Assembly (NCBI RefSeq): GCF_002127655.1
Contig: NZ_NEHB01000003.1
Coordinates: forward strand, 145,047-209,046
Direction of reading: 5' to 3'
Source: Janthinobacterium sp. GW456P
GTDB lineage: Bacteria > Pseudomonadota > Gammaproteobacteria > Burkholderiales > Burkholderiaceae_D
Length of the DNA stretch: 64,000 nucleotides
In this document: piece by piece, positions 1 to 64,000 of the stretch
Layout: the number at the start of each line of letters is the position of its first letter
Position numbering within the stretch: the stretch's first letter is position 1
Translations under genes and position numbers: made by a program
Notes under the pieces: model-generated
Database searches by the model: none
The model's input: the letters and a program-made list of their open reading frames with translations, nothing else
Told to the model about the DNA's origin: nothing

Positions 1-234
1 GGGCCGGGCCGCGCCATCGGCGTGCGCTGCTCACGGCACGGAAATCATACGCCTGAGAAAGATACTTTTGCGGCAAGATTTATCCGCTGCCCAACGGCCC
101 ATGCCGCCAGCCTTGCAGCGTGAAAATAGGCGTTTTCAGGCGCCATTCGATGACAATTGAATAGAATCGGCAAAACGCGCGCGTGTATAAGCGCCGCGCC
201 GTCCAACGCCGGCGCGTCGCTTGCAGGATGATAG
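1..234. other. Left-edge region without a supportable gene
   Basis: No open frame with a convincing start, ribosome binding site or recognisable protein was found on either strand in the first 234 bases. It lies downstream of the minus-strand lipoprotein gene that ends at 235 and may hold the end of a gene lying outside the window. No T-tailed hairpin terminator was recognised. Confidence 0.4.
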
Positions 235-888
235 TCAGGCCGCCGGCGGCGGCTGGAAGGCGCAAAAGCCGGGCCACTGCTCGCGGCTGTCGCACACTTT
301 CAGACAGCCTTGATTGCCCTTGAACGTGGCGACGGCCTTGATGGGAAAGCCATAGATTGGCGTGGTGGCCAGGAAGGCGGACGGGCAGCTGTGCTCGGTG
401 CTGAAGCGGAAAGTGATGGCTTCGCGGCGGCCCTTGCGCGCAAAGCTCAGCATGAAGCTTTCGTTGCTGTTCCACTGCGCCTTGCCCGGCACGCGGAAGC
501 GGTAGCGCGGGCTGCCCGGGCCTTCGATGCGCTGGCCGAAGACGCGGCTGCTGGCCGTGGCCGTCTCGACCTTGGCGATCGGATAGGGCACGGCGAACAT
601 ATACGTGCCCGCGAACCCCTGGTCGAAGCCAAGTCCCTTCTGGTAAAACGGCACGACGATATGCGGCGCGCCCGCGTATTCGACGCTGTTGCGTGACGTC
701 GTGCGCGACGTCAGCTTGTCGTCGGGCGCCTGCCCGAAGAACACATCCAGTTCCAGCAAGGCTTGTTGCTTGTCAATATCTTGCGTCAAATAATCCTTGG
801 GGAACAGCTCGCCATGCACGCAGCCGGCCAGCAGCGCTGCGGCGCAGCAGCCGGCGATGAGTTTAGCGACGAGTTTGGCGATATTCAT
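235..888 (-). CDS. Hypothetical lipoprotein
   Basis: The 217-residue product starts MNIAKLVAKL and has a hydrophobic segment ending in the lipobox LLAGC, so it should be a lipid-anchored envelope protein. The rest is soluble, with several aromatic-rich strands, and matches no family I recognise. A longer reading to 1092 exists but starts inside the upstream gene. The ATG at 886-888 overlaps the stop of the upstream exported protein in an ATGA arrangement, so the two are almost certainly translated together. Two cysteines near the C terminus could form a disulfide. Function unknown. Confidence 0.75.
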   Translation of the reverse strand: MNIAKLVAKLIAGCCAAALLAGCVHGELFPKDYLTQDIDKQQALLELDVFFGQAPDDKLTSRTTSRNSVEYAGAPHIVVPFYQKGLGFDQGFAGTYMFAVPYPIAKVETATASSRVFGQRIEGPGSPRYRFRVPGKAQWNSNESFMLSFARKGRREAITFRFSTEHSCPSAFLATTPIYGFPIKAVATFKGNQGCLKVCDSREQWPGFCAFQPPPAA

Positions 889-1739
889 GGCTGTTTTCCT
901 TCCGGCGGCGCGGAACTGAGACCCAAGCCCGTCACTTGCCAGCCGCCCTTGCCTTCTTTCCATTGAAATTGCTGGCCGAACCAGGCCAGTTCCAGCTCGC
1001 GCCGGATGCGGTTTGAATCCGTGCGGCCCTGGCGCGCCTTGATGGCGGCGCCCGCCTGAGCGGAAGCGGCATCCGACAAGGGCTTCAGCCACCTTTGATA
1101 CGTGTCTGGCGGCAAAGCCAGCACGCCGGCCACGCCGTCGTCGCGCGTGGCGACGATGATCCCCACCTTCGTCAGCGCATTCGTCAAATACGCGCCGCGC
1201 CGCCCGTCGGGTGAGACGGACACCAGCATGGCGGGCGCGTAATCGCCGGTGACGCCGCCGGGCACGTCAAACCACAGCAGCTCGCCCGTGCGCGTGTCGA
1301 GCGCGCGGCCATCGCGGGCAAACAGCAGCATTTCGGGATTGCCCGGCTGCGGCACGCCCCATTCCGGGTCGCGCTCCGTGCGCACCATATTGTCGCGCTG
1401 CAGGGGGCTGATGGGGCGCATCAGCGGTTCGCCATTCTGCACGCCAATGAGGATGGTGCCCTGGCCCGTATAGCCCTTGGTGAATGCCAGCAGCATCGGC
1501 TGACCCTCGCGCCTGGCCGCCAAGGGGCGCACTTCCACCACTTCGCGCGCGCCGCCGGGCCAATAGCCGTGCTGGCGGAAAGACAAGGTGACGAGCGCGT
1601 CGTGGCGATTACGCGTGACGACGAAGTCGCCGTATTGCCGCATCACCGGCACGTAGGATGTTTGCGCCTGCGCGGCGGGCACGATGACGGCGGCCAGGGT
1701 GGCGGCGGCCGCCAGGCGGTGTAAAGAAAAGAACGGCAT
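885..1739 (-). CDS. Hypothetical exported protein
   Basis: The 284-residue product begins with a classical signal peptide (MPFFSLHRLAAAATLAAV, cleavage probably after AQA near residue 25). The mature part looks beta-rich, with runs such as GDFVVTRNRHDALVTLSF, and I do not recognise a domain. It overlaps the following lipoprotein gene by four bases, so the pair is probably one transcription unit whose products act in the envelope. The start gives a complete signal peptide. Function unknown. Confidence 0.7.
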   Translation of the reverse strand: MPFFSLHRLAAAATLAAVIVPAAQAQTSYVPVMRQYGDFVVTRNRHDALVTLSFRQHGYWPGGAREVVEVRPLAARREGQPMLLAFTKGYTGQGTILIGVQNGEPLMRPISPLQRDNMVRTERDPEWGVPQPGNPEMLLFARDGRALDTRTGELLWFDVPGGVTGDYAPAMLVSVSPDGRRGAYLTNALTKVGIIVATRDDGVAGVLALPPDTYQRWLKPLSDAASAQAGAAIKARQGRTDSNRIRRELELAWFGQQFQWKEGKGGWQVTGLGLSSAPPEGKQP

Positions 1740-1820
1740 GACATCCTGAAAGGGTCGCAGCGGGCGAAGAACCGCGATGATAAACGATTCATCGCCAGCA
1801 ACACTGTCCGATAGGAAACA

Positions 1821-2639
1821 TCAACGGCGCTGGATTTCGATCAGCTCGATCTCGAACAGCTTGGGCCACAATTTTCCCGTGACAAACAAGCGCTTGCCGC
1901 GCCCATCCCAGGCGATGCCGTTAAGCACGGCGTCGGGATTGGCCGTGCCCCGCTGCTCGGGCGGCAGCAAGCCCGTCAGGTCGATCCAGCCGACAACCTT
2001 GCCGCTGGCCGGGTCGATGCGGGCGATCACGTCCGCGCCCCACACATTGGCAAACAGTTGCCCGTCGACCATTTCCAGCTCGTTCAGCCGGTCGATGGGC
2101 CGCCCTTCGGCTTTCACTTCGAAGCGGCGCACTTCCTTCAGGGTTTTCGGATGGAGCACGCGGATGGCGGACGTGCCGTCGCTCATGTAGACGAACTGGC
2201 TATCGCTGGCCAGGCCCCAGCCTTCGCCCGCGTAGCTGAATTTGCGTTTCAGTTTGAAGGTCTTCAGGTCAAAGACATAGCCGGTCTGCGACATCCACGT
2301 CAGGCCCAGGATCTCGTCGCCCACGTCCGTGATGCCTTCGCCAAACACATTCTTGTCGAGCATGCTTTTCTGCAGCACCTTGCCCGTCGTCAACTCCACC
2401 TTGCGCAAGGAAGACTGGCCATTCTGGCCCGTGCTTTCATACAGATGGCCATCCTTGAACAGCAAGCCTTGCGTGAAAGCCTGCGGGTCATGCGGGTAAG
2501 TGTTCTTGACGAAATAGCCATACACTGGCAAGGCGGCCTGGGCGTAGCCCATTTCGCTCATCAGGCCTACGGTGCATAACAATCCCAGCAGCAATGAGCC
2601 GGCCGTGCGTTTGAGTCTGGTATTGACGTTGATATTCAT
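1821..2639 (-). CDS. Glutaminyl-peptide cyclotransferase (glutamine cyclotransferase family)
   Basis: The 272-residue exported protein resembles the plant/bacterial-type glutamine cyclotransferase (a five-bladed beta-propeller), which turns N-terminal glutamine of peptides into pyroglutamate. Family marks visible are YPHDPQAFTQGL after the signal peptide, LYESTG, GEGITDV, LTW, EGWGLA, SDG and the C-terminal LNGIAWD block. The start chosen, MNINVNTRLKRTAG, gives a normal signal peptide ending near AQA; the reading further upstream to 2774 runs into the LysR gene. It lies 26 bases downstream of the LysR stop, so read-through is possible. Confidence 0.88.
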   Translation of the reverse strand: MNINVNTRLKRTAGSLLLGLLCTVGLMSEMGYAQAALPVYGYFVKNTYPHDPQAFTQGLLFKDGHLYESTGQNGQSSLRKVELTTGKVLQKSMLDKNVFGEGITDVGDEILGLTWMSQTGYVFDLKTFKLKRKFSYAGEGWGLASDSQFVYMSDGTSAIRVLHPKTLKEVRRFEVKAEGRPIDRLNELEMVDGQLFANVWGADVIARIDPASGKVVGWIDLTGLLPPEQRGTANPDAVLNGIAWDGRGKRLFVTGKLWPKLFEIELIEIQRR

Positions 2640-2665
2640 CGGGTCGGGCGGAAGTTGGCGAGCGT

Positions 2666-3574
2666 CTATTGTAAACGGGCCGCGTCCGCCATGCGCGCCC
2701 TGACGAGCTCCAGCCAGGCGCGCGCGGCGAACGACAGCCGCCCGCCCCGGCGCCAGGCCAGCATGAGGTTCCACTCCACGGGCGGACCGGCCAGGGGAAT
2801 CACGTCAAATTGCGCGGCATCAAGCGTGTCGCAATACATCTTCGGCAGCAGGCAGATGCCCACGCCCAGCCGCACCAGCGAGGCAATGAAATCCCACTGG
2901 CCGCTGCGACCCGTGATGCGCGGGGCGAAACCGGCCCGCTGGCAGGCATCCTGCACGATGTCGTTCAGGGCGAAGGCGGCGCCATAGAAGATGAAGGGGC
3001 TGTCGGCCAGCTCGGCCAGAGCCACGGCAGCGCGCCCGTGCCACGGCGAGCCGGGCGCTGCCAGCAGACACAGCGGCGAGCGCACGAGGGGCAAGGCTTC
3101 GAAATCCTGCCAGGTGGCGGCGTTGCCCGGGTAGTCGAGCATGGTGCCCAGTTCCACCGTGCCGGTGCGCAAGTCGCGTTCGATCGCCTGCGTGCCGCTT
3201 TCATACATTTTCAGTTCGATGCCCGGATAGCGCTGGTGGTATTCGGCCAGCCATGGCGCCAGGGTGGAGTGCGTCTGCGGCGACACGCCGACCCGCAACT
3301 CTCCCCGCTCCAGATGTTGCAAGTCGCGCAATTCCACCTTCAGTTCCGCGTGCAAGGCCAGCAGTTCATGCGCGCGCGACAGCACCACCTTGCCGGCGTC
3401 CGTCAGGGTAAAGCGCTTGCCGGCCCGGTCCAGCAGGGCCAGGTCCAGCGACTGTTCCAGCTGTTGCACCATCTTGCTGACGGTGGGCTGCGTCACGTGC
3501 AGCCTGGCGGCCGCGCGCGTAAAACTGGCTTGCTCGACCACTTCGACGAAGTAGCGCAGGGAGCGGATATCCAT
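2666..3574 (-). CDS. LysR-family transcriptional regulator, CidR-like by context
   Basis: The 302-residue protein starts MDIRSLRYFVEVVEQ and carries the N-terminal winged HTH of LysR regulators (SFTRAAARLHVTQPTVSKMV, roughly residues 18-37), followed by a substrate-binding-type effector domain. It is divergent from a CidA/CidB-type gene pair, the arrangement of Bacillus and Staphylococcus CidR, where the regulator activates cidAB under acetate or overflow metabolism. The effector is therefore inferred, not seen. Start 3574 was preferred to 3586 because the protein then begins at the family's usual position. Confidence 0.85.
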   Translation of the reverse strand: MDIRSLRYFVEVVEQASFTRAAARLHVTQPTVSKMVQQLEQSLDLALLDRAGKRFTLTDAGKVVLSRAHELLALHAELKVELRDLQHLERGELRVGVSPQTHSTLAPWLAEYHQRYPGIELKMYESGTQAIERDLRTGTVELGTMLDYPGNAATWQDFEALPLVRSPLCLLAAPGSPWHGRAAVALAELADSPFIFYGAAFALNDIVQDACQRAGFAPRITGRSGQWDFIASLVRLGVGICLLPKMYCDTLDAAQFDVIPLAGPPVEWNLMLAWRRGGRLSFAARAWLELVRARMADAARLQ

Positions 3575-3579
3575 GATGC

Positions 3580-3594
3580 ATTCCAAAATCGAAT
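3580..3594. promoter_or_regulatory. Candidate LysR binding site (T-N11-A dyad)
   Basis: Just upstream of the LysR start lies ATTC-N7-GAAT, a dyad that fits the LysR T-N11-A rule. It sits in the 102-bp gap between the regulator and the divergent cidA-like gene, where such regulators usually bind to control both. A good -10-like TACAAT at 3640-3645 lies on the cidA side, without a convincing -35, as expected for an activated promoter. Confidence 0.4.
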
Positions 3595-3676
3595 GATGAT
3601 CATGAGTTTAAGTCATTTTATCTTTTGATGTGGGCTCACTACAATGAAAACTCCCCCATCCGTTTGAAAGCCTGCC

Positions 3677-4135
3677 GTGAAAGCCGTCCCTTGTTCCACC
3701 GCCGCCCCACTCTCCATTGCTGTTTGGCGCCAGCCCGCGCAGACCGCGTGGCAAGTGGGCATCCTGATTGCCGCCTGGTGGCTGGCCGACGCGGCCGCCT
3801 CGGCCCTGCACTTGCCGTTTTCCGGCGGCGTCGTGGGCCTGTTCGTGCTGGTGGCCCTGCTGCTGGCGGGCTGGGTACGGCCAAGCGCCATCGAACTGGG
3901 CGCGAACTGGCTGCTGGCCAACATGCTGCTGTTTTTCATACCGCTGGTCGTATCGGTGGTGCAATTTACACAACTGTTGAGGTCACAGGGCTTGATGCTG
4001 TTCGTGAATATCGGCCTGGGCTTTGCCAGCGTGATGCTGGCCACGGCGTTGACGGTGGAATGGGTGTGCCGCCATGAACGCAAGCTCCGGCTGCAAAAAT
4101 TGCTGCGCCAGCGCGCCGTGAGGGCGCAAGCATGA
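3677..4135 (+). CDS. CidA/LrgA-family holin-like membrane protein
   Basis: The 152-residue protein has four hydrophobic segments (about residues 25-40, 45-66, 73-95 and 105-128) and a basic tail, as in the CidA/LrgA family. These proteins are described as holin-like and linked to murein hydrolase activity and to pyruvate or overflow-metabolite export. The stop overlaps the start of the LrgB-like gene by four bases (ATGA), so the two are translationally coupled and probably form one membrane complex. A divergent LysR gene probably controls them. Confidence 0.85.
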   Translation: MKAVPCSTAAPLSIAVWRQPAQTAWQVGILIAAWWLADAAASALHLPFSGGVVGLFVLVALLLAGWVRPSAIELGANWLLANMLLFFIPLVVSVVQFTQLLRSQGLMLFVNIGLGFASVMLATALTVEWVCRHERKLRLQKLLRQRAVRAQA

Positions 4136-4821
4136 GCACCCTGCTGCTGTCCCTGCTGTTTTTGCTGCTGACCCTGGTGCTGTTCTATGCCAACCAGGCC
4201 GTGCACCGGCGCCACCCGCATTTTCTGCTGACGCCCGCCATCTGCACCTCGGCGATATTGATCGTCATCGTGCAGGCAACGTCGACGCCGTTCGCCACGT
4301 ATTTCGGCGAGACGCGCTGGCTGCCGTGGCTGCTGGGCCCCGCCACCATCGCGTTTGCGCTGCCCATCTTCCAGGAGCGCAAGCTGATCCGCAAGCACTG
4401 GCTGGCCCTGTCGCTGGGCAGCTGCGCCGGCATCGTCGCCTCCGTGGCCGCCACCCTGCTGCTGGACCGGCTGCTGGGCGTGCATGGCGACATGGCGCGC
4501 AGCTTGCTGGCGCGTTCCGTCTCCACGCCGTTCGCGCTGGAAGCCTCGCGCCACATGGGCGGCTCGGCCCAGCTGACGGGGATTTTTGTTGTCATGACGG
4601 GCTTGTTCGGCTTGATGCTGGGCAAACCCTTGTTAAAACTGCTGCCCTTGCGCATGCGCATCGCCCGTGGCGCCCCGTATGGCGCGGCCGCGCACGGTTT
4701 TGGCTTGTCCGTGGCGCGCCGGGTCGGCACGGAAGAAGGCGCCGTGGCCAGCCTGACGATGATCTTTTCCGGCGTCGTGACGGTGCTGCTGGCGCCGCTG
4801 CTGGGACATGTGCTGGGCTAG
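4132..4821 (+). CDS. CidB/LrgB-family membrane protein
   Basis: The 229-residue polytopic protein carries the LrgB signature: TPAI near residue 35, the LLGPATIAFALPIFQ segment, SVSTPFALEASRHMGG in the middle and ARGAPYGAAAHGFGLS near the C terminus. Partner of the preceding CidA-like protein; the pair is proposed to control autolysis or carry small organic acids. It ends tail to tail with the TetR gene, overlapping it by four bases. Confidence 0.9.
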   Translation: MSTLLLSLLFLLLTLVLFYANQAVHRRHPHFLLTPAICTSAILIVIVQATSTPFATYFGETRWLPWLLGPATIAFALPIFQERKLIRKHWLALSLGSCAGIVASVAATLLLDRLLGVHGDMARSLLARSVSTPFALEASRHMGGSAQLTGIFVVMTGLFGLMLGKPLLKLLPLRMRIARGAPYGAAAHGFGLSVARRVGTEEGAVASLTMIFSGVVTVLLAPLLGHVLG

Positions 4822-5501
4822 CGGCCCGCTTGCAGCGCCTGCATGCCATGCACGATCAGATCGATGCCCGCCAAAAAATCCGCGCGGTCGTCGTGCGCGC
4901 GCAGCTGGCCCGCCACCTTGCGGGCAAACGGGAACGCCTGCGCATCGAGGCGTGACCAGGCGCCTGCCAGAGTGTCGAGGAAATGCGCGCGCTCCAGGCC
5001 CTGTTCCCTGGCGATGACGGCATTGGCCGCATTCTGCCCGCTCACGCCCAGCAAATAATTGAGCAAGGCGCATGCCGCCATCCACTGCCGCTCCTGCGGC
5101 ACGCCCAGCGCATCAACCTGCCGGCCCAGGCGTTCCAGGATGCGCACGGTGGGCAGCTGGCCCGGCGCGCGCGACAGGGCCGAGCCCAGCCACGGATGCG
5201 CATCCATCGCCTCGAACATGGCCAGCGCCACGGCGCGGATGCCCGCCTGCGGCGTATCGCCAGGCGGCGCGGCCTCCATGGCGCGGGCGACGATGGCGTC
5301 GCTGGCGGCCGTGAACAAATCATCCTTGTCGGCCACGTGCCAGTAGATGGCGCCCGCTCCCGTCGCCAGGCGCGCGGCCAGGGCGCGGAAAGTCAGGCCG
5401 CCCTCGCCCGCCGTGTCGAGCAGGGCAATGGCGGCGTCGATGATGGTGTCGCGCGTCAGCGAGTCGGCGCGTCGTGGTGGGGTCGCTACGGTATGGGGCA
5501 T
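4818..5501 (-). CDS. TetR-family regulator of the divergent monooxygenase gene
   Basis: The 227-residue protein has an N-terminal HTH (TRDTIIDAAIALLDTAGEGG followed by FRALAARLATGAGAIYWHV, about residues 16-62). The tail, with hydrophobic helices around ALLNYLLGVSGQ, resembles the C-terminal domain of tetracycline-repressor-like members. It is divergently transcribed from a TetX-like FAD monooxygenase with 89 bases between the starts, and a perfect 7-3-7 palindrome lies there. It probably represses that gene and perhaps itself. The ligand is unknown. Confidence 0.88.
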   Translation of the reverse strand: MPHTVATPPRRADSLTRDTIIDAAIALLDTAGEGGLTFRALAARLATGAGAIYWHVADKDDLFTAASDAIVARAMEAAPPGDTPQAGIRAVALAMFEAMDAHPWLGSALSRAPGQLPTVRILERLGRQVDALGVPQERQWMAACALLNYLLGVSGQNAANAVIAREQGLERAHFLDTLAGAWSRLDAQAFPFARKVAGQLRAHDDRADFLAGIDLIVHGMQALQAGR

Positions 5502-5509
5502 TGCTTATC

Positions 5510-5559
5510 TTGACACAGATGCCGGCTTGCCGCAAAATTCTTATGGAACGCCGTTCCAT
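5510..5559 (+). promoter_or_regulatory. Promoter and TetR-type operator of the monooxygenase gene
   Basis: TTGACA at 5510-5515 and CAAAAT at 5533-5538 are separated by exactly 17 bases. A perfect palindrome ATGGAAC-GCC-GTTCCAT at 5543-5559 covers the predicted transcription start, the classic place for a repressor to block RNA polymerase. The start codon at 5591 follows 31 bases later. The palindrome is seen directly; its binding by the adjacent TetR protein is inference. Confidence 0.6.
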
Positions 5560-5590
5560 TACTGTTTTAAACACCACCTGAAGGATCACC

Positions 5591-6733
5591 ATGCATATCG
5601 CCATCATCGGCGCGGGCCTGGGCGGGCTGATGCTCGCCCGCGTGCTGCACGTCCACGGCATCGCCGCCACCGTGTATGAAGCGGAGGCATCGCCGCAGGC
5701 GCGCCGCCAGGGCGGCATGCTCGACATCCACGAAGAAACTGGCCAGCAAGCGCTGCGGGCGGCCGGCCTGCACGATGCCTTCCGTGCCCTCATCCACGCG
5801 GGCGGCGAAGCGAGCCGCGTGCTCGACCAGCATGGCACCGTCCTGCTCGACGAGGACGACGACGGCACGGGCGGCCGTCCCGAAGTGCCGCGCGGCGAGT
5901 TGCGCCGCATCCTGCACGCAGCCTTGCCTGAAGGCTGCGTGCGCTGGGGCCACAAGCTGACAAACGTCGCCACGCTGGGCGGCGGCCAGCACCTTTTACA
6001 TTTTGCGCATGGCGCCACGGCAAGCAGCGATCTGCTGGTGGGCGCGGACGGTGCCTGGTCCCGGGTGCGGCCGCTGCTCTCCAGCGCGCAGCCGGCCTAC
6101 AGCGGCATTGCCTTCATTGAAACGTATCTGTTCGACAGCGACCGCCGCCACGGGGCCACTGCGCAAGCCGTGGGCACCGGCGCCCTGTTCGCGCTGGCGC
6201 CGGGCAAGGGCATCCAGGTCCACCGCGAAGCCGATGGCGTGCTGCATGCGTATGTGGCCCTGAGTAAACCGGAAGAATGGCTGGCGAGCATCGATTTTGC
6301 CGACCCGGCCGCCGCCCGGGCCGCCATCGCCGCCCAGTTTGCCGGCTGGGCGCCGGCGCTCACGGCCCTGATCACGGACGCGGACACGCCGCCCGTGCCC
6401 CGTCCCGTGCATCTGCTGCCCGTCCGCCACCGCTGGCAGCGCGTGGCGGGCGTGACCTTGCTGGGCGACGCGGCCCACCTGATGGCGCCAGCCGGCGAAG
6501 GCGCCAACCTGGCCATGCTGGACGGCGCCGAGCTGGCGCAAGCGCTTGCCGCGCCCCCCAGCGACGTGGAAGCGGCCCTGCTGGCATATGAAACGGCGCT
6601 GTTTGCGCGCAGCAGCGTGGCCGCGGCGGAGTCGGAGCGCATCCTGCGCCTGTGCTTCGGCGACGATGCGCCGCACGGCCTGGTGCGGTTCTTTACGGGC
6701 ATGCGGGACGCCGGCCCGGCACCCGAAGTGTAA
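5591..6733 (+). CDS. TetX-like FAD-dependent monooxygenase
   Basis: The 380-residue flavoprotein begins with the dinucleotide-binding motif GAGLGGL (residues 7-13) and has the second FAD motif GDAAHLMAP (about residues 295-303). The N-terminal half follows the TetX pattern closely from memory: GGMLDIHEETGQQALRAAGL, then EVPRGELRRIL. TetX-type enzymes hydroxylate and inactivate tetracyclines, but many relatives act on other aromatic compounds. The divergent TetR-type regulator strengthens a xenobiotic role. Length matches TetX (about 380 residues). Tetracycline as substrate is only a possibility. Confidence 0.8.
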   Translation: MHIAIIGAGLGGLMLARVLHVHGIAATVYEAEASPQARRQGGMLDIHEETGQQALRAAGLHDAFRALIHAGGEASRVLDQHGTVLLDEDDDGTGGRPEVPRGELRRILHAALPEGCVRWGHKLTNVATLGGGQHLLHFAHGATASSDLLVGADGAWSRVRPLLSSAQPAYSGIAFIETYLFDSDRRHGATAQAVGTGALFALAPGKGIQVHREADGVLHAYVALSKPEEWLASIDFADPAAARAAIAAQFAGWAPALTALITDADTPPVPRPVHLLPVRHRWQRVAGVTLLGDAAHLMAPAGEGANLAMLDGAELAQALAAPPSDVEAALLAYETALFARSSVAAAESERILRLCFGDDAPHGLVRFFTGMRDAGPAPEV

Positions 6734-6812
6734 ATGGCGGCGCCAAAGCCCCACGCCAGCGGCCTTTATCGGGGATAATACGTCTTCCCCCATTCCCAGC
6801 AGCCGCGCCACG

Positions 6813-7904
6813 ATGAAATACCCTGCAGTCCAGCCCTTCAGCGACATCCTGCCACGCCTGCATGAGTTCGACGCCATCATCGACGTGCGCAGCCCGTCCG
6901 AGTTCGCGGAAGACCATTTGCCGGGCGCCATCAACTTGCCCGTGCTCGACGACGAGCAGCGCGTGCGCGTCGGCACCCTGTACAAGCAGACGAGCGCCTT
7001 CGAGGCGAAGAAGCTGGGCGCGGCGCTGGTGGCGCAGAATATCGCGCGGCATATCGAAGACGGCTTCCTCGGCCACCCGCAGTCTTGGTCGCCGCTGGTG
7101 TATTGCTGGCGCGGCGGCAACCGCAGCGGCGCCATGGCGCACATCCTGGCGCGCATCGGCTGGCCCGTGACGCAGCTCGAGGGCGGCTACAAGGATTACC
7201 GGCGCCACGTGAACGCCGAGCTGGCCATCCTGCCCGAACGCTTCGACTTCATCAACGTGCTGTGCGGCCCCACCGGCAGCGGCAAGAGCCGCCTGCTGCA
7301 GGTGCTGGACAAGCAAGGCGCGCAGGTGATCGACCTGGAGCAACTGGCAGCGCACCGCGGCTCCGTGCTGGGCGGCTTGCCAGAGGAAGTGCAGCCGTCG
7401 CAAAAGGCGTTCGAAAGCGCGCTGTGGCAGCAATTGCGCACTTTCAACCCGCATCTTCCCGTGTTCATCGAATCGGAAAGCAAGAAAGTGGGCCGCTTGC
7501 GCGTGCCCGACGCGCTGATGGAAAAGATGCGCGCGGCCGCCTGCACGGACGTGCGGCTGGCCACGGAGCAGCGCGTGCAATTGCTGATGCAGGATTATGC
7601 GCATTTCGTCGGCGATGCACAGCGCCTGAACGTGCAGCTGGCCCTGTTGACGCAACTGCATGGCAAGGAGAAAATCGCCCACTGGCAGCAACTGGCCACG
7701 GCGGGCCGCATGGCCGAGCTGGTGGAAGAACTGCTGGTCCAGCATTACGACCCCGTCTACCGGCAATCGATCGCCCGCAACTTCAGCCGCTACGCCCAGG
7801 CGACACCGCTGGTCTTGCCCGATATTTCAGAACATGCCTTTGAGCAAGCCGCGCGCGCATTATGTGCTATCGTCGGCGAACCCCGTACCGCCAGCGCCGC
7901 CTGA
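6813..7904 (+). CDS. mnmH: tRNA 2-selenouridine synthase
   Basis: The 363-residue enzyme replaces sulfur by selenium (from selenophosphate) in 2-thiouridine at the wobble position of tRNAs for Lys, Glu and Gln, probably through geranylation. An N-terminal rhodanese domain has its catalytic cysteine at residue 98 in CWRGGNRSG; the second part is a P-loop domain with GPTGSGKS at 152-159. The start at 6813 gives the family's usual length; readings further upstream overlap the monooxygenase gene in another frame. The selD gene follows after 43 bases and supplies its selenium donor. Also called selU or ybbB. Confidence 0.95.
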   Translation: MKYPAVQPFSDILPRLHEFDAIIDVRSPSEFAEDHLPGAINLPVLDDEQRVRVGTLYKQTSAFEAKKLGAALVAQNIARHIEDGFLGHPQSWSPLVYCWRGGNRSGAMAHILARIGWPVTQLEGGYKDYRRHVNAELAILPERFDFINVLCGPTGSGKSRLLQVLDKQGAQVIDLEQLAAHRGSVLGGLPEEVQPSQKAFESALWQQLRTFNPHLPVFIESESKKVGRLRVPDALMEKMRAAACTDVRLATEQRVQLLMQDYAHFVGDAQRLNVQLALLTQLHGKEKIAHWQQLATAGRMAELVEELLVQHYDPVYRQSIARNFSRYAQATPLVLPDISEHAFEQAARALCAIVGEPRTASAA

Positions 7905-7947
7905 GCCTGAGCGCGCTTTTTTACCTTTTTTAAGCAGGATGACGACC

Positions 7948-9012
7948 ATGTCCGATAGCGCACTACCATCCAATACACCCATCCGATTGACCGAATTTGC
8001 CCATGGCGGCGGCTGCGGCTGCAAAATTGCGCCGGGCGTGCTGGCCGACATTTTAAAGGGCAGCGGCGGCTTTCCCCTGCCGAAGGAATTACTGGTCGGC
8101 ATAGAAACCTCCGATGACGCGGCCGTCTACCAGCTCAACGACGAGCAGGCGCTGATCGCCACGACAGATTTCTTCATGCCCATCGTCGACGATCCGTTCG
8201 ACTTCGGCCGCATCGCCGCCACCAACGCCATTTCCGACGTGTACGCCATGGGCGGCACGCCCATCATGGCGCTGGCCCTGGTGGGCATGCCGATCAACAA
8301 GCTGCCGGTAGAAACCATCGGCCTCATATTAAAGGGCGGCGAAACCGTCTGCGCCCAGGCTGGCATCCCCATCGCGGGCGGCCACACCATCGATTCCGTC
8401 GAGCCGATCTACGGCCTGGTCGTGCTGGGCCTGGTCCACCCCTCGCAAGTGAAACGCAACGCGGGCGCGCGCGCCGGCGATAAACTGGTATTGGGCAAGC
8501 CGATCGGCGTGGGCATCTTGTCGGCCGCGCTGAAGAAAAACGCGCTGGACGCGGACGGCTACGCTTCCTTAATCGACAACACCACCAAATTGAATACCCC
8601 GGGCAAGAAGCTGGCCCTGCTCGATGGCGTGCATGCGCTGACGGACGTGACGGGTTTCGGCTTGCTGGGCCACACCCTGGAACTGGCGCGCGGCGCCAAG
8701 TTGCAGGCGCGCATCGCCATGGATGCCGTGCCGCTGCTGCCGCAGGTGCAGCAACTGGCGCAAAATGGCAACATTACTGGCGCATCAAACCGCAACTGGC
8801 AAGGCTACGGCGCGCAAGTGGCGCTGGCAGACAATTTAAGCGCCATCGACAGGGCGATCCTGACGGACCCGCAGACGGCCGGCCCCCTGCTGGTGGCCTG
8901 CGCGCCGGAAGCCGTCGAGCAAGTGCTGGCGATTTTCCGCGCCGAAGGCTTTGGCGACGCCGTCGTCGTCGGCGAGATGCAGGAAGGCACGACCGGGGTT
9001 TCCGTATCTTAA
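7948..9012 (+). CDS. selD: Selenide, water dikinase (selenophosphate synthetase)
   Basis: The 354-residue enzyme makes selenophosphate from selenide and ATP. The active site reads GGGCGCK with Cys23 and Lys26, equivalent to Cys17/Lys20 of the E. coli enzyme, so this is the cysteine rather than selenocysteine form. ATP-binding blocks TSDDAAVY, DFFMPIVDDP and GGHTID are intact, as is DVTGFGLLGH. The ATG at 7948 was preferred to that at 7939 because an AGCAGG ribosome binding site ends at 7938, too close to the earlier ATG. With mnmH before it and a transporter after it, this is the core of a selenium operon. No selA or selB is in the window. Confidence 0.97.
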   Translation: MSDSALPSNTPIRLTEFAHGGGCGCKIAPGVLADILKGSGGFPLPKELLVGIETSDDAAVYQLNDEQALIATTDFFMPIVDDPFDFGRIAATNAISDVYAMGGTPIMALALVGMPINKLPVETIGLILKGGETVCAQAGIPIAGGHTIDSVEPIYGLVVLGLVHPSQVKRNAGARAGDKLVLGKPIGVGILSAALKKNALDADGYASLIDNTTKLNTPGKKLALLDGVHALTDVTGFGLLGHTLELARGAKLQARIAMDAVPLLPQVQQLAQNGNITGASNRNWQGYGAQVALADNLSAIDRAILTDPQTAGPLLVACAPEAVEQVLAIFRAEGFGDAVVVGEMQEGTTGVSVS

Positions 9013-9040
9013 TGAACAATATTTTTACAAAGGCACTCCC

Positions 9041-9907
9041 ATGACCACTTTTTCCAAATTCCCCGCCATCCTGGCCACCGTCGCCGCTACCCTGGCCATC
9101 CACAGCGGTCTGGCGCAGGCGCAACAAGTGCTGCGCGTCTCCGCCATCCCCGATGAAGCGCCGACGGAATTGCAGCGCAAGTTCAAGCCGCTGGGCAGCT
9201 ATCTGGAGAAAAAGCTGGGCATGAAGGTGGAATTTACGCCCGTCACCGATTACGCGGCGTCCGTGGAAGGCTTGATCAATCACAAACTCGACATGGTCTG
9301 GTTCGGCGGTTTTACTTTCGTGCAAGCGAACGTGCGCAGCGGCGGCAAGATTGTGCCGCTGGTGCAGCGCGAGGAAGACACGAAGTTCCGCTCCGTGTTT
9401 GTGACCACCAGCAAGGACATCAATCAATTGTCCGACCTGAAGGGCAAGAACTTCACCTTCGGTTCGGAATCGTCGACCTCGGGCCACTTGATGCCCCGTT
9501 ACTACTTGCTGGCTGCCAAGATCAATCCGGACACGGACATGAAGCGCATCGCGTTCTCGGGCGCGCATGACGCCACCGTGGCGGCCGTAGCCGGCGGCAA
9601 GGTCGATGCGGGTACCTTGAACATTTCCGTGTGGGAAAAGCTGGTCGAAGCGAAAAAGGTCGACCCGAGCAAGGTGCGTGTGTTCTACACGACACCAGGC
9701 TACTACGACTACAACTGGAGCGTGCGCGCCGACATGAACCCGGCCGTGCGCCAGAAACTGACGGACGCCTTCCTGGCGCTGGATCCCTCCACTGCCGAAG
9801 GCAAGGAAATCCTGGAATTGCAGCGCGCCACGAAGTTCATCCCCACCAAGGCCGAGAACTACAAGGATATCGAAGCGGCCGCGCGCGATGCGAAGCTGTT
9901 GAAGTAA
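9041..9907 (+). CDS. Putative selenate ABC transporter, periplasmic binding protein
   Basis: The 288-residue exported protein has a signal peptide ending near AQAQ (about residues 26-29) and a PhnD-like fold pattern: RVSAIPDEAPTEL at the mature N terminus, DMVWFGGFTFVQA, then SESSTSGHLMPRYYL. It starts 28 bases after selD. PhnD-like proteins encoded next to selD are, as I recall, a named family of putative selenate-binding proteins, and the context supports that over phosphonate. The ligand has not been shown by sequence alone. A REPIN element separates it from the ATPase gene. Confidence 0.85.
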   Translation: MTTFSKFPAILATVAATLAIHSGLAQAQQVLRVSAIPDEAPTELQRKFKPLGSYLEKKLGMKVEFTPVTDYAASVEGLINHKLDMVWFGGFTFVQANVRSGGKIVPLVQREEDTKFRSVFVTTSKDINQLSDLKGKNFTFGSESSTSGHLMPRYYLLAAKINPDTDMKRIAFSGAHDATVAAVAGGKVDAGTLNISVWEKLVEAKKVDPSKVRVFYTTPGYYDYNWSVRADMNPAVRQKLTDAFLALDPSTAEGKEILELQRATKFIPTKAENYKDIEAAARDAKLLK

Positions 9908-9931
9908 TATAGGTCGACGCGTTTTATCGTT

Positions 9932-10023
9932 GGTCGGATTAGCGGCAAAGCCGCATAATCCGACACAAGCAATAATGGCGACAATGTTGTCGGATTACGG
10001 CCTCCGGCCTAATCCGACCTACG
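9932..10023. repeat. REPIN-like element, copy 1
   Basis: Two inverted hairpins: the first at 9933-9964 (GTCGGATTA paired with TAATCCGAC), the second at 9989-10018 with the same stem in opposite orientation, ending CCGACCTAC. The outer sequence matches the copies at 45761 and 59057. It lies between the binding-protein and ATPase genes of the selenate transporter, where it could stabilise the upstream mRNA. Confidence 0.8.
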
Positions 10024-10076
10024 CTGCCGTCGCATGGCGTCATCCGACACACCACCGCCCCCACACCGAACATCGC

Positions 10077-10889
10077 ATGACATTCCAACTTCACAAGGTC
10101 AGCGTCCACCACGCGGGCGCCGCGGGCCATGCGCTGGCCCTGCGCGACGTGGACCTGGACGTGGCCCAGGGCGAGCAGATCGCCCTGATCGGCCCGTCAG
10201 GCGCCGGCAAGACCAGCCTGCTGCACACCCTGGCCTGCGCGCTGCGCCCGGCATCGGGCACATTGAACATCCTGGGCACGTCTCCCTGGCAAGCCGGCAG
10301 CGCCGAACGCCACGCCTTGCGCTCGCGCCTGTTCCTGGCGCCGCAAACGCCGCCGCTGCCGCCGCGCCAGCGCGTCGTCAACGCCGTGCTGGCGGGACGT
10401 CTGCCGCAATGGAGCTTGTGGACGGCCATCCGTTCGCTGCTGGCGCCCGCCGATCCGCGCGCCGCGTGGGAAGCGCTGGGCAAATTCAATCTGCAGGACA
10501 AACTGTATGCCAGGGTCGACCGGCTGTCCGGCGGCGAACGCCAGCGCTGCGGCATGGCGCGCGCACTCGTGTCGAATGCGCAAGTGTTCCTTGTCGACGA
10601 ACCGCTGTCCGCGCTCGACCCGACACTCGCCTTGCAGACGATCCATGTGCTGCAGGCCGAAGCGCAGGCGCGCAACGCCACCCTGATCTGCAGCTTGCAC
10701 CAGGTGGACATCGCCCGCGCCTGCTTTACGCGCATCGTCGCCCTGCGTGACGGCCAGATCGTCTTCGACTTGCAGGGCAGCGAGGTCAGCGACGCGATGA
10801 TCGCCGAGCTGTACCGCAACAAGGCCGAGCCGGCACCGCAGTTTGAATCGGTGGCAGCAAACCTGGACGCCGCGAGGCCCCTTTGCTGA
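10077..10889 (+). CDS. Putative selenate ABC transporter, ATP-binding protein
   Basis: The 270-residue ATPase has Walker A GPSGAGKT at residues 39-46, the signature LSGGERQR at 150-157 and Walker B VFLVDEP followed by LSALDP. It resembles PhnC-type ATPases. The ATG at 10077 is the start giving a normal N-terminal beta strand; the longer reading from 9930 runs through the REPIN and is rejected. The last seven bases overlap the first permease gene. It energises import with the two permeases that follow. Confidence 0.88.
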   Translation: MTFQLHKVSVHHAGAAGHALALRDVDLDVAQGEQIALIGPSGAGKTSLLHTLACALRPASGTLNILGTSPWQAGSAERHALRSRLFLAPQTPPLPPRQRVVNAVLAGRLPQWSLWTAIRSLLAPADPRAAWEALGKFNLQDKLYARVDRLSGGERQRCGMARALVSNAQVFLVDEPLSALDPTLALQTIHVLQAEAQARNATLICSLHQVDIARACFTRIVALRDGQIVFDLQGSEVSDAMIAELYRNKAEPAPQFESVAANLDAARPLC

Positions 10890-11716
10890 AAAGCGCCGAC
10901 GCCGCCATACCGCGCGATCCCGCCTGGCGCGGCCGCCTGACCGGGGCCGCCATCGTGCTGTTCGTACTGTGGCCGATGCTGGTACAGGCCGAGTTCAAGC
11001 CGTGGATACTCTGGGATGCGCAAAGCCTGGCGGCCACCTGGCAATTCGTCGCCAGCTTCGTGCCGCCCGCCCATACGCCGGAATTTTTGCAGCTGGTGGC
11101 CATTTCCAGCTGGGAAACCATCGCCATGGCCACGGCCGGCATGGCGCTGGCCATGCTGGGCGCCATTCCATTGACCCTGCTTGTGACGGAGCGCTTGTCG
11201 ATCTCGCGCATCGGTTCCGGCCAGGTGTCGCCGCTGGCCGCCAGCGTGCGCCATGGCGTGCGCGCGCTGCTGGTGCTGCTGCGCAGCGTACCGGAACTGG
11301 TCTGGGCATTATTGCTGGTACGCATCGTCGGCCTGGGGCCGACGGCCGGCGTGATCGCCATCGCCCTCACGTATTGCGGCATGCTGGGCAAGGTCTACGC
11401 GGAAATCCTCGAGTCGTCGGACGCCGCCTGCAACGCCTTGTTGCACAACGGCAGCGGCAGACTGCAAGCCTTGCTGTACGGCGCCCTGCCCGAATCGGCC
11501 GCCGAACTCGTGTCGTACACGATTTACCGCTGGGAATGCGCGATCCGCGGTTCCGTCGTCATGGGTTTTGTCGGCGCGGGCGGCCTGGGCCAGCGCATGG
11601 ATGAATCGATGAAGATGATGGCAGGCAGCGAGCTGGCCACCATGCTGATGGTGTTCGTGCTGCTGGTGGCGGGCGCCGACGCCGTGTCCGCCATGCTGCG
11701 CCGGAGGCTGGCATGA
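10883..11716 (+). CDS. Putative selenate ABC transporter, permease 1 (PhnE-like)
   Basis: The 277-residue membrane protein has about six hydrophobic segments and the permease signature ending VVMGFVGAGGLGQ (about residues 229-241), preceded by LRSVPELVWALLL. The proposed start is TTG at 10883, overlapping the ATPase stop; the first internal ATG (10976) would remove the N-terminal membrane segment. Its stop overlaps the next permease gene by four bases. It pairs with that permease as a heterodimeric channel, unlike many PhnE systems with a single permease. Confidence 0.85.
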   Translation: MLKSADAAIPRDPAWRGRLTGAAIVLFVLWPMLVQAEFKPWILWDAQSLAATWQFVASFVPPAHTPEFLQLVAISSWETIAMATAGMALAMLGAIPLTLLVTERLSISRIGSGQVSPLAASVRHGVRALLVLLRSVPELVWALLLVRIVGLGPTAGVIAIALTYCGMLGKVYAEILESSDAACNALLHNGSGRLQALLYGALPESAAELVSYTIYRWECAIRGSVVMGFVGAGGLGQRMDESMKMMAGSELATMLMVFVLLVAGADAVSAMLRRRLA

Positions 11717-12510
11717 AGACTGAACCGATGTTGCCCATCCCTGCTCCCGTGCGCTGGTCGACCTGGGCCTTGCTGGCCGGTTTAGTGCTGCTGGTCATCG
11801 CCAGCTTCGCCACCCTGCCCCTGAAATGGGGCGAGTTCTTCAGCGCCGACGCCGTGCGCACGAGCGCCGATTTCCTGCACGGCTTCGCCCCGCCCGAGCT
11901 GGCCGGCCCCTTCCTGATGAAAGTCGGCGTGGCCACGTTCGAGACCCTGGCCATGTCGGCCATCGGCACGCTGATCGCGGCCGTATTCGGCGCGCTGCTG
12001 GCCCTGCCCGCCAGCGGCCGTTTCGGTCACTTGGCGCGCAACGCGACGCGTGGCGTATTGAATGTGCTGCGCTCGATCCCGGAACTGGTGTGGGCCTCGA
12101 TTCTGCTGATCGCCGCCGGCTTGGGCCCGTTCGCGGGCACCCTGGCCCTGGCCTTGCACACGGTGGGCGTGCTGGGGCGCTTGTTTGCCGATGCGTTTGA
12201 AAACTGTCCGCCCTTGCCGGCCGCCACCCTGCGCATCAACGGCGCGCGCCCGGCCGTGGCCTTTTTATACGCGACCTTGCCGCAGTGCAGCCCGCAGATG
12301 ATGTCCTACACCCTGTACCGCTGGGAAAACAATATCCGCGCCGCCGCCATTCTCGGCGTCGTCGGTGCGGGCGGCCTGGGACAGATGCTGAAATACCATC
12401 TTTCGCTGTTCCAGATGCAGAGCGCCGCCACCGTCATCGTCGCCATGTTGCTGATGGTGGCCGCCGTCGATGGCCTCAGCTATGTGCTGCGCCGCGCCAT
12501 GACCCGTTAA
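11713..12510 (+). CDS. Putative selenate ABC transporter, permease 2 (PhnE-like)
   Basis: The 265-residue polytopic protein is a paralogue of permease 1: both share the RSIPELVWAS/RSVPELVWAL block, the MSYTLYRWENNIRAA/VSYTIYRWECAIRGS block and GVVGAGGLGQ, the loop that contacts the ATPase. The start overlaps the preceding stop (ATGA). Together they suggest duplication of one permease gene within the operon. A strong ribosome binding site for the next small gene follows its stop. Confidence 0.87.
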   Translation: MKTEPMLPIPAPVRWSTWALLAGLVLLVIASFATLPLKWGEFFSADAVRTSADFLHGFAPPELAGPFLMKVGVATFETLAMSAIGTLIAAVFGALLALPASGRFGHLARNATRGVLNVLRSIPELVWASILLIAAGLGPFAGTLALALHTVGVLGRLFADAFENCPPLPAATLRINGARPAVAFLYATLPQCSPQMMSYTLYRWENNIRAAAILGVVGAGGLGQMLKYHLSLFQMQSAATVIVAMLLMVAAVDGLSYVLRRAMTR

Positions 12511-12528
12511 TTTTTTAAAGGAGTGCCC

Positions 12529-12894
12529 ATGTCAGGCTGGTGGACGATTATCTCGACGCAAACGCCGGAACAACTGGCCGATATGACGAAAGTCAACAAG
12601 GAAACGTTTCTCGCCACCTGGGAAGCGGGCCTGTTCGGCGCGGACTGGATCGCGCAACTGTGTACACAAGGCAAGGCGACCCAGCTGGCGTTCAACGGTT
12701 TCCCCAACCGCTACACGGCCTCGGCGGACGTCATCGCACCGCTGTTGCTGGCGGGCATCGCCGAAGCACGGGACGGCGAATTTCCGCAGGACCAGCTCAC
12801 GGGCTGGCCTGGCAGTATCACCGTGCACGGGGAGCGCATCGCCGCCTGCGCGCCCGGGCAGCTGCTCACGATTGAAGTGTGGGACCAATCCTAG
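12529..12894 (+). CDS. Small protein of unknown function in the selenium operon
   Basis: The 121-residue cytoplasmic protein starts MSGWWTIIS and has no signal peptide, membrane segment or domain that I recognise. It contains two cysteines, at LCTQG and at AACAPG. An excellent ribosome binding site (AAAGGAG at 12517-12523) lies five bases before the ATG, 18 bases after the second permease, so it is almost surely expressed with the transporter. A role in handling the imported selenium compound is a guess from position only. Confidence 0.7.
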   Translation: MSGWWTIISTQTPEQLADMTKVNKETFLATWEAGLFGADWIAQLCTQGKATQLAFNGFPNRYTASADVIAPLLLAGIAEARDGEFPQDQLTGWPGSITVHGERIAACAPGQLLTIEVWDQS

Positions 12895-12999
12895 GTCAAG
12901 CGCAACAAATACGGCTGAGCAAGCCTGCACTCCTGTTAATATTGTCAAATACTTCAATGGATAGCGCCATCCCAAGGACAGGCGCCATGCCATTCAAGC

Positions 13000-13410
13000 A
13001 TGATGGACGTATTTTCCTGCACCGCAGGCCACTCTTGCATAGGCTGTCACCACCATGAAAAACTGCTCCTGGGCGCTCTCGCCGCCGGCTGCGCAATCTT
13101 CGCCAACGCCAGCGCCGCCCCTGTCGAGGATTTTATCGGCACGTGGAAACTGGAACGCACCACCGTCCCGAACTATGTCGTCATCAGGCAGGAAGGCGGC
13201 CAGCTTGTGGCGCTGCGCTACACGCGCAATGTTGCCAGCAACAAGATCACCGAACGGCGCTATCCGGCAAGCTATGCGAACGGCGATGTCGCCATCGATG
13301 CGGGCGAGACGATCATCGAAGCGCGCAGCGTGAACGATGTCGCGACCGTCACGATGCTGGCGCAAGCGTACAAGAAGATATCCTCGTCCACGGCCGCACC
13401 GACCAGTTAA
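13000..13410 (+). CDS. Small exported hypothetical protein, start region possibly frameshifted
   Basis: As read, the 136-residue product begins MMDVFSCTAGHSCIGC and only then runs into a signal-peptide-like stretch KLLLGALAAGCAIFANASAA. An ATG at 13055 followed by five adenines lies in the wrong frame by one base; with a sixth A it would read MKKLLLGALAAG, a textbook signal peptide joined to the same mature protein (APVEDFIGTWKLERT). So either the gene carries a one-base deletion in the A tract 13058-13062, or a sequencing error, or an unusual long leader. The mature part (about 95 residues) looks lipocalin-like, a weak impression. Function unknown. Confidence 0.5.
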   Translation: MMDVFSCTAGHSCIGCHHHEKLLLGALAAGCAIFANASAAPVEDFIGTWKLERTTVPNYVVIRQEGGQLVALRYTRNVASNKITERRYPASYANGDVAIDAGETIIEARSVNDVATVTMLAQAYKKISSSTAAPTS

Positions 13411-13424
13411 GAAATGTCCCCGAT

Positions 13425-13919
13425 TTGAAGAATATCATTATCCGCCCCACCAGCGCCGCCGACTGGCCGGCCCTGAAAGCCACGCGCCTGGCCGCCCTGC
13501 TCGACGCCCCCACCGCCTTTGGCGCCAGCCATGCCAGCGCGGCCGGTTTTGCCGATGCCGACTGGCAGCAGCGCGCCATCAGCACGCCGCAGCGCACGTT
13601 TTTCCTCGCCTTCGATGGAGAACAAGCGATCGGCCTGGCCGCGCAAGTGGTGGCAGGCAATGGCGAGTGCCATTTGATCGCCATGTGGGTACATGCGGCA
13701 TACCGGGGCCTGGCCGTGGCGCAGGGTTTGGTCGATGCCGTGAAACAATGCGCCGTGGACAATGGCCATGTTCGCTTGGTGCTCGATGTGGCGCCGGAAA
13801 ATGCGCGCGCGGCCGCGTTTTACCGGAAACAGGGCTTTGTCTTTTTGCCGCAATGGGAAGCGCTGGAAAGCCATCCGCATATTCAGGTGCAGAAGATGGA
13901 ATGGCGGAAACCCGCATAG
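13425..13919 (+). CDS. GNAT-family N-acetyltransferase
   Basis: The 164-residue protein shows the GNAT fold: an IIIRPTSAADWPALKATRL start, the beta4/acetyl-CoA block LIAMWVHAAYRGLAVAQGLV (near residues 77-96), then LVLDVAPENARAAAFYRKQGF. Acetyl acceptor unknown; the architecture resembles amino-group acetyltransferases. No ATG suits the N terminus; TTG at 13425 gives MKNIIIRP and is chosen. The frame stays open far upstream through the previous gene, which I take as coincidence. Confidence 0.82.
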   Translation: MKNIIIRPTSAADWPALKATRLAALLDAPTAFGASHASAAGFADADWQQRAISTPQRTFFLAFDGEQAIGLAAQVVAGNGECHLIAMWVHAAYRGLAVAQGLVDAVKQCAVDNGHVRLVLDVAPENARAAAFYRKQGFVFLPQWEALESHPHIQVQKMEWRKPA

Positions 13920-13947
13920 AGACTAACAAATGGAAAGATGAAACGCG

Positions 13948-14529
13948 ATGCTGCGATCTATTTCGGCATTCCTGCTATTGACCGCCCTTGCCGGCAAGGC
14001 GAGCGCAGATAATATTCCGGATATCGTTCTGGAATACGCCAGCGCTTTTGCCCAAACGCAGGCGGCGGACAAACAACCGTCTGCCACGCCGCCAGCCGAC
14101 TACGCGCAGTGGTTCTTTCAAGGCTTGACCCATCCGGCGGGCGCCATCGTGACGCAATCAGCGCTCATGCGCGACGCCTACACGAAGGGGCAAGAGTATT
14201 GGCGCGACCATCCGTCCCAGCGCACCCAGATCATGGCAGGCTATGGCTACCGTCCCATCGAGCGCGATGGCGTCTGGTCGCGGGGCTTTGAAAAGAGCGT
14301 TTTCCAGCCGACCGATGCGGATGCGGATGCCGGTACATGGTGGATCAACTCTTTCGGCGGCGTTGCATGGCGTGAGGTCGGCCTGGTGGCGCCCAATTCG
14401 GTGTATGAACGGCCGCGCGTGCATATTGCCGGTTATCTTAGTCCCAAAGGTCATTATGGCCATCTGGGTGCGTATGAGCACGAGGTATTGGTCACTTCGG
14501 GCGCGGCCGAGAAAGCATCGGGTCATTGA
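13948..14529 (+). CDS. Hypothetical exported protein
   Basis: The 193-residue product begins with a signal peptide (MLRSISAFLLLTALAG, cleavage near ASA at residue 20). The mature protein is soluble and rich in aromatic residues (YAQWFFQGL, WWINSFGGVAWREVGLV). I recognise no domain. It stands alone between the acetyltransferase and the convergent RegA gene. Near its end a GHYGHLGAYEHEVLV segment with several histidines might bind metal, which is speculation. Confidence 0.65.
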   Translation: MLRSISAFLLLTALAGKASADNIPDIVLEYASAFAQTQAADKQPSATPPADYAQWFFQGLTHPAGAIVTQSALMRDAYTKGQEYWRDHPSQRTQIMAGYGYRPIERDGVWSRGFEKSVFQPTDADADAGTWWINSFGGVAWREVGLVAPNSVYERPRVHIAGYLSPKGHYGHLGAYEHEVLVTSGAAEKASGH

Positions 14530-14643
14530 TTACGTATCCATAAAAAGATCGGGTACGCGTGCCATCAACAAAGCTGGGCGCAGGACTGGAGCGATGACAG
14601 TATGATCGAATTGACATTCGACGACGACCAAACTGCGCAGTGA

Positions 14644-15180
14644 CTACTTCACCCGCTGCTTTTCCAGCTTGCGCGCCAGCGTGCGCCGGTGCATGCCCAG
14701 CCGGCGGGCCGTTTCCGAGATATTGAAATCCGTCTCGGCCAGCATTTCGTGGATGCGTTCCCATTCCAGGGTCTTGATGTTGGTGGCGCGGTTCGTCAGT
14801 TCGATGTCGGCGTTGCCGGCCACGTGGCCGAAAGCCGCTTCGATGTCGTCCGTGTTCGACGGCTTCGCCAGGTACTGGCAGGCGCCCAGCTTGATCGCTT
14901 CGACGGCCGTGCCGATGCTGGCGTAGCCCGTCAGCACGACGATCAGCATGTCCGGGTCGTGCTGGTGCAGCATCTGCACGCAAGCCAGGCCCGAGGTATT
15001 GCCATTGAGTTTCAGGTCGACGACGGCGTAGTCGGGGCAATGCTGTTCCAGCAAGGCGCTCGCTTCGTCGAAATTGGTGGCCAGCAGCACCTGGTAACCG
15101 CGCCGCTCGAACGAGCGGCCCAGGGTGCGGGCAAACGCGGCGTCGTCTTCCACGATCAGTAACAGACGGTCATCCTGCAT
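14644..15180 (-). CDS. regA: RegA/PrrA/RoxR-type redox response regulator
   Basis: The 178-residue protein has an N-terminal receiver domain with acidic pair EDD at residues 11-13, phosphorylated Asp55 in VVDLKL and the conserved Lys in AKPS. It ends in a short Fis-type HTH (ISETARRLGMHRRTLARKL), the architecture and sequence typical of RegA. In other proteobacteria it controls respiration, carbon fixation and cytochrome oxidases. Its start overlaps the RegB-like kinase gene by 11 bases, and both lie at the end of the cyo operon. The symbol is given by family resemblance. Confidence 0.9.
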   Translation of the reverse strand: MQDDRLLLIVEDDAAFARTLGRSFERRGYQVLLATNFDEASALLEQHCPDYAVVDLKLNGNTSGLACVQMLHQHDPDMLIVVLTGYASIGTAVEAIKLGACQYLAKPSNTDDIEAAFGHVAGNADIELTNRATNIKTLEWERIHEMLAETDFNISETARRLGMHRRTLARKLEKQRVK

Positions 15181-16519
15181 GGTGGTCGCTTTCTCTTTCC
15201 AGTTTGATGGCCGCCAGCGGCAAGGCCAGGTGCACCACCGCCCCGCCCTGCACCCGGTTGCGCGCCGTCACTGTACCGCCCAGGGTGCGCGCGACATTCA
15301 CCACCAGGAACAGGCCCAGGCCGCCGCCGGGCTTGCCCTTGCTGCTTTGATATGGTTTACCCAGGTGCGTCAGCATCGACGGCTCGAAGCCGGGACCCGC
15401 ATCGGTAACGACCAGGTGCAAGGCGTCCGCTTCGCGCGTCGCTTCGAAGCGCAGCCACTCGGGCGACGCTTCCAGCGCATTGTCGAGCACATTGCAGATG
15501 GTTTGTTTCAGGGTCGAATCGAAGACGACGGGCACGTCATGCTCGATGCGGTTATCGTACTCGAAATCCTGGATCGGGCGGCTCGTGCGCCACTCGTCCA
15601 CCAGGTCGCTGAGGAAGGTATTGATCGTCGTTTTCACGGAAGATTCCCCGCGCGCCTCGCCCGCCGACAATAAAATGCCGCTGACGATGCTCTTGCAGCG
15701 CTGCAATTGCGCCTGCATTTCCGTGATTTCTTCCAGCAATTCGCTGTTCTTGCTCAGTTCGGGCATGCGGCGCCAGTCGCCGAGGATGACGGACAAGGTT
15801 GCCAGCGGCGTGCCCAGTTCGTGCGCCGCGCCCGAAGCCAGCAAGCCCATGCGGATGATGTGCTCCTCTTCCGCCGCGCGCTGGCGCAGGTCGGCCACCT
15901 TGGCGTCGCCGGCACGCTGGTTGCGGTTGATGCGCGTAATAAACACCACCAGCAAGGCGGCGTTCAAGATAAAACAGATCAGCAAGCCTTGCACGTACAG
16001 GCTGGAAAAACCGCGCTCGGGGTCGATCGGCAGGATCAGGGGGCCGGGCAGCAAGGCCAGGCCGGCCAGGCACAGGCTGGTAATGGCCACCATGATCCAG
16101 GTCGACCACACTTCCAGCAGCACGGCGCTGAGGATGACTTGCAATAAATACAGGAAGGCAAACGGGTTGCTGATGCCGCCGCTCAGGTAGAGCTGGGCCG
16201 TCAGCACGGTGACGTCGACCAGCAGGGCAAGAAACAGGGCCGTGTTGGAAACGGGCTGGCGTTCGTGCCAGCGCAAGAGGCTGGCCAGATTGAAGGCGAT
16301 CAGGCAGGACAGCACTTCGAGCATGTAGGGCACGGGCAAAGCGATGCCCAATCCCACGCCCACGCCGAAGATCGTGCTGATCTGGCCGATCACGGCCAGC
16401 CAGCGCAGCTGGATCAGCAGTTTCATGTTCTGGTGGCCGGCCGGATGTTCCATCTCGGCCGCCACCGCGCCGCGTTCTAAGACCTCGCGGTTGGGCAGGA
16501 TTTCAATCATGCCCGGCAT
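15170..16519 (-). CDS. regB: RegB/PrrB/RoxS-type redox sensor histidine kinase
   Basis: The 449-residue membrane kinase has six hydrophobic segments between about residues 36 and 195, the typical RegB sensor, then a dimerisation domain with the phosphorylated His233 in GAAHELGTPLATLS, the diagnostic RegB H-box. The ATP-binding domain follows (NVLDNALEASPEW, DAGPGF, GKPGGGLGLFL). RegB senses ubiquinone redox state. The first ATG at 16517-16519 overlaps the SURF1 gene by 17 bases; ATG at 16510 is an alternative. I do not see the redox cysteine of Rhodobacter RegB near the H-box. Confidence 0.9.
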   Translation of the reverse strand: MPGMIEILPNREVLERGAVAAEMEHPAGHQNMKLLIQLRWLAVIGQISTIFGVGVGLGIALPVPYMLEVLSCLIAFNLASLLRWHERQPVSNTALFLALLVDVTVLTAQLYLSGGISNPFAFLYLLQVILSAVLLEVWSTWIMVAITSLCLAGLALLPGPLILPIDPERGFSSLYVQGLLICFILNAALLVVFITRINRNQRAGDAKVADLRQRAAEEEHIIRMGLLASGAAHELGTPLATLSVILGDWRRMPELSKNSELLEEITEMQAQLQRCKSIVSGILLSAGEARGESSVKTTINTFLSDLVDEWRTSRPIQDFEYDNRIEHDVPVVFDSTLKQTICNVLDNALEASPEWLRFEATREADALHLVVTDAGPGFEPSMLTHLGKPYQSSKGKPGGGLGLFLVVNVARTLGGTVTARNRVQGGAVVHLALPLAAIKLERESDHHAG

Positions 16520-17336
16520 GGTCGCTTTCCTGGCGATCGGCGTTGCCCGCCTTGCGCGCGCGGCGGCGCTTGTCTTCGCGCACGATCCACCACGTGATAC
16601 CGGCCACCATCAGGGCCAGCGCGAACCACGTCAAGGCGTAAACCAAATGGTTGTTGTGGAACGAGATCACGGTCAGGCCGCCGACGGGGGCATCACCGGC
16701 CGTTTCCGATTTTTCCTTCGCATCGACGAAATATGGCGCCACGTTGCTCAGCATGTGCGAGCCGGCGATGGCGGCCACGTCGCGCGAATACCAGTGCTGC
16801 GTGGCAGGACTGTTTTCGCGCAGGAAGCCGCCGCCCGTCTCGCTGATGCGCAGCAAGCCGTCGACCTCGACGATGCCGGCCGGCGTGCTGGCGGCGATGC
16901 CGGCGCGCTTGGCCACGAAGCCGCGGTTGATCAGCACGGTGCTGCCATCGGCCAGGCGCAAGGGCGTCACCAGCCAATAGCCGCTGCCCAGTGCCGTCGT
17001 TGCCTGCACCAGGGTATTGAAAATGGGGAGATAAGTACCGGAGAGTCGCACATGGCGGTATTCATCCGTTTGTGGCGTGATGCTGGCCCAGGCTGCGGGT
17101 CCAGGCGCGTCCGTTGCGGGCGCATGTACGCGTTGTTCGACGCGCTCGATCAGGTCAAGCTTCCAGAACAGGCGCTTGACTTGCCAGGTGCCCAAGGCAC
17201 AGAAACCGGCAAAAACGATCCCCGCCAGCAGGGCCAGTACGTAGCGTACCGCCATGCCGCGTGGGCCTGGCGCGGCATCTTGCGATGCGGCGCCAGGGGC
17301 GCGCCCGATGTTGCTTGGGCGCGGTTGACTCATCAT
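16503..17336 (-). CDS. SURF1-family cytochrome oxidase assembly protein
   Basis: The 277-residue inner-membrane protein has two transmembrane segments, one near residues 32-50 (followed by ALGTWQVKR, a SURF1 mark) and one near 240-258, with a periplasmic domain between containing GSGYWLVTPLRLADGSTVLINRGFV. SURF1 proteins help insert heme into terminal oxidases. It overlaps cyoD by four bases and regB by 17, so it belongs to the oxidase operon and probably serves the bo3-type enzyme encoded here. Confidence 0.9.
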   Translation of the reverse strand: MMSQPRPSNIGRAPGAASQDAAPGPRGMAVRYVLALLAGIVFAGFCALGTWQVKRLFWKLDLIERVEQRVHAPATDAPGPAAWASITPQTDEYRHVRLSGTYLPIFNTLVQATTALGSGYWLVTPLRLADGSTVLINRGFVAKRAGIAASTPAGIVEVDGLLRISETGGGFLRENSPATQHWYSRDVAAIAGSHMLSNVAPYFVDAKEKSETAGDAPVGGLTVISFHNNHLVYALTWFALALMVAGITWWIVREDKRRRARKAGNADRQESDHAGHD

Positions 17337-17719
17337 GGAGCCGTTTTCGTATGCATGTACTCAGGCATCAGATCCGGCATCATGTTGTGGTTCATGTGGT
17401 ACATCACCCACAGGGAACCGGCCATGGCGATACCCACGATCATGATCGTGAAGATCAGCGCCATCATGTTCCAGCCGCCTTCGGACTTGGTGTTCATGTG
17501 CAGGAAGTACACCATGTGTACCACCACTTGAACCGCCGCGAACGCCAGCAGAACCAGGCCCATGGTGCCCGAGTTGGTGATGGCTTTCGTCATCACCAGC
17601 CAGAACGGAATGGCCGTCAGGATCACCGACAGGATGAAACCGATGGCGTAGCTTTTCAGGCTGCCATGATCGTGGTTGTCATGGTGGTGGCTATCGCCGT
17701 GTGTGTGGTGGTCGCTCAT
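17333..17719 (-). CDS. cyoD: Cytochrome o ubiquinol oxidase subunit IV
   Basis: The 128-residue small subunit has a histidine-rich N terminus ([19 protein letters not shown]) and three transmembrane helices beginning SLKSYAIGFILSVILTAIPF, as in CyoD. The His-rich leader is longer than in E. coli and could bind metal. It assists assembly of the binuclear centre in subunit I. The start at 17719 overlaps the cyoC stop by four bases; the longer reading to 17800 runs into cyoC and is rejected. Confidence 0.95.
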   Translation of the reverse strand: MSDHHTHGDSHHHDNHDHGSLKSYAIGFILSVILTAIPFWLVMTKAITNSGTMGLVLLAFAAVQVVVHMVYFLHMNTKSEGGWNMMALIFTIMIVGIAMAGSLWVMYHMNHNMMPDLMPEYMHTKTAP

Positions 17720-18354
17720 GGCAGCACTCCCATCAGGTAGACAAAGGTGAAGACGCCGATCCAGATGACGTCCAGGAAGTGCCAGAACAGCGACAGGCAC
17801 ATCATGCGGCGGCCGTTTTCCGGGGTCAGGCCATGCTTGTTCAACTGGAACATCAGGGTCACGAGCCAGATCACGCCGAACGTCACGTGCAAGCCGTGGG
17901 TACCGACCAGGGCAAAGAACGACGACAGGAACGCGCTGCGCTGCGGACCGGCGCCTTCGTGGATCAGATGAATGAATTCATACATTTCCAGCGACAGGAA
18001 GGCCAGGCCGAACAGGCCCGTGATGCCCAGCCAGACCAGGGTGCTGCGCAATTGCTTGCGCTGCATGGCCAGCATGGCGAAGCCGTAGGTGATCGACGAC
18101 AGCAGCAGCATGGCCGTGTTGACGGCCACCAGCGGCAGGTCGAACAGCGCGGCGCCCGTCGGGCCGTCCGCATAGCTGCGGCCGACCACGGCGTACGTGG
18201 CGAACAGACAGGCGAAGATCAGGCAATCGCTCATCAGGTAGAGCCAGAAACCGAGCAGGCTGCCGTTTTCCGGGTGGTGCTCGCGCACAAAGTAGCTGCG
18301 CGTGCTTGGTGCGGCGCCAGCGGCGCCGGTGTTATGGGCGATGGTATCAGACAT
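17716..18354 (-). CDS. cyoC: Cytochrome o ubiquinol oxidase subunit III
   Basis: The 212-residue subunit has five transmembrane helices and the CyoC blocks [38 protein letters not shown] and [13 protein letters not shown]. It is the heme-copper oxidase subunit III without the two extra N-terminal helices found in aa3-type enzymes. It overlaps cyoB by eight bases and cyoD by four. Confidence 0.96.
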
Positions 18355-20350
18355 GGCTGCTCAGCAATTTAGTATAAGCGTCTTCGGTACGGACCACTTC
18401 TTCCGCAGGAATGTAGTAATCGCGCTTGTAGTTAAAGGTATGGACGATGATCGTAATCATCATGACCACGAAGCCGACGGCGGCGACGAGCCACATTTGC
18501 CAGATCAGGCCAAAACCGACCAGTGCGGACAGCGCGGCGATCACGAAACCAGCCCAGGTGTTCTTCGGCATGTGGATCTTCGTGAAACCGGACGTCGGAC
18601 GCTGGTAACCGTGTTTCTTCATGTCAGTCCATGCATCGAGTTCGTGCACTTGTGGCGTGAAGGCGAAATTATAGTCTGGCGGTGGCGACGACGTCGACCA
18701 TTCCAGCGTACGGCCGCCCCATGGGTCGCCGGTGACGTCGCGCAGGGCGTGACGGTTGCGGAAACTGACATAGAACTGCATCAGCAGGGAACCGATGCCC
18801 AGCGCGATCGAGACGGCGCCAAACCAGGCGATGATGGTCCAGATTTGCAAGGATGGATCTTCAAAGTGGTTGACACGACGGGTCACGCCCATCAGGCCCA
18901 GCACGTACAGCGGCATGAAGGCCAGGTAGAAGCCGACGAACCAGAACCAGAACGAGCACTTGCCCCAGAACGCGTCGAGCTTGTAGCCGAAGGCTTTCGG
19001 GTACCAGTAGTTGATTGCAGCAAATACACCGAAGACCACGCCGCCGATAATCACGTTATGGAAGTGGGCGATCAGGAACAGGCTGTTATGCAGGACGAAG
19101 TCCGCTGGCGGTACGGCCAGCAGCACGCCGGTCATGCCGCCGATGGTGAAGGTCACCATGAAGCCGATCGTCCACAGCATCGGCAACTCAAAACGGATGC
19201 GGCCGCGGTACATGGTAAACAGCCAGTTGAAGATCTTCGCGCCCGTCGGGATCGAGATGATCATCGTCGTGATGCCGAAGAAGGAGTTGACGCTGGCGCC
19301 CGAACCCATGGTGAAGAAGTGATGCAGCCATACCAGGTAGGACAGGATCATGATGACGCAGGTGGCGTACACCATCGAGGCGTAGCCGAACAAACGCTTG
19401 CTGCTGAACGTGGCAACGACTTCCGAGAACACGCCGAACAGCGGCAGGATCAGAATGTAGACTTCCGGGTGACCCCAGATCCAGATCAGGTTGACGTACA
19501 TCATGGCGTTGCCGCCCAGTTCCGTCGTGAAGAAGTTAAAGCCGGCAACGCGGTCCAGCGACAGCATGGCCAATACCGCCGTCAGCACCGGGAAGGCGGC
19601 GACGATCAGGATGTTGGTGCACAGTGCGGTCCAGGTGAAGACGGGCATTTTCATCCAGGTCATGCCAGGCGCGCGCATCTTGACGATGGTGGCGATCAGG
19701 TTGACACCGGACAATAGCGTCCCGACCCCGGCAATCTGCAAGGACCAGATGTAATAGTCTACCCCCACGTCCGGACTGCCGACGATGCCCGACAGCGGCG
19801 GATAGGCCAGCCAGCCCGTGCGGGCGAATTCGCCGACGAACAGCGAAGCCATGACCAGGACGGCGCCCATGGTGGTCATCCAGAAGCTGAAGTTGTTCAG
19901 GAATGGGAAAGCCACGTCGCGCGCGCCGATCTGCAGCGGCACCACGTAGTTCATCAGACCCGTCACGAAAGGCATCGCGACGAAGAAGATCATGATCACG
20001 CCGTGGGCGGTGAAGATCTGGTCGTAGTGATGCGGCGGCAGGAAGCCGGCATTGTCGCCAAAGGCGATCGCCTGCTGGGTACGCATCATGAGCGCGTCGG
20101 CAAAGCCGCGCAGCAGCATGACCAGGCCCAGGATCATGTACATGATACCGATTTTTTTATGGTCGATACTGGTGATCCAGTCGCGCCACAGGGTACCCCA
20201 GACGCGGAAATACGTCAGTGCCGCAACGAGTGCGATACCGCCCAGGGCGACCATGGCAAAGGTCGCCAGCAGGATAGGTTCGTGAAATGGAATTGCATCC
20301 CAAGTCAGACGGCCGAATATAAGCTTCGTCAGATCAATATGGTCTAGCAT
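18347..20350 (-). CDS. cyoB: Cytochrome o ubiquinol oxidase subunit I
   Basis: The 667-residue catalytic subunit (E. coli CyoB is 663) carries hemes b and o3 and CuB. Visible are the heme ligand region [14 protein letters not shown], the CuB/Tyr crosslink motif [14 protein letters not shown], the HHFFTMG pair of CuB histidines and the heme ligand pair in [11 protein letters not shown]. It oxidises ubiquinol, reduces O2 to water and pumps protons. The start [19 protein letters not shown] was chosen by homology to CyoB; the upstream reading to 20410 is not needed. Confidence 0.97.
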
Positions 20351-20434
20351 TGTTACTCTCAGAGAAAAAAGGGAGGCGCCAGGCAAGCGGCGCCAGTATC
20401 TGCAGCGCAATGCGCTGCGGGATTCATGCAGTCG

Positions 20435-21418
20435 TTACTTGGCTTGAACGCCCTTTTCAGCCACTGCATCGCTAGCGACTACTGGCGTGACAAACGCTGC
20501 CGGGCTCTTTGCCATCGTCAATTTGTATGGCTCGACCGGCGTCACGCACAGGGCGTCGGAAACGATGGTGCGGTTCAGAATTGCCTTGTACAGATCGTTC
20601 GGCACGGCGCTGTAGCGGCGTACCGGGTCGCGTTCGCTAGGCTGGGCCAGCGACAGATAGTCGTCGCGGTTCAGCGCGCCGCCACCGGCACGTGCCGATT
20701 CCACCCATTTGTCGAAGTCCGCATCGTTGACGCCGTGGAACTTGAAGCGCATGCCCGAGAAACCGGCACCGCTGTAGTTCGCGGAGAAGCCTTTGTAGAC
20801 ACCCGGCTTGTTGATGACGGCATTCAACTGCGTTTCCATGCCCGGCATGGCGTAGATCTGACCTGCCAGTGCGGGGATGAAGAACGAGTTCATGACGGAC
20901 GAGGCGGTGATCTTGAAGCGGATCGGACGATCGACGGGCGCGTACAGCTCATTCACGGAAGCGATGCCTTGCTCCGGGTAGATGAACAGCCATTTCCAGT
21001 CCAGGGCCACGACTTCGACGATCATCGGCTTGTGGGTTGCCGCGATAGGACGGTTGGCGTCGATACGGCTCAATGGGCGGTATGGATCGAGGGTGTGGGT
21101 GCTGATCCAGGTCAGCAGGCCCAGCACGATGATGATCAGCAGGGGCGCGCCCCAGATGATCAGCTCGAGGCGAGTCGAGTGGTCCCAGTCCGGCTCGTAT
21201 TTGGCCGCGGTGTTGTTTTTTCTATAGCGCCATGCGAAAAGCAGGGTCAGGGCGATTACCGGAACGATAATCAACAGCATCAGCAATGTCGAGATGACAA
21301 TCAGATTGCCTTGCTGAACTGCGATGTCGCCAGACGGATTCAGTACCACCGTATTGCAACCAGCCAACAATGCGAGAGGTAAAAGAAGCAGTCCGCGACG
21401 AACTTTTAATGAAAACAT
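20435..21418 (-). CDS. cyoA: Cytochrome o ubiquinol oxidase subunit II
   Basis: The 327-residue lipoprotein has a lipobox LLAGC (Cys near residue 20), two transmembrane helices, then a periplasmic cupredoxin domain with DWKWLFIYPEQGIASVNEL and FFIPALAGQIYAMPGM. The CuA-binding cysteines of cytochrome c oxidases are absent, which confirms a quinol oxidase. It is the first gene of cyoABCD-surf1-regBA. The start at 21418 follows a 217-bp gap shared with the divergent MFS gene. No cyoE was found in the window. Confidence 0.95.
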   Translation of the reverse strand: MFSLKVRRGLLLLPLALLAGCNTVVLNPSGDIAVQQGNLIVISTLLMLLIIVPVIALTLLFAWRYRKNNTAAKYEPDWDHSTRLELIIWGAPLLIIIVLGLLTWISTHTLDPYRPLSRIDANRPIAATHKPMIVEVVALDWKWLFIYPEQGIASVNELYAPVDRPIRFKITASSVMNSFFIPALAGQIYAMPGMETQLNAVINKPGVYKGFSANYSGAGFSGMRFKFHGVNDADFDKWVESARAGGGALNRDDYLSLAQPSERDPVRRYSAVPNDLYKAILNRTIVSDALCVTPVEPYKLTMAKSPAAFVTPVVASDAVAEKGVQAK

Positions 21419-21635
21419 ACAGGAAAGTCCAGTACAGGGGATGAAGATATGGTACTGTATTCTCACTGGAGCGCACTGGCAATTGGACGTTTTGTCCTAC
21501 CCCTTGCTCGGACTTTCACTTGGTAGTCGAGGACTTTTCCTACAACTATCTAATGAATAGTCCTGCTCCGGGCGTGAGACACCCGGGGTAAGTTACGCGT
21601 TGGCCGAACTCGAAACTATATTGGAGACGATCATC
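21419..21635. promoter_or_regulatory. Divergent control region of cyoA and the MFS transporter gene
   Basis: The 217-bp gap between the divergent starts must hold both promoters. A hairpin-forming stretch lies at 21567-21587 (CCGGG then a GTGAGACAC core, then CCCGG), and a ribosome binding site GGAGA at 21623-21627 precedes the MFS start by eight bases. I see no perfect Fnr box or other named operator. Confidence 0.4.
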
Positions 21636-22982
21636 ATGTCCAGCACGCGCACACACAGCGGCGATGTACCTGCCGACTTTTCCCCCCATTCCCTGCGCGA
21701 CGCACGCGGGGCCGGCACGGTCGAATCGCATATCGACCCCGGTGAGATCGCCGTCGGCGTGATCATCGGCCGCGCTTCCGAATATTTTGACTTCTTTGTC
21801 TACGCCATCGCCTCGGTGCTGGTGTTTCCGCGCGTCTTCTTCCCGTTCGAAGAGCGCCTGGAAGGGACTTTATATGCGTTCCTGATTTTCTCGTTCGCCT
21901 TCATCGCCCGTCCGTTCGGCACCGTGATCTTCATGGAAATCCAGCGCCGCATGGGACGCAGCGCCAAGCTGACCTTCGCCCTCTTCCTCCTGGGCGTGTC
22001 GACGGCCGGCATCGCCTTCCTGCCGACCTACTCGCACCTGGGCTTTGCCGCCATCATCTGGCTGTCCGTGCTGCGCATCGGCCAGGGCGTCGCCCTGGGC
22101 GGCTCCTGGGATGGCTTGCCATCGCTGCTGGCCCTGAACGCGCCGGAAAACAAGCGCGGCTGGTATGCCATGCTGGGCCAGCTGGGCGCGCCCGCCGGCT
22201 TCCTGATCGCCGCCGGCCTGTTCTGGTTCATGCTGACCAGCCTGACGGATGAAGATTTCCTCGACTGGGGCTGGCGCTATCCCTTCTATGTGGCGTTCGC
22301 CATCAACGTGGTGGCCCTGTTTGCCCGTTTGCGCCTGGTGTCGACGAATGAATATGCGCGCCTGCTCGACGAACGCGAACTGCAGCCCGTGAGCGTGTTT
22401 GAAATGAGCCGCGGCCAGGGCCGCAACGTGCTGATCGGCGCCCTCGCCGCGCTGGCCAGCTACGCCCTGTTCCACCTGGTCACCGTGTTCCCGCTGTCGT
22501 GGATTTCCGTCTACCAGACGCGTTCGGCCCCGGACTTCCTGCAAATCCAGATGGTCGGCGCCGTGCTGGCCGCCGTCGGCGTGGTGATTTCCGGCTTGCT
22601 GGCCGATAAAGTGGGCCGCCGCACCACCCTGGGCGTGCTGGCCGTGCTGATCGCCATCTTCAGCGCCTTCGTGCCGACCCTGATGGGCGGCGGCAATACG
22701 GGCCAGGACGTGTTCATCCTCGTAGGCTTCAGCCTGCTGGGCCTGTCCTACGGCCAGGCTGCCGGCGCCGTGACGGCCAACTTCCCTGCCCGCTTCCGCT
22801 ACACGGGCGCGGCCCTGACGTCCGACCTGGCCTGGCTGGTCGGCGCCGGCTTCGCCCCGCTGGTGGCGCTGGGCCTGTCGGCCAACTTCGGCCTCGCCTA
22901 TGTCAGCTTCTACCTGCTGTCGGGTGCCGTCGCCTCGCTGGCCGCGCTGAGCCTGAACCGGGCGCTGGAAATCCGCGACTGA
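21636..22982 (+). CDS. MFS transporter (metabolite:proton symporter type)
   Basis: The 448-residue protein has about twelve hydrophobic segments. The N-terminal ASEYFDFFVYAIASVLVFPRVFFP, IARPFGTVIFMEIQRRMGRS and GLSYGQAAGAVTANFPARFRYTG fit the ProP/ShiA-like branch that moves organic acids, osmolytes or shikimate-type compounds with protons. The substrate cannot be read from the sequence. The ATG at 21636 has the ribosome binding site; the TTG at 21600 is rejected. A terminator follows at 23039. Confidence 0.85.
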   Translation: MSSTRTHSGDVPADFSPHSLRDARGAGTVESHIDPGEIAVGVIIGRASEYFDFFVYAIASVLVFPRVFFPFEERLEGTLYAFLIFSFAFIARPFGTVIFMEIQRRMGRSAKLTFALFLLGVSTAGIAFLPTYSHLGFAAIIWLSVLRIGQGVALGGSWDGLPSLLALNAPENKRGWYAMLGQLGAPAGFLIAAGLFWFMLTSLTDEDFLDWGWRYPFYVAFAINVVALFARLRLVSTNEYARLLDERELQPVSVFEMSRGQGRNVLIGALAALASYALFHLVTVFPLSWISVYQTRSAPDFLQIQMVGAVLAAVGVVISGLLADKVGRRTTLGVLAVLIAIFSAFVPTLMGGGNTGQDVFILVGFSLLGLSYGQAAGAVTANFPARFRYTGAALTSDLAWLVGAGFAPLVALGLSANFGLAYVSFYLLSGAVASLAALSLNRALEIRD

Positions 22983-23038
22983 CATATATATGGAGGCAAA
23001 TCGGGTGGCAGCGCCCCGCCACCCGACAATACCCACGA

Positions 23039-23065
23039 AACGCCGGCAACGTCCGGCGTTTTTTT
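23039..23065 (+). terminator. Rho-independent terminator, possibly shared by convergent genes
   Basis: AACGCCGG and CCGGCGTT form an eight-bp stem around a six-base loop, followed by a T run at 23059-23065. It ends the MFS transporter transcript; a short A run on the other side might let it also act for hsp20 arriving from the right. Confidence 0.85.
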
Positions 23066-23090
23066 ATTCCCCGGACCGGCTTAGTCCGGC

Positions 23091-23543
23091 TTACTGTATC
23101 GCCAGTTGCCGCCCGCCCGTCCCCTCTTTCTTCGGCAAGTCCAGCAGCAACACGCCATTTTCATAGCGCGCCTGCGCGCCGGCCTCGTCCACCTCGTGCG
23201 GCAGCACGAAGCTGCGGTATTGCTGGCCGTACTCGCGTTCGCTGCGCACGGCCTTGCCGCCGCCGTCGCGCGTCACCCTTTCATCCTTGAGTTCGGCACT
23301 GATGGAGACGCGGCTCCCGTCGATGGAAACCTTGATATCGTCCTTGTTGACGCCTGGAATATCCGCCTGCACCTGATAGGCTTGCTCGGTTTCGGAAATG
23401 TCGACACGCATGCGTGACGAACCCGTATCGCGCAAGCGCAAGGCGGGCGCGAAAAAGTCATGCATAAAATCTTCCATGTCGCTGAACGGGTCGAAACGTG
23501 CCAGCGGGTTTTGCGGATCGCGACGCATCAATTGATTAGCCAT
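23091..23543 (-). CDS. Hsp20/alpha-crystallin small heat-shock protein
   Basis: The 150-residue chaperone has an N-terminal arm (MANQLMRRDPQNPLARFDPF), an alpha-crystallin domain from about residue 45 (RVDISETEQAYQVQADIPGV) to the GVLLLDLPKK strand, and a short C-terminal tail. It holds unfolded proteins for refolding. AGGAGG lies five bases before the ATG at 23543. An unbroken frame continues upstream on this strand to 26852, but that part is antisense to the hybrid kinase. No clear sigma-32 promoter was identified. Confidence 0.93.
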   Translation of the reverse strand: MANQLMRRDPQNPLARFDPFSDMEDFMHDFFAPALRLRDTGSSRMRVDISETEQAYQVQADIPGVNKDDIKVSIDGSRVSISAELKDERVTRDGGGKAVRSEREYGQQYRSFVLPHEVDEAGAQARYENGVLLLDLPKKEGTGGRQLAIQ

Positions 23544-23825
23544 GATGTCCTCCTGCATGGGCTGGTTTGCACACGGCGGTCGTCGCAGGGACGCCGCCAC
23601 CTCCTGCATCTTAGGATGGAAACCGCTTATCTCTTTGATCTGCCTCAATCGCGGCCAGCTTGATTTTCTCTCTGCTTTGATCTGTGCGCTAGCCCGCTTT
23701 GCACAGGCTTGCGAGTCGGCAATTGAGCGCAAGGCTGTTATGCTAGCGCACGCTATGCTTGGCCACCAGAAACCTTGCATTTCCATTAAAATTGATTTTT
23801 TGTGACAGCCCTCACCACGGACATA

Positions 23826-26800
23826 ATGAATACCAAGACTCCGATCGACTCCTTCAGCTTCCGCCGCATCCTGGCCCGCAACGTCACCTTGCCGTTGGTC
23901 ATCGGGGTCGTCACGGCCCTCGTCTTTGTCGGCCTGATCGCCTATCTGCTCTCGGCCCTGCGCTCGGTTGAGCATTCCGAACGGGTGATCGGCAACGCGA
24001 ACGAGGTCATGAAGCTGTCCGTCGACCTGGAAACGGGCATGCGCGGCTACCTGCTGACAGGCGATGAAACGTTTTTGGCGCCGTATAAATCGGGCAAGGC
24101 CAAGATCGCCGTCGAAATGAGCACCTTGCTCGACCTGGTCGCCGACAGCTCCATCCAGGTGGACCGCTTGCGCCGCATCCGCGCGCTGCAAGGCCAGTGG
24201 ATGGAGTACGCGGAAGCCGTGATCGCCCAGCGCCGCAACAACCAGGAATTCCTCGCGCGCGTGCGCCAGGGCGAAGGCAAGCTGGAATTCGACGAAATCC
24301 GCCGCGAATTCCTCACCTTCCTGTCCATGGAGCAGCGCCTGCGCCAGGAGCGGGCCGACTCGGCCGAGGGCCGCACCATGCTGGCCGTGGTCGTGTTCCT
24401 GATCCTCAGCCTGGGCATGTCCGGCATGCTCGCCTACCTGGGACGGCGCGAACTGCTGCGCCTGTCCGATATCTATAACGATGCGCTCGAGCAGCGCGGC
24501 AAGGACAACGACGTGCTGCAGGAGCAAGCCTGGCTGCGCACGGGACAGACGGAACTGGCGGCCCACACGAGCGGCCAGCTGGGCCTGCCGCAGCTGGGAC
24601 GGCACGTGCTGGACTTCCTGGCCCACCGCCTCGACGTGGCCGTGGCCACCCTGTACGTGGTCGACGACGATGGCAGCCTGCGCCGCACGGCCGTGTACGG
24701 CTTCAACGAACAGGGCGTGAAGGAAAAACAGGTGTTCAAGCTGGGCGAAGGCCTGGTGGGCGAGACGGCGCGCGAAAAGCGCCTCAAGCACGTGCAGCAA
24801 GTGCCCGGCAATTATCTGACCGTGACGTCGAGCCTGGGCAGCGGCGCGCCGCTGGAACTGGTTTTGGTACCCGTCAACAATGAAGGCGTCGTCAACGGCG
24901 TCATCGAGCTGGGCTTTACACATCCCGTCAGCGCCCGCGCCAAGGAATGGCTGAACCTGATTGGCGCCAATATCGGCACGTCGCTGGAAGCGGCCTTGTA
25001 CCGCCAGCGCCTGCAAAATGTACTGGAAGAAACGCAGCAATTGAATGAAGAACTGGAAGTGCAGCAGGAAGAGCTGCGCACGGCCAATGAAGAGCTGGGC
25101 GAGCAATCGCGTGTGCTGGAACAGTCGCAAGCCCACCTGGAAGAGCAAAAAGCGGCGCTGGAACAGTCGAACGAGCAGCTGGCCGTGCAGGCGCTGTCGC
25201 TGGATCAGAAGAACATGGCGATCGTCCAGGCGCACGCCCAGCTGGAAGCGCGCGCCGAAGAGCTGCAGCGGGCCAGCCGCTATAAATCCGAATTCCTGGC
25301 GAACATGTCGCATGAGCTGCGCACGCCACTGAACAGCTCGCTCATCCTGTCGAAGCTGCTGTCGGACAACAGCAGCGGCAACCTGACGCCGGAGCAAGTG
25401 ACGTTTGCGCAAACCATTTATTCGGCTGGCAACGACCTGTTGACCCTCATCAACGACATCCTCGACATTTCCAAGGTCGAGGCGGGCAAGCTGGAATTGA
25501 CGCCGGACGCCGTGCCCTTCGACGAGCTGCTCAGCAGCATGAAGATGCTGTTCGGCGCCCAGGCGCAGCAAAAGAAACTGGTGTTTGACGTCAAGCTGGC
25601 GCCGGACACGCCGCCATCCTTCGTCAGCGACCGCCAGCGCCTGGAGCAGATCCTGAAAAACCTGCTGTCGAACGCCATCAAGTTTACCGATGCGGGCACG
25701 GTGTCCCTGCACGTGAGCGCCGATGCGGCCGGCCAGATGCGCTTCCAGGTGCAAGATTCGGGCATCGGCATCGCCGACGACCAGCAGCACAAGATTTTCG
25801 ACGCCTTCCACCAGGCCGACGGCACCACCAGCCGCCGCTATGGCGGCACAGGCCTGGGCCTGTCGATTTCGCGCGATCTGGCCGCCTTGCTGGGCGGCGG
25901 CATCGAGCTTGCCAGCACGCCGGGCCAGGGCAGCACGTTCACCCTGGTGCTGCCGGCCGTCATGCCGGAACGCACGGTGGAAACAGCAAGCGTGCCCGCC
26001 GCCACGCCGCAAGCGCCCGCCAAAGTCGCAGCCGCCGCACCGAAGGCGCCCCCCGCCGCCAAGCCCGTGCCGCTGCCCACGTTCCAGGATGACCGCGATA
26101 GCGTGCCCCCTGCCAAGACGGGCCAGCGTTCCGTGCTGGTGATCGAAGATGAACCGTCGTTTGCCGGCATCCTGTTCGACCTCGCGCATGAAATGCAATA
26201 CCGCTGCCTGGTGGCGCACGGCGCCGACGAAGGCTTGCGCCTGGCGGAAGAATTCCTGCCCGACGCCATCCTGCTCGACATGGGCTTGCCGGACCGCCCG
26301 GGCTTGCTGGTCTTGCAGCAGTTGAAGGAAAACCCGCTGACGCGCCACATTCCCGTGCACATCGTCTCCGGCAACGACCAGATCCAGGAAGCCATGCAGC
26401 TGGGCGCCATCGGCTACGCCACCAAGCCGCGCACGCGCGAGCAGCTGAAGGAAGTGTTCCGCAAGCTCGAATCGAAATTCACGCAACAGATGAAGCGCAT
26501 CCTGCTGGTCGAGGACGACGAACGCCAGCGCGAAAGCGTGGTGCACCTGATCAGTGACAATGACGTGGAAATCACGGCCGTGGCGCTGGGCGAACAGGCG
26601 CTGGAATTGCTGAAGACGCAGATTTTCGACTGCATGATCATCGACTTGAAGCTGCCCGATATCCAGGGCAACGAATTGCTCGAACGCATGGAGCATGAAG
26701 AGCTGTGCTCGTTCCCGCCCGTCATCGTCTACACGGGCCGCAACCTGAGCCGTGAGGAAGAAGCGGACCTGATGAAGTATTCGCGCTCGATCATCATCAA

Positions 26801-27308
26801 GGGCGCCCGTTCGCCCGAACGCCTGCTCGACGAAGTGACCTTGTTCTTGCACAAGGTGGAATCGGAGCTGTCGAGCGAGCGCCAGGGCATGCTGCAGCAG
26901 GTGCGCAGCCGCGAACGCGTGTTTGAAGGACGCAAGATTTTGCTGGTGGACGACGACGTGCGCAATATCTTTGCCCTGACGAATGCGCTGGAACAGAAAG
27001 GCGTGGTGGTGGAAATCGGCCGCAATGGTTTCGAAGCCATCAGCAAGCTCAACAGCGTGGACGATATCGACCTGGTGTTGATGGATGTCATGATGCCCGG
27101 CATGGATGGGCTGGAAGCGACGCGCTTAATCCGCGCCGATGGCCGTTACAACAAGCTGCCCATCATCGCCATTACGGCCAAGGCCATGAAGAATGACCAG
27201 GAAGAATGCCTGCAGGCGGGCGCGTCCGATTACCTGGCCAAGCCGATCGACCTGGACCGTCTGTATTCCTTGCTGCGCGTGTGGATGCCGAAGATGGAAC
27301 GCATCTGA
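23826..27308 (+). CDS. Hybrid histidine kinase: CHASE3-GAF-HisKA-HATPase with three receivers
   Basis: The 1160-residue membrane sensor has a transmembrane helix near residues 18-42, a CHASE3-type periplasmic region (ETGMRGYLLTGDETFL), a second helix near 182-203, a GAF domain (about 230-375) and a coiled coil. The HisKA domain has His496 in MSHELRTPL; the ATPase domain has Asn616 and the GTGLGLSIS block. Three receiver domains follow with Asp818, Asp940 and Asp1087. First gene of a phosphorelay cluster with cheR. The start at 23826 is the first ATG; GTG at 23802 is an alternative. Confidence 0.92.
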   Translation: MNTKTPIDSFSFRRILARNVTLPLVIGVVTALVFVGLIAYLLSALRSVEHSERVIGNANEVMKLSVDLETGMRGYLLTGDETFLAPYKSGKAKIAVEMSTLLDLVADSSIQVDRLRRIRALQGQWMEYAEAVIAQRRNNQEFLARVRQGEGKLEFDEIRREFLTFLSMEQRLRQERADSAEGRTMLAVVVFLILSLGMSGMLAYLGRRELLRLSDIYNDALEQRGKDNDVLQEQAWLRTGQTELAAHTSGQLGLPQLGRHVLDFLAHRLDVAVATLYVVDDDGSLRRTAVYGFNEQGVKEKQVFKLGEGLVGETAREKRLKHVQQVPGNYLTVTSSLGSGAPLELVLVPVNNEGVVNGVIELGFTHPVSARAKEWLNLIGANIGTSLEAALYRQRLQNVLEETQQLNEELEVQQEELRTANEELGEQSRVLEQSQAHLEEQKAALEQSNEQLAVQALSLDQKNMAIVQAHAQLEARAEELQRASRYKSEFLANMSHELRTPLNSSLILSKLLSDNSSGNLTPEQVTFAQTIYSAGNDLLTLINDILDISKVEAGKLELTPDAVPFDELLSSMKMLFGAQAQQKKLVFDVKLAPDTPPSFVSDRQRLEQILKNLLSNAIKFTDAGTVSLHVSADAAGQMRFQVQDSGIGIADDQQHKIFDAFHQADGTTSRRYGGTGLGLSISRDLAALLGGGIELASTPGQGSTFTLVLPAVMPERTVETASVPAATPQAPAKVAAAAPKAPPAAKPVPLPTFQDDRDSVPPAKTGQRSVLVIEDEPSFAGILFDLAHEMQYRCLVAHGADEGLRLAEEFLPDAILLDMGLPDRPGLLVLQQLKENPLTRHIPVHIVSGNDQIQEAMQLGAIGYATKPRTREQLKEVFRKLESKFTQQMKRILLVEDDERQRESVVHLISDNDVEITAVALGEQALELLKTQIFDCMIIDLKLPDIQGNELLERMEHEELCSFPPVIVYTGRNLSREEEADLMKYSRSIIIKGARSPERLLDEVTLFLHKVESELSSERQGMLQQVRSRERVFEGRKILLVDDDVRNIFALTNALEQKGVVVEIGRNGFEAISKLNSVDDIDLVLMDVMMPGMDGLEATRLIRADGRYNKLPIIAITAKAMKNDQEECLQAGASDYLAKPIDLDRLYSLLRVWMPKMERI

Positions 27309-27336
27309 TGCCACGCCACTCGATGGAAAGCCGCTG

Positions 27337-28218
27337 ATGTCCCCGCGCTACACGGACGAGCAACTGCACGCGCTGATGGAAGCCATCTATCAGCGCTACA
27401 GCTACGATTTTCGCGACTATTCCCTGCCCTCGCAGCGCCGGCGCCTGAACCAGGCGCTCGAGCGCTTCCATTGCACCGACTTGCCTGCCTTGCAGCAGCT
27501 GGTGCTCGAGGACGGGGCCAGCTTTGGCAAGCTGCTGCAGATTTTGACCGTGCCCGTCACGCAAATGTTCCGCGACCCGACGTTTTTCCTCGCCCTGCGC
27601 GAACATGTGGTGCCCGTGCTGAAAACCTATCCGTCGCCGACCATCTGGGTGGCCGGCTGCTGCACGGGCGAAGAAGCGCTGTCGCTGGCCATCGTGCTGC
27701 ACGAGGAAGGATTGCTCGAGCGCAGCACGATCTACGCCACCGACATCAATCCGCAAGCGCTGGCCACGGCCGCGCGCGGCGTGTATCCGCTGCACCGGCT
27801 CGATGACTACGGCGCCAACTACCTGGCCGCGGGTGGCCTGGGCCGGTTGGCCGACTACTACACGGTCGAACACGCCACAGCGCGTTTCCAGCAGCGTCTG
27901 CTCGACAGTATCAACTTTGCCGACCACAGCTTGTCCACGGACAGTGTTTTTATCGAAACGCAATTGATTTTGTGCCGTAACGTACTGATTTACTTTAACA
28001 AAACCTTGCAGGAGCGGGCCTTGGGTCTGTTCCAGGACTCGCTGTGCCACCGGGGCTTCCTGGGCCTGGGCAGCAAGGAAAGCACGCACTTCACGCGCTT
28101 TGCCGCCGACTTCGAACCATTGCCGGGTCCCGAAAAGCTCTACCGCAAGCGTGCGCCGTCGCACGCCGCTTCCCATTACGCTGGGCGGCACATGCCAGGA
28201 TTGAAACATGATGAATGA
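27337..28218 (+). CDS. CheR-family protein-glutamate methyltransferase
   Basis: The 293-residue protein has an all-alpha N-terminal CheR domain (residues 1-75, with RRRLNQALERF and PVTQMFRDPTFF) and an AdoMet-binding domain with WVAGCCTGEEALSLA and ILCRNVLIYF. CheR enzymes methylate glutamates on chemoreceptors. It lies between kinase genes, not near a chemoreceptor or cheB, so its target may be a sensor in this cluster. GGAAAG upstream of the ATG at 27337 is the likely ribosome binding site. The last 11 bases overlap the next gene. Confidence 0.92.
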   Translation: MSPRYTDEQLHALMEAIYQRYSYDFRDYSLPSQRRRLNQALERFHCTDLPALQQLVLEDGASFGKLLQILTVPVTQMFRDPTFFLALREHVVPVLKTYPSPTIWVAGCCTGEEALSLAIVLHEEGLLERSTIYATDINPQALATAARGVYPLHRLDDYGANYLAAGGLGRLADYYTVEHATARFQQRLLDSINFADHSLSTDSVFIETQLILCRNVLIYFNKTLQERALGLFQDSLCHRGFLGLGSKESTHFTRFAADFEPLPGPEKLYRKRAPSHAASHYAGRHMPGLKHDE

Positions 28219-29398
28219 AACAAGCACCAAACTGCTGATCGTCGATGACTTGCCGGAAAACTTGCGCGCGCTCAATGCACTGATCCGCGAGAGCGACCGC
28301 AGCGTCTACCAGGCTTCGTCGGGCGAAGAGGCGCTGGCCTTGCTGCTCGAACACGATTTCGCGCTGGCCATCCTCGACGTGCAAATGCCGGAGATGGATG
28401 GCTTTGAGCTGGCGCAACTGATGCGCGGCACGGAAAAGACGCGCCATATCCCCATCGTCTTCGTCACGGCGGCTGGCAAGGAAATGAATTTCGCCTTCCA
28501 GGGCTATGAAAGCGGCGCCGTCGATTTCCTGCACAAGCCGCTCGACATCAATGCCGTGCAAAGCAAGGTCAATGTGTTTGTCGCCCTGCACCAGCAGCGC
28601 AGCGAGACGCGGCGCCAGGTGCAGGCGCTCGAACACAGCCGCCAGCAGCAGGAAGCGTTATTGAAGGAATTGCGCGCCACCCAGGCTGAACTGCAGCGCT
28701 CGCTGCGCCTGCGCGACGAATTCATGTCCATGGTGGCGCATGAACTGCGCACGCCCTTGAATACGCTGTTCCTGGAAACACAGATGCGCACCGTCAACCT
28801 GGAACGGGGCAACCTGGCCGCCTTCGAGCCGGAAAAGCTGGGCAAGATGGTGGCGCGCGACGGGCGGCAAATCCGCAGCATGGTGCGCCTGATCGACGAC
28901 ATGCTCGACGTGTCGCGCATTACCAGCGGCAAGCTGTCGATCCGCCGCGAATCGGTCGATCTGGCCAGCCTGGTGCGCCGCGTGGCCGACGACCTGGCAC
29001 CGTGCGCGGCAGCGGCCGGCAGCGTGCTCGAAGTGCTGGCCTTCGAACCCATCCACGGTTACTGGGATGCCTTCCGCGTCGAGCAAATCGTTGTCAACCT
29101 GATCAGCAATGCCGTGCGCTACGGGCAGGGCCAGCCCGTGGAAATCAGCCTCGCGCACACGCAGAACAGCGCCGTCATCGAAGTGCGCGACCATGGCATC
29201 GGCATCAACGCGCGCGACCAGGAACGCATCTTCGACGCCTTCGAGCGCGTCATGCACCAGGACCGCACGGGCGGCCTGGGCCTGGGCCTGTTCATCACCA
29301 AGCAACTGGTGGACGCGCATGGCGGCGCCATCACCCTGCAAAGCCAGCCCGGCAATGGCGCCTTGTTCAGCGTCACCCTGCCGCTGGCCGGCAGCTGA
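28208..29398 (+). CDS. Receiver-histidine kinase fusion
   Basis: The 396-residue soluble protein has a receiver domain first (DD at residues 13-14, phosphorylated Asp57 in AILDVQMPEMDG), a coiled-coil linker and a histidine kinase core with His178 in MVAHELRTPLN and the GLGLGLFITKQL ATP lid. This arrangement lets an upstream kinase control kinase output by phosphorylating the receiver. It overlaps cheR by 11 bases and is followed after seven bases by a large hybrid kinase, so all are one operon. Confidence 0.92.
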   Translation: MMNETSTKLLIVDDLPENLRALNALIRESDRSVYQASSGEEALALLLEHDFALAILDVQMPEMDGFELAQLMRGTEKTRHIPIVFVTAAGKEMNFAFQGYESGAVDFLHKPLDINAVQSKVNVFVALHQQRSETRRQVQALEHSRQQQEALLKELRATQAELQRSLRLRDEFMSMVAHELRTPLNTLFLETQMRTVNLERGNLAAFEPEKLGKMVARDGRQIRSMVRLIDDMLDVSRITSGKLSIRRESVDLASLVRRVADDLAPCAAAAGSVLEVLAFEPIHGYWDAFRVEQIVVNLISNAVRYGQGQPVEISLAHTQNSAVIEVRDHGIGINARDQERIFDAFERVMHQDRTGGLGLGLFITKQLVDAHGGAITLQSQPGNGALFSVTLPLAGS

Positions 29399-29405
29399 GG
29401 CCGGC

Positions 29406-32300
29406 ATGAACAGCACACCCAGCACACCCGCTTCCCGCAGCCAGGCGGGTGCCAGCGGCGTCGCCTTCCTGCTGCAACTGGAACGCCGGCTGCGCCTGCT
29501 GCAGGACACGGGCGAGATCCTGTCCCTGTCGGCGCAGCTGCTGGGACAGCGCCTGGGTGCCCAGCAGGTGGCCTGTTTCGATATCGACCAGAGCCTGCAA
29601 TGCCCTACCCTGCAGCATGCGTGGAGCGAAGGCCTGGCGCCCGGCGCCGCCGGCGAATATTTCCTCGGCGATTACGCGGCAGGCCTGGCCGATGCCCTGG
29701 CCGCCGGCCAGGCGCTGGCCGTCAGCGATGTGGCGAGCGACCCGCGCACGGCCATGCCGGCCGCGCTGGCCACGTTCGCGCGCCTGGGCATCCGTGCCTT
29801 CCTGAATATTCCCATTGCCAAGGAGGGCCGGCTGGCGGCCCTGTTCGTCGTGCACAGCAGCGCGGCGCGCCTGTGGCATGCGGACGAAATCGAACTGGCC
29901 GTGCAAGTATCGGAACGGGTCTGGTCGACCATTTTGCGGGCCCGGGCGGAATCGCGGCTGCGCGCCCTCAGCGCCACCATGGAAACACAGGTGGCCGAGC
30001 GCACGCGCGAGTTCGGCCGCACCTGGAACGTCAGCCCCGATTTGCTGGGCGTGCTCAACCTTGACGGCTATTTCGAACACTCGAACCCGGCCTGGCAAGC
30101 CACCCTGGGCTGGTCGGTCGAGGAAATCCGCACGACAAAATTTTTTGAACTGATCCATCCCGAAGACTTGCCGCGCACCCATGCTGCCTGGGAGGCGGCC
30201 AATCAGGGCCAGCCGGCGCTGCGCTTCGAAAACCGTTACCGCCACAAGCTGGGCGGCTGGCACTGGCTGTCGTGGGTGGCCGTGCCCGAAGGCGAAAAAG
30301 TGTATTGCAGCGCGCGCGACATCACGGTGGAAAAGAAGCTGGAAGCGGACCTGGCCGCGCGCAACAGCGAGCGCGAGCGGCTGTGGCGCAGCGCGCAAGA
30401 CCTGATGGTCGCCATCAATGCCGAAGGCTGCTTTACCGCCGTCAACCCGGCCGCCAGCGCCATCCTGGGCTGGCTGCCCGAGGAAATGCTGGGCCGCAGC
30501 GTGTTCGACTTCGTGCTGCCCGAGGATGCCGCCGCCACGCGCCAGGCGCTGGCGCAAGTGTCACGCGAGGCCATGCCCAGCTTTGAAAACCGCTACCGGC
30601 ACCGCGATGGCGGCCACCGCTGGCTGTCGTGGGTGGCGGCGACCGAAGGCGACCTGGTATTTGCCACGGGGCGCCACGTCACCCTGGAAAAGGAGGCGGA
30701 AAGCACTTTGCGCAGCATGCAGGAATCGTTGCGCCATAGCGAAATGGCGCTGCTGCAATCGCAAAAACTCGAAGCGCTGGGCAAGCTGACGGGCGGCGTG
30801 GCCCATGATTTCAACAACGTCCTGCAAATTATTTCGGGCAATCTGCAGCTGCTGCAGATGACCCTGGACGGCGACCCGCTGGCCGCCAAGCGCATCGCCA
30901 GCGCTTCGGCCGCCGTGGAACGGGGTGCCAAGCTGTCGGCCCAGCTGCTGGCCTTTGCGCGGCGTCAACCGTTGAAACCGCTGGTGACGGACCTGGCGCA
31001 ACTGCTGCGTTCGACGGAAGAGCTGCTGCGGCGCGCCACGGGCGAAACCATCGAAACGCGTTTGCTGCTGGCCGACGACTGCTGGCGCGCGCTGGTCGAC
31101 CCGCACCAGCTGGAAAACGTCATCCTCAACCTGGCCATCAACGCGCGCGACGCCATGAGTGGCCAGGGCCAGCTGACCATCGAACTGAGCAACAGCGTGC
31201 TGGGCAGCGACTATGCGGCGCGCCATGCGGACGTGGCGCCCGGCGACTACGTGCAGCTGGCCGTCTCGGATACGGGCACGGGCATTCCAGCCGAGCTGCT
31301 GGACAAGATTTTCGAACCGTTCTTCACCACCAAAAGCGAAGGCGAAGGCACGGGCCTGGGCCTGTCCATGGCCTACGGCTTCCTGCGCCAGAGCGGCGGC
31401 CACCTGACGGTGGACAGTATGCCGGGCCACGGCAGCACCTTCCGCATCTACTTGCCGCGCTCGCTCGAAGCGGAAACGGAACTGCCGCTGCAGCTGAGCG
31501 GTCCCGTCCTGGGCGGCAAGGAAACCATCCTCGTGGTGGAAGACGATGTGCAGGTGCAGACAACGGTGGTGGACATGCTGCGCGGCCTCGGCTACATCGT
31601 GCTGCGCGCCAGCGACGGCGAAAGCGCGCTGGCCATCGTCGGCAGCGGCGTGCCCATCGACCTGCTGTTTACGGACGTGGTGATGCCAGGCAAGGTAGCC
31701 AGCACGGCACTGGCGCGCCAGGCGCGCGTGCTGCTGCCGCAGCTGGCTGTGCTGTTCACCTCGGGCTACACGCAGGACGCCATCATGCAGGGCGGCCGGC
31801 TGGAGCCGGGCGTGGAGCTGCTGAGCAAGCCTTACCGGCGCGAAGACCTGGCGCGGCGCATCCGCCACCTGCTGGCCAATGGCCGCCATGTGACGGCCCT
31901 GCACCAGTACCGTGCACAGCTGGCGCCGCAGCCTGCGCCGGCGCTGCCGGAGGGAAGGCATATCCTGCTGGTGGAAGACAATGCCGACGCGCGCGCCATG
32001 ACGAGCGAACTGCTGGCCATGCTCGGTCACACGGTGCTCGCCGTGGGCACGGCCGAGGAAGCCCTGCCACTGCTGGGCACGCCGGGACTGGATCTGCTGC
32101 TGACCGATATCAGCCTGCCGCAGATGTCGGGCGTCCAGCTGGCCGAGCTGGCGGCGCGCGACTATCCGCAGCTGGAAGTGGTGTTTTCCACCGGCCATGC
32201 GCCGGCCAATTCCGGCGTGCTCGACCCGCAGGCGCGCTTCCTGGTGAAGCCATTTACGGTCAAGCAATTACAGCAGGCCTTGCTGGCGCCAGGTCAGTAG
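29406..32300 (+). CDS. Hybrid histidine kinase: GAF-PAS-PAS-HisKA-HATPase with two receivers
   Basis: The 964-residue soluble kinase has a GAF domain (about residues 20-180), two PAS domains (about 205-320 and 330-440, each with an FENRYRH block), and His467 in [17 protein letters not shown], the NtrB-like H-box common in plant-signal and photoreceptor kinases. The ATPase block [13 protein letters not shown] is intact, and two receivers carry Asp757 (LLFTDVVMP) and Asp901 (LLLTDISLP). It ends tail to tail with a close paralogue, overlapping it by seven bases. The reading from 29109 upstream lies over the preceding gene and is rejected. Confidence 0.92.
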
Positions 32301-35300
32301 ACGTCGAGCCGGCGTGCCTTCAACGCACCGGCCAGTTCTTCCAGACCAAACGGCTTGCGCAGGAAGCGCGCGCTGGCGTCCTGCATCAGGCTGGCGCCCC
32401 AGTCGTGGCCGGAAGCAAACACGACGTCCAGCTGCGGCCAGTGCGCGCGCGCATGGCGCGCCAGTTCCAGGCCGGACATGGTGGGCAGGCTGATGTCCGT
32501 CACCAGCACGTCCAGGCCCGGCATGGCCAACAGCGGCATGGCCGCTTCCGCGCTGGCCACGCCGTGCACGGTGTGCCCCAGCATATTGAGCATCTCGGTG
32601 GTCATTTCACGCGCATCGTCATTGTCTTCCACCAGCAGGATGCGCCGCCCGGACGGGTCGGGCGCGCCCACCAGGCGGCGGTCGGCCAGCAAATGGCGGA
32701 TGCGCCGCGCCAGGTCTTCGCGCTGGTAGGGTTTGCTCAACAGTTCCACGCCCGCGTCCAGGCGCCCGCCCTGCATGATGGCGTTATGCGTATAGCCCGA
32801 CGTAAACAGCACGGCCAGGTCCGGCAGCAGCAAGCGCGCCTGGCGCGCCAGCTCCTTGCTGCTGACGGGACCGGGCATGACGACGTCCGTAAACAGCAGG
32901 TCGATGGCCACGCCGGTGCCCAGCAGGGCCAGGGCCGAGGCGCCGTCGTCCGCGTGCAGCACGTCGTAGCCTAGGCCGCGCAGCATGTCGACCACCGTAT
33001 GTTGCACGGGCGCGTCGTCTTCCACCACGAGGATGGTTTCGCTGCCGCCGAGTACGGGGCCCGTCAGGCCCGGCGGCGGCTCGGCCAGGGTTTCCAGCGA
33101 ACGGGGCAGGTAGATTTTAAACGTCGTGCCGGCGCCCGGGGCACTGTGCACCTTGATGTGACCCGCGCTCTGGCGGATGAAGCCGTAGGCCATGGACAGG
33201 CCCAGACCCGTGCCCTCGCCTTCGCGCTTGGTGGTGAAGAAGGGTTCGAAAATCTGGTCGATCACGTCGCGCTCCATGCCATGGCCCGTGTCGGTGATGG
33301 TCAGCAGCACGTATTGCCCCTCCAGCACGTCCGCATGCAGGCTGGCATAGGCGGCGTCGAGCGTGACGTTGCTCAGGGTGAAGGTCAGGCGCCCGCCCTT
33401 GTCCATCGCGTCGCGCGCATTGATGGCCATGTTCAGCAGCACGTTTTCCATCTGGTTCGGGTCGACCAGGGTATGCCACAAGCCGTCGCTGATGAAGGTT
33501 TCCTCGGCAATCGCCTCGCCCAGGGCGCGGCGGATCAGCTCGTGCATGCGGCGCAGCAAGCGGCCCAGGTCGGTCACCAGCGGTTTTAATGGCTGGCGCC
33601 GCGCAAAGGCCAGCAGTTGCGACGACAGCTTGGCGCCCCGCTCGACGGCCGAAGCGGCCGACTCGAGGCGCCTGGCCGCCTGCGGATTATCGGCCACGGT
33701 CAGCTTGAGCAACTGTAAATTGCCGGAGATAATTTGCAGCACATTATTGAAATCGTGGGCCACGCCACCCGTCAGCTTGCCGATCGATTCCAGCTTTTGC
33801 GCCTGCAACAAGGCTTGCTCGCTGCGCACCAGCGCCAGCCGCGCCTCTTTTTCATCGGTGACGTCGCGGCCGATGGCGTGGATTAGCTTTTGCGCGGGCA
33901 CGGCCGTCCAGGAAATCCAGCGGTAGCCGCCATCGCGCCGGCGGTAGCGGTTTTCCATGCGCAAGGTGGGCGCGCCGTGGGCCAGGCGCGACAGATCCTG
34001 CAAGGCCGCCATGCGGTCGTCGGGATGCACGAGGCTGATGAAGTCCATGCCCAGCGATTCCACTTCCGGCCGCTCGAGGATCTTGCTCCATGCGGGGTTG
34101 ACGGCAATGATCATGCCGGACAGGTCCGCCACCAGCATGATGTCGGTGGACAGCCGCCACATGCGGTCGCGGTCTGCCGTACGGTTGGCCATTTCCACTT
34201 CCAGCGAGGAGTTCAGGTAGGCCATTTTTTCCAGCACGTTCTTCTGTTCCTGCACGTCCGTATTCGTGCCCACCCAGCGCAGCACCTTGCCCGCCTCGTC
34301 GAACAGGGGCAAGGCGCGCGCCAGGAACCAGCGGTAGGCGCCGTCGCTGGCGCGGCGCATGCGGAACTCGTGCTCGTAGGCGCTGGCGGTGGCGACGGCC
34401 CGGTCCCAGCTTTTCTGCGTGATCTGCACGTCGTCCGGATGCACGCAGTGGCGAAAGCCGTTCGATACGAGCGACTTCATCGATTGCCCCGTGTATTCGC
34501 ACACCTGTTCGTTGACCCAGTAGGTGGCGCCGCTGCCATGCGCCAGCCAGGCCTGGTTGGGCATGGTCGATGCAAGCGAACGGAACTGTGCCTCGCTGTC
34601 GAGCAAGGCGTTGCGCGCCTGCCAGTGTTCGTCGATATCGTCGCACGAGCCATACCATTTCACGGCTTGGCCGCGCTCGTCTCGCCGGCAATACGCGCGC
34701 GAATGCACCCAGCGGTACTGGCCATCCTGCCGGCGCACGCGCATTTCCTGGTCCAGAGGCTGGCCGCTGGCCAGCGCCGCGCTCCATGCCGCCAGTGTAC
34801 GGGGCACGTCCTCGGGATGGATGGCGTCCAGCCAGCTGCTACCAAGGCCGTTGCACCCCGTCCAGTCGCGCCAGCGCTGCGCCACATAATCGAGCTTGCC
34901 GTCGACGTCGGCCGTCCACAGCACTTGCGTGTTGAGCTCGATGGCGTAATGAAAGTGTTCGCGGCTGTCGTGCAGCGCCTGTTCCAGCTGGCCCCGCTCG
35001 ATGACATGCGCGGCCACGCGCGCGGCCAGCGCCAGCAGTTCGATCTCCGGTTGCGTGGGATGGCATGGCGCCTGGAAAAACAGGCCCAGCACGCCCAGGA
35101 TATGCCCCTTGGCGCCAAACACGGGGGCGACCCAGCAGGCGCGGTAGCCGTGCAGCATGGCTTCCTTGCGTCCGGCGCTCCAGTTCACGTCGCGCGTAAT
35201 GTCGCCGCAATATACGGGCGCGCCGGAAAAGGCCGCCGTGCCGAATGGCGAAGGCTGTTCGCCGCCGTGGCGCAGGGCCAGGCACATGTCTTGCGGCAGG

Positions 35301-35494
35301 CTGGGCGCGGACAAGCCGCGAAAGCGGTCGGCCTCGTCGATCAGCACGAGGCAGGCATGTGCGCCGCCCTCGGCCAGGTCTTGCAGCGCCAGCAACAAGT
35401 GTTCCAGTGCATGGGCCAGGTCGGCGCCTGCCGCGATGCTGCCCATCGCACTATGCTCGGCGTCCAGCAAGGAAAGAATGTTGTTTGCGTGCAC
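32294..35494 (-). CDS. Hybrid histidine kinase: GAF-PAS-PAS-PAS-HisKA-HATPase with two receivers
   Basis: The 1066-residue soluble kinase starts with a GAF-like domain (about residues 10-170), then three PAS domains, His580 in [17 protein letters not shown], an ATPase domain and two receivers ([18 protein letters not shown]). From the last PAS domain onward it is a near copy of the kinase on the other strand that it meets tail to tail. The proposed GTG start at 35494 has no strong ribosome binding site; ATG at 35446 ([10 protein letters not shown]) is an alternative. No ligand is evident. Confidence 0.88.
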
Positions 35495-35613
35495 CGTGTC
35501 GATAAGGGGAAAACTGATGCCCGAAATATACCATGGGGCAACGCTCTTGCAGGAGGAAAACAGCGTGCCCCTTGATCTCTCGCCCCACGCGGCCCTATGC
35601 TAAAGTGTTGCTC

Positions 35614-35641
35614 TCTTCTCAAGCGAATCTTCTCAAGCGAA
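35614..35641. repeat. Perfect tandem duplication of 14 bp before the hydrolase gene
   Basis: TCTTCTCAAGCGAA occurs twice back to back and ends seven bases before the ATG at 35649, where a ribosome binding site is expected. It might change spacing or expression of the hydrolase gene. Confidence 0.8.
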
Positions 35642-35648
35642 CCCCAGC

Positions 35649-36551
35649 ATGCCGACCTCCCTGCCGCCTTCCCTGATCGCCACCGCCCTGCTCGCCTCCG
35701 TCCACGGCGCCGTCGCCGCCCCCATGAGCCTGGACGACTACCTGGCCTTGAACGGCCCCATGCCCACGGCGCAGATCGCCTATGGTTCCGCGCCGTCGCA
35801 ATACGCGCAGCTGTTCCGGCCCGAAGGCAGCGGCCCGTTTCCCGTCGTCGTGCTCGTGCATGGCGGCTGCTGGACGGTGGCCTTCGGCGGCATCAAACAG
35901 ATGCGCAACGTGGCCGACGCCCTGGTGGCGCAAGGCATCGCCGTGTGGAATGTTGAGTACCGCCGCGTTGACGAGGAAGGCGGCGGTTATCCGGGCACCT
36001 ACGCAGACATGCACGCGGCGCTGGACAGCCTGCGGCAGCACGCGCCCGAATACCAGCTCGATACGGGCCGCATCATGGCCATGGGCCATTCGGCAGGCGG
36101 CCAGCTGGTGCAGTGGATCGCCGGCAGGGAAAAGCTGCCGAAGACCAGCCCCCTGTACCGCGCACAGTATCTGCCGATCAAGAACATCCTCAGCCTGGGC
36201 GGCCTGGCCGACCTGCGCCACGAAAAGGACTTGATCAAGACCAGCTGCGAGCGCGACATCGCGCAACTGGCAGGCAGCGCCAGCACTGAGCGTCCCGACA
36301 TCTACAGCGACACCAACGCCGCCGACCTGCTCCCCAACGGCAGCCGCACCGTGCTGGCCACCGGTGAGCTCGACACCATCTCCCCGCCCCGCGTCGCGCA
36401 CGACTACGCGGCCAAGGCCAGGCTGGCCGGCGACCAGGCGGAGGTGCTGATTTTGCCGGGCGCCAGCCACTACGACGAGATCGCGGCGAGCTCAAATGCT
36501 TGGAAGCTGATTTTGCCGGTAATCAGGCAGATGCTGGGGATGGCAGAGTAA
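35649..36551 (+). CDS. Exported alpha/beta hydrolase
   Basis: The 300-residue protein has a signal peptide (cleavage near AVAA, residue 24) and an esterase-type alpha/beta hydrolase fold: oxyanion motif VLVHGGCW, nucleophile elbow GHSAGG (Ser near residue 145) and likely triad partners in GELD and GASHYDE. The HGG form suggests the hormone-sensitive-lipase or kynurenine-formamidase-like branch. It stands alone between the kinase cluster and the lower-GC islet. Substrate unknown. Confidence 0.85.
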   Translation: MPTSLPPSLIATALLASVHGAVAAPMSLDDYLALNGPMPTAQIAYGSAPSQYAQLFRPEGSGPFPVVVLVHGGCWTVAFGGIKQMRNVADALVAQGIAVWNVEYRRVDEEGGGYPGTYADMHAALDSLRQHAPEYQLDTGRIMAMGHSAGGQLVQWIAGREKLPKTSPLYRAQYLPIKNILSLGGLADLRHEKDLIKTSCERDIAQLAGSASTERPDIYSDTNAADLLPNGSRTVLATGELDTISPPRVAHDYAAKARLAGDQAEVLILPGASHYDEIAASSNAWKLILPVIRQMLGMAE

Positions 36552-36600
36552 GGCAAGCGGCATCTGCCTCGATGGTTACCGGGCGCCGGCGAACGACGGT

Positions 36601-36644
36601 GACAATCCGTGAGATTTTCTGCTTGGCAATTCGCTATGCTCTGG
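36601..36644. repeat. Leader repeat, copy 1 (GACAAT to TATGCT)
   Basis: A stretch of about 44 bases starting GACAAT and ending TGGCAATTCGCTATGCT with a final TGG recurs at 37068-37110 with roughly three-quarters identity by eye. Each copy lies 70-90 bases before a small gene. It may be a promoter or the edge of a mobile unit; the spacing does not fit a standard -35/-10 pair. Confidence 0.55.
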
Positions 36645-36728
36645 GGCGGCCAGTCAAACAACCGAATGGCACCGAGCCCAAAACGAACTTTTGCGTCTTG
36701 AGTCCCCGAATCCCACATTAGGCACCTG

Positions 36729-37031
36729 ATGAGACTACCTGCTTCCTTGCTAGCGTCACTGTTCACCCTGGCTCTTGCTGGCTGCACACAGGCAACAACC
36801 GCCGTATGTTCAACGCATCCGGGAGGCGCCTGCTACGCAGGGCCCGGTGGACCGCTGTACGCCGGCCCAGGCGGCCCCATGTACGCAGGCCCGGGCGGCG
36901 CTGCCTATGCAGGTCCAGGCGGAGCGTGCTATGCCGGCCCGGGCGGAGCTTGCGATGCTACCCATACCGGAAGCAAACAGTGCCCAAATATTTGTAAAGC
37001 AGCAGGATCGGCAGCGCCGGTAATGCAGTAA
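36729..37031 (+). CDS. Lipoprotein with tandem YAGPGG repeats
   Basis: The 100-residue product has a signal peptide with lipobox ALAGC (Cys19), then five near-perfect octapeptides each ending YAGPGG (about residues 34-73), and a short Cys-containing tail. The repeats come from 24-bp DNA repeats at about 36828-36950, so copy number may vary. I recall small bacterial lipoproteins with similar Y-x-GPGG repeats but no known function. GC-rich repeat DNA sits in an otherwise lower-GC islet. Confidence 0.75.
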   Translation: MRLPASLLASLFTLALAGCTQATTAVCSTHPGGACYAGPGGPLYAGPGGPMYAGPGGAAYAGPGGACYAGPGGACDATHTGSKQCPNICKAAGSAAPVMQ

Positions 37032-37067
37032 TGGCAACCGGTCAGAGGCAGTCGCTGGCGGCAACGT

Positions 37068-37110
37068 GACAATGTATGAGTTTATCCACGTGGCAATCCG
37101 CTATGCTATG
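37068..37110. repeat. Leader repeat, copy 2 (GACAAT to TATGCT)
   Basis: Second copy of the leader found at 36601, here reading GACAAT, TGAG, TTTATCC, then TGGCAATCCGCTATGCT. The similarity extends a few bases upstream (GGCGGCAACGT). It precedes the 101-residue hypothetical gene by about 70 bases. Confidence 0.55.
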
Positions 37111-37180
37111 GTGCCACTATCCGTCAGGACTGGTTCCTGATGCTGCCAGTTGCTCGCTCGAATTTAAGGAAACTCAGTCT

Positions 37181-37486
37181 ATGAAAGTTGAGAATATTTT
37201 GTATGCGGATATCTTCCGCGATGGGGGATCGTACGGATTCGCTTTTAATGCAGACGATGGCCAGCAGTATGAATTTTTTCTCCAGACTACTGCATTCTCG
37301 GCTGCACAAGATACGACACATCACGCACCGGTGATTTACCTTGATGACAGTAACACCGGACACGTAGTTCGTTCCCTTTCGTGGGACGAAGCGAAGAAAT
37401 TTGTCGGGCCTTTAAACTTCAGTGACCGGCGTTTTGATGAGCTTGTGAGTATCGTTGCGAACGAAGGAAAGAGATTTTTCAATTAG
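37181..37486 (+). CDS. Hypothetical protein
   Basis: The 101-residue cytoplasmic protein starts MKVENILYADIF after an AAGGAA ribosome binding site about ten bases upstream. It looks like a compact alpha/beta protein (GFAFNADDGQQYEFFLQTT, then a C-terminal helix). No known family was recognised. It is flanked by other short accessory genes, and codon use is less GC-biased than in the surrounding chromosome. An upstream start at 37076 is possible but lacks support. Confidence 0.6.
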   Translation: MKVENILYADIFRDGGSYGFAFNADDGQQYEFFLQTTAFSAAQDTTHHAPVIYLDDSNTGHVVRSLSWDEAKKFVGPLNFSDRRFDELVSIVANEGKRFFN

Positions 37487-37550
37487 GTGGTTTGTGATTT
37501 GCGTACAAATGGCGACGTCCGCAGCAGCCCTAAGTAAAAAAAGGTCCATC

Positions 37551-38006
37551 ATGAAGCGAGCTATATTGATAGTCTTGTTTGCTTTAATGCCAGTGTTCGC
37601 GCAGGCGATCAATATCGCTGACGAACAAATTGAACGCGCGGTGCGCGACTATATTGAGTCACAACACCAAGTTAATCCGGCCCGCATGGAGCGGGGCATA
37701 GATCCGAAGCTCGCGAAACGCACTTACTGGCGGGCCGCCGATGGTTCTGAATTCATCATGAACACGGACTTCGACACCATGCTCAAGGTCGCCAGGAACT
37801 ACAACAAGGACGGCACGAAATTCCCTGCGCAACCGCGTGTTGACATCAAGATCCTCGATGTCGACCAGCGCGTGGCAAGCGTCAAATTGACCGTGGATGA
37901 GTGGATCGATTATATGCATTTATACAAGAACGATCATGGCGAATGGAAAATCTTGAACGTACTTTGGCAGTATCACGAAACGGCGCGGCAGGCCAACAAA
38001 AAATAA
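37551..38006 (+). CDS. Exported NTF2-like protein, putative lumazine-binding type
   Basis: The 151-residue product has a signal peptide (MKRAILIVLFALMPVFAQA, cleavage near residue 19). The mature protein follows the NTF2-like fold seen in the putative lumazine-binding family: an N-terminal helix ERAVRDYIESQH, then strands VDIKILDVDQRVASVKLTV, DYMHLYKND and EWKILNVLWQYH. Such domains bind small molecules or serve as cone-shaped scaffolds; no function is established for this one. It is preceded by a small gene 64 bases upstream and followed by a repeat motif at 38030. Confidence 0.75.
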   Translation: MKRAILIVLFALMPVFAQAINIADEQIERAVRDYIESQHQVNPARMERGIDPKLAKRTYWRAADGSEFIMNTDFDTMLKVARNYNKDGTKFPAQPRVDIKILDVDQRVASVKLTVDEWIDYMHLYKNDHGEWKILNVLWQYHETARQANKK

Positions 38007-38029
38007 TCCTGCCGCCCTTAGCTATGTGC

Positions 38030-38049
38030 GCTATCGGCCAAGAGCGGAC
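38030..38049. repeat. Intergenic motif of the accessory islet (GCTATCGGCCAAGAGCGGAC)
   Basis: Twenty bases after the NTF2-like gene belonging to a set with core GGCCA-N3-AGCGGAC, also at 38288-38302, 39282-39295 and, inverted, 40153-40172. All copies sit in gaps after small genes of the 36.6-40.4 kb islet, and pairs of them would form GTCCGCTT...AAGCGGAC hairpins. Confidence 0.55.
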
Positions 38050-38103
38050 GGTCAAATTTTTTATCAAGTAGACGCAACCACATTTGAGAGAGTGAGGCAA
38101 CGC

Positions 38104-38271
38104 ATGGTAATTAAGAAGCTACATCCACCTAAACCACCAAAGCCGCTTGATCGGCTCCAAAACATGCAGACTCTTCGGCCCATGGGTAAAACTAAATGGG
38201 TGAAAGCGCACTGGCGTTGGGACTACAATACACACAAATGGGAGTGGGTCCTTGGACATTGGAGTGCGTAA
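38104..38271 (+). CDS. Small WxxGxW-like protein
   Basis: The 55-residue basic product starts MVIKKLHPPKPPKPLDR and ends in a tryptophan-rich tail WVKAHWRWDYNTHKWEWVLG followed by HW, resembling the WxxGxW/YxW repeat motif found in some small secreted or cell-envelope proteins. No signal peptide is visible with this start. GAGTGAGG lies six bases before the ATG; a longer reading from 38026 is possible but passes through the repeat motif. Too short to assign confidently. Confidence 0.45.
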   Translation: MVIKKLHPPKPPKPLDRLQNMQTLRPMGKTKWVKAHWRWDYNTHKWEWVLGHWSA

Positions 38272-38287
38272 GGTCTTGGCCTGACAA

Positions 38288-38302
38288 CGGCCAGCAGCGG
38301 AC
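38288..38302. repeat. Intergenic motif of the accessory islet, second copy
   Basis: CGGCCAGCAGCGGAC lies 17 bases after the stop of the WxxGxW-like gene and 25 bases before the next start, in the same relative place as the copy at 38030. Confidence 0.5.
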
Positions 38303-38326
38303 GCTCTTAAGATATGTTAAAAATTT

Positions 38327-39061
38327 ATGCTTGCTGAGAACTCTATTCTTTATCGTCTTCCACCCGGCTTAGGATCGGAAAGGTCGGTGTTGCTGGACTG
38401 CATTCGCCATGCGGCGGAGACAGCTTGGCTCAGCTACAAGCGCCTCGACAAAGATTTGACGTGGTTGGCTGATTCCGATGATGGAGACTTGAGCAGACGA
38501 GAGGCGATTAATAGCGCGTATTTGCATGCGTGGGGGCTTGTAGATGCAATTCATCGCTATGGATTACTTCATACACAACTCATGAAATCGGCGGCAAAAG
38601 CACGGACTCCAGGCGTACCTACTTTCTCGGAGCTGTCTGCGAAAGTTGTGCTTATCCGAAATGTAAATGACCACTTGAACAAGACTTTGCAAAACGTCGC
38701 TGCACATGGCAATTCCGCAATGGGAACCTTATCATGGATTACCCTTCACAAAAGTAGTGATGATTTTTATATGTGTCTCATAGCACTAGGAACTGCGAAA
38801 AAGTCAAAATGGCAGTTTGCAAATCCATCAGGGAAAGATGTTGTTTTTGGCCCTTCCAGGAGGACGGCAGATATTCATCTAGCTATGGGAGAGCACAGAG
38901 CAAACTTGTCAATGATAATTCCTGAGATGATGAATCGTATCGAAAGACTCGAACAGGACCTGGAGGAAATGGTACGAAAAAATGGGATTGAAGGACAGCA
39001 GGCGGGAAGCGATTTCTTCTTTAAATTACTTGCAACAGCAAGCACTCCGGAAAATTCTTAA
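38327..39061 (+). CDS. Hypothetical protein of the accessory islet
   Basis: The 244-residue product is mostly helical and soluble, with no signal peptide. It begins MLAENSILYRLPPGLGSERS and includes HAWGLVDAIHRYGLL, VVLIRNVNDHLNKTLQNV and a charged C-terminal helix RIERLEQDLEEMVRKNGIEG. I recognise no family. Helical content with His/Asp pairs recalls proteins of unknown function found in accessory regions. Base composition is clearly lower in GC than the chromosome around it, suggesting acquisition. Confidence 0.6.
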   Translation: MLAENSILYRLPPGLGSERSVLLDCIRHAAETAWLSYKRLDKDLTWLADSDDGDLSRREAINSAYLHAWGLVDAIHRYGLLHTQLMKSAAKARTPGVPTFSELSAKVVLIRNVNDHLNKTLQNVAAHGNSAMGTLSWITLHKSSDDFYMCLIALGTAKKSKWQFANPSGKDVVFGPSRRTADIHLAMGEHRANLSMIIPEMMNRIERLEQDLEEMVRKNGIEGQQAGSDFFFKLLATASTPENS

Positions 39062-39142
39062 TATCGTTCTTATATGAACTTGTTTCGGGACCACCACCAC
39101 TGGCAGCTTTGGGGCGTAACAGGCCAACGACGGCAACCGGCC

Positions 39143-39281
39143 CAGGCTGTGTAAAAACGTAAAAACACGACATTTTTGTGGGTAGGGTGACCATTCCTTG
39201 TTTCGAGAAAATCGTGTGGCGGCCGTTCTGATCGGTAGATTTTTTCACGCAACGAATTTTTCTGCGTTTTTACACAGCCTG
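39143..39281. mobile_element. MITE-like element with 17-bp inverted ends
   Basis: A 139-bp AT-rich sequence is bounded by CAGGCTGTGTAAAAACG and its exact inverted copy, and flanked by GGCC on both sides (39139-39142 and 39282-39285), as a target duplication would be. It has no coding capacity, so it would need a transposase encoded elsewhere. Removing it and one GGCC restores CGGCAACCGGCCAGAAGCGGAC-type sequence, i.e. it interrupts a copy of the islet's intergenic motif. Confidence 0.7.
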
Positions 39282-39295
39282 GGCCAGAAGCGGAC
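39282..39295. repeat. Intergenic motif of the accessory islet, interrupted copy
   Basis: GGCCAGAAGCGGAC directly follows the MITE-like element. The left part of the same motif (CTTTGGGGCG, then CGGCAACCGGCC) lies before the element at about 39109-39142. Confidence 0.5.
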
Positions 39296-39343
39296 CGTGA
39301 CTACAAATTTAGATCTCAGTGCTGCAGTGATATCTTGCCAACT

Positions 39344-40129
39344 ATGCTGACCAAAAAATTGATGGAAGCCGACAAATTTAAAAAATGTAAGTTGTGCGGT
39401 CAACTACAGCAACTAGGGAATTCTCATGTAATTCCTGCCGCTTTCTACAAACCGTATCAAGAAGAAAAAAAAGCAGCGATTTTAGCTTCAAACACTCGCG
39501 GGACTTTCCCAAAAAAATCTAGAAATGGCGTCTACGACCAGACGATTCTATGCAAGGACTGCGAAAAATTATTTCAAGCGTTCGATGACTACGCCGCGAA
39601 AATTTTCCTTAATGAGACAGATCACCATTTCAGAGCGGTAAAGACTCGATCGGGGGTAGAGGGGTTACAAGCGGATGACGTTGATCAAAATCTCATAATG
39701 CGATTCTTAATCTCCGTACTCTGGCGCGCGTCCGTGTCATCTCAAGAATTTTTTTCACGGGTGAATCTCGGCCCGTTCGAAGCTTCTGCGGCGAAAGTGA
39801 TTCAAGATTCTAATGATCCAATTCCGGCTTGTTTCGGAGCCTGCTTGTCTCGATGGGAAGGCGATAACCTAGTCGGACATCATATGCTCATGGATCCAAT
39901 ACGTGAAAAATGGGACGGCGTTAATGCATACCGCTTATACCTGGGACAATTTGTAGCGTACATTCGTGTGGATCAGCAGCCCTTCCGCGCTCTATTCGAC
40001 AAAATTTCATTGCTGCGCCACCCGCAACTTTTTGTAACGAGTCGTTCCTTCACGTCGAGCAAAGATAGATTGGCCCTAATTCATACGGCTGTTGAGTCCA
40101 TTCGCAACGATAAATTTCGGCGTGGTTAA
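39344..40129 (+). CDS. HNH-like zinc-binding protein, possible nuclease
   Basis: The 261-residue protein has a C-x2-C pair (CKLCG, about residues 15-19), an NSHVIPAAFY segment and a second pair CKDCEKLF near residue 70. This C-x2-C, SH-[VI]-IP, C-x2-C-E layout is shared with HNH-type zinc domains found in restriction and phage-defence proteins. The rest is helical without a recognised domain. It is low in GC and lies in the accessory islet beside a MITE-like element. The ATG at 39344 was chosen; TTG at 39335 and ATG at 39362 are alternatives. Nuclease activity is inference. Confidence 0.6.
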   Translation: MLTKKLMEADKFKKCKLCGQLQQLGNSHVIPAAFYKPYQEEKKAAILASNTRGTFPKKSRNGVYDQTILCKDCEKLFQAFDDYAAKIFLNETDHHFRAVKTRSGVEGLQADDVDQNLIMRFLISVLWRASVSSQEFFSRVNLGPFEASAAKVIQDSNDPIPACFGACLSRWEGDNLVGHHMLMDPIREKWDGVNAYRLYLGQFVAYIRVDQQPFRALFDKISLLRHPQLFVTSRSFTSSKDRLALIHTAVESIRNDKFRRG

Positions 40130-40393
40130 CGGCGCGTAAGTTGTTCCACAACGTCCGCTTTGGGGCGATAGCAACCGCTCCTCAACCGCGAACCGGCAAC
40201 GGCAGCAAGAACACGCCCGTGCCCCAACCCCAGGCTCCCCGGGCCTAGCGGGCCTGAAAAATGGCCAGGGCAAGGCGCGCGGGCGAAGACAGTACGCATG
40301 TACGGCGAGCCCAAGCAACGCAGCCATGGGCATTTTCTCAGGCCCGCGACTCCGGCCCGCTGTTTTTAATAGCCGCCGTTCAAAACAATACGA
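40130..40393. other. Intergenic region with a motif copy and an inverted-repeat element
   Basis: No gene was found. An inverted copy of the islet motif lies at 40153-40172 (GTCCGCTTTGGGGCGATAGC). A second structure has arms CGGGCCTGAAAAATGGCC (40249-40266) and GGGCATTTTCTCAGGCCCG (40328-40346), inverted with one gap, around a core containing GTAC-N4-GTAC at 40292-40303. It may be another small repeat element marking the right edge of the islet. Confidence 0.5.
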
Positions 40394-40918
40394 TCACTGA
40401 ACACGCGCCAGGTACTGGGCTAACTGGGCGAACGTCGCCTTGAACCCCTCCTTCATCGACTCAAACCCCTGCTTGAACGTCTCATGCTGCTCGTCGCTGG
40501 CCTTGTGCGGCGTGGAACGCAAGGTCATCGTCGTCTTGCCATTCTCCTCGGTCAAGGTCATGACATTGAACGATTCCAATGGCCAGGTCGCGCTGACCGG
40601 GTGCTGCACGGGATTGCCCTGCTTGTCGGCAAATGACAGGATCGAGACGATCTTTTCCGGCGCCTCGATCTGCTGGTAGGTGAACTTGCCCCACATCTCA
40701 TAGCCATTGTCGGCGCGCATGCCGTAGTGGAAAATGCCGCCCGGGCGCAAGTCCAGCGCCAGCACGCTCAATTCAAAGCCGACAGGCCCCCACCATTGCG
40801 CCAGGCGCTCCGGTTCCACCCACGATTGAAATACCAGTTCGCGCGGCGCGTCGAACGTTTGCGTGATGACAAAGTCGCTGCTGTCGCGGTGCTGGCCGTC
40901 CTGTTTGTCCGTCGTCAT
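40394..40918 (-). CDS. SRPBCC/AHSA1-family protein
   Basis: The 174-residue protein follows the activator-of-Hsp90-like START-fold family: ITQTFDAPRELVFQSWVEPE, then LAQWWGPVGF, DLRPGGIFHYGMR and a C-terminal helix FKQGFESMKEGFKATFAQL. Such proteins bind hydrophobic ligands; many bacterial ones have no known role. It is divergent from a MarR gene with 130 bases between them. The ATG at 40918 was chosen; the reading to 40996 runs into the promoter area. Confidence 0.88.
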   Translation of the reverse strand: MTTDKQDGQHRDSSDFVITQTFDAPRELVFQSWVEPERLAQWWGPVGFELSVLALDLRPGGIFHYGMRADNGYEMWGKFTYQQIEAPEKIVSILSFADKQGNPVQHPVSATWPLESFNVMTLTEENGKTTMTLRSTPHKASDEQHETFKQGFESMKEGFKATFAQLAQYLARVQ

Positions 40919-41011
40919 GCTGTCTCCTGATGGTGGTGGGCTGACTGTTAATGTACCAGCGGCGCCGATAAACGGGAAGGCCTGTACGCCTGTCAAACCG
41001 GCATGCTAAAA

Positions 41012-41035
41012 TATTAGTTCGACCTCTAACTATTA
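41012..41035. promoter_or_regulatory. Candidate MarR operator
   Basis: TATTAGTT and AACTATTA flank an eight-base spacer just 14 bases before the MarR start, an imperfect dyad with a perfect TAGTT/AACTA core. MarR regulators that precede efflux genes usually repress their own operon from such a site. Confidence 0.45.
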
Positions 41036-41048
41036 GACCACTCACCTT

Positions 41049-41483
41049 ATGATTTCTATCGAAGAGCGTTTTTCCGCCGCGCTGCACAAGACGGCGCGCG
41101 GCTGGCGTCATGCGATCGACCGGCGCCTGAAAGACCTGGACCTGGGGCAAGCAAGCTGGATGTGCATCGCCATGATCGCCAAGTCGCCGCAGCCGCCCTC
41201 GCAAAGCGAGCTGGCGCACCTGCTGGGGGTGGAAAATCCCACCATGGTGTCGATGCTGGACCGGCTCGTAAAATCGGGCTTCGTGCAGCGCCAGCCGTCG
41301 GAAACGGACCGCCGCGTGAAACTCGTCGTGCTGACCGAGGCCGGCATGCAGGTGTATGACACGGTGCGCAAGGAAGCCGATGGTTTCCGCAAGGAGCTGC
41401 TGCAGGGCATCGATCCCGAGCAGCTGCGGGCCGCCACCGAATTGCTGGAAGCCTTACAGGCGGCCACGGAGAAATCCGCATGA
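41049..41483 (+). CDS. MarR-family regulator of an efflux operon
   Basis: The 144-residue winged-helix protein has the family core PPSQSELAHLLGVENPTMVS followed by a wing with ETDRRVKLVVLTEAG. It opens an operon with an EmrB-type transporter (four-base ATGA overlap), an outer-membrane channel and an HlyD-type adaptor, so it probably represses them until a toxic ligand such as a phenolic compound binds. An imperfect operator-like dyad lies at 41012. Confidence 0.9.
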   Translation: MISIEERFSAALHKTARGWRHAIDRRLKDLDLGQASWMCIAMIAKSPQPPSQSELAHLLGVENPTMVSMLDRLVKSGFVQRQPSETDRRVKLVVLTEAGMQVYDTVRKEADGFRKELLQGIDPEQLRAATELLEALQAATEKSA

Positions 41484-43054
41484 GTTCGGCCACAGCCGGC
41501 GCCGCACCGGCCCTGCCCGCTTCGCAAGACCCCAGCCTGAACCGGCGCATGATCACGATTTCGATCATGCTCGCCACCATCATCCAGGCGCTCGACGGCA
41601 CCATCGCCAACGTCGCCCTGCCCCACATGCAAGGCAGCCTGTCCGCCTCGCAAGACCAGATCACCTGGGTGCTGACCTCCTTCATCGTTGCCGCCGCCAT
41701 CGCCACGCCTCTGACGGGCTGGCTGTGCGACCGTTTCGGCCAGAAGAACACCTTTCTTGTCTCGGTAGCCGGCTTCACCATCGCCTCCGTGCTGTGCGGC
41801 CTGTCCGCCACCCTGTCCGAGATCGTCGCCGCCCGGTTGCTGCAAGGCGTGTTCGGCGCGGCCCTGGTGCCGCTGTCGCAGGCAGTGCTGCTCGACATCA
41901 ATCCGCGCGAAAAGCACGGCTCGGCCATGGCCATCTGGGGCATGGGCGTGATGATCGGCCCCATCCTGGGACCGACCTTGGGCGGCTGGCTGACGGACAG
42001 CTACAGCTGGCGCTGGGTCTTCTTCATCAACATCCCCATCGGCGCCATGGCCTTCTACGGCATCTGGCGCTATATCCGCAAGGATCCGCCGAACCGCCGC
42101 ATGAGCTTTGACATGTTCGGCTTTGCCACCCTGAGCCTGTTCATCGGCGCGCTGCAGATGCTGCTGGACCGGGGCGAGCAGAACGACTGGTTTTCCTCCA
42201 CGGAAACGTGGATCGAAGCCATCGTGCTGGCCATGAGCCTCTGTTATTTCATCGCCCACACGGCCCTGCGCCCGGCCGGCAAGTCCTTCCTCGACTACCG
42301 CCTGCTGAAAAACTCGAACTATGTGAGCGGCCTGCTGTTCATCTTCATCGTCGGCATGGTGCTGTTCGCCACCCGCGCGCTGACGCCATCGATGCTGCAA
42401 GGCTTGATGAATTACCCGGCGGCCATTGCCGGCCTGGTGACGGCGCCCAGCGGCCTGGGCACGATGCTGGCCATGCTGATCGTCGGCAGGCTGACGGGCA
42501 AGATCGATACGCGCATCCTGCTGGGCACGGGCTTTTCGATTACCGCGTTTTCGCTGTGGCAAATGGCCAATTTCACCCTGGACCTGGTGCCGAAGACCGT
42601 CGTATGGAACGGCATCATTCAGGGCATCGGCCTGGGCCTCGTCTTCGTGCCGCTGAGCGCGGCCACGTTCGCCACCCTGTCGCCGCAGATGCGGGCCGAA
42701 GGCACGGCGATTTACAGCCTGATGCGCAATATCGGCAGCAGCATCGGTATTGCACTCGTGCAGACCTTGTTGGTGCGTAATACGCAGATCGCCCATGCCT
42801 CGCTGACGGAACACGTCACTATCGCCAACCCCGCCCTGCACGACGCTGGCATCGCCCAAGTGTTCGACCTGGGCACCAGCACGGGCATGGCGGCGCTGAA
42901 TGGCGAAATCACGCGGCAGGCCTCGATGATCGCCTACCTCGACGACTTCTGGCTGATGATGTGGCTGACCATCCTCGTACTGCCGCTTTTGCTCCTGATC
43001 AAACCACCGAAGAAAAATGCGCCTGTCGTGGTCGACCACGCGGCCATGGAATAA
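41480..43054 (+). CDS. EmrB/QacA-type DHA2 multidrug efflux transporter
   Basis: The 524-residue inner-membrane protein has about 14 hydrophobic segments and DHA2 marks: ALDGTIANVALPHMQGSL in helix 1, LCDRFGQKN after helix 2 and GVMIGPILGPTLGGWL in motif C. It would pump toxic compounds with proton influx through the adaptor and channel encoded next. MarR start/stop overlap shows coupling. Substrate unknown. Confidence 0.93.
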   Translation: MSSATAGAAPALPASQDPSLNRRMITISIMLATIIQALDGTIANVALPHMQGSLSASQDQITWVLTSFIVAAAIATPLTGWLCDRFGQKNTFLVSVAGFTIASVLCGLSATLSEIVAARLLQGVFGAALVPLSQAVLLDINPREKHGSAMAIWGMGVMIGPILGPTLGGWLTDSYSWRWVFFINIPIGAMAFYGIWRYIRKDPPNRRMSFDMFGFATLSLFIGALQMLLDRGEQNDWFSSTETWIEAIVLAMSLCYFIAHTALRPAGKSFLDYRLLKNSNYVSGLLFIFIVGMVLFATRALTPSMLQGLMNYPAAIAGLVTAPSGLGTMLAMLIVGRLTGKIDTRILLGTGFSITAFSLWQMANFTLDLVPKTVVWNGIIQGIGLGLVFVPLSAATFATLSPQMRAEGTAIYSLMRNIGSSIGIALVQTLLVRNTQIAHASLTEHVTIANPALHDAGIAQVFDLGTSTGMAALNGEITRQASMIAYLDDFWLMMWLTILVLPLLLLIKPPKKNAPVVVDHAAME

Positions 43055-43059
43055 CCGTC

Positions 43060-44505
43060 ATGCACACACCGATGAAACTCTCCCTCAGCGTCTTGGCGCT
43101 CAGTTTATCCCTGGCCGGCTGCGCCAGCATTCCTCCCGACACGCAACAGTTGCCGCAGCAAGACCTGGCCACCGTGCAATTGGCGGCCGACATCCACCTG
43201 GCCGGCGAAGGCTGGCCCGCCGCCCAGTGGTGGCGCCAATTCCAGGACGAGCAGCTGAACCAGCTGATCGAACAGGCGCTGGCCGCCAGCCCGAACCTGG
43301 CGGCGGCGAATGCCCGCATCGGCTCGGCCCTGTCCGCGTTTGACGCCCAGCATGCGCAGCGCGGCCCCAGGCTGGACCTGGGCGCGAATGCCAGCCGCCA
43401 GCGCTATTCAGGCAACGGCCTGATGCCCGCCCCCATCGGCGGCAATTACTACAACGAAGTCACCGTGGGCGTGCAAGCCCATTACGACCTCGACTGGTGG
43501 GGCAAGCACAAGGCGCAGATCGCCGCCAGCCTCGGCGAAGTCAATGCGCGCCGCGCCGAATACGCGATGGCGGAGCAGATGCTGGCAGCCGAGATCGCCC
43601 GCCACTACTTCAGCATGCAAAACAGCTGGGCCCGCATGGACAACCTGCATGCGCTGGTGAAACTGCAGCAGCAACTGGTGCTGGACAAGGAAAAGCGCAT
43701 CGCCAACGGCCTTGGCGTCAGCGACGATCATTTGTCCGCGCAAACGCGCTTGAGTCTGCTCCAGCAGCAGATCGCCTTGCTGGAAACCCAGGTCGTCACG
43801 GAACGCGAAGCCTTGCGCGCGCTGTTGGGGGCGGATGGCTCGGCCCTGGCCAGCCTGCAGCCGAAGCAGGCCCAAACGCTGCCGCACGCCCTGCCAGCCA
43901 AGCTGGGCATGGAATTGCTGGCGCGCCGGCCCGACTTGCAGGCGGCGCGCTGGCGGGTACAGGCATCGATGAGCACAATCGAAGCGGCGCAGGCGGCGTT
44001 CTACCCCGATATCGACCTGGGCGCCTCGTTCGGCCTCGATGCGATCAAGCTGGGCAAGCTGCTGCAGTCCGGCAGCCGCACCCTGTTCATCGGCCCGGCC
44101 CTGTCGCTGCCCCTGTTCGACAGCGGCCGCCTGCAGGCCCAGCTTGCCGGCGCGCGCAGCGAACGCAAGGAACTGATCGCCGACTACAACCAGAACGTCT
44201 TCAATGTCGTGCGCGACGTGGCGCAGGCCGGCGCCCGGCTGCAGGGCGTGGAAAACCAGCTGCGCCTGCAGGAAGACAACCTGCGCGCCAGCGAAGCGCA
44301 GCTGCGCAACGCGAATGCCCGCCTGAAACAGGGGCTGGCCGACCGCGCCACCCAGATCAATGCGGAAATGACCGTGCGCGGCCAGGTCGACCTGGGCATG
44401 CAGCTGCAAAACCAGCGCCAGAACGCGGAAATCGGCCTGACCGTGGCGCTGGGCGGCGGCTACCGGGGCAGCAGCGACTTTGCCGCCACGACGACTCAAC
44501 AATAA
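43060..44505 (+). CDS. Outer-membrane efflux channel lipoprotein (NodT/OprM family)
   Basis: The 481-residue protein has a signal peptide with lipobox SLAGC (Cys near residue 22) and the two-repeat OMF architecture, including PNLAAANARIGSALSAFDA, LLARRPDLQAARWRV and a C-terminal RLKQGLADRATQ. It forms the TolC-like exit duct for the adjacent EmrB transporter. It starts five bases after the transporter stop. An internal ATG at 43072 is an alternative start. Confidence 0.92.
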   Translation: MHTPMKLSLSVLALSLSLAGCASIPPDTQQLPQQDLATVQLAADIHLAGEGWPAAQWWRQFQDEQLNQLIEQALAASPNLAAANARIGSALSAFDAQHAQRGPRLDLGANASRQRYSGNGLMPAPIGGNYYNEVTVGVQAHYDLDWWGKHKAQIAASLGEVNARRAEYAMAEQMLAAEIARHYFSMQNSWARMDNLHALVKLQQQLVLDKEKRIANGLGVSDDHLSAQTRLSLLQQQIALLETQVVTEREALRALLGADGSALASLQPKQAQTLPHALPAKLGMELLARRPDLQAARWRVQASMSTIEAAQAAFYPDIDLGASFGLDAIKLGKLLQSGSRTLFIGPALSLPLFDSGRLQAQLAGARSERKELIADYNQNVFNVVRDVAQAGARLQGVENQLRLQEDNLRASEAQLRNANARLKQGLADRATQINAEMTVRGQVDLGMQLQNQRQNAEIGLTVALGGGYRGSSDFAATTTQQ

Positions 44506-44526
44506 CGATCGATTACGGAACACATC

Positions 44527-45696
44527 ATGAGCAACGATACCACAGCCACCACCACACCCATCGAACAGCCGGGCAAGCGCAAGGCCGTCCTCATCGCCAT
44601 CACGGCCGCCTTTCTCGTGGCCGGGGCCGCCTGGACCGCCTACTATCAACTGGTGCTGTCCAGGGAAGAAGTGACGGACAACGCCTACGTGGGCGGCAAC
44701 CTGGTCACCCTGTCCGCGCAAGTGACGGGCAATGTCGACGCCATCCGCGCCGACGAAACGCAGATGGTCAAGGCCGGCGCGCCGTTGATCACCCTGGACG
44801 CCATCGATGCCGACCTGGCCCTGCGCCAGGCGCAAGCGCGGCTGGGCAACGTCGTGCGCCAGGAACGCGAACGCTATGTGAACGTGGCGCAGTACGACGC
44901 CGTCATCGAGCAGCGCCGCCTGGCGCTGGCCACGGCGCAAGGCAATCTGGCGCGCCGCGCGCCGCTGGCGCAAGACCAGACGATCTCGGGCGAAGACCTG
45001 GCGCACGCGAAACAGGCCGTCGACGATGCGAAAGCGGCGCTGGTCGTGGCGCAGCGCCAGGCCGAATCGGCCAAGTCGGGCGTGGCCGGCGTGAACCTGG
45101 CCAGCCATCCGGCCGTGCTGTCGGCCAAGGGCGACGTGCTGCAGGCGTGGCTGGCCGTGCGCCGCAACGCCGTGGTCGCGCCCGTCTCGGGCTATGTGGC
45201 CAAGCGCAGCGTGCAGCTGGGCACGCACGTGACGCCGGGCACGCCTTTAATGTCCATCGTGCCGCTGGACCAGTTATGGGTGGACGCGAACTTCAAGGAG
45301 TCCGAATTGCGCAATATCCGCGTGGGCCAGGCGGCGACCATTGAAACGGATCTATATGGCAGCAAGGTGGTCTACCACGGCAAGGTGCTGGGCATGTCGG
45401 CCGGCACGGGCAGCGCGTTCTCCCTGCTGCCGGCGCAAAACGCCACGGGCAACTGGATCAAGGTGGTGCAGCGCGTGCCCGTGCGCATCACCCTGGACCC
45501 GAAGGAACTGGCCGCCCACCCACTGCGCATCGGCCTGTCGACCACGGTGACGGTCGATACCAGCCATGGCGAAGGAGCAACCCTGGACCAGCCGATGGTG
45601 GCCTCCACCGTCTACACGACCAAGGCGCTGCAACAGCCGGTGGACGAGGCCGAGAAGATGGCCGATGCGATCATCGCGCAAAACCTTGCCCACTGA
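44527..45696 (+). CDS. HlyD/EmrA-family membrane fusion protein
   Basis: The 389-residue adaptor has one N-terminal transmembrane helix (about residues 21-41), a biotinyl-lipoyl-like domain (NAYVGGNLVTLSAQVTGNVD), a helical hairpin and a C-terminal beta-barrel with VAPVSGYVAKRSVQLGTHV and LWVDANFKESELRNI. It bridges the EmrB pump and the outer-membrane channel. It closes the four-gene operon; a REPIN lies downstream and no T-tailed terminator was seen. Confidence 0.93.
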   Translation: MSNDTTATTTPIEQPGKRKAVLIAITAAFLVAGAAWTAYYQLVLSREEVTDNAYVGGNLVTLSAQVTGNVDAIRADETQMVKAGAPLITLDAIDADLALRQAQARLGNVVRQERERYVNVAQYDAVIEQRRLALATAQGNLARRAPLAQDQTISGEDLAHAKQAVDDAKAALVVAQRQAESAKSGVAGVNLASHPAVLSAKGDVLQAWLAVRRNAVVAPVSGYVAKRSVQLGTHVTPGTPLMSIVPLDQLWVDANFKESELRNIRVGQAATIETDLYGSKVVYHGKVLGMSAGTGSAFSLLPAQNATGNWIKVVQRVPVRITLDPKELAAHPLRIGLSTTVTVDTSHGEGATLDQPMVASTVYTTKALQQPVDEAEKMADAIIAQNLAH

Positions 45697-45760
45697 GCCG
45701 TCCGTTACACTCCGACCTGCTTCTCTTCACCTTGAGCGCCACCAATCGATGCGTAGACGC

Positions 45761-45862
45761 GTAGGTCGGCTTAGCGCAACGCGCGTAAGCCGACACCACC
45801 GGCGATCCAGGCCAACAATGTTGTCGGATTACGCAGGGCTTTGCCCTGCTAATCCGACCTAC
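45761..45862. repeat. REPIN-like element, copy 2
   Basis: GTAGGTCGGCTTAG opens a hairpin ending TAAGCCGAC at about 45795; a second, inverted hairpin runs from GTCGGATTA (45823) to TAATCCGACCTAC at 45862. The last bases on the minus strand, GTAG, include the TAG stop of the EF-G gene. It separates two operons that converge. Confidence 0.85.
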
Positions 45863-47967
45863 CTGGCTTTACCGGCAGATGCCACCTGGTCGAGGATATG
45901 CTTGGGCACGGCCGCATAATGCTTGAATTCCATCGTGTAGGTGGCCCTGCCCTGGGTCAAGGAACGCAGGGTGGTGGAATAGCCGAACATTTCCGCCAGC
46001 GGCACCAGGGCCTTGACGATGCGGCCCGCGCCGCCGGGGATGTCGTCGACGCCCTGCACCATGCCGCGCCGCGCCGTCAAATCGCCCATGACGTTGCCCA
46101 TGAATTCTTCCGGCGTTTCCGCCTCCACCTGCATCATCGGTTCCAGCAGCACGGGCGACGCCTTGCGCATGCCATCCTTGAAGGCGATGGAACCGGCCAT
46201 GCGGAAGGCATTCTCATTCGAATCGACGTCATGGTAGGAGCCGAACGTCAGGGTCGCCTTGACGTCGACGACGGGATAGCCGGCCAGCACGCCCGACTTC
46301 AATGTTTCCACGATGCCCTTGTCGACGGCCGGAATGAATTCGCGCGGCACCACGCCGCCCTTGATGGCGTCGACGAACTGGTAGCCGGTGCCCGGCTCCA
46401 GGGGTTCGAGTTTCAGCACCACGTGGCCGTACTGCCCCCGTCCGCCCGACTGCTTGACGAACTTGCCCTCGATATCTTCCACCGCGCGCGTGATGGTTTC
46501 GCGGTAGGCCACCTGCGGCTTGCCGACATTGGCTTCCACGCCGAATTCGCGCCGCATGCGGTCCACCAGGATTTCCAGGTGCAATTCGCCCATGCCCGAC
46601 ATGATGGTCTGGCCCGATTCCTCGTCCGTATGCACCCTGAACGACGGGTCTTCCTGCGCCAGGCGGTTCAGGGCGATGCCCATCTTTTCCTGGTCCGGCT
46701 TGGTCTTCGGTTCCACGGCCTGGGAAATCACGGGTTCCGGGAAGACCATCTTTTCCAGCACGATGATGTGGTCGATGGCGCACAGGGTGTCGCCCGTGGT
46801 GACGGCTTTCAGGCCCACGGCGGCGGCGATGTCGCCCGCATACACTTCCTTGATTTCCTTGCGCTCGTTGGCATGCATCTGCAGGATGCGCCCCAGCCGC
46901 TCGCGCGCGCTCTTGGTGGGGTTGTAGACCATGTCGCCCGAGTTCACCACGCCCGAATACACGCGGAAGAACGTCAGCTGCCCCACGAAGGGGTCCGTCA
47001 TGATTTTAAAGGCCAGCGCGGAAAAGTGCTCGTCGTCGGCCGGGTGGCGCTCCACCTCGTTGTCGTGCTCGTCATGGCCCATGATGGGCGGCACTTCCAG
47101 CGGCGACGGCAGGTATTCGATGACGGCGTCGAGCATGGCCTGCACACCCTTGTTCTTGAAGGCGCTGCCGCACAGCATGGGCACGATCTCGTTGCGGATG
47201 GTGCGCGCGCGCAAGGCCTGTTTCAGTTCCGCTTCCGTGAACGTGTCGCCATTCAGGTAGCGTTCCGTCATCTCGGTGCTGGCCTCGGCCGCGTGTTCGA
47301 CCAGATGCTCGTGCCATTCCTGCGCCAGCGGCAACAGCTCGGCGGGGATTTCGCCATAGCTGAATTGCACGCCCTGGCTGGCGTCGTCCCAGGTGATGGC
47401 GCGCATTTTCAAGAGGTCGATGACGCCCGTGAAATGCTCTTCGGCGCCGATGGGCAGCTGGATGGGCACGGCCACGCCCTTCAGGCGCTCGGCGATCTGC
47501 TGGCGCACGCGCAGGAAGTCGGCACCGATCCTGTCCATCTTGTTGATGAAGGCGATGCGCGGCACGTGGTATTTGTTGGCCTGGCGCCAGACGGTTTCCG
47601 ATTGCGGCTGCACGCCGCCGACGGCGTCGTAGACCATTACGGCGCCGTCGAGCACGCGCATCGAGCGCTCCACCTCGATCGTGAAATCCACGTGGCCGGG
47701 CGTGTCGATGATGTTGATCCGGTGTTCGGGGAAGTTGCCGGCCATGCCTTTCCAGAACGCCGTGGTGGCGGCCGAGGTGATGGTGATGCCCCGTTCCTGC
47801 TCCTGTTCCATCCAGTCCATGGTGGCGGCGCCGTTGTGCACTTCGCCGATCTTGTGATTGACCCCCGTATAAAACAGGATGCGCTCGGTGGTGGTGGTCT
47901 TGCCGGCGTCGATATGGGCGCTGATGCCGATGTTGCGGTAGCGCTCGATAGGTGTTTTGCGGGTCAT
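45859..47967 (-). CDS. fusA: Elongation factor G, stand-alone second copy
   Basis: The 702-residue GTPase has P-loop [10 protein letters not shown] (Lys23), switch [14 protein letters not shown] and all later EF-G domains to the C-terminal [13 protein letters not shown]. It catalyses translocation and, with RRF, ribosome recycling. It is not next to rpsL, rpsG or tuf, so it is likely a second copy beyond the one in the str operon. GGAG lies eight bases before the ATG at 47967. Its TAG stop lies inside a REPIN element. Confidence 0.95.
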
Positions 47968-48251
47968 CACAATCTCCATGGCTAGCCCGGCGCGCCAGTG
48001 TTTGCACCGGTTTTCCAGTGTAGCAGACATCGATTTGGCCGGCACGCGAGAGCGGTTTTTACCATCCGCGCCACACCGATCCCCGCGCGCACGCTACACG
48101 GACGGGACAATTGGCGTCTTCCGCTATACTTTCATATCTATTAATTCAACAAAGATTAATCAGAATCAAGACGCACGGTGATCTATCGTGTAAGGCGACG
48201 CCGGCGGCATGCAGCCCAGGTGCGCACCGAATGACATGCCCCACTCAGCCT
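47968..48251. other. Divergent promoter region of EF-G and phospholipase A
   Basis: The 284-bp gap between divergent genes holds no further gene that I can support. No clear operator or strong promoter pair was recognised. Confidence 0.4.
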
Positions 48252-49370
48252 ATGACTATCCGACTAAGAAAAATAATCCTCTCCTCCCTGCTGGCCTCGC
48301 CGGCGCTGGCCATGGCCGGCGAACTGGAACAACAAATGCAGCGTTGTGCCGTGCTTGGCGACGCCAGTGCCCGCCTGGGTTGCTTCGATACCCTGGCCAA
48401 GGCGGCTGAAAAAGCCACCATCGCCGCCGGCGGCGATCCCGCCAGCGCGGCCGTCACCCTGGCAGCGGCGGCCGAGGTCGCTCCCTTCACGCCCGTCAGC
48501 CCGCCCGGCGTGGCCACCCCGGACGCCGTCAACGCCGCCATTCCCGCCGTCGCGCAGACTGGCGCGGCGCCGCCGGAAACACCGATTTCGCGCATGCAGC
48601 AATCGTGGGAGCTGAACGACGCCTCGAAACGGGGCCTGTTCAACTTCCGTCCGCACCGCGACACCTATCTGCTGCTGGCCAACTACAGCGACGCCTCGAA
48701 CGACGAACCGTTCCAGGATTTCACGCCAGCCGGCATCAAGAGCCAGCACGTGGAATTGACGTTCCAGCTGAGCTTCAAGATGAAGATGCTGGAAGATATC
48801 GCCGGCACGCCCATCGACATGTGGTTCGGCTACACGCAGCAAAGTTTCTGGCAAGCGTATAACCGCAAGGCATCGAGCCCGTTCCGCGAGACCAATTACC
48901 AGCCGGAACTGATGTTGATCTTGCCAATCAACAAGAATTTCGCCGGCGTGGAATTCAATTACCTGAACCTGGGCCTGGTGCACCAGTCGAATGGCCAGAC
49001 CTCGACCCTGTCGCGCAGCTGGAACCGCGTGTATGCGGAACTGGGCATGGAGAAGGACAACTTGGCCGTCACGGCCCGCGTCTGGCACCGCCTCGACAAT
49101 AGCGCCGCCGACAATGACAATATCGACATCATCGATTACATGGGCCATGGCGACTTGCGCCTGAGCTACCGCAACAAGGGCCATGAATACGCGGTCACGG
49201 CGCGCCGCAACTTCAGCAAGAAGCACGGTTCCATGCAGGCGAGCTGGGCTTTCCCGCTGAAGGCCAACCTGAAAGGCTATCTGCAGCTGTTCTCCGGCTA
49301 TGGCCAGAGCTTGATCGATTACAACTATTCGCAGAAATCGATCGGCGCCGGTTTCATGGTCGACCTGTAA
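48252..49370 (+). CDS. pldA: Outer-membrane phospholipase A
   Basis: The 372-residue protein has a signal peptide (MTIRLRKIILSSLLASPALA), a long Ala/Pro-rich stretch (about residues 50-115) absent from the E. coli enzyme, and a C-terminal beta-barrel. The catalytic residues are in place: His244 and Ser246 in HQSNG and Asn258 in SRSWNRVY, matching His142/Ser144/Asn156 of OMPLA. It hydrolyses misplaced phospholipids in the outer membrane. ATG at 48231 is an alternative start. A strong terminator follows. Confidence 0.93.
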   Translation: MTIRLRKIILSSLLASPALAMAGELEQQMQRCAVLGDASARLGCFDTLAKAAEKATIAAGGDPASAAVTLAAAAEVAPFTPVSPPGVATPDAVNAAIPAVAQTGAAPPETPISRMQQSWELNDASKRGLFNFRPHRDTYLLLANYSDASNDEPFQDFTPAGIKSQHVELTFQLSFKMKMLEDIAGTPIDMWFGYTQQSFWQAYNRKASSPFRETNYQPELMLILPINKNFAGVEFNYLNLGLVHQSNGQTSTLSRSWNRVYAELGMEKDNLAVTARVWHRLDNSAADNDNIDIIDYMGHGDLRLSYRNKGHEYAVTARRNFSKKHGSMQASWAFPLKANLKGYLQLFSGYGQSLIDYNYSQKSIGAGFMVDL

Positions 49371-49383
49371 GCAGTACACGCAT

Positions 49384-49414
49384 AAAAAAATGGCGCCGAG
49401 GGCGCCATTTTTTT
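49384..49414. terminator. Bidirectional Rho-independent terminator
   Basis: A perfect stem of seven A's plus TGGCGCC pairs with GGCGCCA plus seven T's around a GAG loop, giving T runs on both strands. It lies between pldA and the convergent small membrane protein gene and probably ends both transcripts. Confidence 0.92.
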
Positions 49415-49428
49415 ATGCGGAATCCAGT

Positions 49429-49626
49429 TCAGTGCCGCCCGCCGCCCAGCACGCGGGCCGGCAGCATGACGATGGCGCGCAGCAATTCGAACACGCCTTC
49501 CACGCCGATGCCGATCAGGCGAAATGGCAGCAACAGCAGCCAGGCCAGCGGATACAGCACGAGGGCCAGCAAGGCCAGGGGCCAGCACACCAGCAAGAGC
49601 AGCAGCCACAGCACGAATCCCAGCAT
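49429..49626 (-). CDS. Small hydrophobic membrane protein
   Basis: The 65-residue product starts MLGFVLWLLLLLVCWPLALL and has two hydrophobic stretches broken by a proline, so it is probably a small inner-membrane protein. No family was recognised. The longer reading to 49722 adds an unlikely N terminus. It is convergent with pldA and ends at a shared terminator. Confidence 0.6.
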   Translation of the reverse strand: MLGFVLWLLLLLVCWPLALLALVLYPLAWLLLLPFRLIGIGVEGVFELLRAIVMLPARVLGGGRH

Positions 49627-49778
49627 CGCGTTCCCCTCGAATGAAATGTGCGGAGCAAGCCGTGCTTGCCCCGCTACCGTGACGGCACTATAGTCAAGCG
49701 CCGCCGGGGCGGCAACGGCCATGCGACGAACTGCGTGCTAAGGGGATGAACGGTGCAAAAACGGGAATGAACGGGAAC

Positions 49779-50027
49779 TTATTGGCCGACGCAAATCACT
49801 TTCGTGATGTATTCATGCGCGTTCGGCTTCTTGCTGGTGGCCCATTTGATGGCCTGATTGGCCTCTTCGATGGTCAGCACGGAGGCCTTGTCCTTCGACT
49901 TGATGAAAGACACGCCTTCAAACACGCCTTCCTTGCTGCGCATTACCTTGGCAAACACGGGCGGCCTGGTCTCGCCGTCGCTGATTTTGTTCTGTTGCAC
50001 GAGGTAACGCTGATCGATCTGTTCCAT
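49779..50027 (-). CDS. Hypothetical small protein
   Basis: The 82-residue cytoplasmic protein starts MEQIDQRYLVQQNKISDG and ends with NAHEYITKVICVGQ. It has no signal peptide or membrane segment and no recognised domain. It lies downstream of the PRMT-like methyltransferase gene on the same strand. The start at 50027 was preferred to 50078, whose first residues look like intergenic sequence. Confidence 0.55.
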   Translation of the reverse strand: MEQIDQRYLVQQNKISDGETRPPVFAKVMRSKEGVFEGVSFIKSKDKASVLTIEEANQAIKWATSKKPNAHEYITKVICVGQ

Positions 50028-50126
50028 GATAGTAAAGCTGTCCAGTGGTAAAAGACGAAATATACCCTGAATGGACAAACGCCGCAGGACGAAATCGCTG
50101 CGGCGTTGCCTTCAAACCAATGCCAT

Positions 50127-51050
50127 TTAGGCGTAGACGGCGTTCTGCGCGACTGGCTGCAGATTCACGTCGTAGATCACCTGCGCGCGGATCGACGCTT
50201 CCAGCGAGGGAATCGAGCCGCCGGCCCGGTACTGGAAGCTCACCTGCAGCACATCGCCCGCCTTCACCGCCACCGGCGTGGCCAGCGGCAAACACATGTA
50301 GTGGTTCAGCCAGTCGATGGTGGTCGAGCGCTCGGGCACGACGGCCAGGATGTTCTTGGTGACGAAACGCAAGGCGTTCAAGGTGCCGCTGCGCTCGACG
50401 ACGAACTTGCCGTCGAAGCCGAACACGCTGTCCGTCGGCTGGCTGAAGTCGATGATGCTGTACACGGAAGGCGGCGCCAGCTCCTGCACGCCCGGGTGAA
50501 TGGCCGTGGTTTCCTGGAATTGCACGATGGGCGCATAAAACCCCTCGAAATCGTATTCCTGCTGCATCGGCTGCACGGCCATGATGACGGCTTCGGGCAG
50601 GAAGATCGGCAGCGGGCCGCCGAAGCGGGCCAGGTACCGGCGCTTGAACGATTCAATCACTTCCACCTGCTTTTCGCGCAGCATGCCGACATGGATCATT
50701 TCGCAAATGACCACATCGACAGGCTCGGGCGGCAGGTATTCGAAGGCGTCCGCGTGGACGACTTCAACTTTTTCACCGTTGGAATTGAGCGCGAGCATCT
50801 TGCGCGCTTCCTTGACCATGTCCGGATTGAACTCCACGCACCAGACCTTGTCGGCGCGCGCGGCCGCAAACCACGACAGCACGCCCGTGCCGCCGCCCAG
50901 CTCCAGCACCTTCATGCCGGGTTTCACCGCGTAATCGATCGCCGACTTGAACCCGTGCATGCGGTTCTGGTCCATCAACATATTGTGATGGTAATGGACG
51001 GGGATAAATTGCCCCAGGTAACAACTCTCGATTTCTCGTTCATTCAGCAT
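50127..51050 (-). CDS. PRMT-like SAM-dependent methyltransferase
   Basis: The 307-residue protein has an AdoMet-binding motif VLELGGGTGVLSWFAA (about residues 49-64), followed by VEFNPDMVKEA and a VDVVICEMIHVGMLREKQ block that recalls the double-E loop region of protein arginine methyltransferases; a beta-sandwich-like C-terminal part follows (about residues 170-307). Eukaryotic-type PRMTs are unusual in bacteria. GAGG lies six bases before the ATG at 51050. Whether it methylates arginine is unproven; only one of the two loop glutamates is clear. Confidence 0.75.
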   Translation of the reverse strand: MLNEREIESCYLGQFIPVHYHHNMLMDQNRMHGFKSAIDYAVKPGMKVLELGGGTGVLSWFAAARADKVWCVEFNPDMVKEARKMLALNSNGEKVEVVHADAFEYLPPEPVDVVICEMIHVGMLREKQVEVIESFKRRYLARFGGPLPIFLPEAVIMAVQPMQQEYDFEGFYAPIVQFQETTAIHPGVQELAPPSVYSIIDFSQPTDSVFGFDGKFVVERSGTLNALRFVTKNILAVVPERSTTIDWLNHYMCLPLATPVAVKAGDVLQVSFQYRAGGSIPSLEASIRAQVIYDVNLQPVAQNAVYA

Positions 51051-51320
51051 GTCTGTCCTCTTGGAGTCTGGCTCCGATGGCCGATCGGTTTTGTCATTCC
51101 AGAAAGCAGTGATATCGCACGGGCTGCGCGAGGGGCGGCGACAAACCAGCCGGCGCCTGACGTTGATGTGATGACCCATGCGAAAAATCTCCTGATTAAT
51201 GCGACACGATCATTATCGTTAATCGCCAGGGAGAACAAAGGGCTGAGGTGAGAGGCAATTCCATGCCAGTTTCAGCGCTGGCATGGAAAATATTGAAATT
51301 AAAACATTACTTGCATCTAC
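51051..51320. other. Intergenic region upstream of the PRMT-like gene
   Basis: No gene was found. ACGAT-CATT-ATCGT at 51202-51215 is a short dyad that faintly resembles part of a Fur box. A nine-bp stem (CCATGCCAG with CTGGCATGG, 51261-51286) lacks a T run. Confidence 0.4.
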
Positions 51321-51971
51321 TTATTTACGTGCCGCGCGCATCTTCTGGGCCGCTTCGATGATGGCCACCACGCCGGGCTTGTCGCCGGCCTGGGCGAACT
51401 GCACGGCCGTCCAGCCATGGTCGCTTTTCAGGCTGGCGTCCGCGCCCCAGGACAACAGCAGCTTGACGGCGCCCTCCTGTCCTTCGCGGGCGGCAAACAT
51501 CAGCGGCGTGATATTGGCAGGCGCGCGCGCATCAACGACGGCGTCGCGGTCCAATAAAATCTTCATGATGGGCAAGTCGCCCGCCGAGGCCGCATAGTGC
51601 AGCGCCGTCCAGCCGCTCTGGTTGACTTTGGCGCCCTTGGCCAGCAAGGCATTCACAGCATCGAGCTTGTGCTTGTAGGCCGCCATCATCAGCGCCGTGT
51701 TGCCATTGGCCGAGCGCGCTTCGATGTCGATGCCCGGTGCGTCGAGCAGCAGCTTGAACACCTTGTCGGCATCGTCGCGCAAGGCCAGCACGAGCGGTAT
51801 GTCGCCGCGCTGCCCGTCGGGCTGGTTCGGATTCATGCCATCCAGCAGCATGCTGCGCACGCCAATGTCATTGTTGACGGAAACGGCGCGGAAGAAGGCG
51901 TCCGGTTCCGGCGCCGCCTGGCTGGCGGCGGCCCAGCACAACAACATCGCTAGCGCGAGTCTTTTCATCAT
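51321..51971 (-). CDS. Exported ankyrin-repeat protein
   Basis: The 216-residue protein has a signal peptide (MKRLALAMLLCWAAASQAAP) and about five ankyrin repeats, for example NGNTALMMAAYKHKLDAVNA, SGWTALHYAASAGDLPIMKI and NITPLMFAAREGQEGAVKLL. Ankyrin repeats bind other proteins, here in the periplasm. It lies 16 bases downstream of tatD and is probably transcribed with it. ATG at 51968 is an equally good start. Confidence 0.88.
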   Translation of the reverse strand: MMKRLALAMLLCWAAASQAAPEPDAFFRAVSVNNDIGVRSMLLDGMNPNQPDGQRGDIPLVLALRDDADKVFKLLLDAPGIDIEARSANGNTALMMAAYKHKLDAVNALLAKGAKVNQSGWTALHYAASAGDLPIMKILLDRDAVVDARAPANITPLMFAAREGQEGAVKLLLSWGADASLKSDHGWTAVQFAQAGDKPGVVAIIEAAQKMRAARK

Positions 51972-51987
51972 GGTTAACCTTAAGAAG

Positions 51988-52767
51988 TTATGGCAACTGA
52001 TTGAATAACTTGAAGAAATTGTCCGTCGTCTGACGCGCCACCTGCTCCAGAGGGATGCCCTTCAGGGTCGACAGGTATTCCGCCACGTGCGCCACGTAGC
52101 CCGGTTCGTTCATACGGCCGCGGAACGGCACGGGCGCCAGGTACGGCGAATCCGTCTCGATGAGGATGCGCTCGAGCGGCACTTCCAGCGCCACGGCCTG
52201 CAAATCCTTGGCGCTCTTGAACGTGACGATGCCGGAAAACGAAATATAGAAACCCATGGCTATGGCGGCGCGCGCCACTTCCAGCGACTCCGTAAAGCAA
52301 TGCATGACGCCGGCCACGCCGCCGTCGGACACGCCGGCGCCCTCTTCGCGCATGATGCGTATCGTGTCTTCGCTGGCCGCTCTTGTGTGAATAATCAAGG
52401 GCTTACGCGTGATTCTTGAAGCTTTGATGTGAGTGCGGAAACGCTCACGCTGCCACTCGAGGTCGCCCGTCAGACGGAAATAGTCAAGGCCCGTCTCGCC
52501 GATGGCGATGATCTTCGGATGATCGGCCAGGCGCACCAGGTCCTCCACGGACGGTTCAGGCGTGTCCTCGTAGTCGGGATGCACGCCGACGGACGCGAAG
52601 ATATGCGGATACTGCTCGGCCAGGGCCAGCACCTGCGGAAAGTCCGGCAGGTCGACGGACACGCACAGCGCGTGCGTCACCTTGTTCTCGGCCATCTTGG
52701 CGAGGATCTCGGGCATGCGAGCGGCCAGCTCGGGGAAATTGATATGGCAATGGGAATCGATATACAT
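51988..52767 (-). CDS. TatD-family metal-dependent hydrolase (YcfH-like)
   Basis: The 259-residue TIM-barrel enzyme has metal-binding motifs DSHCHINF at residue 4, GETGLDY, HTRAASED, HCFTES and ETDSPYLAP, all intact. TatD-family members are 3'-5' deoxyribonucleases or D-aminoacyl-tRNA deacylase relatives. Position near holB and tmk is conserved in many proteobacteria. Confidence 0.93.
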   Translation of the reverse strand: MYIDSHCHINFPELAARMPEILAKMAENKVTHALCVSVDLPDFPQVLALAEQYPHIFASVGVHPDYEDTPEPSVEDLVRLADHPKIIAIGETGLDYFRLTGDLEWQRERFRTHIKASRITRKPLIIHTRAASEDTIRIMREEGAGVSDGGVAGVMHCFTESLEVARAAIAMGFYISFSGIVTFKSAKDLQAVALEVPLERILIETDSPYLAPVPFRGRMNEPGYVAHVAEYLSTLKGIPLEQVARQTTDNFFKLFNQLP

Positions 52768-52859
52768 AAGGCGGGATTGTACCGGAGGGAGCAGAAACTG
52801 GCAGGGGAACGGCGGCGGCGCGCATCCCTTGCCGGGGCGGTTCGGCTGCTGGCAGCCGA

Positions 52860-53492
52860 TTACATCTGCGAGGCCGGGTGTTCGGCCAGTGGAACGAAGT
52901 TGCCGGTCGACTCGTCGAGCGCGTCGAGCGAACCGTTCTCGATGTCGTACACCCAGCCATGCAGGGTCAGCCGGTGTTGCGCCATGGCCAGCGCCACCGA
53001 GGGATGGGTGCGCAGGTTATTCAGTTGCGCCACCACGTTGGCGCGCACCATGCCGTCGATGCGCGACTGTTCCGTCGGATGCTCGACCGATTCGTTGATC
53101 ATGCGCGCGGCGTCCGCATGGTGCAGCCAGCTGCGCACGGCCGGCATGTGATCGAGGCAGGCGCAGGTGGCGATCGCCTTCATCGCGCCGCAATCGGAAT
53201 GGCCGCAAATGACGATGTCGCTCACGTTCAGGGCCGACACGGCAAATTCGACCGTGGCGCTGACGCCGCCCGGCTCCGGGCCGTACGAGGGCACGATATT
53301 TCCCGCGTTGCGGATCACAAAGAGCTCGCCCGGTTCGCGCTGCGTCACCAGCTCGGGCACCATGCGGCTGTCCGAGCAGGAAATGAACAGGGCCTTCGGG
53401 GTCTGTCCCGTGGCCAGCGTCTTGAACAACTCGCGGCGCTCAGGAAAAACCTCTTTTTGGAAACGTAGGAATCCAGCAATAATGTCGCGCAT
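52860..53492 (-). CDS. can: Beta-carbonic anhydrase
   Basis: The 210-residue enzyme interconverts CO2 and bicarbonate. Zinc ligands Cys39 (CSDSR, with Asp41), His98 and Cys101 (GHSDCG) are present, as is the fold's [11 protein letters not shown] block. The start [11 protein letters not shown] at 53492 is a proper ATG; the upstream TTG at 53498 is rejected. It sits between the VOC-family gene and tatD. Confidence 0.95.
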
Positions 53493-53561
53493 AATCAATA
53501 GGGATCGTTATCTGAGCCGGTATTATCGCTGAATGGCGCAGGTTTCGCCTATTGCCCCCGC

Positions 53562-53948
53562 CTACTGCCCTTCTGGCGGCTGCCACAGCTCCACCTTGTT
53601 GCCTTCCGGATCGATGACCCAGCCGAACTGGCCGTATTCCGAATCGGGCGCCTTGTCCAGCACCGTGCAGCCTTCGTCACGCAGGGCTTGCAGCAGCGCA
53701 TCGAGGTTGTCGACCCGGTAATTCACCATGAAGGACGCCTTGCCGGGCGCGAACTGCTCGCTGTCCTTGCCTGCCACGGACCAGATGGTGGTGCCGGCCG
53801 TGGGCTGGCCAGCGCTATCCGTCCAGGTGAAGGCGGCGCCGCCCCAGGGCTGCACGTCCAGGCCCAGATGGCGCTGGTACCAGGCGCGCAGCGCGGCCGG
53901 GTCTTGCGCCTGGAAAAAGATACCGCCGATGCCAGTGACTCGTTGCAT
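53562..53948 (-). CDS. VOC/glyoxalase-superfamily protein
   Basis: The 128-residue protein shows a VOC domain: GIGGIFFQAQDPAALRAWYQ at the N terminus and FGWVIDPEGNKVELWQPP at the end, with a metal-type His/Glu pattern only partly recognisable. Members include glyoxalase I, dioxygenases and antibiotic-binding proteins. The specific reaction cannot be told. The start MQRVTGIGG at 53948 is used rather than 53987. Confidence 0.82.
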   Translation of the reverse strand: MQRVTGIGGIFFQAQDPAALRAWYQRHLGLDVQPWGGAAFTWTDSAGQPTAGTTIWSVAGKDSEQFAPGKASFMVNYRVDNLDALLQALRDEGCTVLDKAPDSEYGQFGWVIDPEGNKVELWQPPEGQ

Positions 53949-54054
53949 GCACGCCTCCGTTGCTGTCCAGTGCCTTGACTGTAACACCAGGTTTCGGGCC
54001 TGGCAAACGGCGTAGAGATAATTTACATTAACTCAGTAACACAAGCGCTTGATT

Positions 54055-55083
54055 TCATTGACAACTTGACGCGTAGTCGAGCAGCATGTCTTCGAGAAAG
54101 AGCTTGGGCGACAGAGGATGCTCGGCAATTGCCCGGCGCTCATTCGCCGCCTTGATGGCGGCCATCAGACGGCTCACGTTGATGCGCCCGGCCAGCGCTT
54201 CCAGTTCGCGCCGGTGGCGCGGGTAATAGCGGATGGTGCCGGACAATTTAACGGAAAACACGTCGTACAGCCAGCGCTGCAGGGACGCCACGAGCGGCGC
54301 CAGCGGCGCCTTCTGCAATTTGTCGGCCGCTTTCAGGGCCGCTTCCACGCCGGGATTGGCCAATACTTGCAGCAGCTGTTCCGTTTCGTCGCGGCCGCCC
54401 GATTCGGACTGGGCCAAGGCGGCCAGCGGCGCGCCGCCCTGCTCGCGCAGCCAGCTGTCCGCATCGTTCAAGCCTTGCGCCTTGAGCCACGTCAATGCCT
54501 GCTCGTGGCTGGGCATGGGCAAGGCGAATTTCCTGCAGCGCGACAAGATCGTCGGCAGCAAACGGTCCAGGCTGTTCGACGCCAGCAGGAACAGGGTGCC
54601 CGGCGGCGGCTCCTCGAGGGTTTTCAGCAAGGCGTTCGACGCGGGCGTATTGAGCGCCTCGGCCGGGTACAGCACCACCACGCGCAAGCCTTGGCGGTGC
54701 GTGGAAATATTCATGAAGTCGCCCAGGTTGCGGATCTGCTCGATCTTGATGTCTTTCGACGGCGTCTTGGTCTTGGCGCTTTTCTTCGCGCCTTCGCCCT
54801 CTTCGCCGTCGTCGGCCACCTCGTCTTCCAGCGCTTCCGGACGCACGCGGCGGTAATCGGGATGGTTGCCCTGGCTAAACCAGCCGCACGAGGCGCAGGC
54901 ACCGCAGGCATGGCCGTCCGCGCGCACGTCTTCGCACAACAGCGCTTGCGCAAAATGCTCGATGAAGTCGGCCTTGCCGATGCCCTGCGCGCCATGGAAC
55001 AGAATGGCGTGCGGCATGCGCGGGCGCAAGGCTTGCAATTGCTGCCAGGCATCCTGTTGCCATGGATAGAGAGAACTGGTCAT
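54055..55083 (-). CDS. holB: DNA polymerase III delta-prime subunit
   Basis: The 342-residue clamp-loader subunit has an AAA+ core with the modified P-loop HGAQGIGKADF, a four-cysteine zinc module (HACGACASCGWF, about residues 58-69) and the motif TLEEPPPGTLFLLASN with the conserved SRC region LPTILSRCRKF. A charged insertion around residues 85-110 (acidic then lysine-rich) lies between zinc module and motor core. It follows tmk by 15 bases, the usual gene order. Confidence 0.93.
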   Translation of the reverse strand: MTSSLYPWQQDAWQQLQALRPRMPHAILFHGAQGIGKADFIEHFAQALLCEDVRADGHACGACASCGWFSQGNHPDYRRVRPEALEDEVADDGEEGEGAKKSAKTKTPSKDIKIEQIRNLGDFMNISTHRQGLRVVVLYPAEALNTPASNALLKTLEEPPPGTLFLLASNSLDRLLPTILSRCRKFALPMPSHEQALTWLKAQGLNDADSWLREQGGAPLAALAQSESGGRDETEQLLQVLANPGVEAALKAADKLQKAPLAPLVASLQRWLYDVFSVKLSGTIRYYPRHRRELEALAGRINVSRLMAAIKAANERRAIAEHPLSPKLFLEDMLLDYASSCQ

Positions 55084-55098
55084 TTTATTCTTTGTAAA

Positions 55099-55740
55099 TC
55101 AGTATATTGCAATGCTTTTCTCAAGCAATACATCAAGCAATTGCGCGAGCTGCACCTGGATATCGGCAATGCTTTGCGTGGAATCGATGATGCGGAAGCG
55201 CTGCGGAAACTGGGCCGCGCGGCGCAGATACTCGTTGCGCGTGGCGGCAAAGAAGTCCGATCGCTCCTGCTCGAACTTGTCCAGCGCGCGCGTGGCATCC
55301 AGGCGGGCACGGGCCACGGCCAGCGGCACGTCGAACAGGAATGTGATGTCCGGCTGCAAGTGCGGGTGCACCCACGCTTCCAGCGCTTCCATCTTGCCCA
55401 GGTCCATGCCCCGCCCGCCGCCCTGGTAGGCGAAGCTGGCATCGGTAAAGCGGTCGGAAATGACCCATTCGCCCCGTTCCAGGGCAGGCGCGATGACTTG
55501 CGCGATGTGTTCGCGGCGGCTGGCGAACATCAGCAAGGCTTCCGTTTCCAGGTGCATTTTTTCGTGCAGCAGCAGTTCGCGCAGCTTTTCGCCCAGGCTG
55601 GTGCCGCCCGGTTCGCGCGACGAGACGAGGCGCACGCCCCGCTGCCGCAGGTAATCGGTAACAAAGCCGATATGCGTCGACTTGCCCGCGCCATCGATGC
55701 CTTCGAAGGTGATGAAGCGCGGTTGATAGTGTTGTGTCAT
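55099..55740 (-). CDS. tmk: Thymidylate kinase
   Basis: The 213-residue enzyme makes dTDP from dTMP with ATP. The P-loop [11 protein letters not shown] (near residues 12-22), the DRx motif [17 protein letters not shown] and the lid region are intact. It stands between mltG and holB in a block conserved across proteobacteria. GTG/TTG alternatives were not needed: the first ATG fits. Confidence 0.95.
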
Positions 55741-55764
55741 GAAGCTCTTGATTTGATAAGGATA

Positions 55765-56751
55765 TTAGCGCTGGTACTGGTTCACGGCGCGGTTATGGTC
55801 GGGCAAGTTGGCCGAGAACTGGCTGGTGCCGTCGCCGCGCGCGACGAAATACAGCGCCTGCGTGCGGGCCGGCGCCAGCGCCGCCGTCAGCGATTGCGCG
55901 CCAGCCAGGGCGATCGGCGTGGGCGGCAAGCCGCCGCGCGTGTAGGTATTGTACGGGGTGTCCGCTTCCAGGTCGCGTTTGCGGATCTTGCCCTGGTAAT
56001 TGTCGCCCATGCCATAGATCACGGTCGGGTCCGTCTGCAGCAGCATGCCCGTCTTCAGGCGGTTGACGAAGACGCCGGCGATCATGGCGCGTTCGGACTT
56101 TTGCCCCGTTTCCTTTTCCACGATGGACGCCATGATCAGCGCCTCATACGGGTTTTTATACGGCAAGGCCGGATCGCGCTTGTCCCACGCTTCGGACAAG
56201 CGGCCTATCATGGCCGCATGCGCCTGCTTGAAAATCTGCATTTCGCTGGCGCCCTTGGCGAACAGATAGGTATCCGGGAAGAACAGGCCTTCCGGCAGCA
56301 CATATTCGGGGCTGATCTTCGCCATCAGTTCCTTGTCGGACAGGCCTACGGTATCGTGCTTGAGACCAGGATGGCTGGCCATGGCCATGCGCATCTGCCT
56401 GAAGGTCCAGCCTTCGATGATGGTCAAGGATTCCTGCGCAAACTCGCCGCGCGCCAGCTGTGTGATCAGACGCTGCGGCGTCGTGCCCGGCTTCAGCTCG
56501 TAGGAACCGGCCTTGATCTTCGAGGTCTTGCCTTCGATGCGCGCCAGCATGTTGAACAGGATGGGCACGATGGGCACGCCCGCGTCCGCGATCTGCTGGC
56601 CGGCCGCATGCGCGCCGCTGCCGGGCGCAATCGTAAACGGAATCGCTTCGCCGTCCGTGGTGATGGGCTGCTGCGCCCAGTACACAAAAGTACCGCCCAC
56701 GCCGATGGCGGCGATGACTGAACTGACTACAAGTTTTTTAAAGAAAGCCAT
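55765..56751 (-). CDS. mltG: Endolytic murein transglycosylase
   Basis: The 328-residue membrane-anchored enzyme cleaves nascent peptidoglycan glycan strands. It has an N-terminal transmembrane helix (KLVVSSVIAAIGVGGTFVYW), a LysM-like region and the YceG domain with catalytic Glu in MASIVEKETGQKSER, followed by TDPTVIYG and NTYTRGGLPPTPI. The start MAFFKKLV at 56751 is preferred; 56811 would add a non-membrane leader. Likely first gene of mltG-tmk-holB. Confidence 0.94.
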   Translation of the reverse strand: MAFFKKLVVSSVIAAIGVGGTFVYWAQQPITTDGEAIPFTIAPGSGAHAAGQQIADAGVPIVPILFNMLARIEGKTSKIKAGSYELKPGTTPQRLITQLARGEFAQESLTIIEGWTFRQMRMAMASHPGLKHDTVGLSDKELMAKISPEYVLPEGLFFPDTYLFAKGASEMQIFKQAHAAMIGRLSEAWDKRDPALPYKNPYEALIMASIVEKETGQKSERAMIAGVFVNRLKTGMLLQTDPTVIYGMGDNYQGKIRKRDLEADTPYNTYTRGGLPPTPIALAGAQSLTAALAPARTQALYFVARGDGTSQFSANLPDHNRAVNQYQR

Positions 56752-56936
56752 TGTTCCGATTCTTGTGATGCGCGCGCTGGCGGGCAGCGCGCGCTTGTTA
56801 TGATCGTTCATTTGTGAAGCAAGTGCGCGGAAAGCGGCGCCAACACTGGCAATCTTGCCGCTGCCGACGCAATCTGCGCGACATCACTATAATGAACCCG
56901 TAATGATAATGCTTAATCGCTGATCTAATGGAAATT

Positions 56937-58034
56937 ATGAATAACTGGAATCAATTTTTAACCGCCCAAGGCGCCCGCCCCGCTGCCATCGATGGCGCGC
57001 CTGACGGCACCGCGAACTCCCCTATTGCCGATTTTGGCCAGTCCCTGACAGTGTCCCAGTTGCAAGAAGGTTTTGTCGCGGCCATCACGGACCAGGGCTT
57101 GATCGGCTTGAACGGCGACGAGGCAGCCAGTTTCCTGCACGGCCAGCTGACCAACGACGTGGAACACCTGAACCAGGAGCAAGTGCGCCTGGCCGGCTAC
57201 TGCACGCCGAAAGGCCGGATGCTGGCCAGTTTCCTGATGTGGCGCAACGCCACCACTATTTATCTGCAATTGCCGCGCGCCATACAGCCGGCCATCCAGA
57301 AGCGTTTACAAATGTTCGTGCTGCGCGCCAAGGCCAAGCTGCACGATGCGTTCTTGGATGAAGCGAACCAGGTCATGCTGGGCCTGGGCGGCAAGCAAGC
57401 CGGCGCGGCCCTGTCGGCCTGGTTCCCCGCCCTGCCCGCCGCGCCGTTCAGCAAGGTCGAGCACGCGCTGGGCACCCTGCTGCGCGTGGCCGATGCCTTC
57501 GGCAGCGCCCGCTATGAATGGCTGACGTCCGCCGTCACCGCGCGCGACGTGTGGCCGCAGCTGGCTGAGAAACTGGCCAAGGGCGGCAATGACGCCTGGC
57601 ATTTATCTGACATCCATGCGGGCATGCCGCAAATCACGGCCGCCACGCAAGAGCAATTCGTGCCGCAAATGGTCAATTTTGAATTGCTGGGCGGCGTCAA
57701 CTTCAAGAAAGGCTGCTACCCGGGCCAGGAAATCGTCGCGCGCAGCCAGTATCTGGGCAAGCTCAAGCGCCGCACCACCCTCGTCAGCATCGCTGACGCA
57801 AGCGTCGTGGCCGGCGGCGAACTGTTCGCCGTCAGCGACCCCGAACAACCTTGCGGCATGGTCGTCAACGCGGCGCCGAACGGTGACGGCGGCATCGACG
57901 CCCTCGTTGAAATGAAGCTGGGGGCAATCGAAGAAGGTTCAAGCGCCGCCGGCGCCGTGCGCTACGGCTCGGCCCAGGGTGCGGCCGTGCATTTCCTGCC
58001 CATGCCTTACGTGCTCGACGCACTCGACTTGTGA
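56937..58034 (+). CDS. ygfZ: Folate-binding Fe-S cluster assembly protein YgfZ
   Basis: The 365-residue protein belongs to the GcvT-like folate-binding family. The diagnostic motif KGCYPGQE lies at residues 258-265 with Cys260. YgfZ assists maturation of certain Fe-S enzymes, such as MiaB. ATG at 56937 has GGAA five bases upstream; 56928 is an alternative that adds three residues. It is divergent from mltG and overlaps nothing; a DUF4936-like gene follows after seven bases. Confidence 0.94.
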   Translation: MNNWNQFLTAQGARPAAIDGAPDGTANSPIADFGQSLTVSQLQEGFVAAITDQGLIGLNGDEAASFLHGQLTNDVEHLNQEQVRLAGYCTPKGRMLASFLMWRNATTIYLQLPRAIQPAIQKRLQMFVLRAKAKLHDAFLDEANQVMLGLGGKQAGAALSAWFPALPAAPFSKVEHALGTLLRVADAFGSARYEWLTSAVTARDVWPQLAEKLAKGGNDAWHLSDIHAGMPQITAATQEQFVPQMVNFELLGGVNFKKGCYPGQEIVARSQYLGKLKRRTTLVSIADASVVAGGELFAVSDPEQPCGMVVNAAPNGDGGIDALVEMKLGAIEEGSSAAGAVRYGSAQGAAVHFLPMPYVLDALDL

Positions 58035-58041
58035 GAATGCC

Positions 58042-58332
58042 ATGAGAGATTTGTACATTTATTATCAGGTCAAGCAAGAGCACGCCCAGGCGCTGGAAGC
58101 GCGGGTGCGCGCCTTGCAGGCGAAACTGGCGGCCGCGTCCGGCGTGGCGCCTCAACTGAAGCGCCGTCCCGAAGCCAAGGATGGCTTGCAGACGTGGATG
58201 GAAATCTATCCCGTCGTCGGCGAAGGCTTTGCCGAGCTGCTGGCGAGTGCCACCGAGGAAGCGGGCTTGCTGTCCCTGACGGCCGGCGCGCGCCATACGG
58301 AAGTGTTCATGGATTTGCCCCCATGTGCCTGA
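58042..58332 (+). CDS. DUF4936-like small protein
   Basis: The 96-residue protein starts MRDLYIYYQVKQEHAQALEA and has an alternating strand-helix pattern like a ferredoxin-like fold. It resembles the DUF4936 family encoded next to ygfZ in beta-proteobacteria. Function unknown. It overlaps the NRDE gene by ten bases, so the three genes are one operon. Confidence 0.75.
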   Translation: MRDLYIYYQVKQEHAQALEARVRALQAKLAAASGVAPQLKRRPEAKDGLQTWMEIYPVVGEGFAELLASATEEAGLLSLTAGARHTEVFMDLPPCA

Positions 58333-59060
58333 TCGTTTTTGCCTGGAAAGTCAATCCGCACATTCCGCTGATTGCCGCCGCCAACCGCGACGAATTCTAT
58401 GAGCGCGCCAGCGCCCCGGCCGGCGCCTGGCCCGAGCACCCGCAAGTGTATGCGGGCCGCGACCTGCAGGCGGGCGGCAGCTGGATGGGCATTACCCAGG
58501 CCGGCCGCGGCAGTTCGCGCTTTGCCGCCATCACGAACATCCGCAGCCCGCAAGACCGCAACCCGGACGCCCCCTCGCGCGGCGCCCTGGTGGCCGACTA
58601 TCTGGCGGGCAATATGTCGCCGCAAGACTACATCGCGCAAATCCGCCCGGGCAGCGGTGCCTACAACGGCTTTAACCTGGTGCTGGGCGATGCGGAGACG
58701 CTGATCTGGTTTTCCAACCGCGGCGATGGCGATGCACGCAATGGCCAGCCCTTGGAACCGGGCATCTACGGCCTGTCGAACGCCCTGCTCGACGCGCCTT
58801 GGCCGAAGGTCCTGAAGACCAAGGCCCAGTTCGCCAGCCTGCTGTGCCAGGGCGCGCCCGACGAGGCCTACTTCGACATGCTGGCCGACACCACGCGCGC
58901 ACCCGACTTCCGCCTGCCCGACACGGGCGTGCCGCTCGACCTCGAGCGCGTGCTGTCCGCCGTCTGCATCGAAACGCCGGGCTACGGCACGCGCACGTCG
59001 ACCGTCGTGAAACTGTTCCCAGACTCGCCCGGCGAATTGCATGAGCTTGTCATACAGTAG
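58323..59060 (+). CDS. NRDE (TANGO2-like) family protein
   Basis: The 245-residue protein starts MCLIVFAWKVNPHIPLIAAA and has the NRDE motif AANRDEFYERA near residue 20, as in eukaryotic TANGO2, a protein linked to heme or lipid handling. The N-terminal Cys2 suggests an Ntn-hydrolase fold. The bacterial role is not established. It ends in TAG supplied by the REPIN element. Confidence 0.9.
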   Translation: MCLIVFAWKVNPHIPLIAAANRDEFYERASAPAGAWPEHPQVYAGRDLQAGGSWMGITQAGRGSSRFAAITNIRSPQDRNPDAPSRGALVADYLAGNMSPQDYIAQIRPGSGAYNGFNLVLGDAETLIWFSNRGDGDARNGQPLEPGIYGLSNALLDAPWPKVLKTKAQFASLLCQGAPDEAYFDMLADTTRAPDFRLPDTGVPLDLERVLSAVCIETPGYGTRTSTVVKLFPDSPGELHELVIQ

Positions 59061-59168
59061 GTCGGGTTAGCGCGCAGCGCGTAAGCCGACACCACCCAAG
59101 CATCCAACCGGCATCTCCGCCGTCCTTGTGTCGGATTACGCGCGCCACCGGCGCGCTAATCCGACCTG
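59057..59168. repeat. REPIN-like element, copy 3
   Basis: GTAGGTCGGGTTAG opens a hairpin ending GTAAGCCGAC at 59090; an inverted hairpin from GTCGGATTA (59130) to TAATCCGACC follows near 59165. The first TAG is the stop codon of the NRDE gene. Same family as copies at 9932 and 45761. Confidence 0.85.
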
Positions 59169-59219
59169 CGCGCCCTCCCCGATCCGCATCGAAAAACCAT
59201 TTGCAATTCGTCCGCACAA

Positions 59220-59260
59220 AAAAGAAAGCGCTTGCGCAAGCGCTTTCTTTTGTTTACGAT
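59220..59260 (+). promoter_or_regulatory. Promoter overlapped by a 32-bp palindrome before the LacI gene
   Basis: A perfect 32-bp palindrome runs from 59220 to 59251 with core AGCGCTTGCGCAAGCGCT and arms AAAAGAA/TTCTTTT. Within it TTGCGC at 59232-59237 serves as -35, and TACGAT at 59255-59260 is a -10 with 17 bases between. Core TTGCGCAA and AAGCGCTT pieces are typical of LacI-family operators. It could also act as a terminator hairpin for the upstream gene. Autorepression is inferred. Confidence 0.6.
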
Positions 59261-59331
59261 AGATTCCAACGCGGCGACACAGCCGCACCCAATCGCAGCA
59301 CACAATAAGAATAAAACCATCAGGAGACACC

Positions 59332-60339
59332 ATGGCGACCATGGAAGATGTAGCGCGCGCGGCCGACGTATCGCTGTCGACCGTTTCGCACGTACTCAAC
59401 GGCACCCGCAAAGTCAGCCCGAAAACCGTCGCCGCCGTCAACGCGGCCATGCAGCAGATCGGCTATGTGCCGAACATGCTGGCGCGCGCCCTGGCCGGCT
59501 CGTCGTCGGGCACCATCGGCGTGGCCATTTCCGCGTTCACCAATCATTACTTCAGCGAAACCGTGCGCGCCATCGAGGCGGCTTGCACGCGCCACGGCTT
59601 GATGATGCTGTTTTCCGATACGCATGACGATCCCGAGCAGGAACTCAAGGTGGTGCAGAACCTGCACCAGCGCCGGGTCGACGGCATCGTGCTGGCGCCG
59701 TCGGGCGACACGCGCAACCGCACGCTCGACTACTTGACCAGCAACAAGATCGCTTCCGTGCTGGTCGACCGCATGTCGCCCCAGCCGTTCGACCAGGTGG
59801 GCGTGGAAAACATCGAGGCGACGGCCCAGCTGGTCAGCCATCTGATCGCCGCCCACGGCCACCGCCGCATCGGCTTCATCAGCGGCGCGCCCGGCCTGTC
59901 CACGACGGACGAGCGTATCGAAGGCTACCGCCTGGCCTTGCAGCGTGCCGGCATCGCCTTCGACCCGGACCTGCTGCGTTCGGGCGAATCCAACCTCGAG
60001 CGCAGCGGCGCGGCCACGCGCGAATTGCTGGCCCTGCCTGCAGGACAGCGCCCTACCGCCATCGTGGCCGGCAATAACCTGATGACCATCGGCACCATGC
60101 ACGCCTTGCGCGACGCACAGATTGCGGTACCGCAAGATGTGGCGCTGGCCGGCTTCGATGATTTCGACTGGGCCGATTACTTCAGCCCCCGCCTGACCGT
60201 GATGGCGCAGCCGCTGGAAGAGCTGGGCGCCATGGCCGTCGACCTGCTGATCGACCGTATCGCCAACCCGGGCCGCGCCCAGCATGTGCAGCGCTTGTCG
60301 CCGACCTTGCGCGTGCGCAATTCCTGCGGCTGCCCCTGA
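59332..60339 (+). CDS. LacI-family sugar regulator
   Basis: The 335-residue repressor has the LacI HTH (MEDVARAADVSLSTVSHVLN with hinge GTRKVSPKT) and a periplasmic-binding-type sugar domain ending in VRNSCGCP. It opens the operon with xylulokinase, transaldolase and sugar transporter genes, so a pentose or pentitol is the likely inducer. It lies 81 bases downstream of a palindrome that covers the promoter, which fits autorepression. Confidence 0.92.
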   Translation: MATMEDVARAADVSLSTVSHVLNGTRKVSPKTVAAVNAAMQQIGYVPNMLARALAGSSSGTIGVAISAFTNHYFSETVRAIEAACTRHGLMMLFSDTHDDPEQELKVVQNLHQRRVDGIVLAPSGDTRNRTLDYLTSNKIASVLVDRMSPQPFDQVGVENIEATAQLVSHLIAAHGHRRIGFISGAPGLSTTDERIEGYRLALQRAGIAFDPDLLRSGESNLERSGAATRELLALPAGQRPTAIVAGNNLMTIGTMHALRDAQIAVPQDVALAGFDDFDWADYFSPRLTVMAQPLEELGAMAVDLLIDRIANPGRAQHVQRLSPTLRVRNSCGCP

Positions 60340-60358
60340 CCTTTTACCGTAATCGACC

Positions 60359-61855
60359 ATGCATCCAGCGATTTCCCTCGGTATCGACCTCGGTACCTCC
60401 GAACTGAAAACCGTGCTGATGGACGGCACTGGCGCCGTGCGCGGCCAGGCCTCCGTGCGCATCGATACCAGCCGCCCGCAGCCGGGCTGGTCCGAACAGG
60501 CGCCGCAGGACTGGTGGGACGCCTGCGTCAACGCCCTGGCGCAGCTGCGCGCCGGCTGGCCGCAGGAGTACGCGCGCATCGCCTGCATCGGCCTGTCGGG
60601 CCAGATGCATGGCGCCGTGCTGCTCGACAGCAACGACAACGTGATCCGCCCCGCCATCTTGTGGAACGACGCGCGCGCCGAAGCCGAAGCGGCGAGCCTG
60701 GCGCGCGACTATCCCTCGTATGCCGACGTGACAGGCAGCCTGCCCATGGCGGGCCTGACGGCGCCGAAACTGCTGTGGCTGCAAACGCACGAGCCTGCCG
60801 CGTTTGCCGCCATCGCCTGCCTGCTGTCGCCGAAAGACTATCTGCGCCTGCGCTTGACGGGCAACAAGATCACCGACATGTCCGACGCGGCCGGCACCCT
60901 GTGGCTGGACGAGGCCGCGCGCGCCTGGTACGCCCCCATGCTGGCCGCCTGCGGCCTGGTGCCCGCACAGATGCCGGCGCTGGCCGAAGGCGATGCGACC
61001 ACGGGCACCGTGCCGCCCGCCGTCGCGGATCAGCTGGGCTTGCCCATGGATGTGGTGGTGGCCGCCGGCGGCGGCGACAATCCCGTCTCGGCCGTGGGCA
61101 TCGGCGCCGTCAACGGCGGCGACAGCTTCATTTCGCTGGGCACCAGCGCCGCCATCGTCAGCGTCACCGACGCGCCCTTGGGCAACCCGGCCGGCGGCGT
61201 GCACAGCTTTTGCCACGCCCTGCCCGGCCGCTGGTATGCGATGGGCGCGATCCTGTCCGGCGCCAGCTGCCTGCGCTGGGCCACCGGCGTGCTGGGCCAG
61301 CCCGACGAGGCGGCCCTGCTGGCGCTGGTGGAAAGCGCCCTGCCGCTCGATGCGCCCATCGCGCCCTCGGCCCCTCTGTTCCTGCCCTACCTGTCGGGCG
61401 AACGCACGCCGCATAACGACCCGCAAGTGCGCGGCGCCTTTTTGCAACTGGGCCACGACAGCACGCCGGCCCAGCTCGGCTATGCCGTGCTCGAAGGCGT
61501 GGCCTTTGCCTTGCGCGATGCCATGGCCGCCGTCACCTCAACGGGCGCCGTGGTGCCCCACTGCATGCTGGTGGGCGGCGGCGCGCGCAGCCAGTACTGG
61601 GCGCAGCTGCTGGCCAATGTGCTGGGACGCGAAATGCGCACCCTGCACAACAGCGAACTGTCCGCCAGCCTGGGCGCGGCCAAGCTGGGCTTTGCCGCCA
61701 TCGGCGACGCCAGGCTGCTGACGCAGGGCTTGCCCATCAAAAATACTTTCCTGCCCGATGCCGCGCACAGCGCAGCCTTGAGCATCCGCTACGGCCGCTA
61801 CCGTAGCCTGTTTCCCGCCGTGCAAGCTCTGCACCAACTCAGTGATAAGGAATAG
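60359..61855 (+). CDS. xylB: Xylulokinase
   Basis: The 498-residue FGGY-family kinase phosphorylates D-xylulose to D-xylulose 5-phosphate. The ATP-binding [10 protein letters not shown] block lies at residues 8-17, and [11 protein letters not shown] holds the catalytic Asp240 (E. coli Asp233 position). The late motif [19 protein letters not shown] is intact. It starts 19 bases after the LacI gene; transaldolase follows two bases after its stop. Related pentulose kinases cannot be excluded. Confidence 0.9.
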
Positions 61856-61857
61856 CA

Positions 61858-62808
61858 ATGAATCAGCTGCAACAATTGAAGCAAGCCAGCACCGTCGTCG
61901 CCGACACGGGCGACTTCCTGCAACTGGCCCGCTTCGCGCCGCAAGACGCCACCACCAATCCGTCGCTGATTTTAAAAGCCGTGCTGCAGCCCGATTACGC
62001 ACCCTTGCTGGAAAGCACGGTCGCAGCCCACAAGAATGCCTCGCTCGACGATATAGTCGACCAGGTGCTGGTGCGCTTCGGCCTGGAAATCCTGAAAGTG
62101 GTACCGGGCCGCGTGTCGACGGAAGTCGATGCCCGCCTGAGCTTTGACCGCGCCGCCACCGTGGCCCGCGCGCGCCGTTTGATCGCCCTGTACGAACAAG
62201 CGGGCGTCAAGCGCGAGCGCGTGCTGATCAAGATCGCCGCCACCTGGGAAGGCATCCAGGCGGCGCGCGAACTGGAAGCCGATGGCATCTTTTGCAACCT
62301 GACCCTGCTGTTCGCGTTTTGCCAGGCCGTCGCCTGCGCCGACGCGAAAGTGCGGCTGATTTCGCCGTTTGTGGGCCGCATCTACGACTGGCACAAGAAG
62401 TCCATGGGCGCGGCATGGGACGAAGCGGCGCGCAGCTTGTCCAACGATCCGGGAGTACAGTCCGTCACGCGCATCTTCAACTACTACAAGCAACATGGCA
62501 TCGCCACGCAAGTGATGGGCGCCAGTTTCCGCAACGTGGGGCAGATCACGGCCCTGTCCGGCTGCGACTTGCTGACCATCAGCCCGGATCTGCTGGCCAA
62601 GCTGGAAGCGTCAAACGAACCGTTCGCGCGCGCGCTGGGCGGCGACCTGGGCGCGGCGCAGCCGGCCGTCACGTACGACGAGGCCGCTTTCCGCTACGCC
62701 TTGAACGACGACGCGATGGCGACCGAAAAGCTGGCCGAGGGCATCCGCGGCTTTGCCGTCGATGCGGGCAAGCTGGACGCCATGATCGAGAAATTACGCA
62801 ACAAGTAA
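61858..62808 (+). CDS. tal: Transaldolase
   Basis: The 316-residue enzyme of the pentose phosphate pathway transfers dihydroxyacetone units between sugar phosphates. The Schiff-base Lys125 lies in [20 protein letters not shown] and [13 protein letters not shown] complete the active site. Length is as in E. coli TalB (317). Its place right after xylulokinase links the pentose catabolic steps. Confidence 0.95.
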
Positions 62809-62862
62809 GCTTTACCCGTAGCACAGTTTGTTTTTTTACAATAAAAACCCTTGGAGATCCTC

Positions 62863-63798
62863 ATGAAAAAAGTCATTACCGCCTCCCTGCTGCTGTCCGC
62901 CGCCTGCGGCGCCTTCGCCGCCGACAAACCGCTGAAATCGATCGGCGTGAGCGTGGGCGACCTGGCCAACCCGTTCTTTGTGGCGATTGGCCGTGGCGCG
63001 GAAGAAAGCGCGAAAAAGCTGGGCGGCCCTGGCGTGAAAGTCACGACTGTTTCCAGCAAGTATGACCTGAACACCCAGGTAGACCAGATCGAGAACTTCA
63101 TCGCCAACAAGACCGACATCATCATCCTGAACGCCGTCGACTCGAAGGGCATCGCCCCGGCCATCAAGAAAGCGCGCAATGCTGGCGTGGTCGTGATCGC
63201 CGTCGACGTGGGCGCTGTGGGCGCTTCGGCCACCGTGATGTCCGACAACACCATGGCCGGCGACGTCTCGTGCGCCTACCTGGCCAAGCAGATCGGCGGC
63301 AAGGGCAATGTGGTGATCCTCAACGGCCCGCCCGTCACGTCGGTGATCGACCGCGTGAACGGCTGCAAGAAAACCCTGGCCGCGTTCAAGGATATCAAAA
63401 TCCTGTCCGACAACCAGAACGCAGGCGGCAGCCGCGACGGCGGCATGACCGTGATGTCGAACCTGCTGACGGCCCATCCGAAGATCGACGGCGTGTTCGC
63501 CATCAACGATCCGACCGGCATTGGCGCGGAACTGGCGATCAAGCAATCGAAGCGCACGGACGTGAAACTGATCACGGCCGTCGATGGCGCGCCCGATGGA
63601 CAGAACGCCCTGAAAAACAAGGCCGGCCTGTTTGCCGCCACCTCAGCGCAAAACCCGTACCGCATGGCGACCGATGCCGTGCAGATGGGCTACGACATCA
63701 TGAACGGCCGTACGCCGAAGCAGACCATGGTGCTGTTGCCGACCCCGGCCATCACCAAGGAAAACGTCGCCACCTACACGGGCTGGGTAAAGAACTGA
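62863..63798 (+). CDS. Sugar ABC transporter, periplasmic binding protein
   Basis: The 311-residue protein has a signal peptide (MKKVITASLLLSAACGAFAA) and a type-I periplasmic binding fold of the ribose/xylose class: KSIGVSVGDLANPFFVAIGRG at the N terminus, NAVDSKGIAPAIKKARNAGV, NGPPVTSVIDRVNG and IDGVFAINDPTGIG. GGAG lies seven bases before the ATG. Cargo is probably a pentose or pentitol from context. A 12-bp stem-loop follows the stop. Confidence 0.9.
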   Translation: MKKVITASLLLSAACGAFAADKPLKSIGVSVGDLANPFFVAIGRGAEESAKKLGGPGVKVTTVSSKYDLNTQVDQIENFIANKTDIIILNAVDSKGIAPAIKKARNAGVVVIAVDVGAVGASATVMSDNTMAGDVSCAYLAKQIGGKGNVVILNGPPVTSVIDRVNGCKKTLAAFKDIKILSDNQNAGGSRDGGMTVMSNLLTAHPKIDGVFAINDPTGIGAELAIKQSKRTDVKLITAVDGAPDGQNALKNKAGLFAATSAQNPYRMATDAVQMGYDIMNGRTPKQTMVLLPTPAITKENVATYTGWVKN

Positions 63799-63818
63799 TC
63801 TGCCTGACCTGAACCACG

Positions 63819-63850
63819 TGTCGCCCGCCCCGGCCCAAGGGCGGGCGACA
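63819..63850 (+). promoter_or_regulatory. Intercistronic stem-loop between binding protein and ATPase genes
   Basis: TGTCGCCCGCCC pairs perfectly with GGGCGGGCGACA around an eight-base loop. No long T run follows, so it is more likely to stabilise the binding-protein message or reduce read-through than to end transcription. Such structures commonly make the binding protein more abundant than the membrane parts. Confidence 0.7.
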
Positions 63851-63875
63851 GTTTCAAAAGCAAGGAAGGACAGTC

Positions 63876-64000
63876 ATGAGCGACGATATTATTTTTGAAA
63901 TGCGCGGCATCGAGAAGCGCTTTGGCGCCACGCGCGCGCTGCGCGGCGTGCACCTGACGGTGCGCAGCGGCGAAATCCATGCCGTGATGGGCGAGAACGG
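63876..64000 (+). CDS. Sugar ABC transporter ATP-binding protein, 5' part only
   Basis: Only the first 41 residues are inside the window: [20 protein letters not shown], then [22 protein letters not shown], which runs into a Walker A motif (GENG, presumably continuing AGKST). This start is typical of RbsA/XylG/MglA-type double ATPases. AAGGAAGGA lies six bases before the ATG. It should be followed by a permease outside the window. Confidence 0.9.

Follow-up and report, generated by a model that had tools for sequence, protein, structure and literature searches.

Seven genes at positions 6813-12894 of a 64,000-nucleotide stretch of the Janthinobacterium sp. GW456P genome (the window) appear to form a selenium supply-and-use operon. 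In this reading, to which we give a probability of about 0.6, a periplasmic substrate-binding protein (SBP) takes an oxyanion, most likely hydrogen selenite (HSeO3-), and the locus feeds SelD, MnmH and SelA. The observations behind it are the gene identities and their order, the single selD, the selenocysteine (Sec) machinery elsewhere in the genome, the co-occurrence of the SBP with selenium genes, and the identity of the SBP pocket with that of a protein of solved structure.

The selenium locus and its genome

The features of the locus are as follows.

6813..7904, + strand: mnmH (selU, ybbB), tRNA 2-selenouridine synthase, 363 aa (NF008752, TIGR03167, PF00581)
7948..9012, + strand: selD, selenophosphate synthetase, 354 aa (NF002098, TIGR00476)
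9041..9907, + strand: periplasmic binding protein (SBP), 288 aa (TIGR04553), predicted to bind hydrogen selenite
9908..10076, no strand: gap with REP-like inverted repeats (GTCGGATTA...), from pattern matches and fold z-score
10077..10889, + strand: ABC transporter ATPase, PhnC-like, 270 aa (ABC_tran PF00005; TIGR02315 189.6 bits, below the cut-off of 266.1)
10883..11716, + strand: permease 1, PhnE-like (PF00528; TIGR01097 179.4 bits, below the cut-off of 216.7)
11713..12510, + strand: permease 2, PhnE-like (PF00528; TIGR01097 235.1 bits, just above the cut-off of 216.7)
12529..12894, + strand: small protein of no recognised family, 121 aa, with homologues in the genus and on plasmids

All seven genes lie on one strand, as a sequence-only reading of this DNA had described. 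That reading also spoke of short gaps or overlaps, which fits the intergenic distances of 43, 28, -7, -4 and 18 bp (the ATPase and permease 1 genes overlap by 7 bp, the two permease genes by 4 bp) but not the 169 bp that lie, third in the series, between the SBP and ATPase genes. This gap holds a cluster of REP-like inverted repeats with five pattern matches at 9933-10048, and the RNA fold z-score for 9905-10054 is -5.3; the repeats likely form RNA hairpins after the SBP gene. A promoter and terminator scan of 6600-13100 gave matches no more numerous than in shuffled sequences, and an Rfam scan of the whole window at gathering scores returned no match. The gene order is not a chance arrangement. 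Of 80 named loci, 9 share the order mnmH-selD-SBP-ATPase-permease-permease, and 76 have SBP-ATPase-permease-permease; of the other four, two are cut by contig ends and two have the SBP alone.

The tRNA selenouridine trait is represented in the window by mnmH and selD, both over their equivalog cut-offs. MnmH scored 508.6 bits against NF008752 (cut-off 266) and 372 against TIGR03167 (219.75), and has a rhodanese domain (Pfam PF00581) with the cysteine in YCWRGG as well as the P-loop GPTGSGKS. SelD scored 539.3 bits against NF002098 (cut-off 299) and 424.7 against TIGR00476 (125), and its motif HGGGCGCK has cysteine rather than Sec. The selD gene most likely starts at 7948, an alternative ATG being at 7939.

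No selA or selB over cut-off was found within the window, as had been noted before, and selenium had been guessed to serve perhaps only tRNA modification, or else an enzyme elsewhere. The proposed search of the genome found selA, selB and tRNA-Sec (selC) side by side on contig C77, where they adjoin an operon for formate dehydrogenase-N; its alpha subunit gene carries an in-frame TGA (the U of NQARVUHGPTV). The selenocysteine decoding trait is thus complete in the genome, which has selA, selB and selC as well as a selenoprotein gene with a UGA codon; the tRNA-only guess is ruled out, and the enzyme elsewhere turns out to be a Sec-type formate dehydrogenase. Since the window selD is the only one over cut-off in the genome, its product presumably serves tRNA selenouridine and selenocysteine alike. 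The genome also has a gene that scores as SenA of the selenoneine pathway (460 bits against 420) and adjoins phoU-phoB-phoR, while no SenB was found over 300 bits (best 44.9).

For the small downstream gene the most likely start is the ATG at 12529, behind AAAGGAG, which gives 121 aa. Its product had no match in Pfam, NCBIfam, PHROG or PDB, and its structure model was poor (pLDDT 47). Homologues share 56-93% identity within the genus and 32-50% in 15 plasmid records. Among the genera examined, the gene adjoins the transporter only in the window's own; it is absent beside the importer in the others and in one genome of the same genus (G190), and the neighbours of a plasmid homologue, in the one region examined, are a recombinase, a toxin-antitoxin system and unknown genes, with no selenium gene. 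Because of this distribution and these surroundings the gene is unlikely to be part of the importer and is probably a passenger.

Distribution of the importer in the family

We surveyed 195 genomes of the window's family for an SBP over the cut-off of NCBIfam TIGR04553, "putative selenate ABC transporter substrate-binding protein", against which the window SBP scored 402.4 bits (cut-off 250). Such an SBP was found in 96 genomes, of which 94 have selD, 95 mnmH and 33 selB; the two without selD are 80% and 68% complete. Among the 99 SBP-negative genomes, selD and mnmH were each found in 73, the Fisher p-values for co-occurrence taking no account of shared ancestry. Since 73 of the 99 have selD, the importer is dispensable. 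The TIGR04553 transporter is probably a selenium importer, because selD and mnmH accompany it almost throughout while phosphite dehydrogenase (PtxD) occurs in only 3 of the 96 genomes, at other loci. The earlier description of a selenium locus with a dedicated importer is supported, the importer standing as a candidate whose binding protein belongs to TIGR04553.

Physical linkage is looser than co-occurrence. In 20 of the 96 genomes selD precedes the SBP gene on the same strand by no more than 400 bp, and in 39 by 2.8-20 kb; in others it is on another contig (16 genomes), far away (5) or at 41-60 kb (4), and 48 of the 80 named loci have no selD in the flank examined. Even in the window's own genus, G190 has the importer away from selD. 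In two genomes (L076 and L078) the order is reversed, SBP-ATPase-permeases-selD, and their SBPs form a separate clade (SH-aLRT 99) in a quick tree built after removal of duplicate sequences and of matches shorter than 200 residues; this suggests that the linkage to selD formed or re-formed more than once. Importer relatives span 22 genera of the one family by a hand count of genus labels. One of them (L075, genome G001) passes the TIGR04553 cut-off at 46% identity; it differs in gene order and sits on a very long branch.

We also looked for a selenium gene within the 2.8-20 kb selD-importer gaps, and there was none among the open reading frames identified in four loci (L063, L064, L067 and L069), which encode LeuA, a LysR regulator, an acyltransferase, a subtilisin-like protease, and DUF1428 and DUF1801 proteins. 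In one genome the ergothioneine genes egtD and egtB lie between selD and the importer.

The binding protein pocket and its predicted ligand

The structure model of the SBP (pLDDT 86.5) had as its best PDB matches the picocyanobacterial PhnD1 proteins of Synechococcus and Prochlorococcus (7s6g, 5lq5, 5lq8), the closest solved relatives in both fold and sequence, with 37-40% identity and Foldseek E values of 1e-31 to 4e-31. The pocket residues I36, D38, Y71, F116, S145, T146, S147, H176, N194, D223 and Y224 equal those of the Prochlorococcus PhnD1 phosphite pocket at 11 of 11 positions. A census of 144 rows, reduced to 116 distinct SBP sequences after 28 duplicates were dropped, showed all 11 residues in 115, among them sequences as little as 46% identical to the window SBP; the sole exception (L083) is a sub-cut-off protein from a genome (G102) without a selD or mnmH match, where the other importer genes are partial matches.

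According to two papers (PMC5700983, PMC10284923), phosphite is a ligand of PhnD1 and phosphate a weaker one, the pyramidal anion being preferred over the tetrahedral one by an order of magnitude (2.8 versus 26 uM for one pair); methylphosphonate is also bound less well than phosphite. "Selen-" is absent from the text of both papers, and the ligands of the tests cited here are those of phosphorus. Since a protein with the identical pocket binds phosphite and phosphate, the residues alone do not tell selenium from phosphorus ligands. By analogy, a pocket of this type, favouring three-oxygen pyramidal anions, points to selenite rather than selenate as the better fit.

The family name used in the sequence-only reading proved real; the selenate cargo proposed there is doubtful. 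Import of selenate (SeO4 2-), which would then be reduced by sulfate-assimilation enzymes, is in our view unlikely. The NCBIfam name speaks for it, the co-occurrence with selD and mnmH fits it equally well, and a Synechococcus PhnD1 crystal (7s6g) holds tetrahedral phosphate in the same pocket; against it stands the preference of PhnD1 for the pyramidal ligand. Residue D223, moreover, would presumably act as a proton acceptor for the ligand, and selenate, which at neutral pH is fully deprotonated, offers none.

That the transporter imports phosphite, phosphonate or phosphate, and stands beside selD by history, is likewise improbable, although phosphite, methylphosphonate and phosphate are ligands of its closest relatives of known structure, and the pocket is identical at 11 of 11 positions. 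At E <= 1e-65, PtxD is absent from the window's genome and from 93 of the 96 TIGR04553 genomes. It was found in 11 of the 195 genomes, where it accompanies a separate SBP clade whose pocket signature differs (Y, S and Q at positions 116, 194 and 223 in all five ptxD-linked SBPs examined, versus F, N and D in the window). This clade is not tied to selD, since selD is present in 8 of the 11 PtxD genomes versus 167 of 195 overall. The window SBP also fell short of the PhnD cut-off (169 versus 261.1 bits), as did the ATPase of that for PhnC, permease 2 alone passing as PhnE. An organic selenium compound such as methylseleninate as the cargo, instead of an inorganic oxyanion, seems very unlikely. 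In its favour, the linkage to selenium comes only from genome context, and SenA is also enriched in the SBP genomes (62 of 96 versus 29 of 99 SBP-negative ones). Against it, a pocket of the PhnD1 type is small and tyrosine-capped, and PhnD1 binds methylphosphonate more weakly than phosphite.

In the favoured selenite reading, transport, its ligand and direction, and import as a limit on selenation are inferred. The SBP would capture the selenium oxyanion, most likely HSeO3-, closing as PhnD1 does on phosphite; Y71, S145-T146-S147, H176 and D223 would hold the three oxygens, and Y224, itself held by D38 and N194, would cap the fourth position. The two permeases and the ATPase would bring the oxyanion in, and cellular thiols would reduce selenite to selenide. 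SelD would convert selenide to selenophosphate, which MnmH would use to make 2-selenouridine in tRNA; SelD would also supply SelA for the selenocysteine of formate dehydrogenase. A bolder version, which we advance tentatively and hold at slightly less than even odds, is that this is the first high-affinity HSeO3--specific importer in bacteria and mainly serves the selenouridine trait. It would reuse the PhnD1 pocket of phosphite type; Asp223 would accept the HSeO3- proton and Tyr224 would cover the selenium lone pair.

Relation to known systems and significance

TIGR04553 is a hypothetical equivalog named for selenate, while the pocket of the window SBP points to selenite instead; no measured function was found for the family among the literature matches listed, mostly judged by titles and abstracts. 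PtxB of the ptxABCD system shares the fold, the STS-H core and the capping aromatic residue with the window SBP, but it has Y, S and Q in place of F116, N194 and D223, adjoins ptxD, and differs in gene order. The arsenite-binding AioX and arsenate-binding ArrX belong to the same superfamily and have non-phosphorus oxyanion ligands, yet share only 20-25% identity with the window SBP; both are sensors, not importers. YedE was likewise predicted to be a selenium transporter from selenium gene context (PMC5322559), but is a single membrane protein, whereas the window encodes a predicted ABC importer.

According to a 2026 review (PMC13188914), a specific selenium transport system of high affinity has yet to be identified in prokaryotes. 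The operon described here and its relatives in 22 genera make that question testable. The pocket yields a sharp prediction, selenite ahead of selenate and phosphate, and three residues, F116, N194 and D223, by which selenium-linked binding proteins differ from phosphite-linked ones. An importer of this kind could explain how certain bacteria gather scarce selenium.

Gene content and spacing of the locus

Re-reading of the window bore out the seven-gene locus of the sequence-only reading: mnmH, selD, a binding protein gene, an ATPase gene, two permease genes and a small gene all lie on the + strand, with intergenic spacings of 43, 28, 169, -7, -4 and 18 bp. In the family profile scan, MnmH scored 508.6 bits (cut-off 266), SelD 539.3 bits (cut-off 299) and the binding protein 402.4 bits for TIGR04553 (cut-off 250). 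The ATPase resembled PhnC and permease 1 PhnE, each under its family cut-off, and permease 2 resembled PhnE just over the cut-off. The window is on contig C23 of a 6.27-Mb genome, and its binding protein is 97-99% identical to those of the nearest named relatives, all Janthinobacterium.

The 169-bp gap between the binding protein and ATPase genes (window 9908-10076) was occupied by REP-like inverted repeats. Their cores, GTCGGATTA, were matched 10 times in the window versus 0.56 expected (at most one mismatch), and 5 of the 10 matches fell in this gap. The repeats are located as follows:

Window 9933-10048, REP-like inverted repeats, cores GTCGGATTA
Window 45782-45835, REP-like inverted repeats, cores GTCGGATTA
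Window 59078-59165, REP-like inverted repeats, cores GTCGGATTA

A hairpin was folded in the gap in 7/7 loci (the window and the Janthinobacterium isolate loci L097-L102) from differing sequences, with z from -2.3 to -5.9, and perhaps stabilises the binding protein mRNA.

For the small gene, ATG 12529, preceded by AAAGGAG, is the most likely start. Besides the window, loci L062 and L089-L092 from the same genus have it next to the importer, as do all of the six loci L097-L102 except L101, which shows none; it was not beside the importer in genome G190, in L123 (a Janthinobacterium-labelled MAG locus) or in the other genera examined. Its product had no match in Pfam, NCBIfam, PHROG or PDB, and its structure model was poor. 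Fifteen plasmid records contained homologues at 32-50% identity (annotated as hypothetical in 14), and the one plasmid region examined contained a recombinase and no selenium genes. The small gene is most likely a passenger.

Selenium use and distribution of the importer

The sequence-only reading had suggested that selenium might serve tRNA modification only, or else an enzyme encoded elsewhere. A search of the genome found selA (589.7 bits), selB (437 bits) and selC together on contig C77, where the tRNA-Sec lies about 50 bases past selB (69.9 bits versus a gathering threshold of 47). The neighbours of selA and selB are fdhE and the genes for the FDH-N beta and alpha subunits, and the alpha gene has an in-frame TGA (context FDNQARVUHGPTVAG). 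The first suggestion therefore fails, and the second is borne out by the alpha gene. Since the selD of the window was the sole selD over the cut-off in the genome, selenium is usable for both tRNA and protein, in each case presumably via the operon's selD. A gene that scored as SenA, the selenoneine synthase (460 bits, cut-off 420), adjoins phoU-phoB-phoR on contig C78 (L093:6151-7347); no SenB was over the cut-off in this genome.

One set of 195 genomes from the GTDB family was searched for TIGR04553, selD, mnmH and selB alike. TIGR04553 was over the cut-off in 96 genomes from 22 genera (genus labels, counted by hand), of which 94 had selD, 95 mnmH and 33 selB; the corresponding numbers among the 99 genomes without TIGR04553 were 73, 73 and 26. 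The two TIGR04553 genomes without selD were 80% and 68% complete, and the latter also lacked mnmH. Fisher tests, uncorrected for shared ancestry, gave P values of 6e-7 for selD, 8e-8 for mnmH and 0.28 for selB. The association with selD and mnmH but not selB indicated that the importer goes with the trait of making selenophosphate and selenouridine, and not with selenocysteine decoding. SenA was also enriched with TIGR04553 (62/96 versus 29/99 genomes). In L064:10930-14212, about 5 kb away from the importer, selD-senB and senA are divergently arranged, and SenA is near selD also in G070, G106 and G133.

Distances from selD to the binding protein gene are given edge to edge for the family matches. 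selD lay upstream in the same orientation at no more than 400 bp in 20/96 genomes and at 2.8-20 kb in 39/96; it was 41-60 kb away in 4, far in 5 and on another contig in 16. In the remaining 12, selD was absent or its position was not among the matches listed. Four of these (G005, G048, G109 and G168, of the window's genus) carry the full adjacent cassette, and G008 and G050 have the reversed order binding protein-ATPase-permease-permease-selD and form a separate clade in a quick tree (99 SH-aLRT). A counter-case is G190, labelled as the window's genus, in which the importer is far from selD. Among 80 named loci, the order mnmH-selD-binding protein-ATPase-permease-permease was found in 9; selD was upstream of the binding protein gene in 21 more (3 cut at the locus edge), on the opposite strand in 2 and not found within flanks of up to 8 kb in 48, a 31% match in L175 being left out of the count.

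L142:9557-13806 (Duganella qianjiadongensis) has an insertion of about 4.2 kb between the ATPase and permease 1 genes, L170 and L174 (Roseateles) have a binding protein without an adjoining ATPase or permease match at the score used, and an in-frame TGA interrupts the binding protein gene in L068:4732-5567 (G106). Although its pocket is intact and it scores above the threshold for TIGR04553 (294.9 bits, 46% identity), the L075 (G001) protein comes from a differently ordered locus and sits on a very long tree branch, and may belong to a different system. A LolD/YbbA-like ATPase gene follows permease 2 on the same strand in 38 of the 80 loci L097-L176 and 8 of the 28 loci L055-L082. It is followed by an FtsX-type permease in L063 and L108, in L108 then by a CrtC-like lipocalin gene; no FtsX partner was among the few ORFs scanned in L139 and L115.

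Binding pocket and the choice between selenite and phosphite

Among solved structures, the binding protein (model pLDDT 86.5) was nearest to PhnD1 of Synechococcus, with phosphate bound, and to PhnD1 of Prochlorococcus, holding phosphite or methylphosphonate. According to the portions available of PMC5700983, Prochlorococcus PhnD1 binds phosphite through Y46, S126, T127, S128, H158 and D205, with cap residue Y206 held by D13 and N176, and with F90 and I11. In the alignment, all eleven are identical in the window protein (Y71, S145, T146, S147, H176, D223, Y224, D38, N194, F116 and I36). All eleven were kept in 115 of 116 distinct relatives (tblastn matches above 200 bits), one of them at 46% identity. 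The sole exception, L083, has two positions changed; its protein is under the TIGR04553 cut-off, its other importer genes match partially, and its source, G102, is a 1.7-Mb genome in which neither selD nor mnmH was matched. This single case looks as if it had decayed after selenium use was lost.

A pocket with these residues can also accommodate phosphorus ligands, and an importer of phosphite is a rival reading. The portions available of PMC10284923 report that PhnD1 binds phosphite about 10 times or more tighter than phosphate, that its ligand needs three oxygens in a trigonal arrangement, and that two strains tested were unable to use phosphite; "selen-" is absent from that text. We examined phosphite as cargo through linkage to phosphite dehydrogenase (PtxD), using a Raoultella phosphite-operon sequence as the query in the 195 genomes (E <= 1e-65). 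PtxD was present in 11 genomes, the window's genome not among them. In 11/11, it was 0.9-1.0 kb from a binding protein homologue under the TIGR04553 cut-off (places compared by hand), and only G085, G172 and G194 also had an over-cut-off TIGR04553 protein, at separate places. selD was found in 8 of the 11, no excess over the background of 167/195 (hand count). Unlike the window protein, five ptxD-linked binding proteins, from 12 known, have L, Y, S and Q at positions 36, 116, 194 and 223, and one also has F at 224.

Selenite is a pyramidal three-oxygen anion, mostly HSeO3- near neutral pH, whereas selenate carries four oxygens and is unprotonated. Because selenite is both pyramidal and protonated, we infer from residue identity that HSeO3- would suit D223 and the pocket.

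NCBIfam lists TIGR04553 as a hypothetical equivalog. YedE and others were put forward in 2015 by a study of genome context (PMC5322559), whose text contains neither "phosphonate" nor "PhnD"; a 2026 review states that a high-affinity transport system specific for selenium is yet to be identified in prokaryotes (PMC13188914). The binding protein thus adds a member to a predicted family; what this work contributes is the reading of selenite as the probable cargo, a split from phosphite-linked relatives and a tie to selenouridine rather than selenocysteine.
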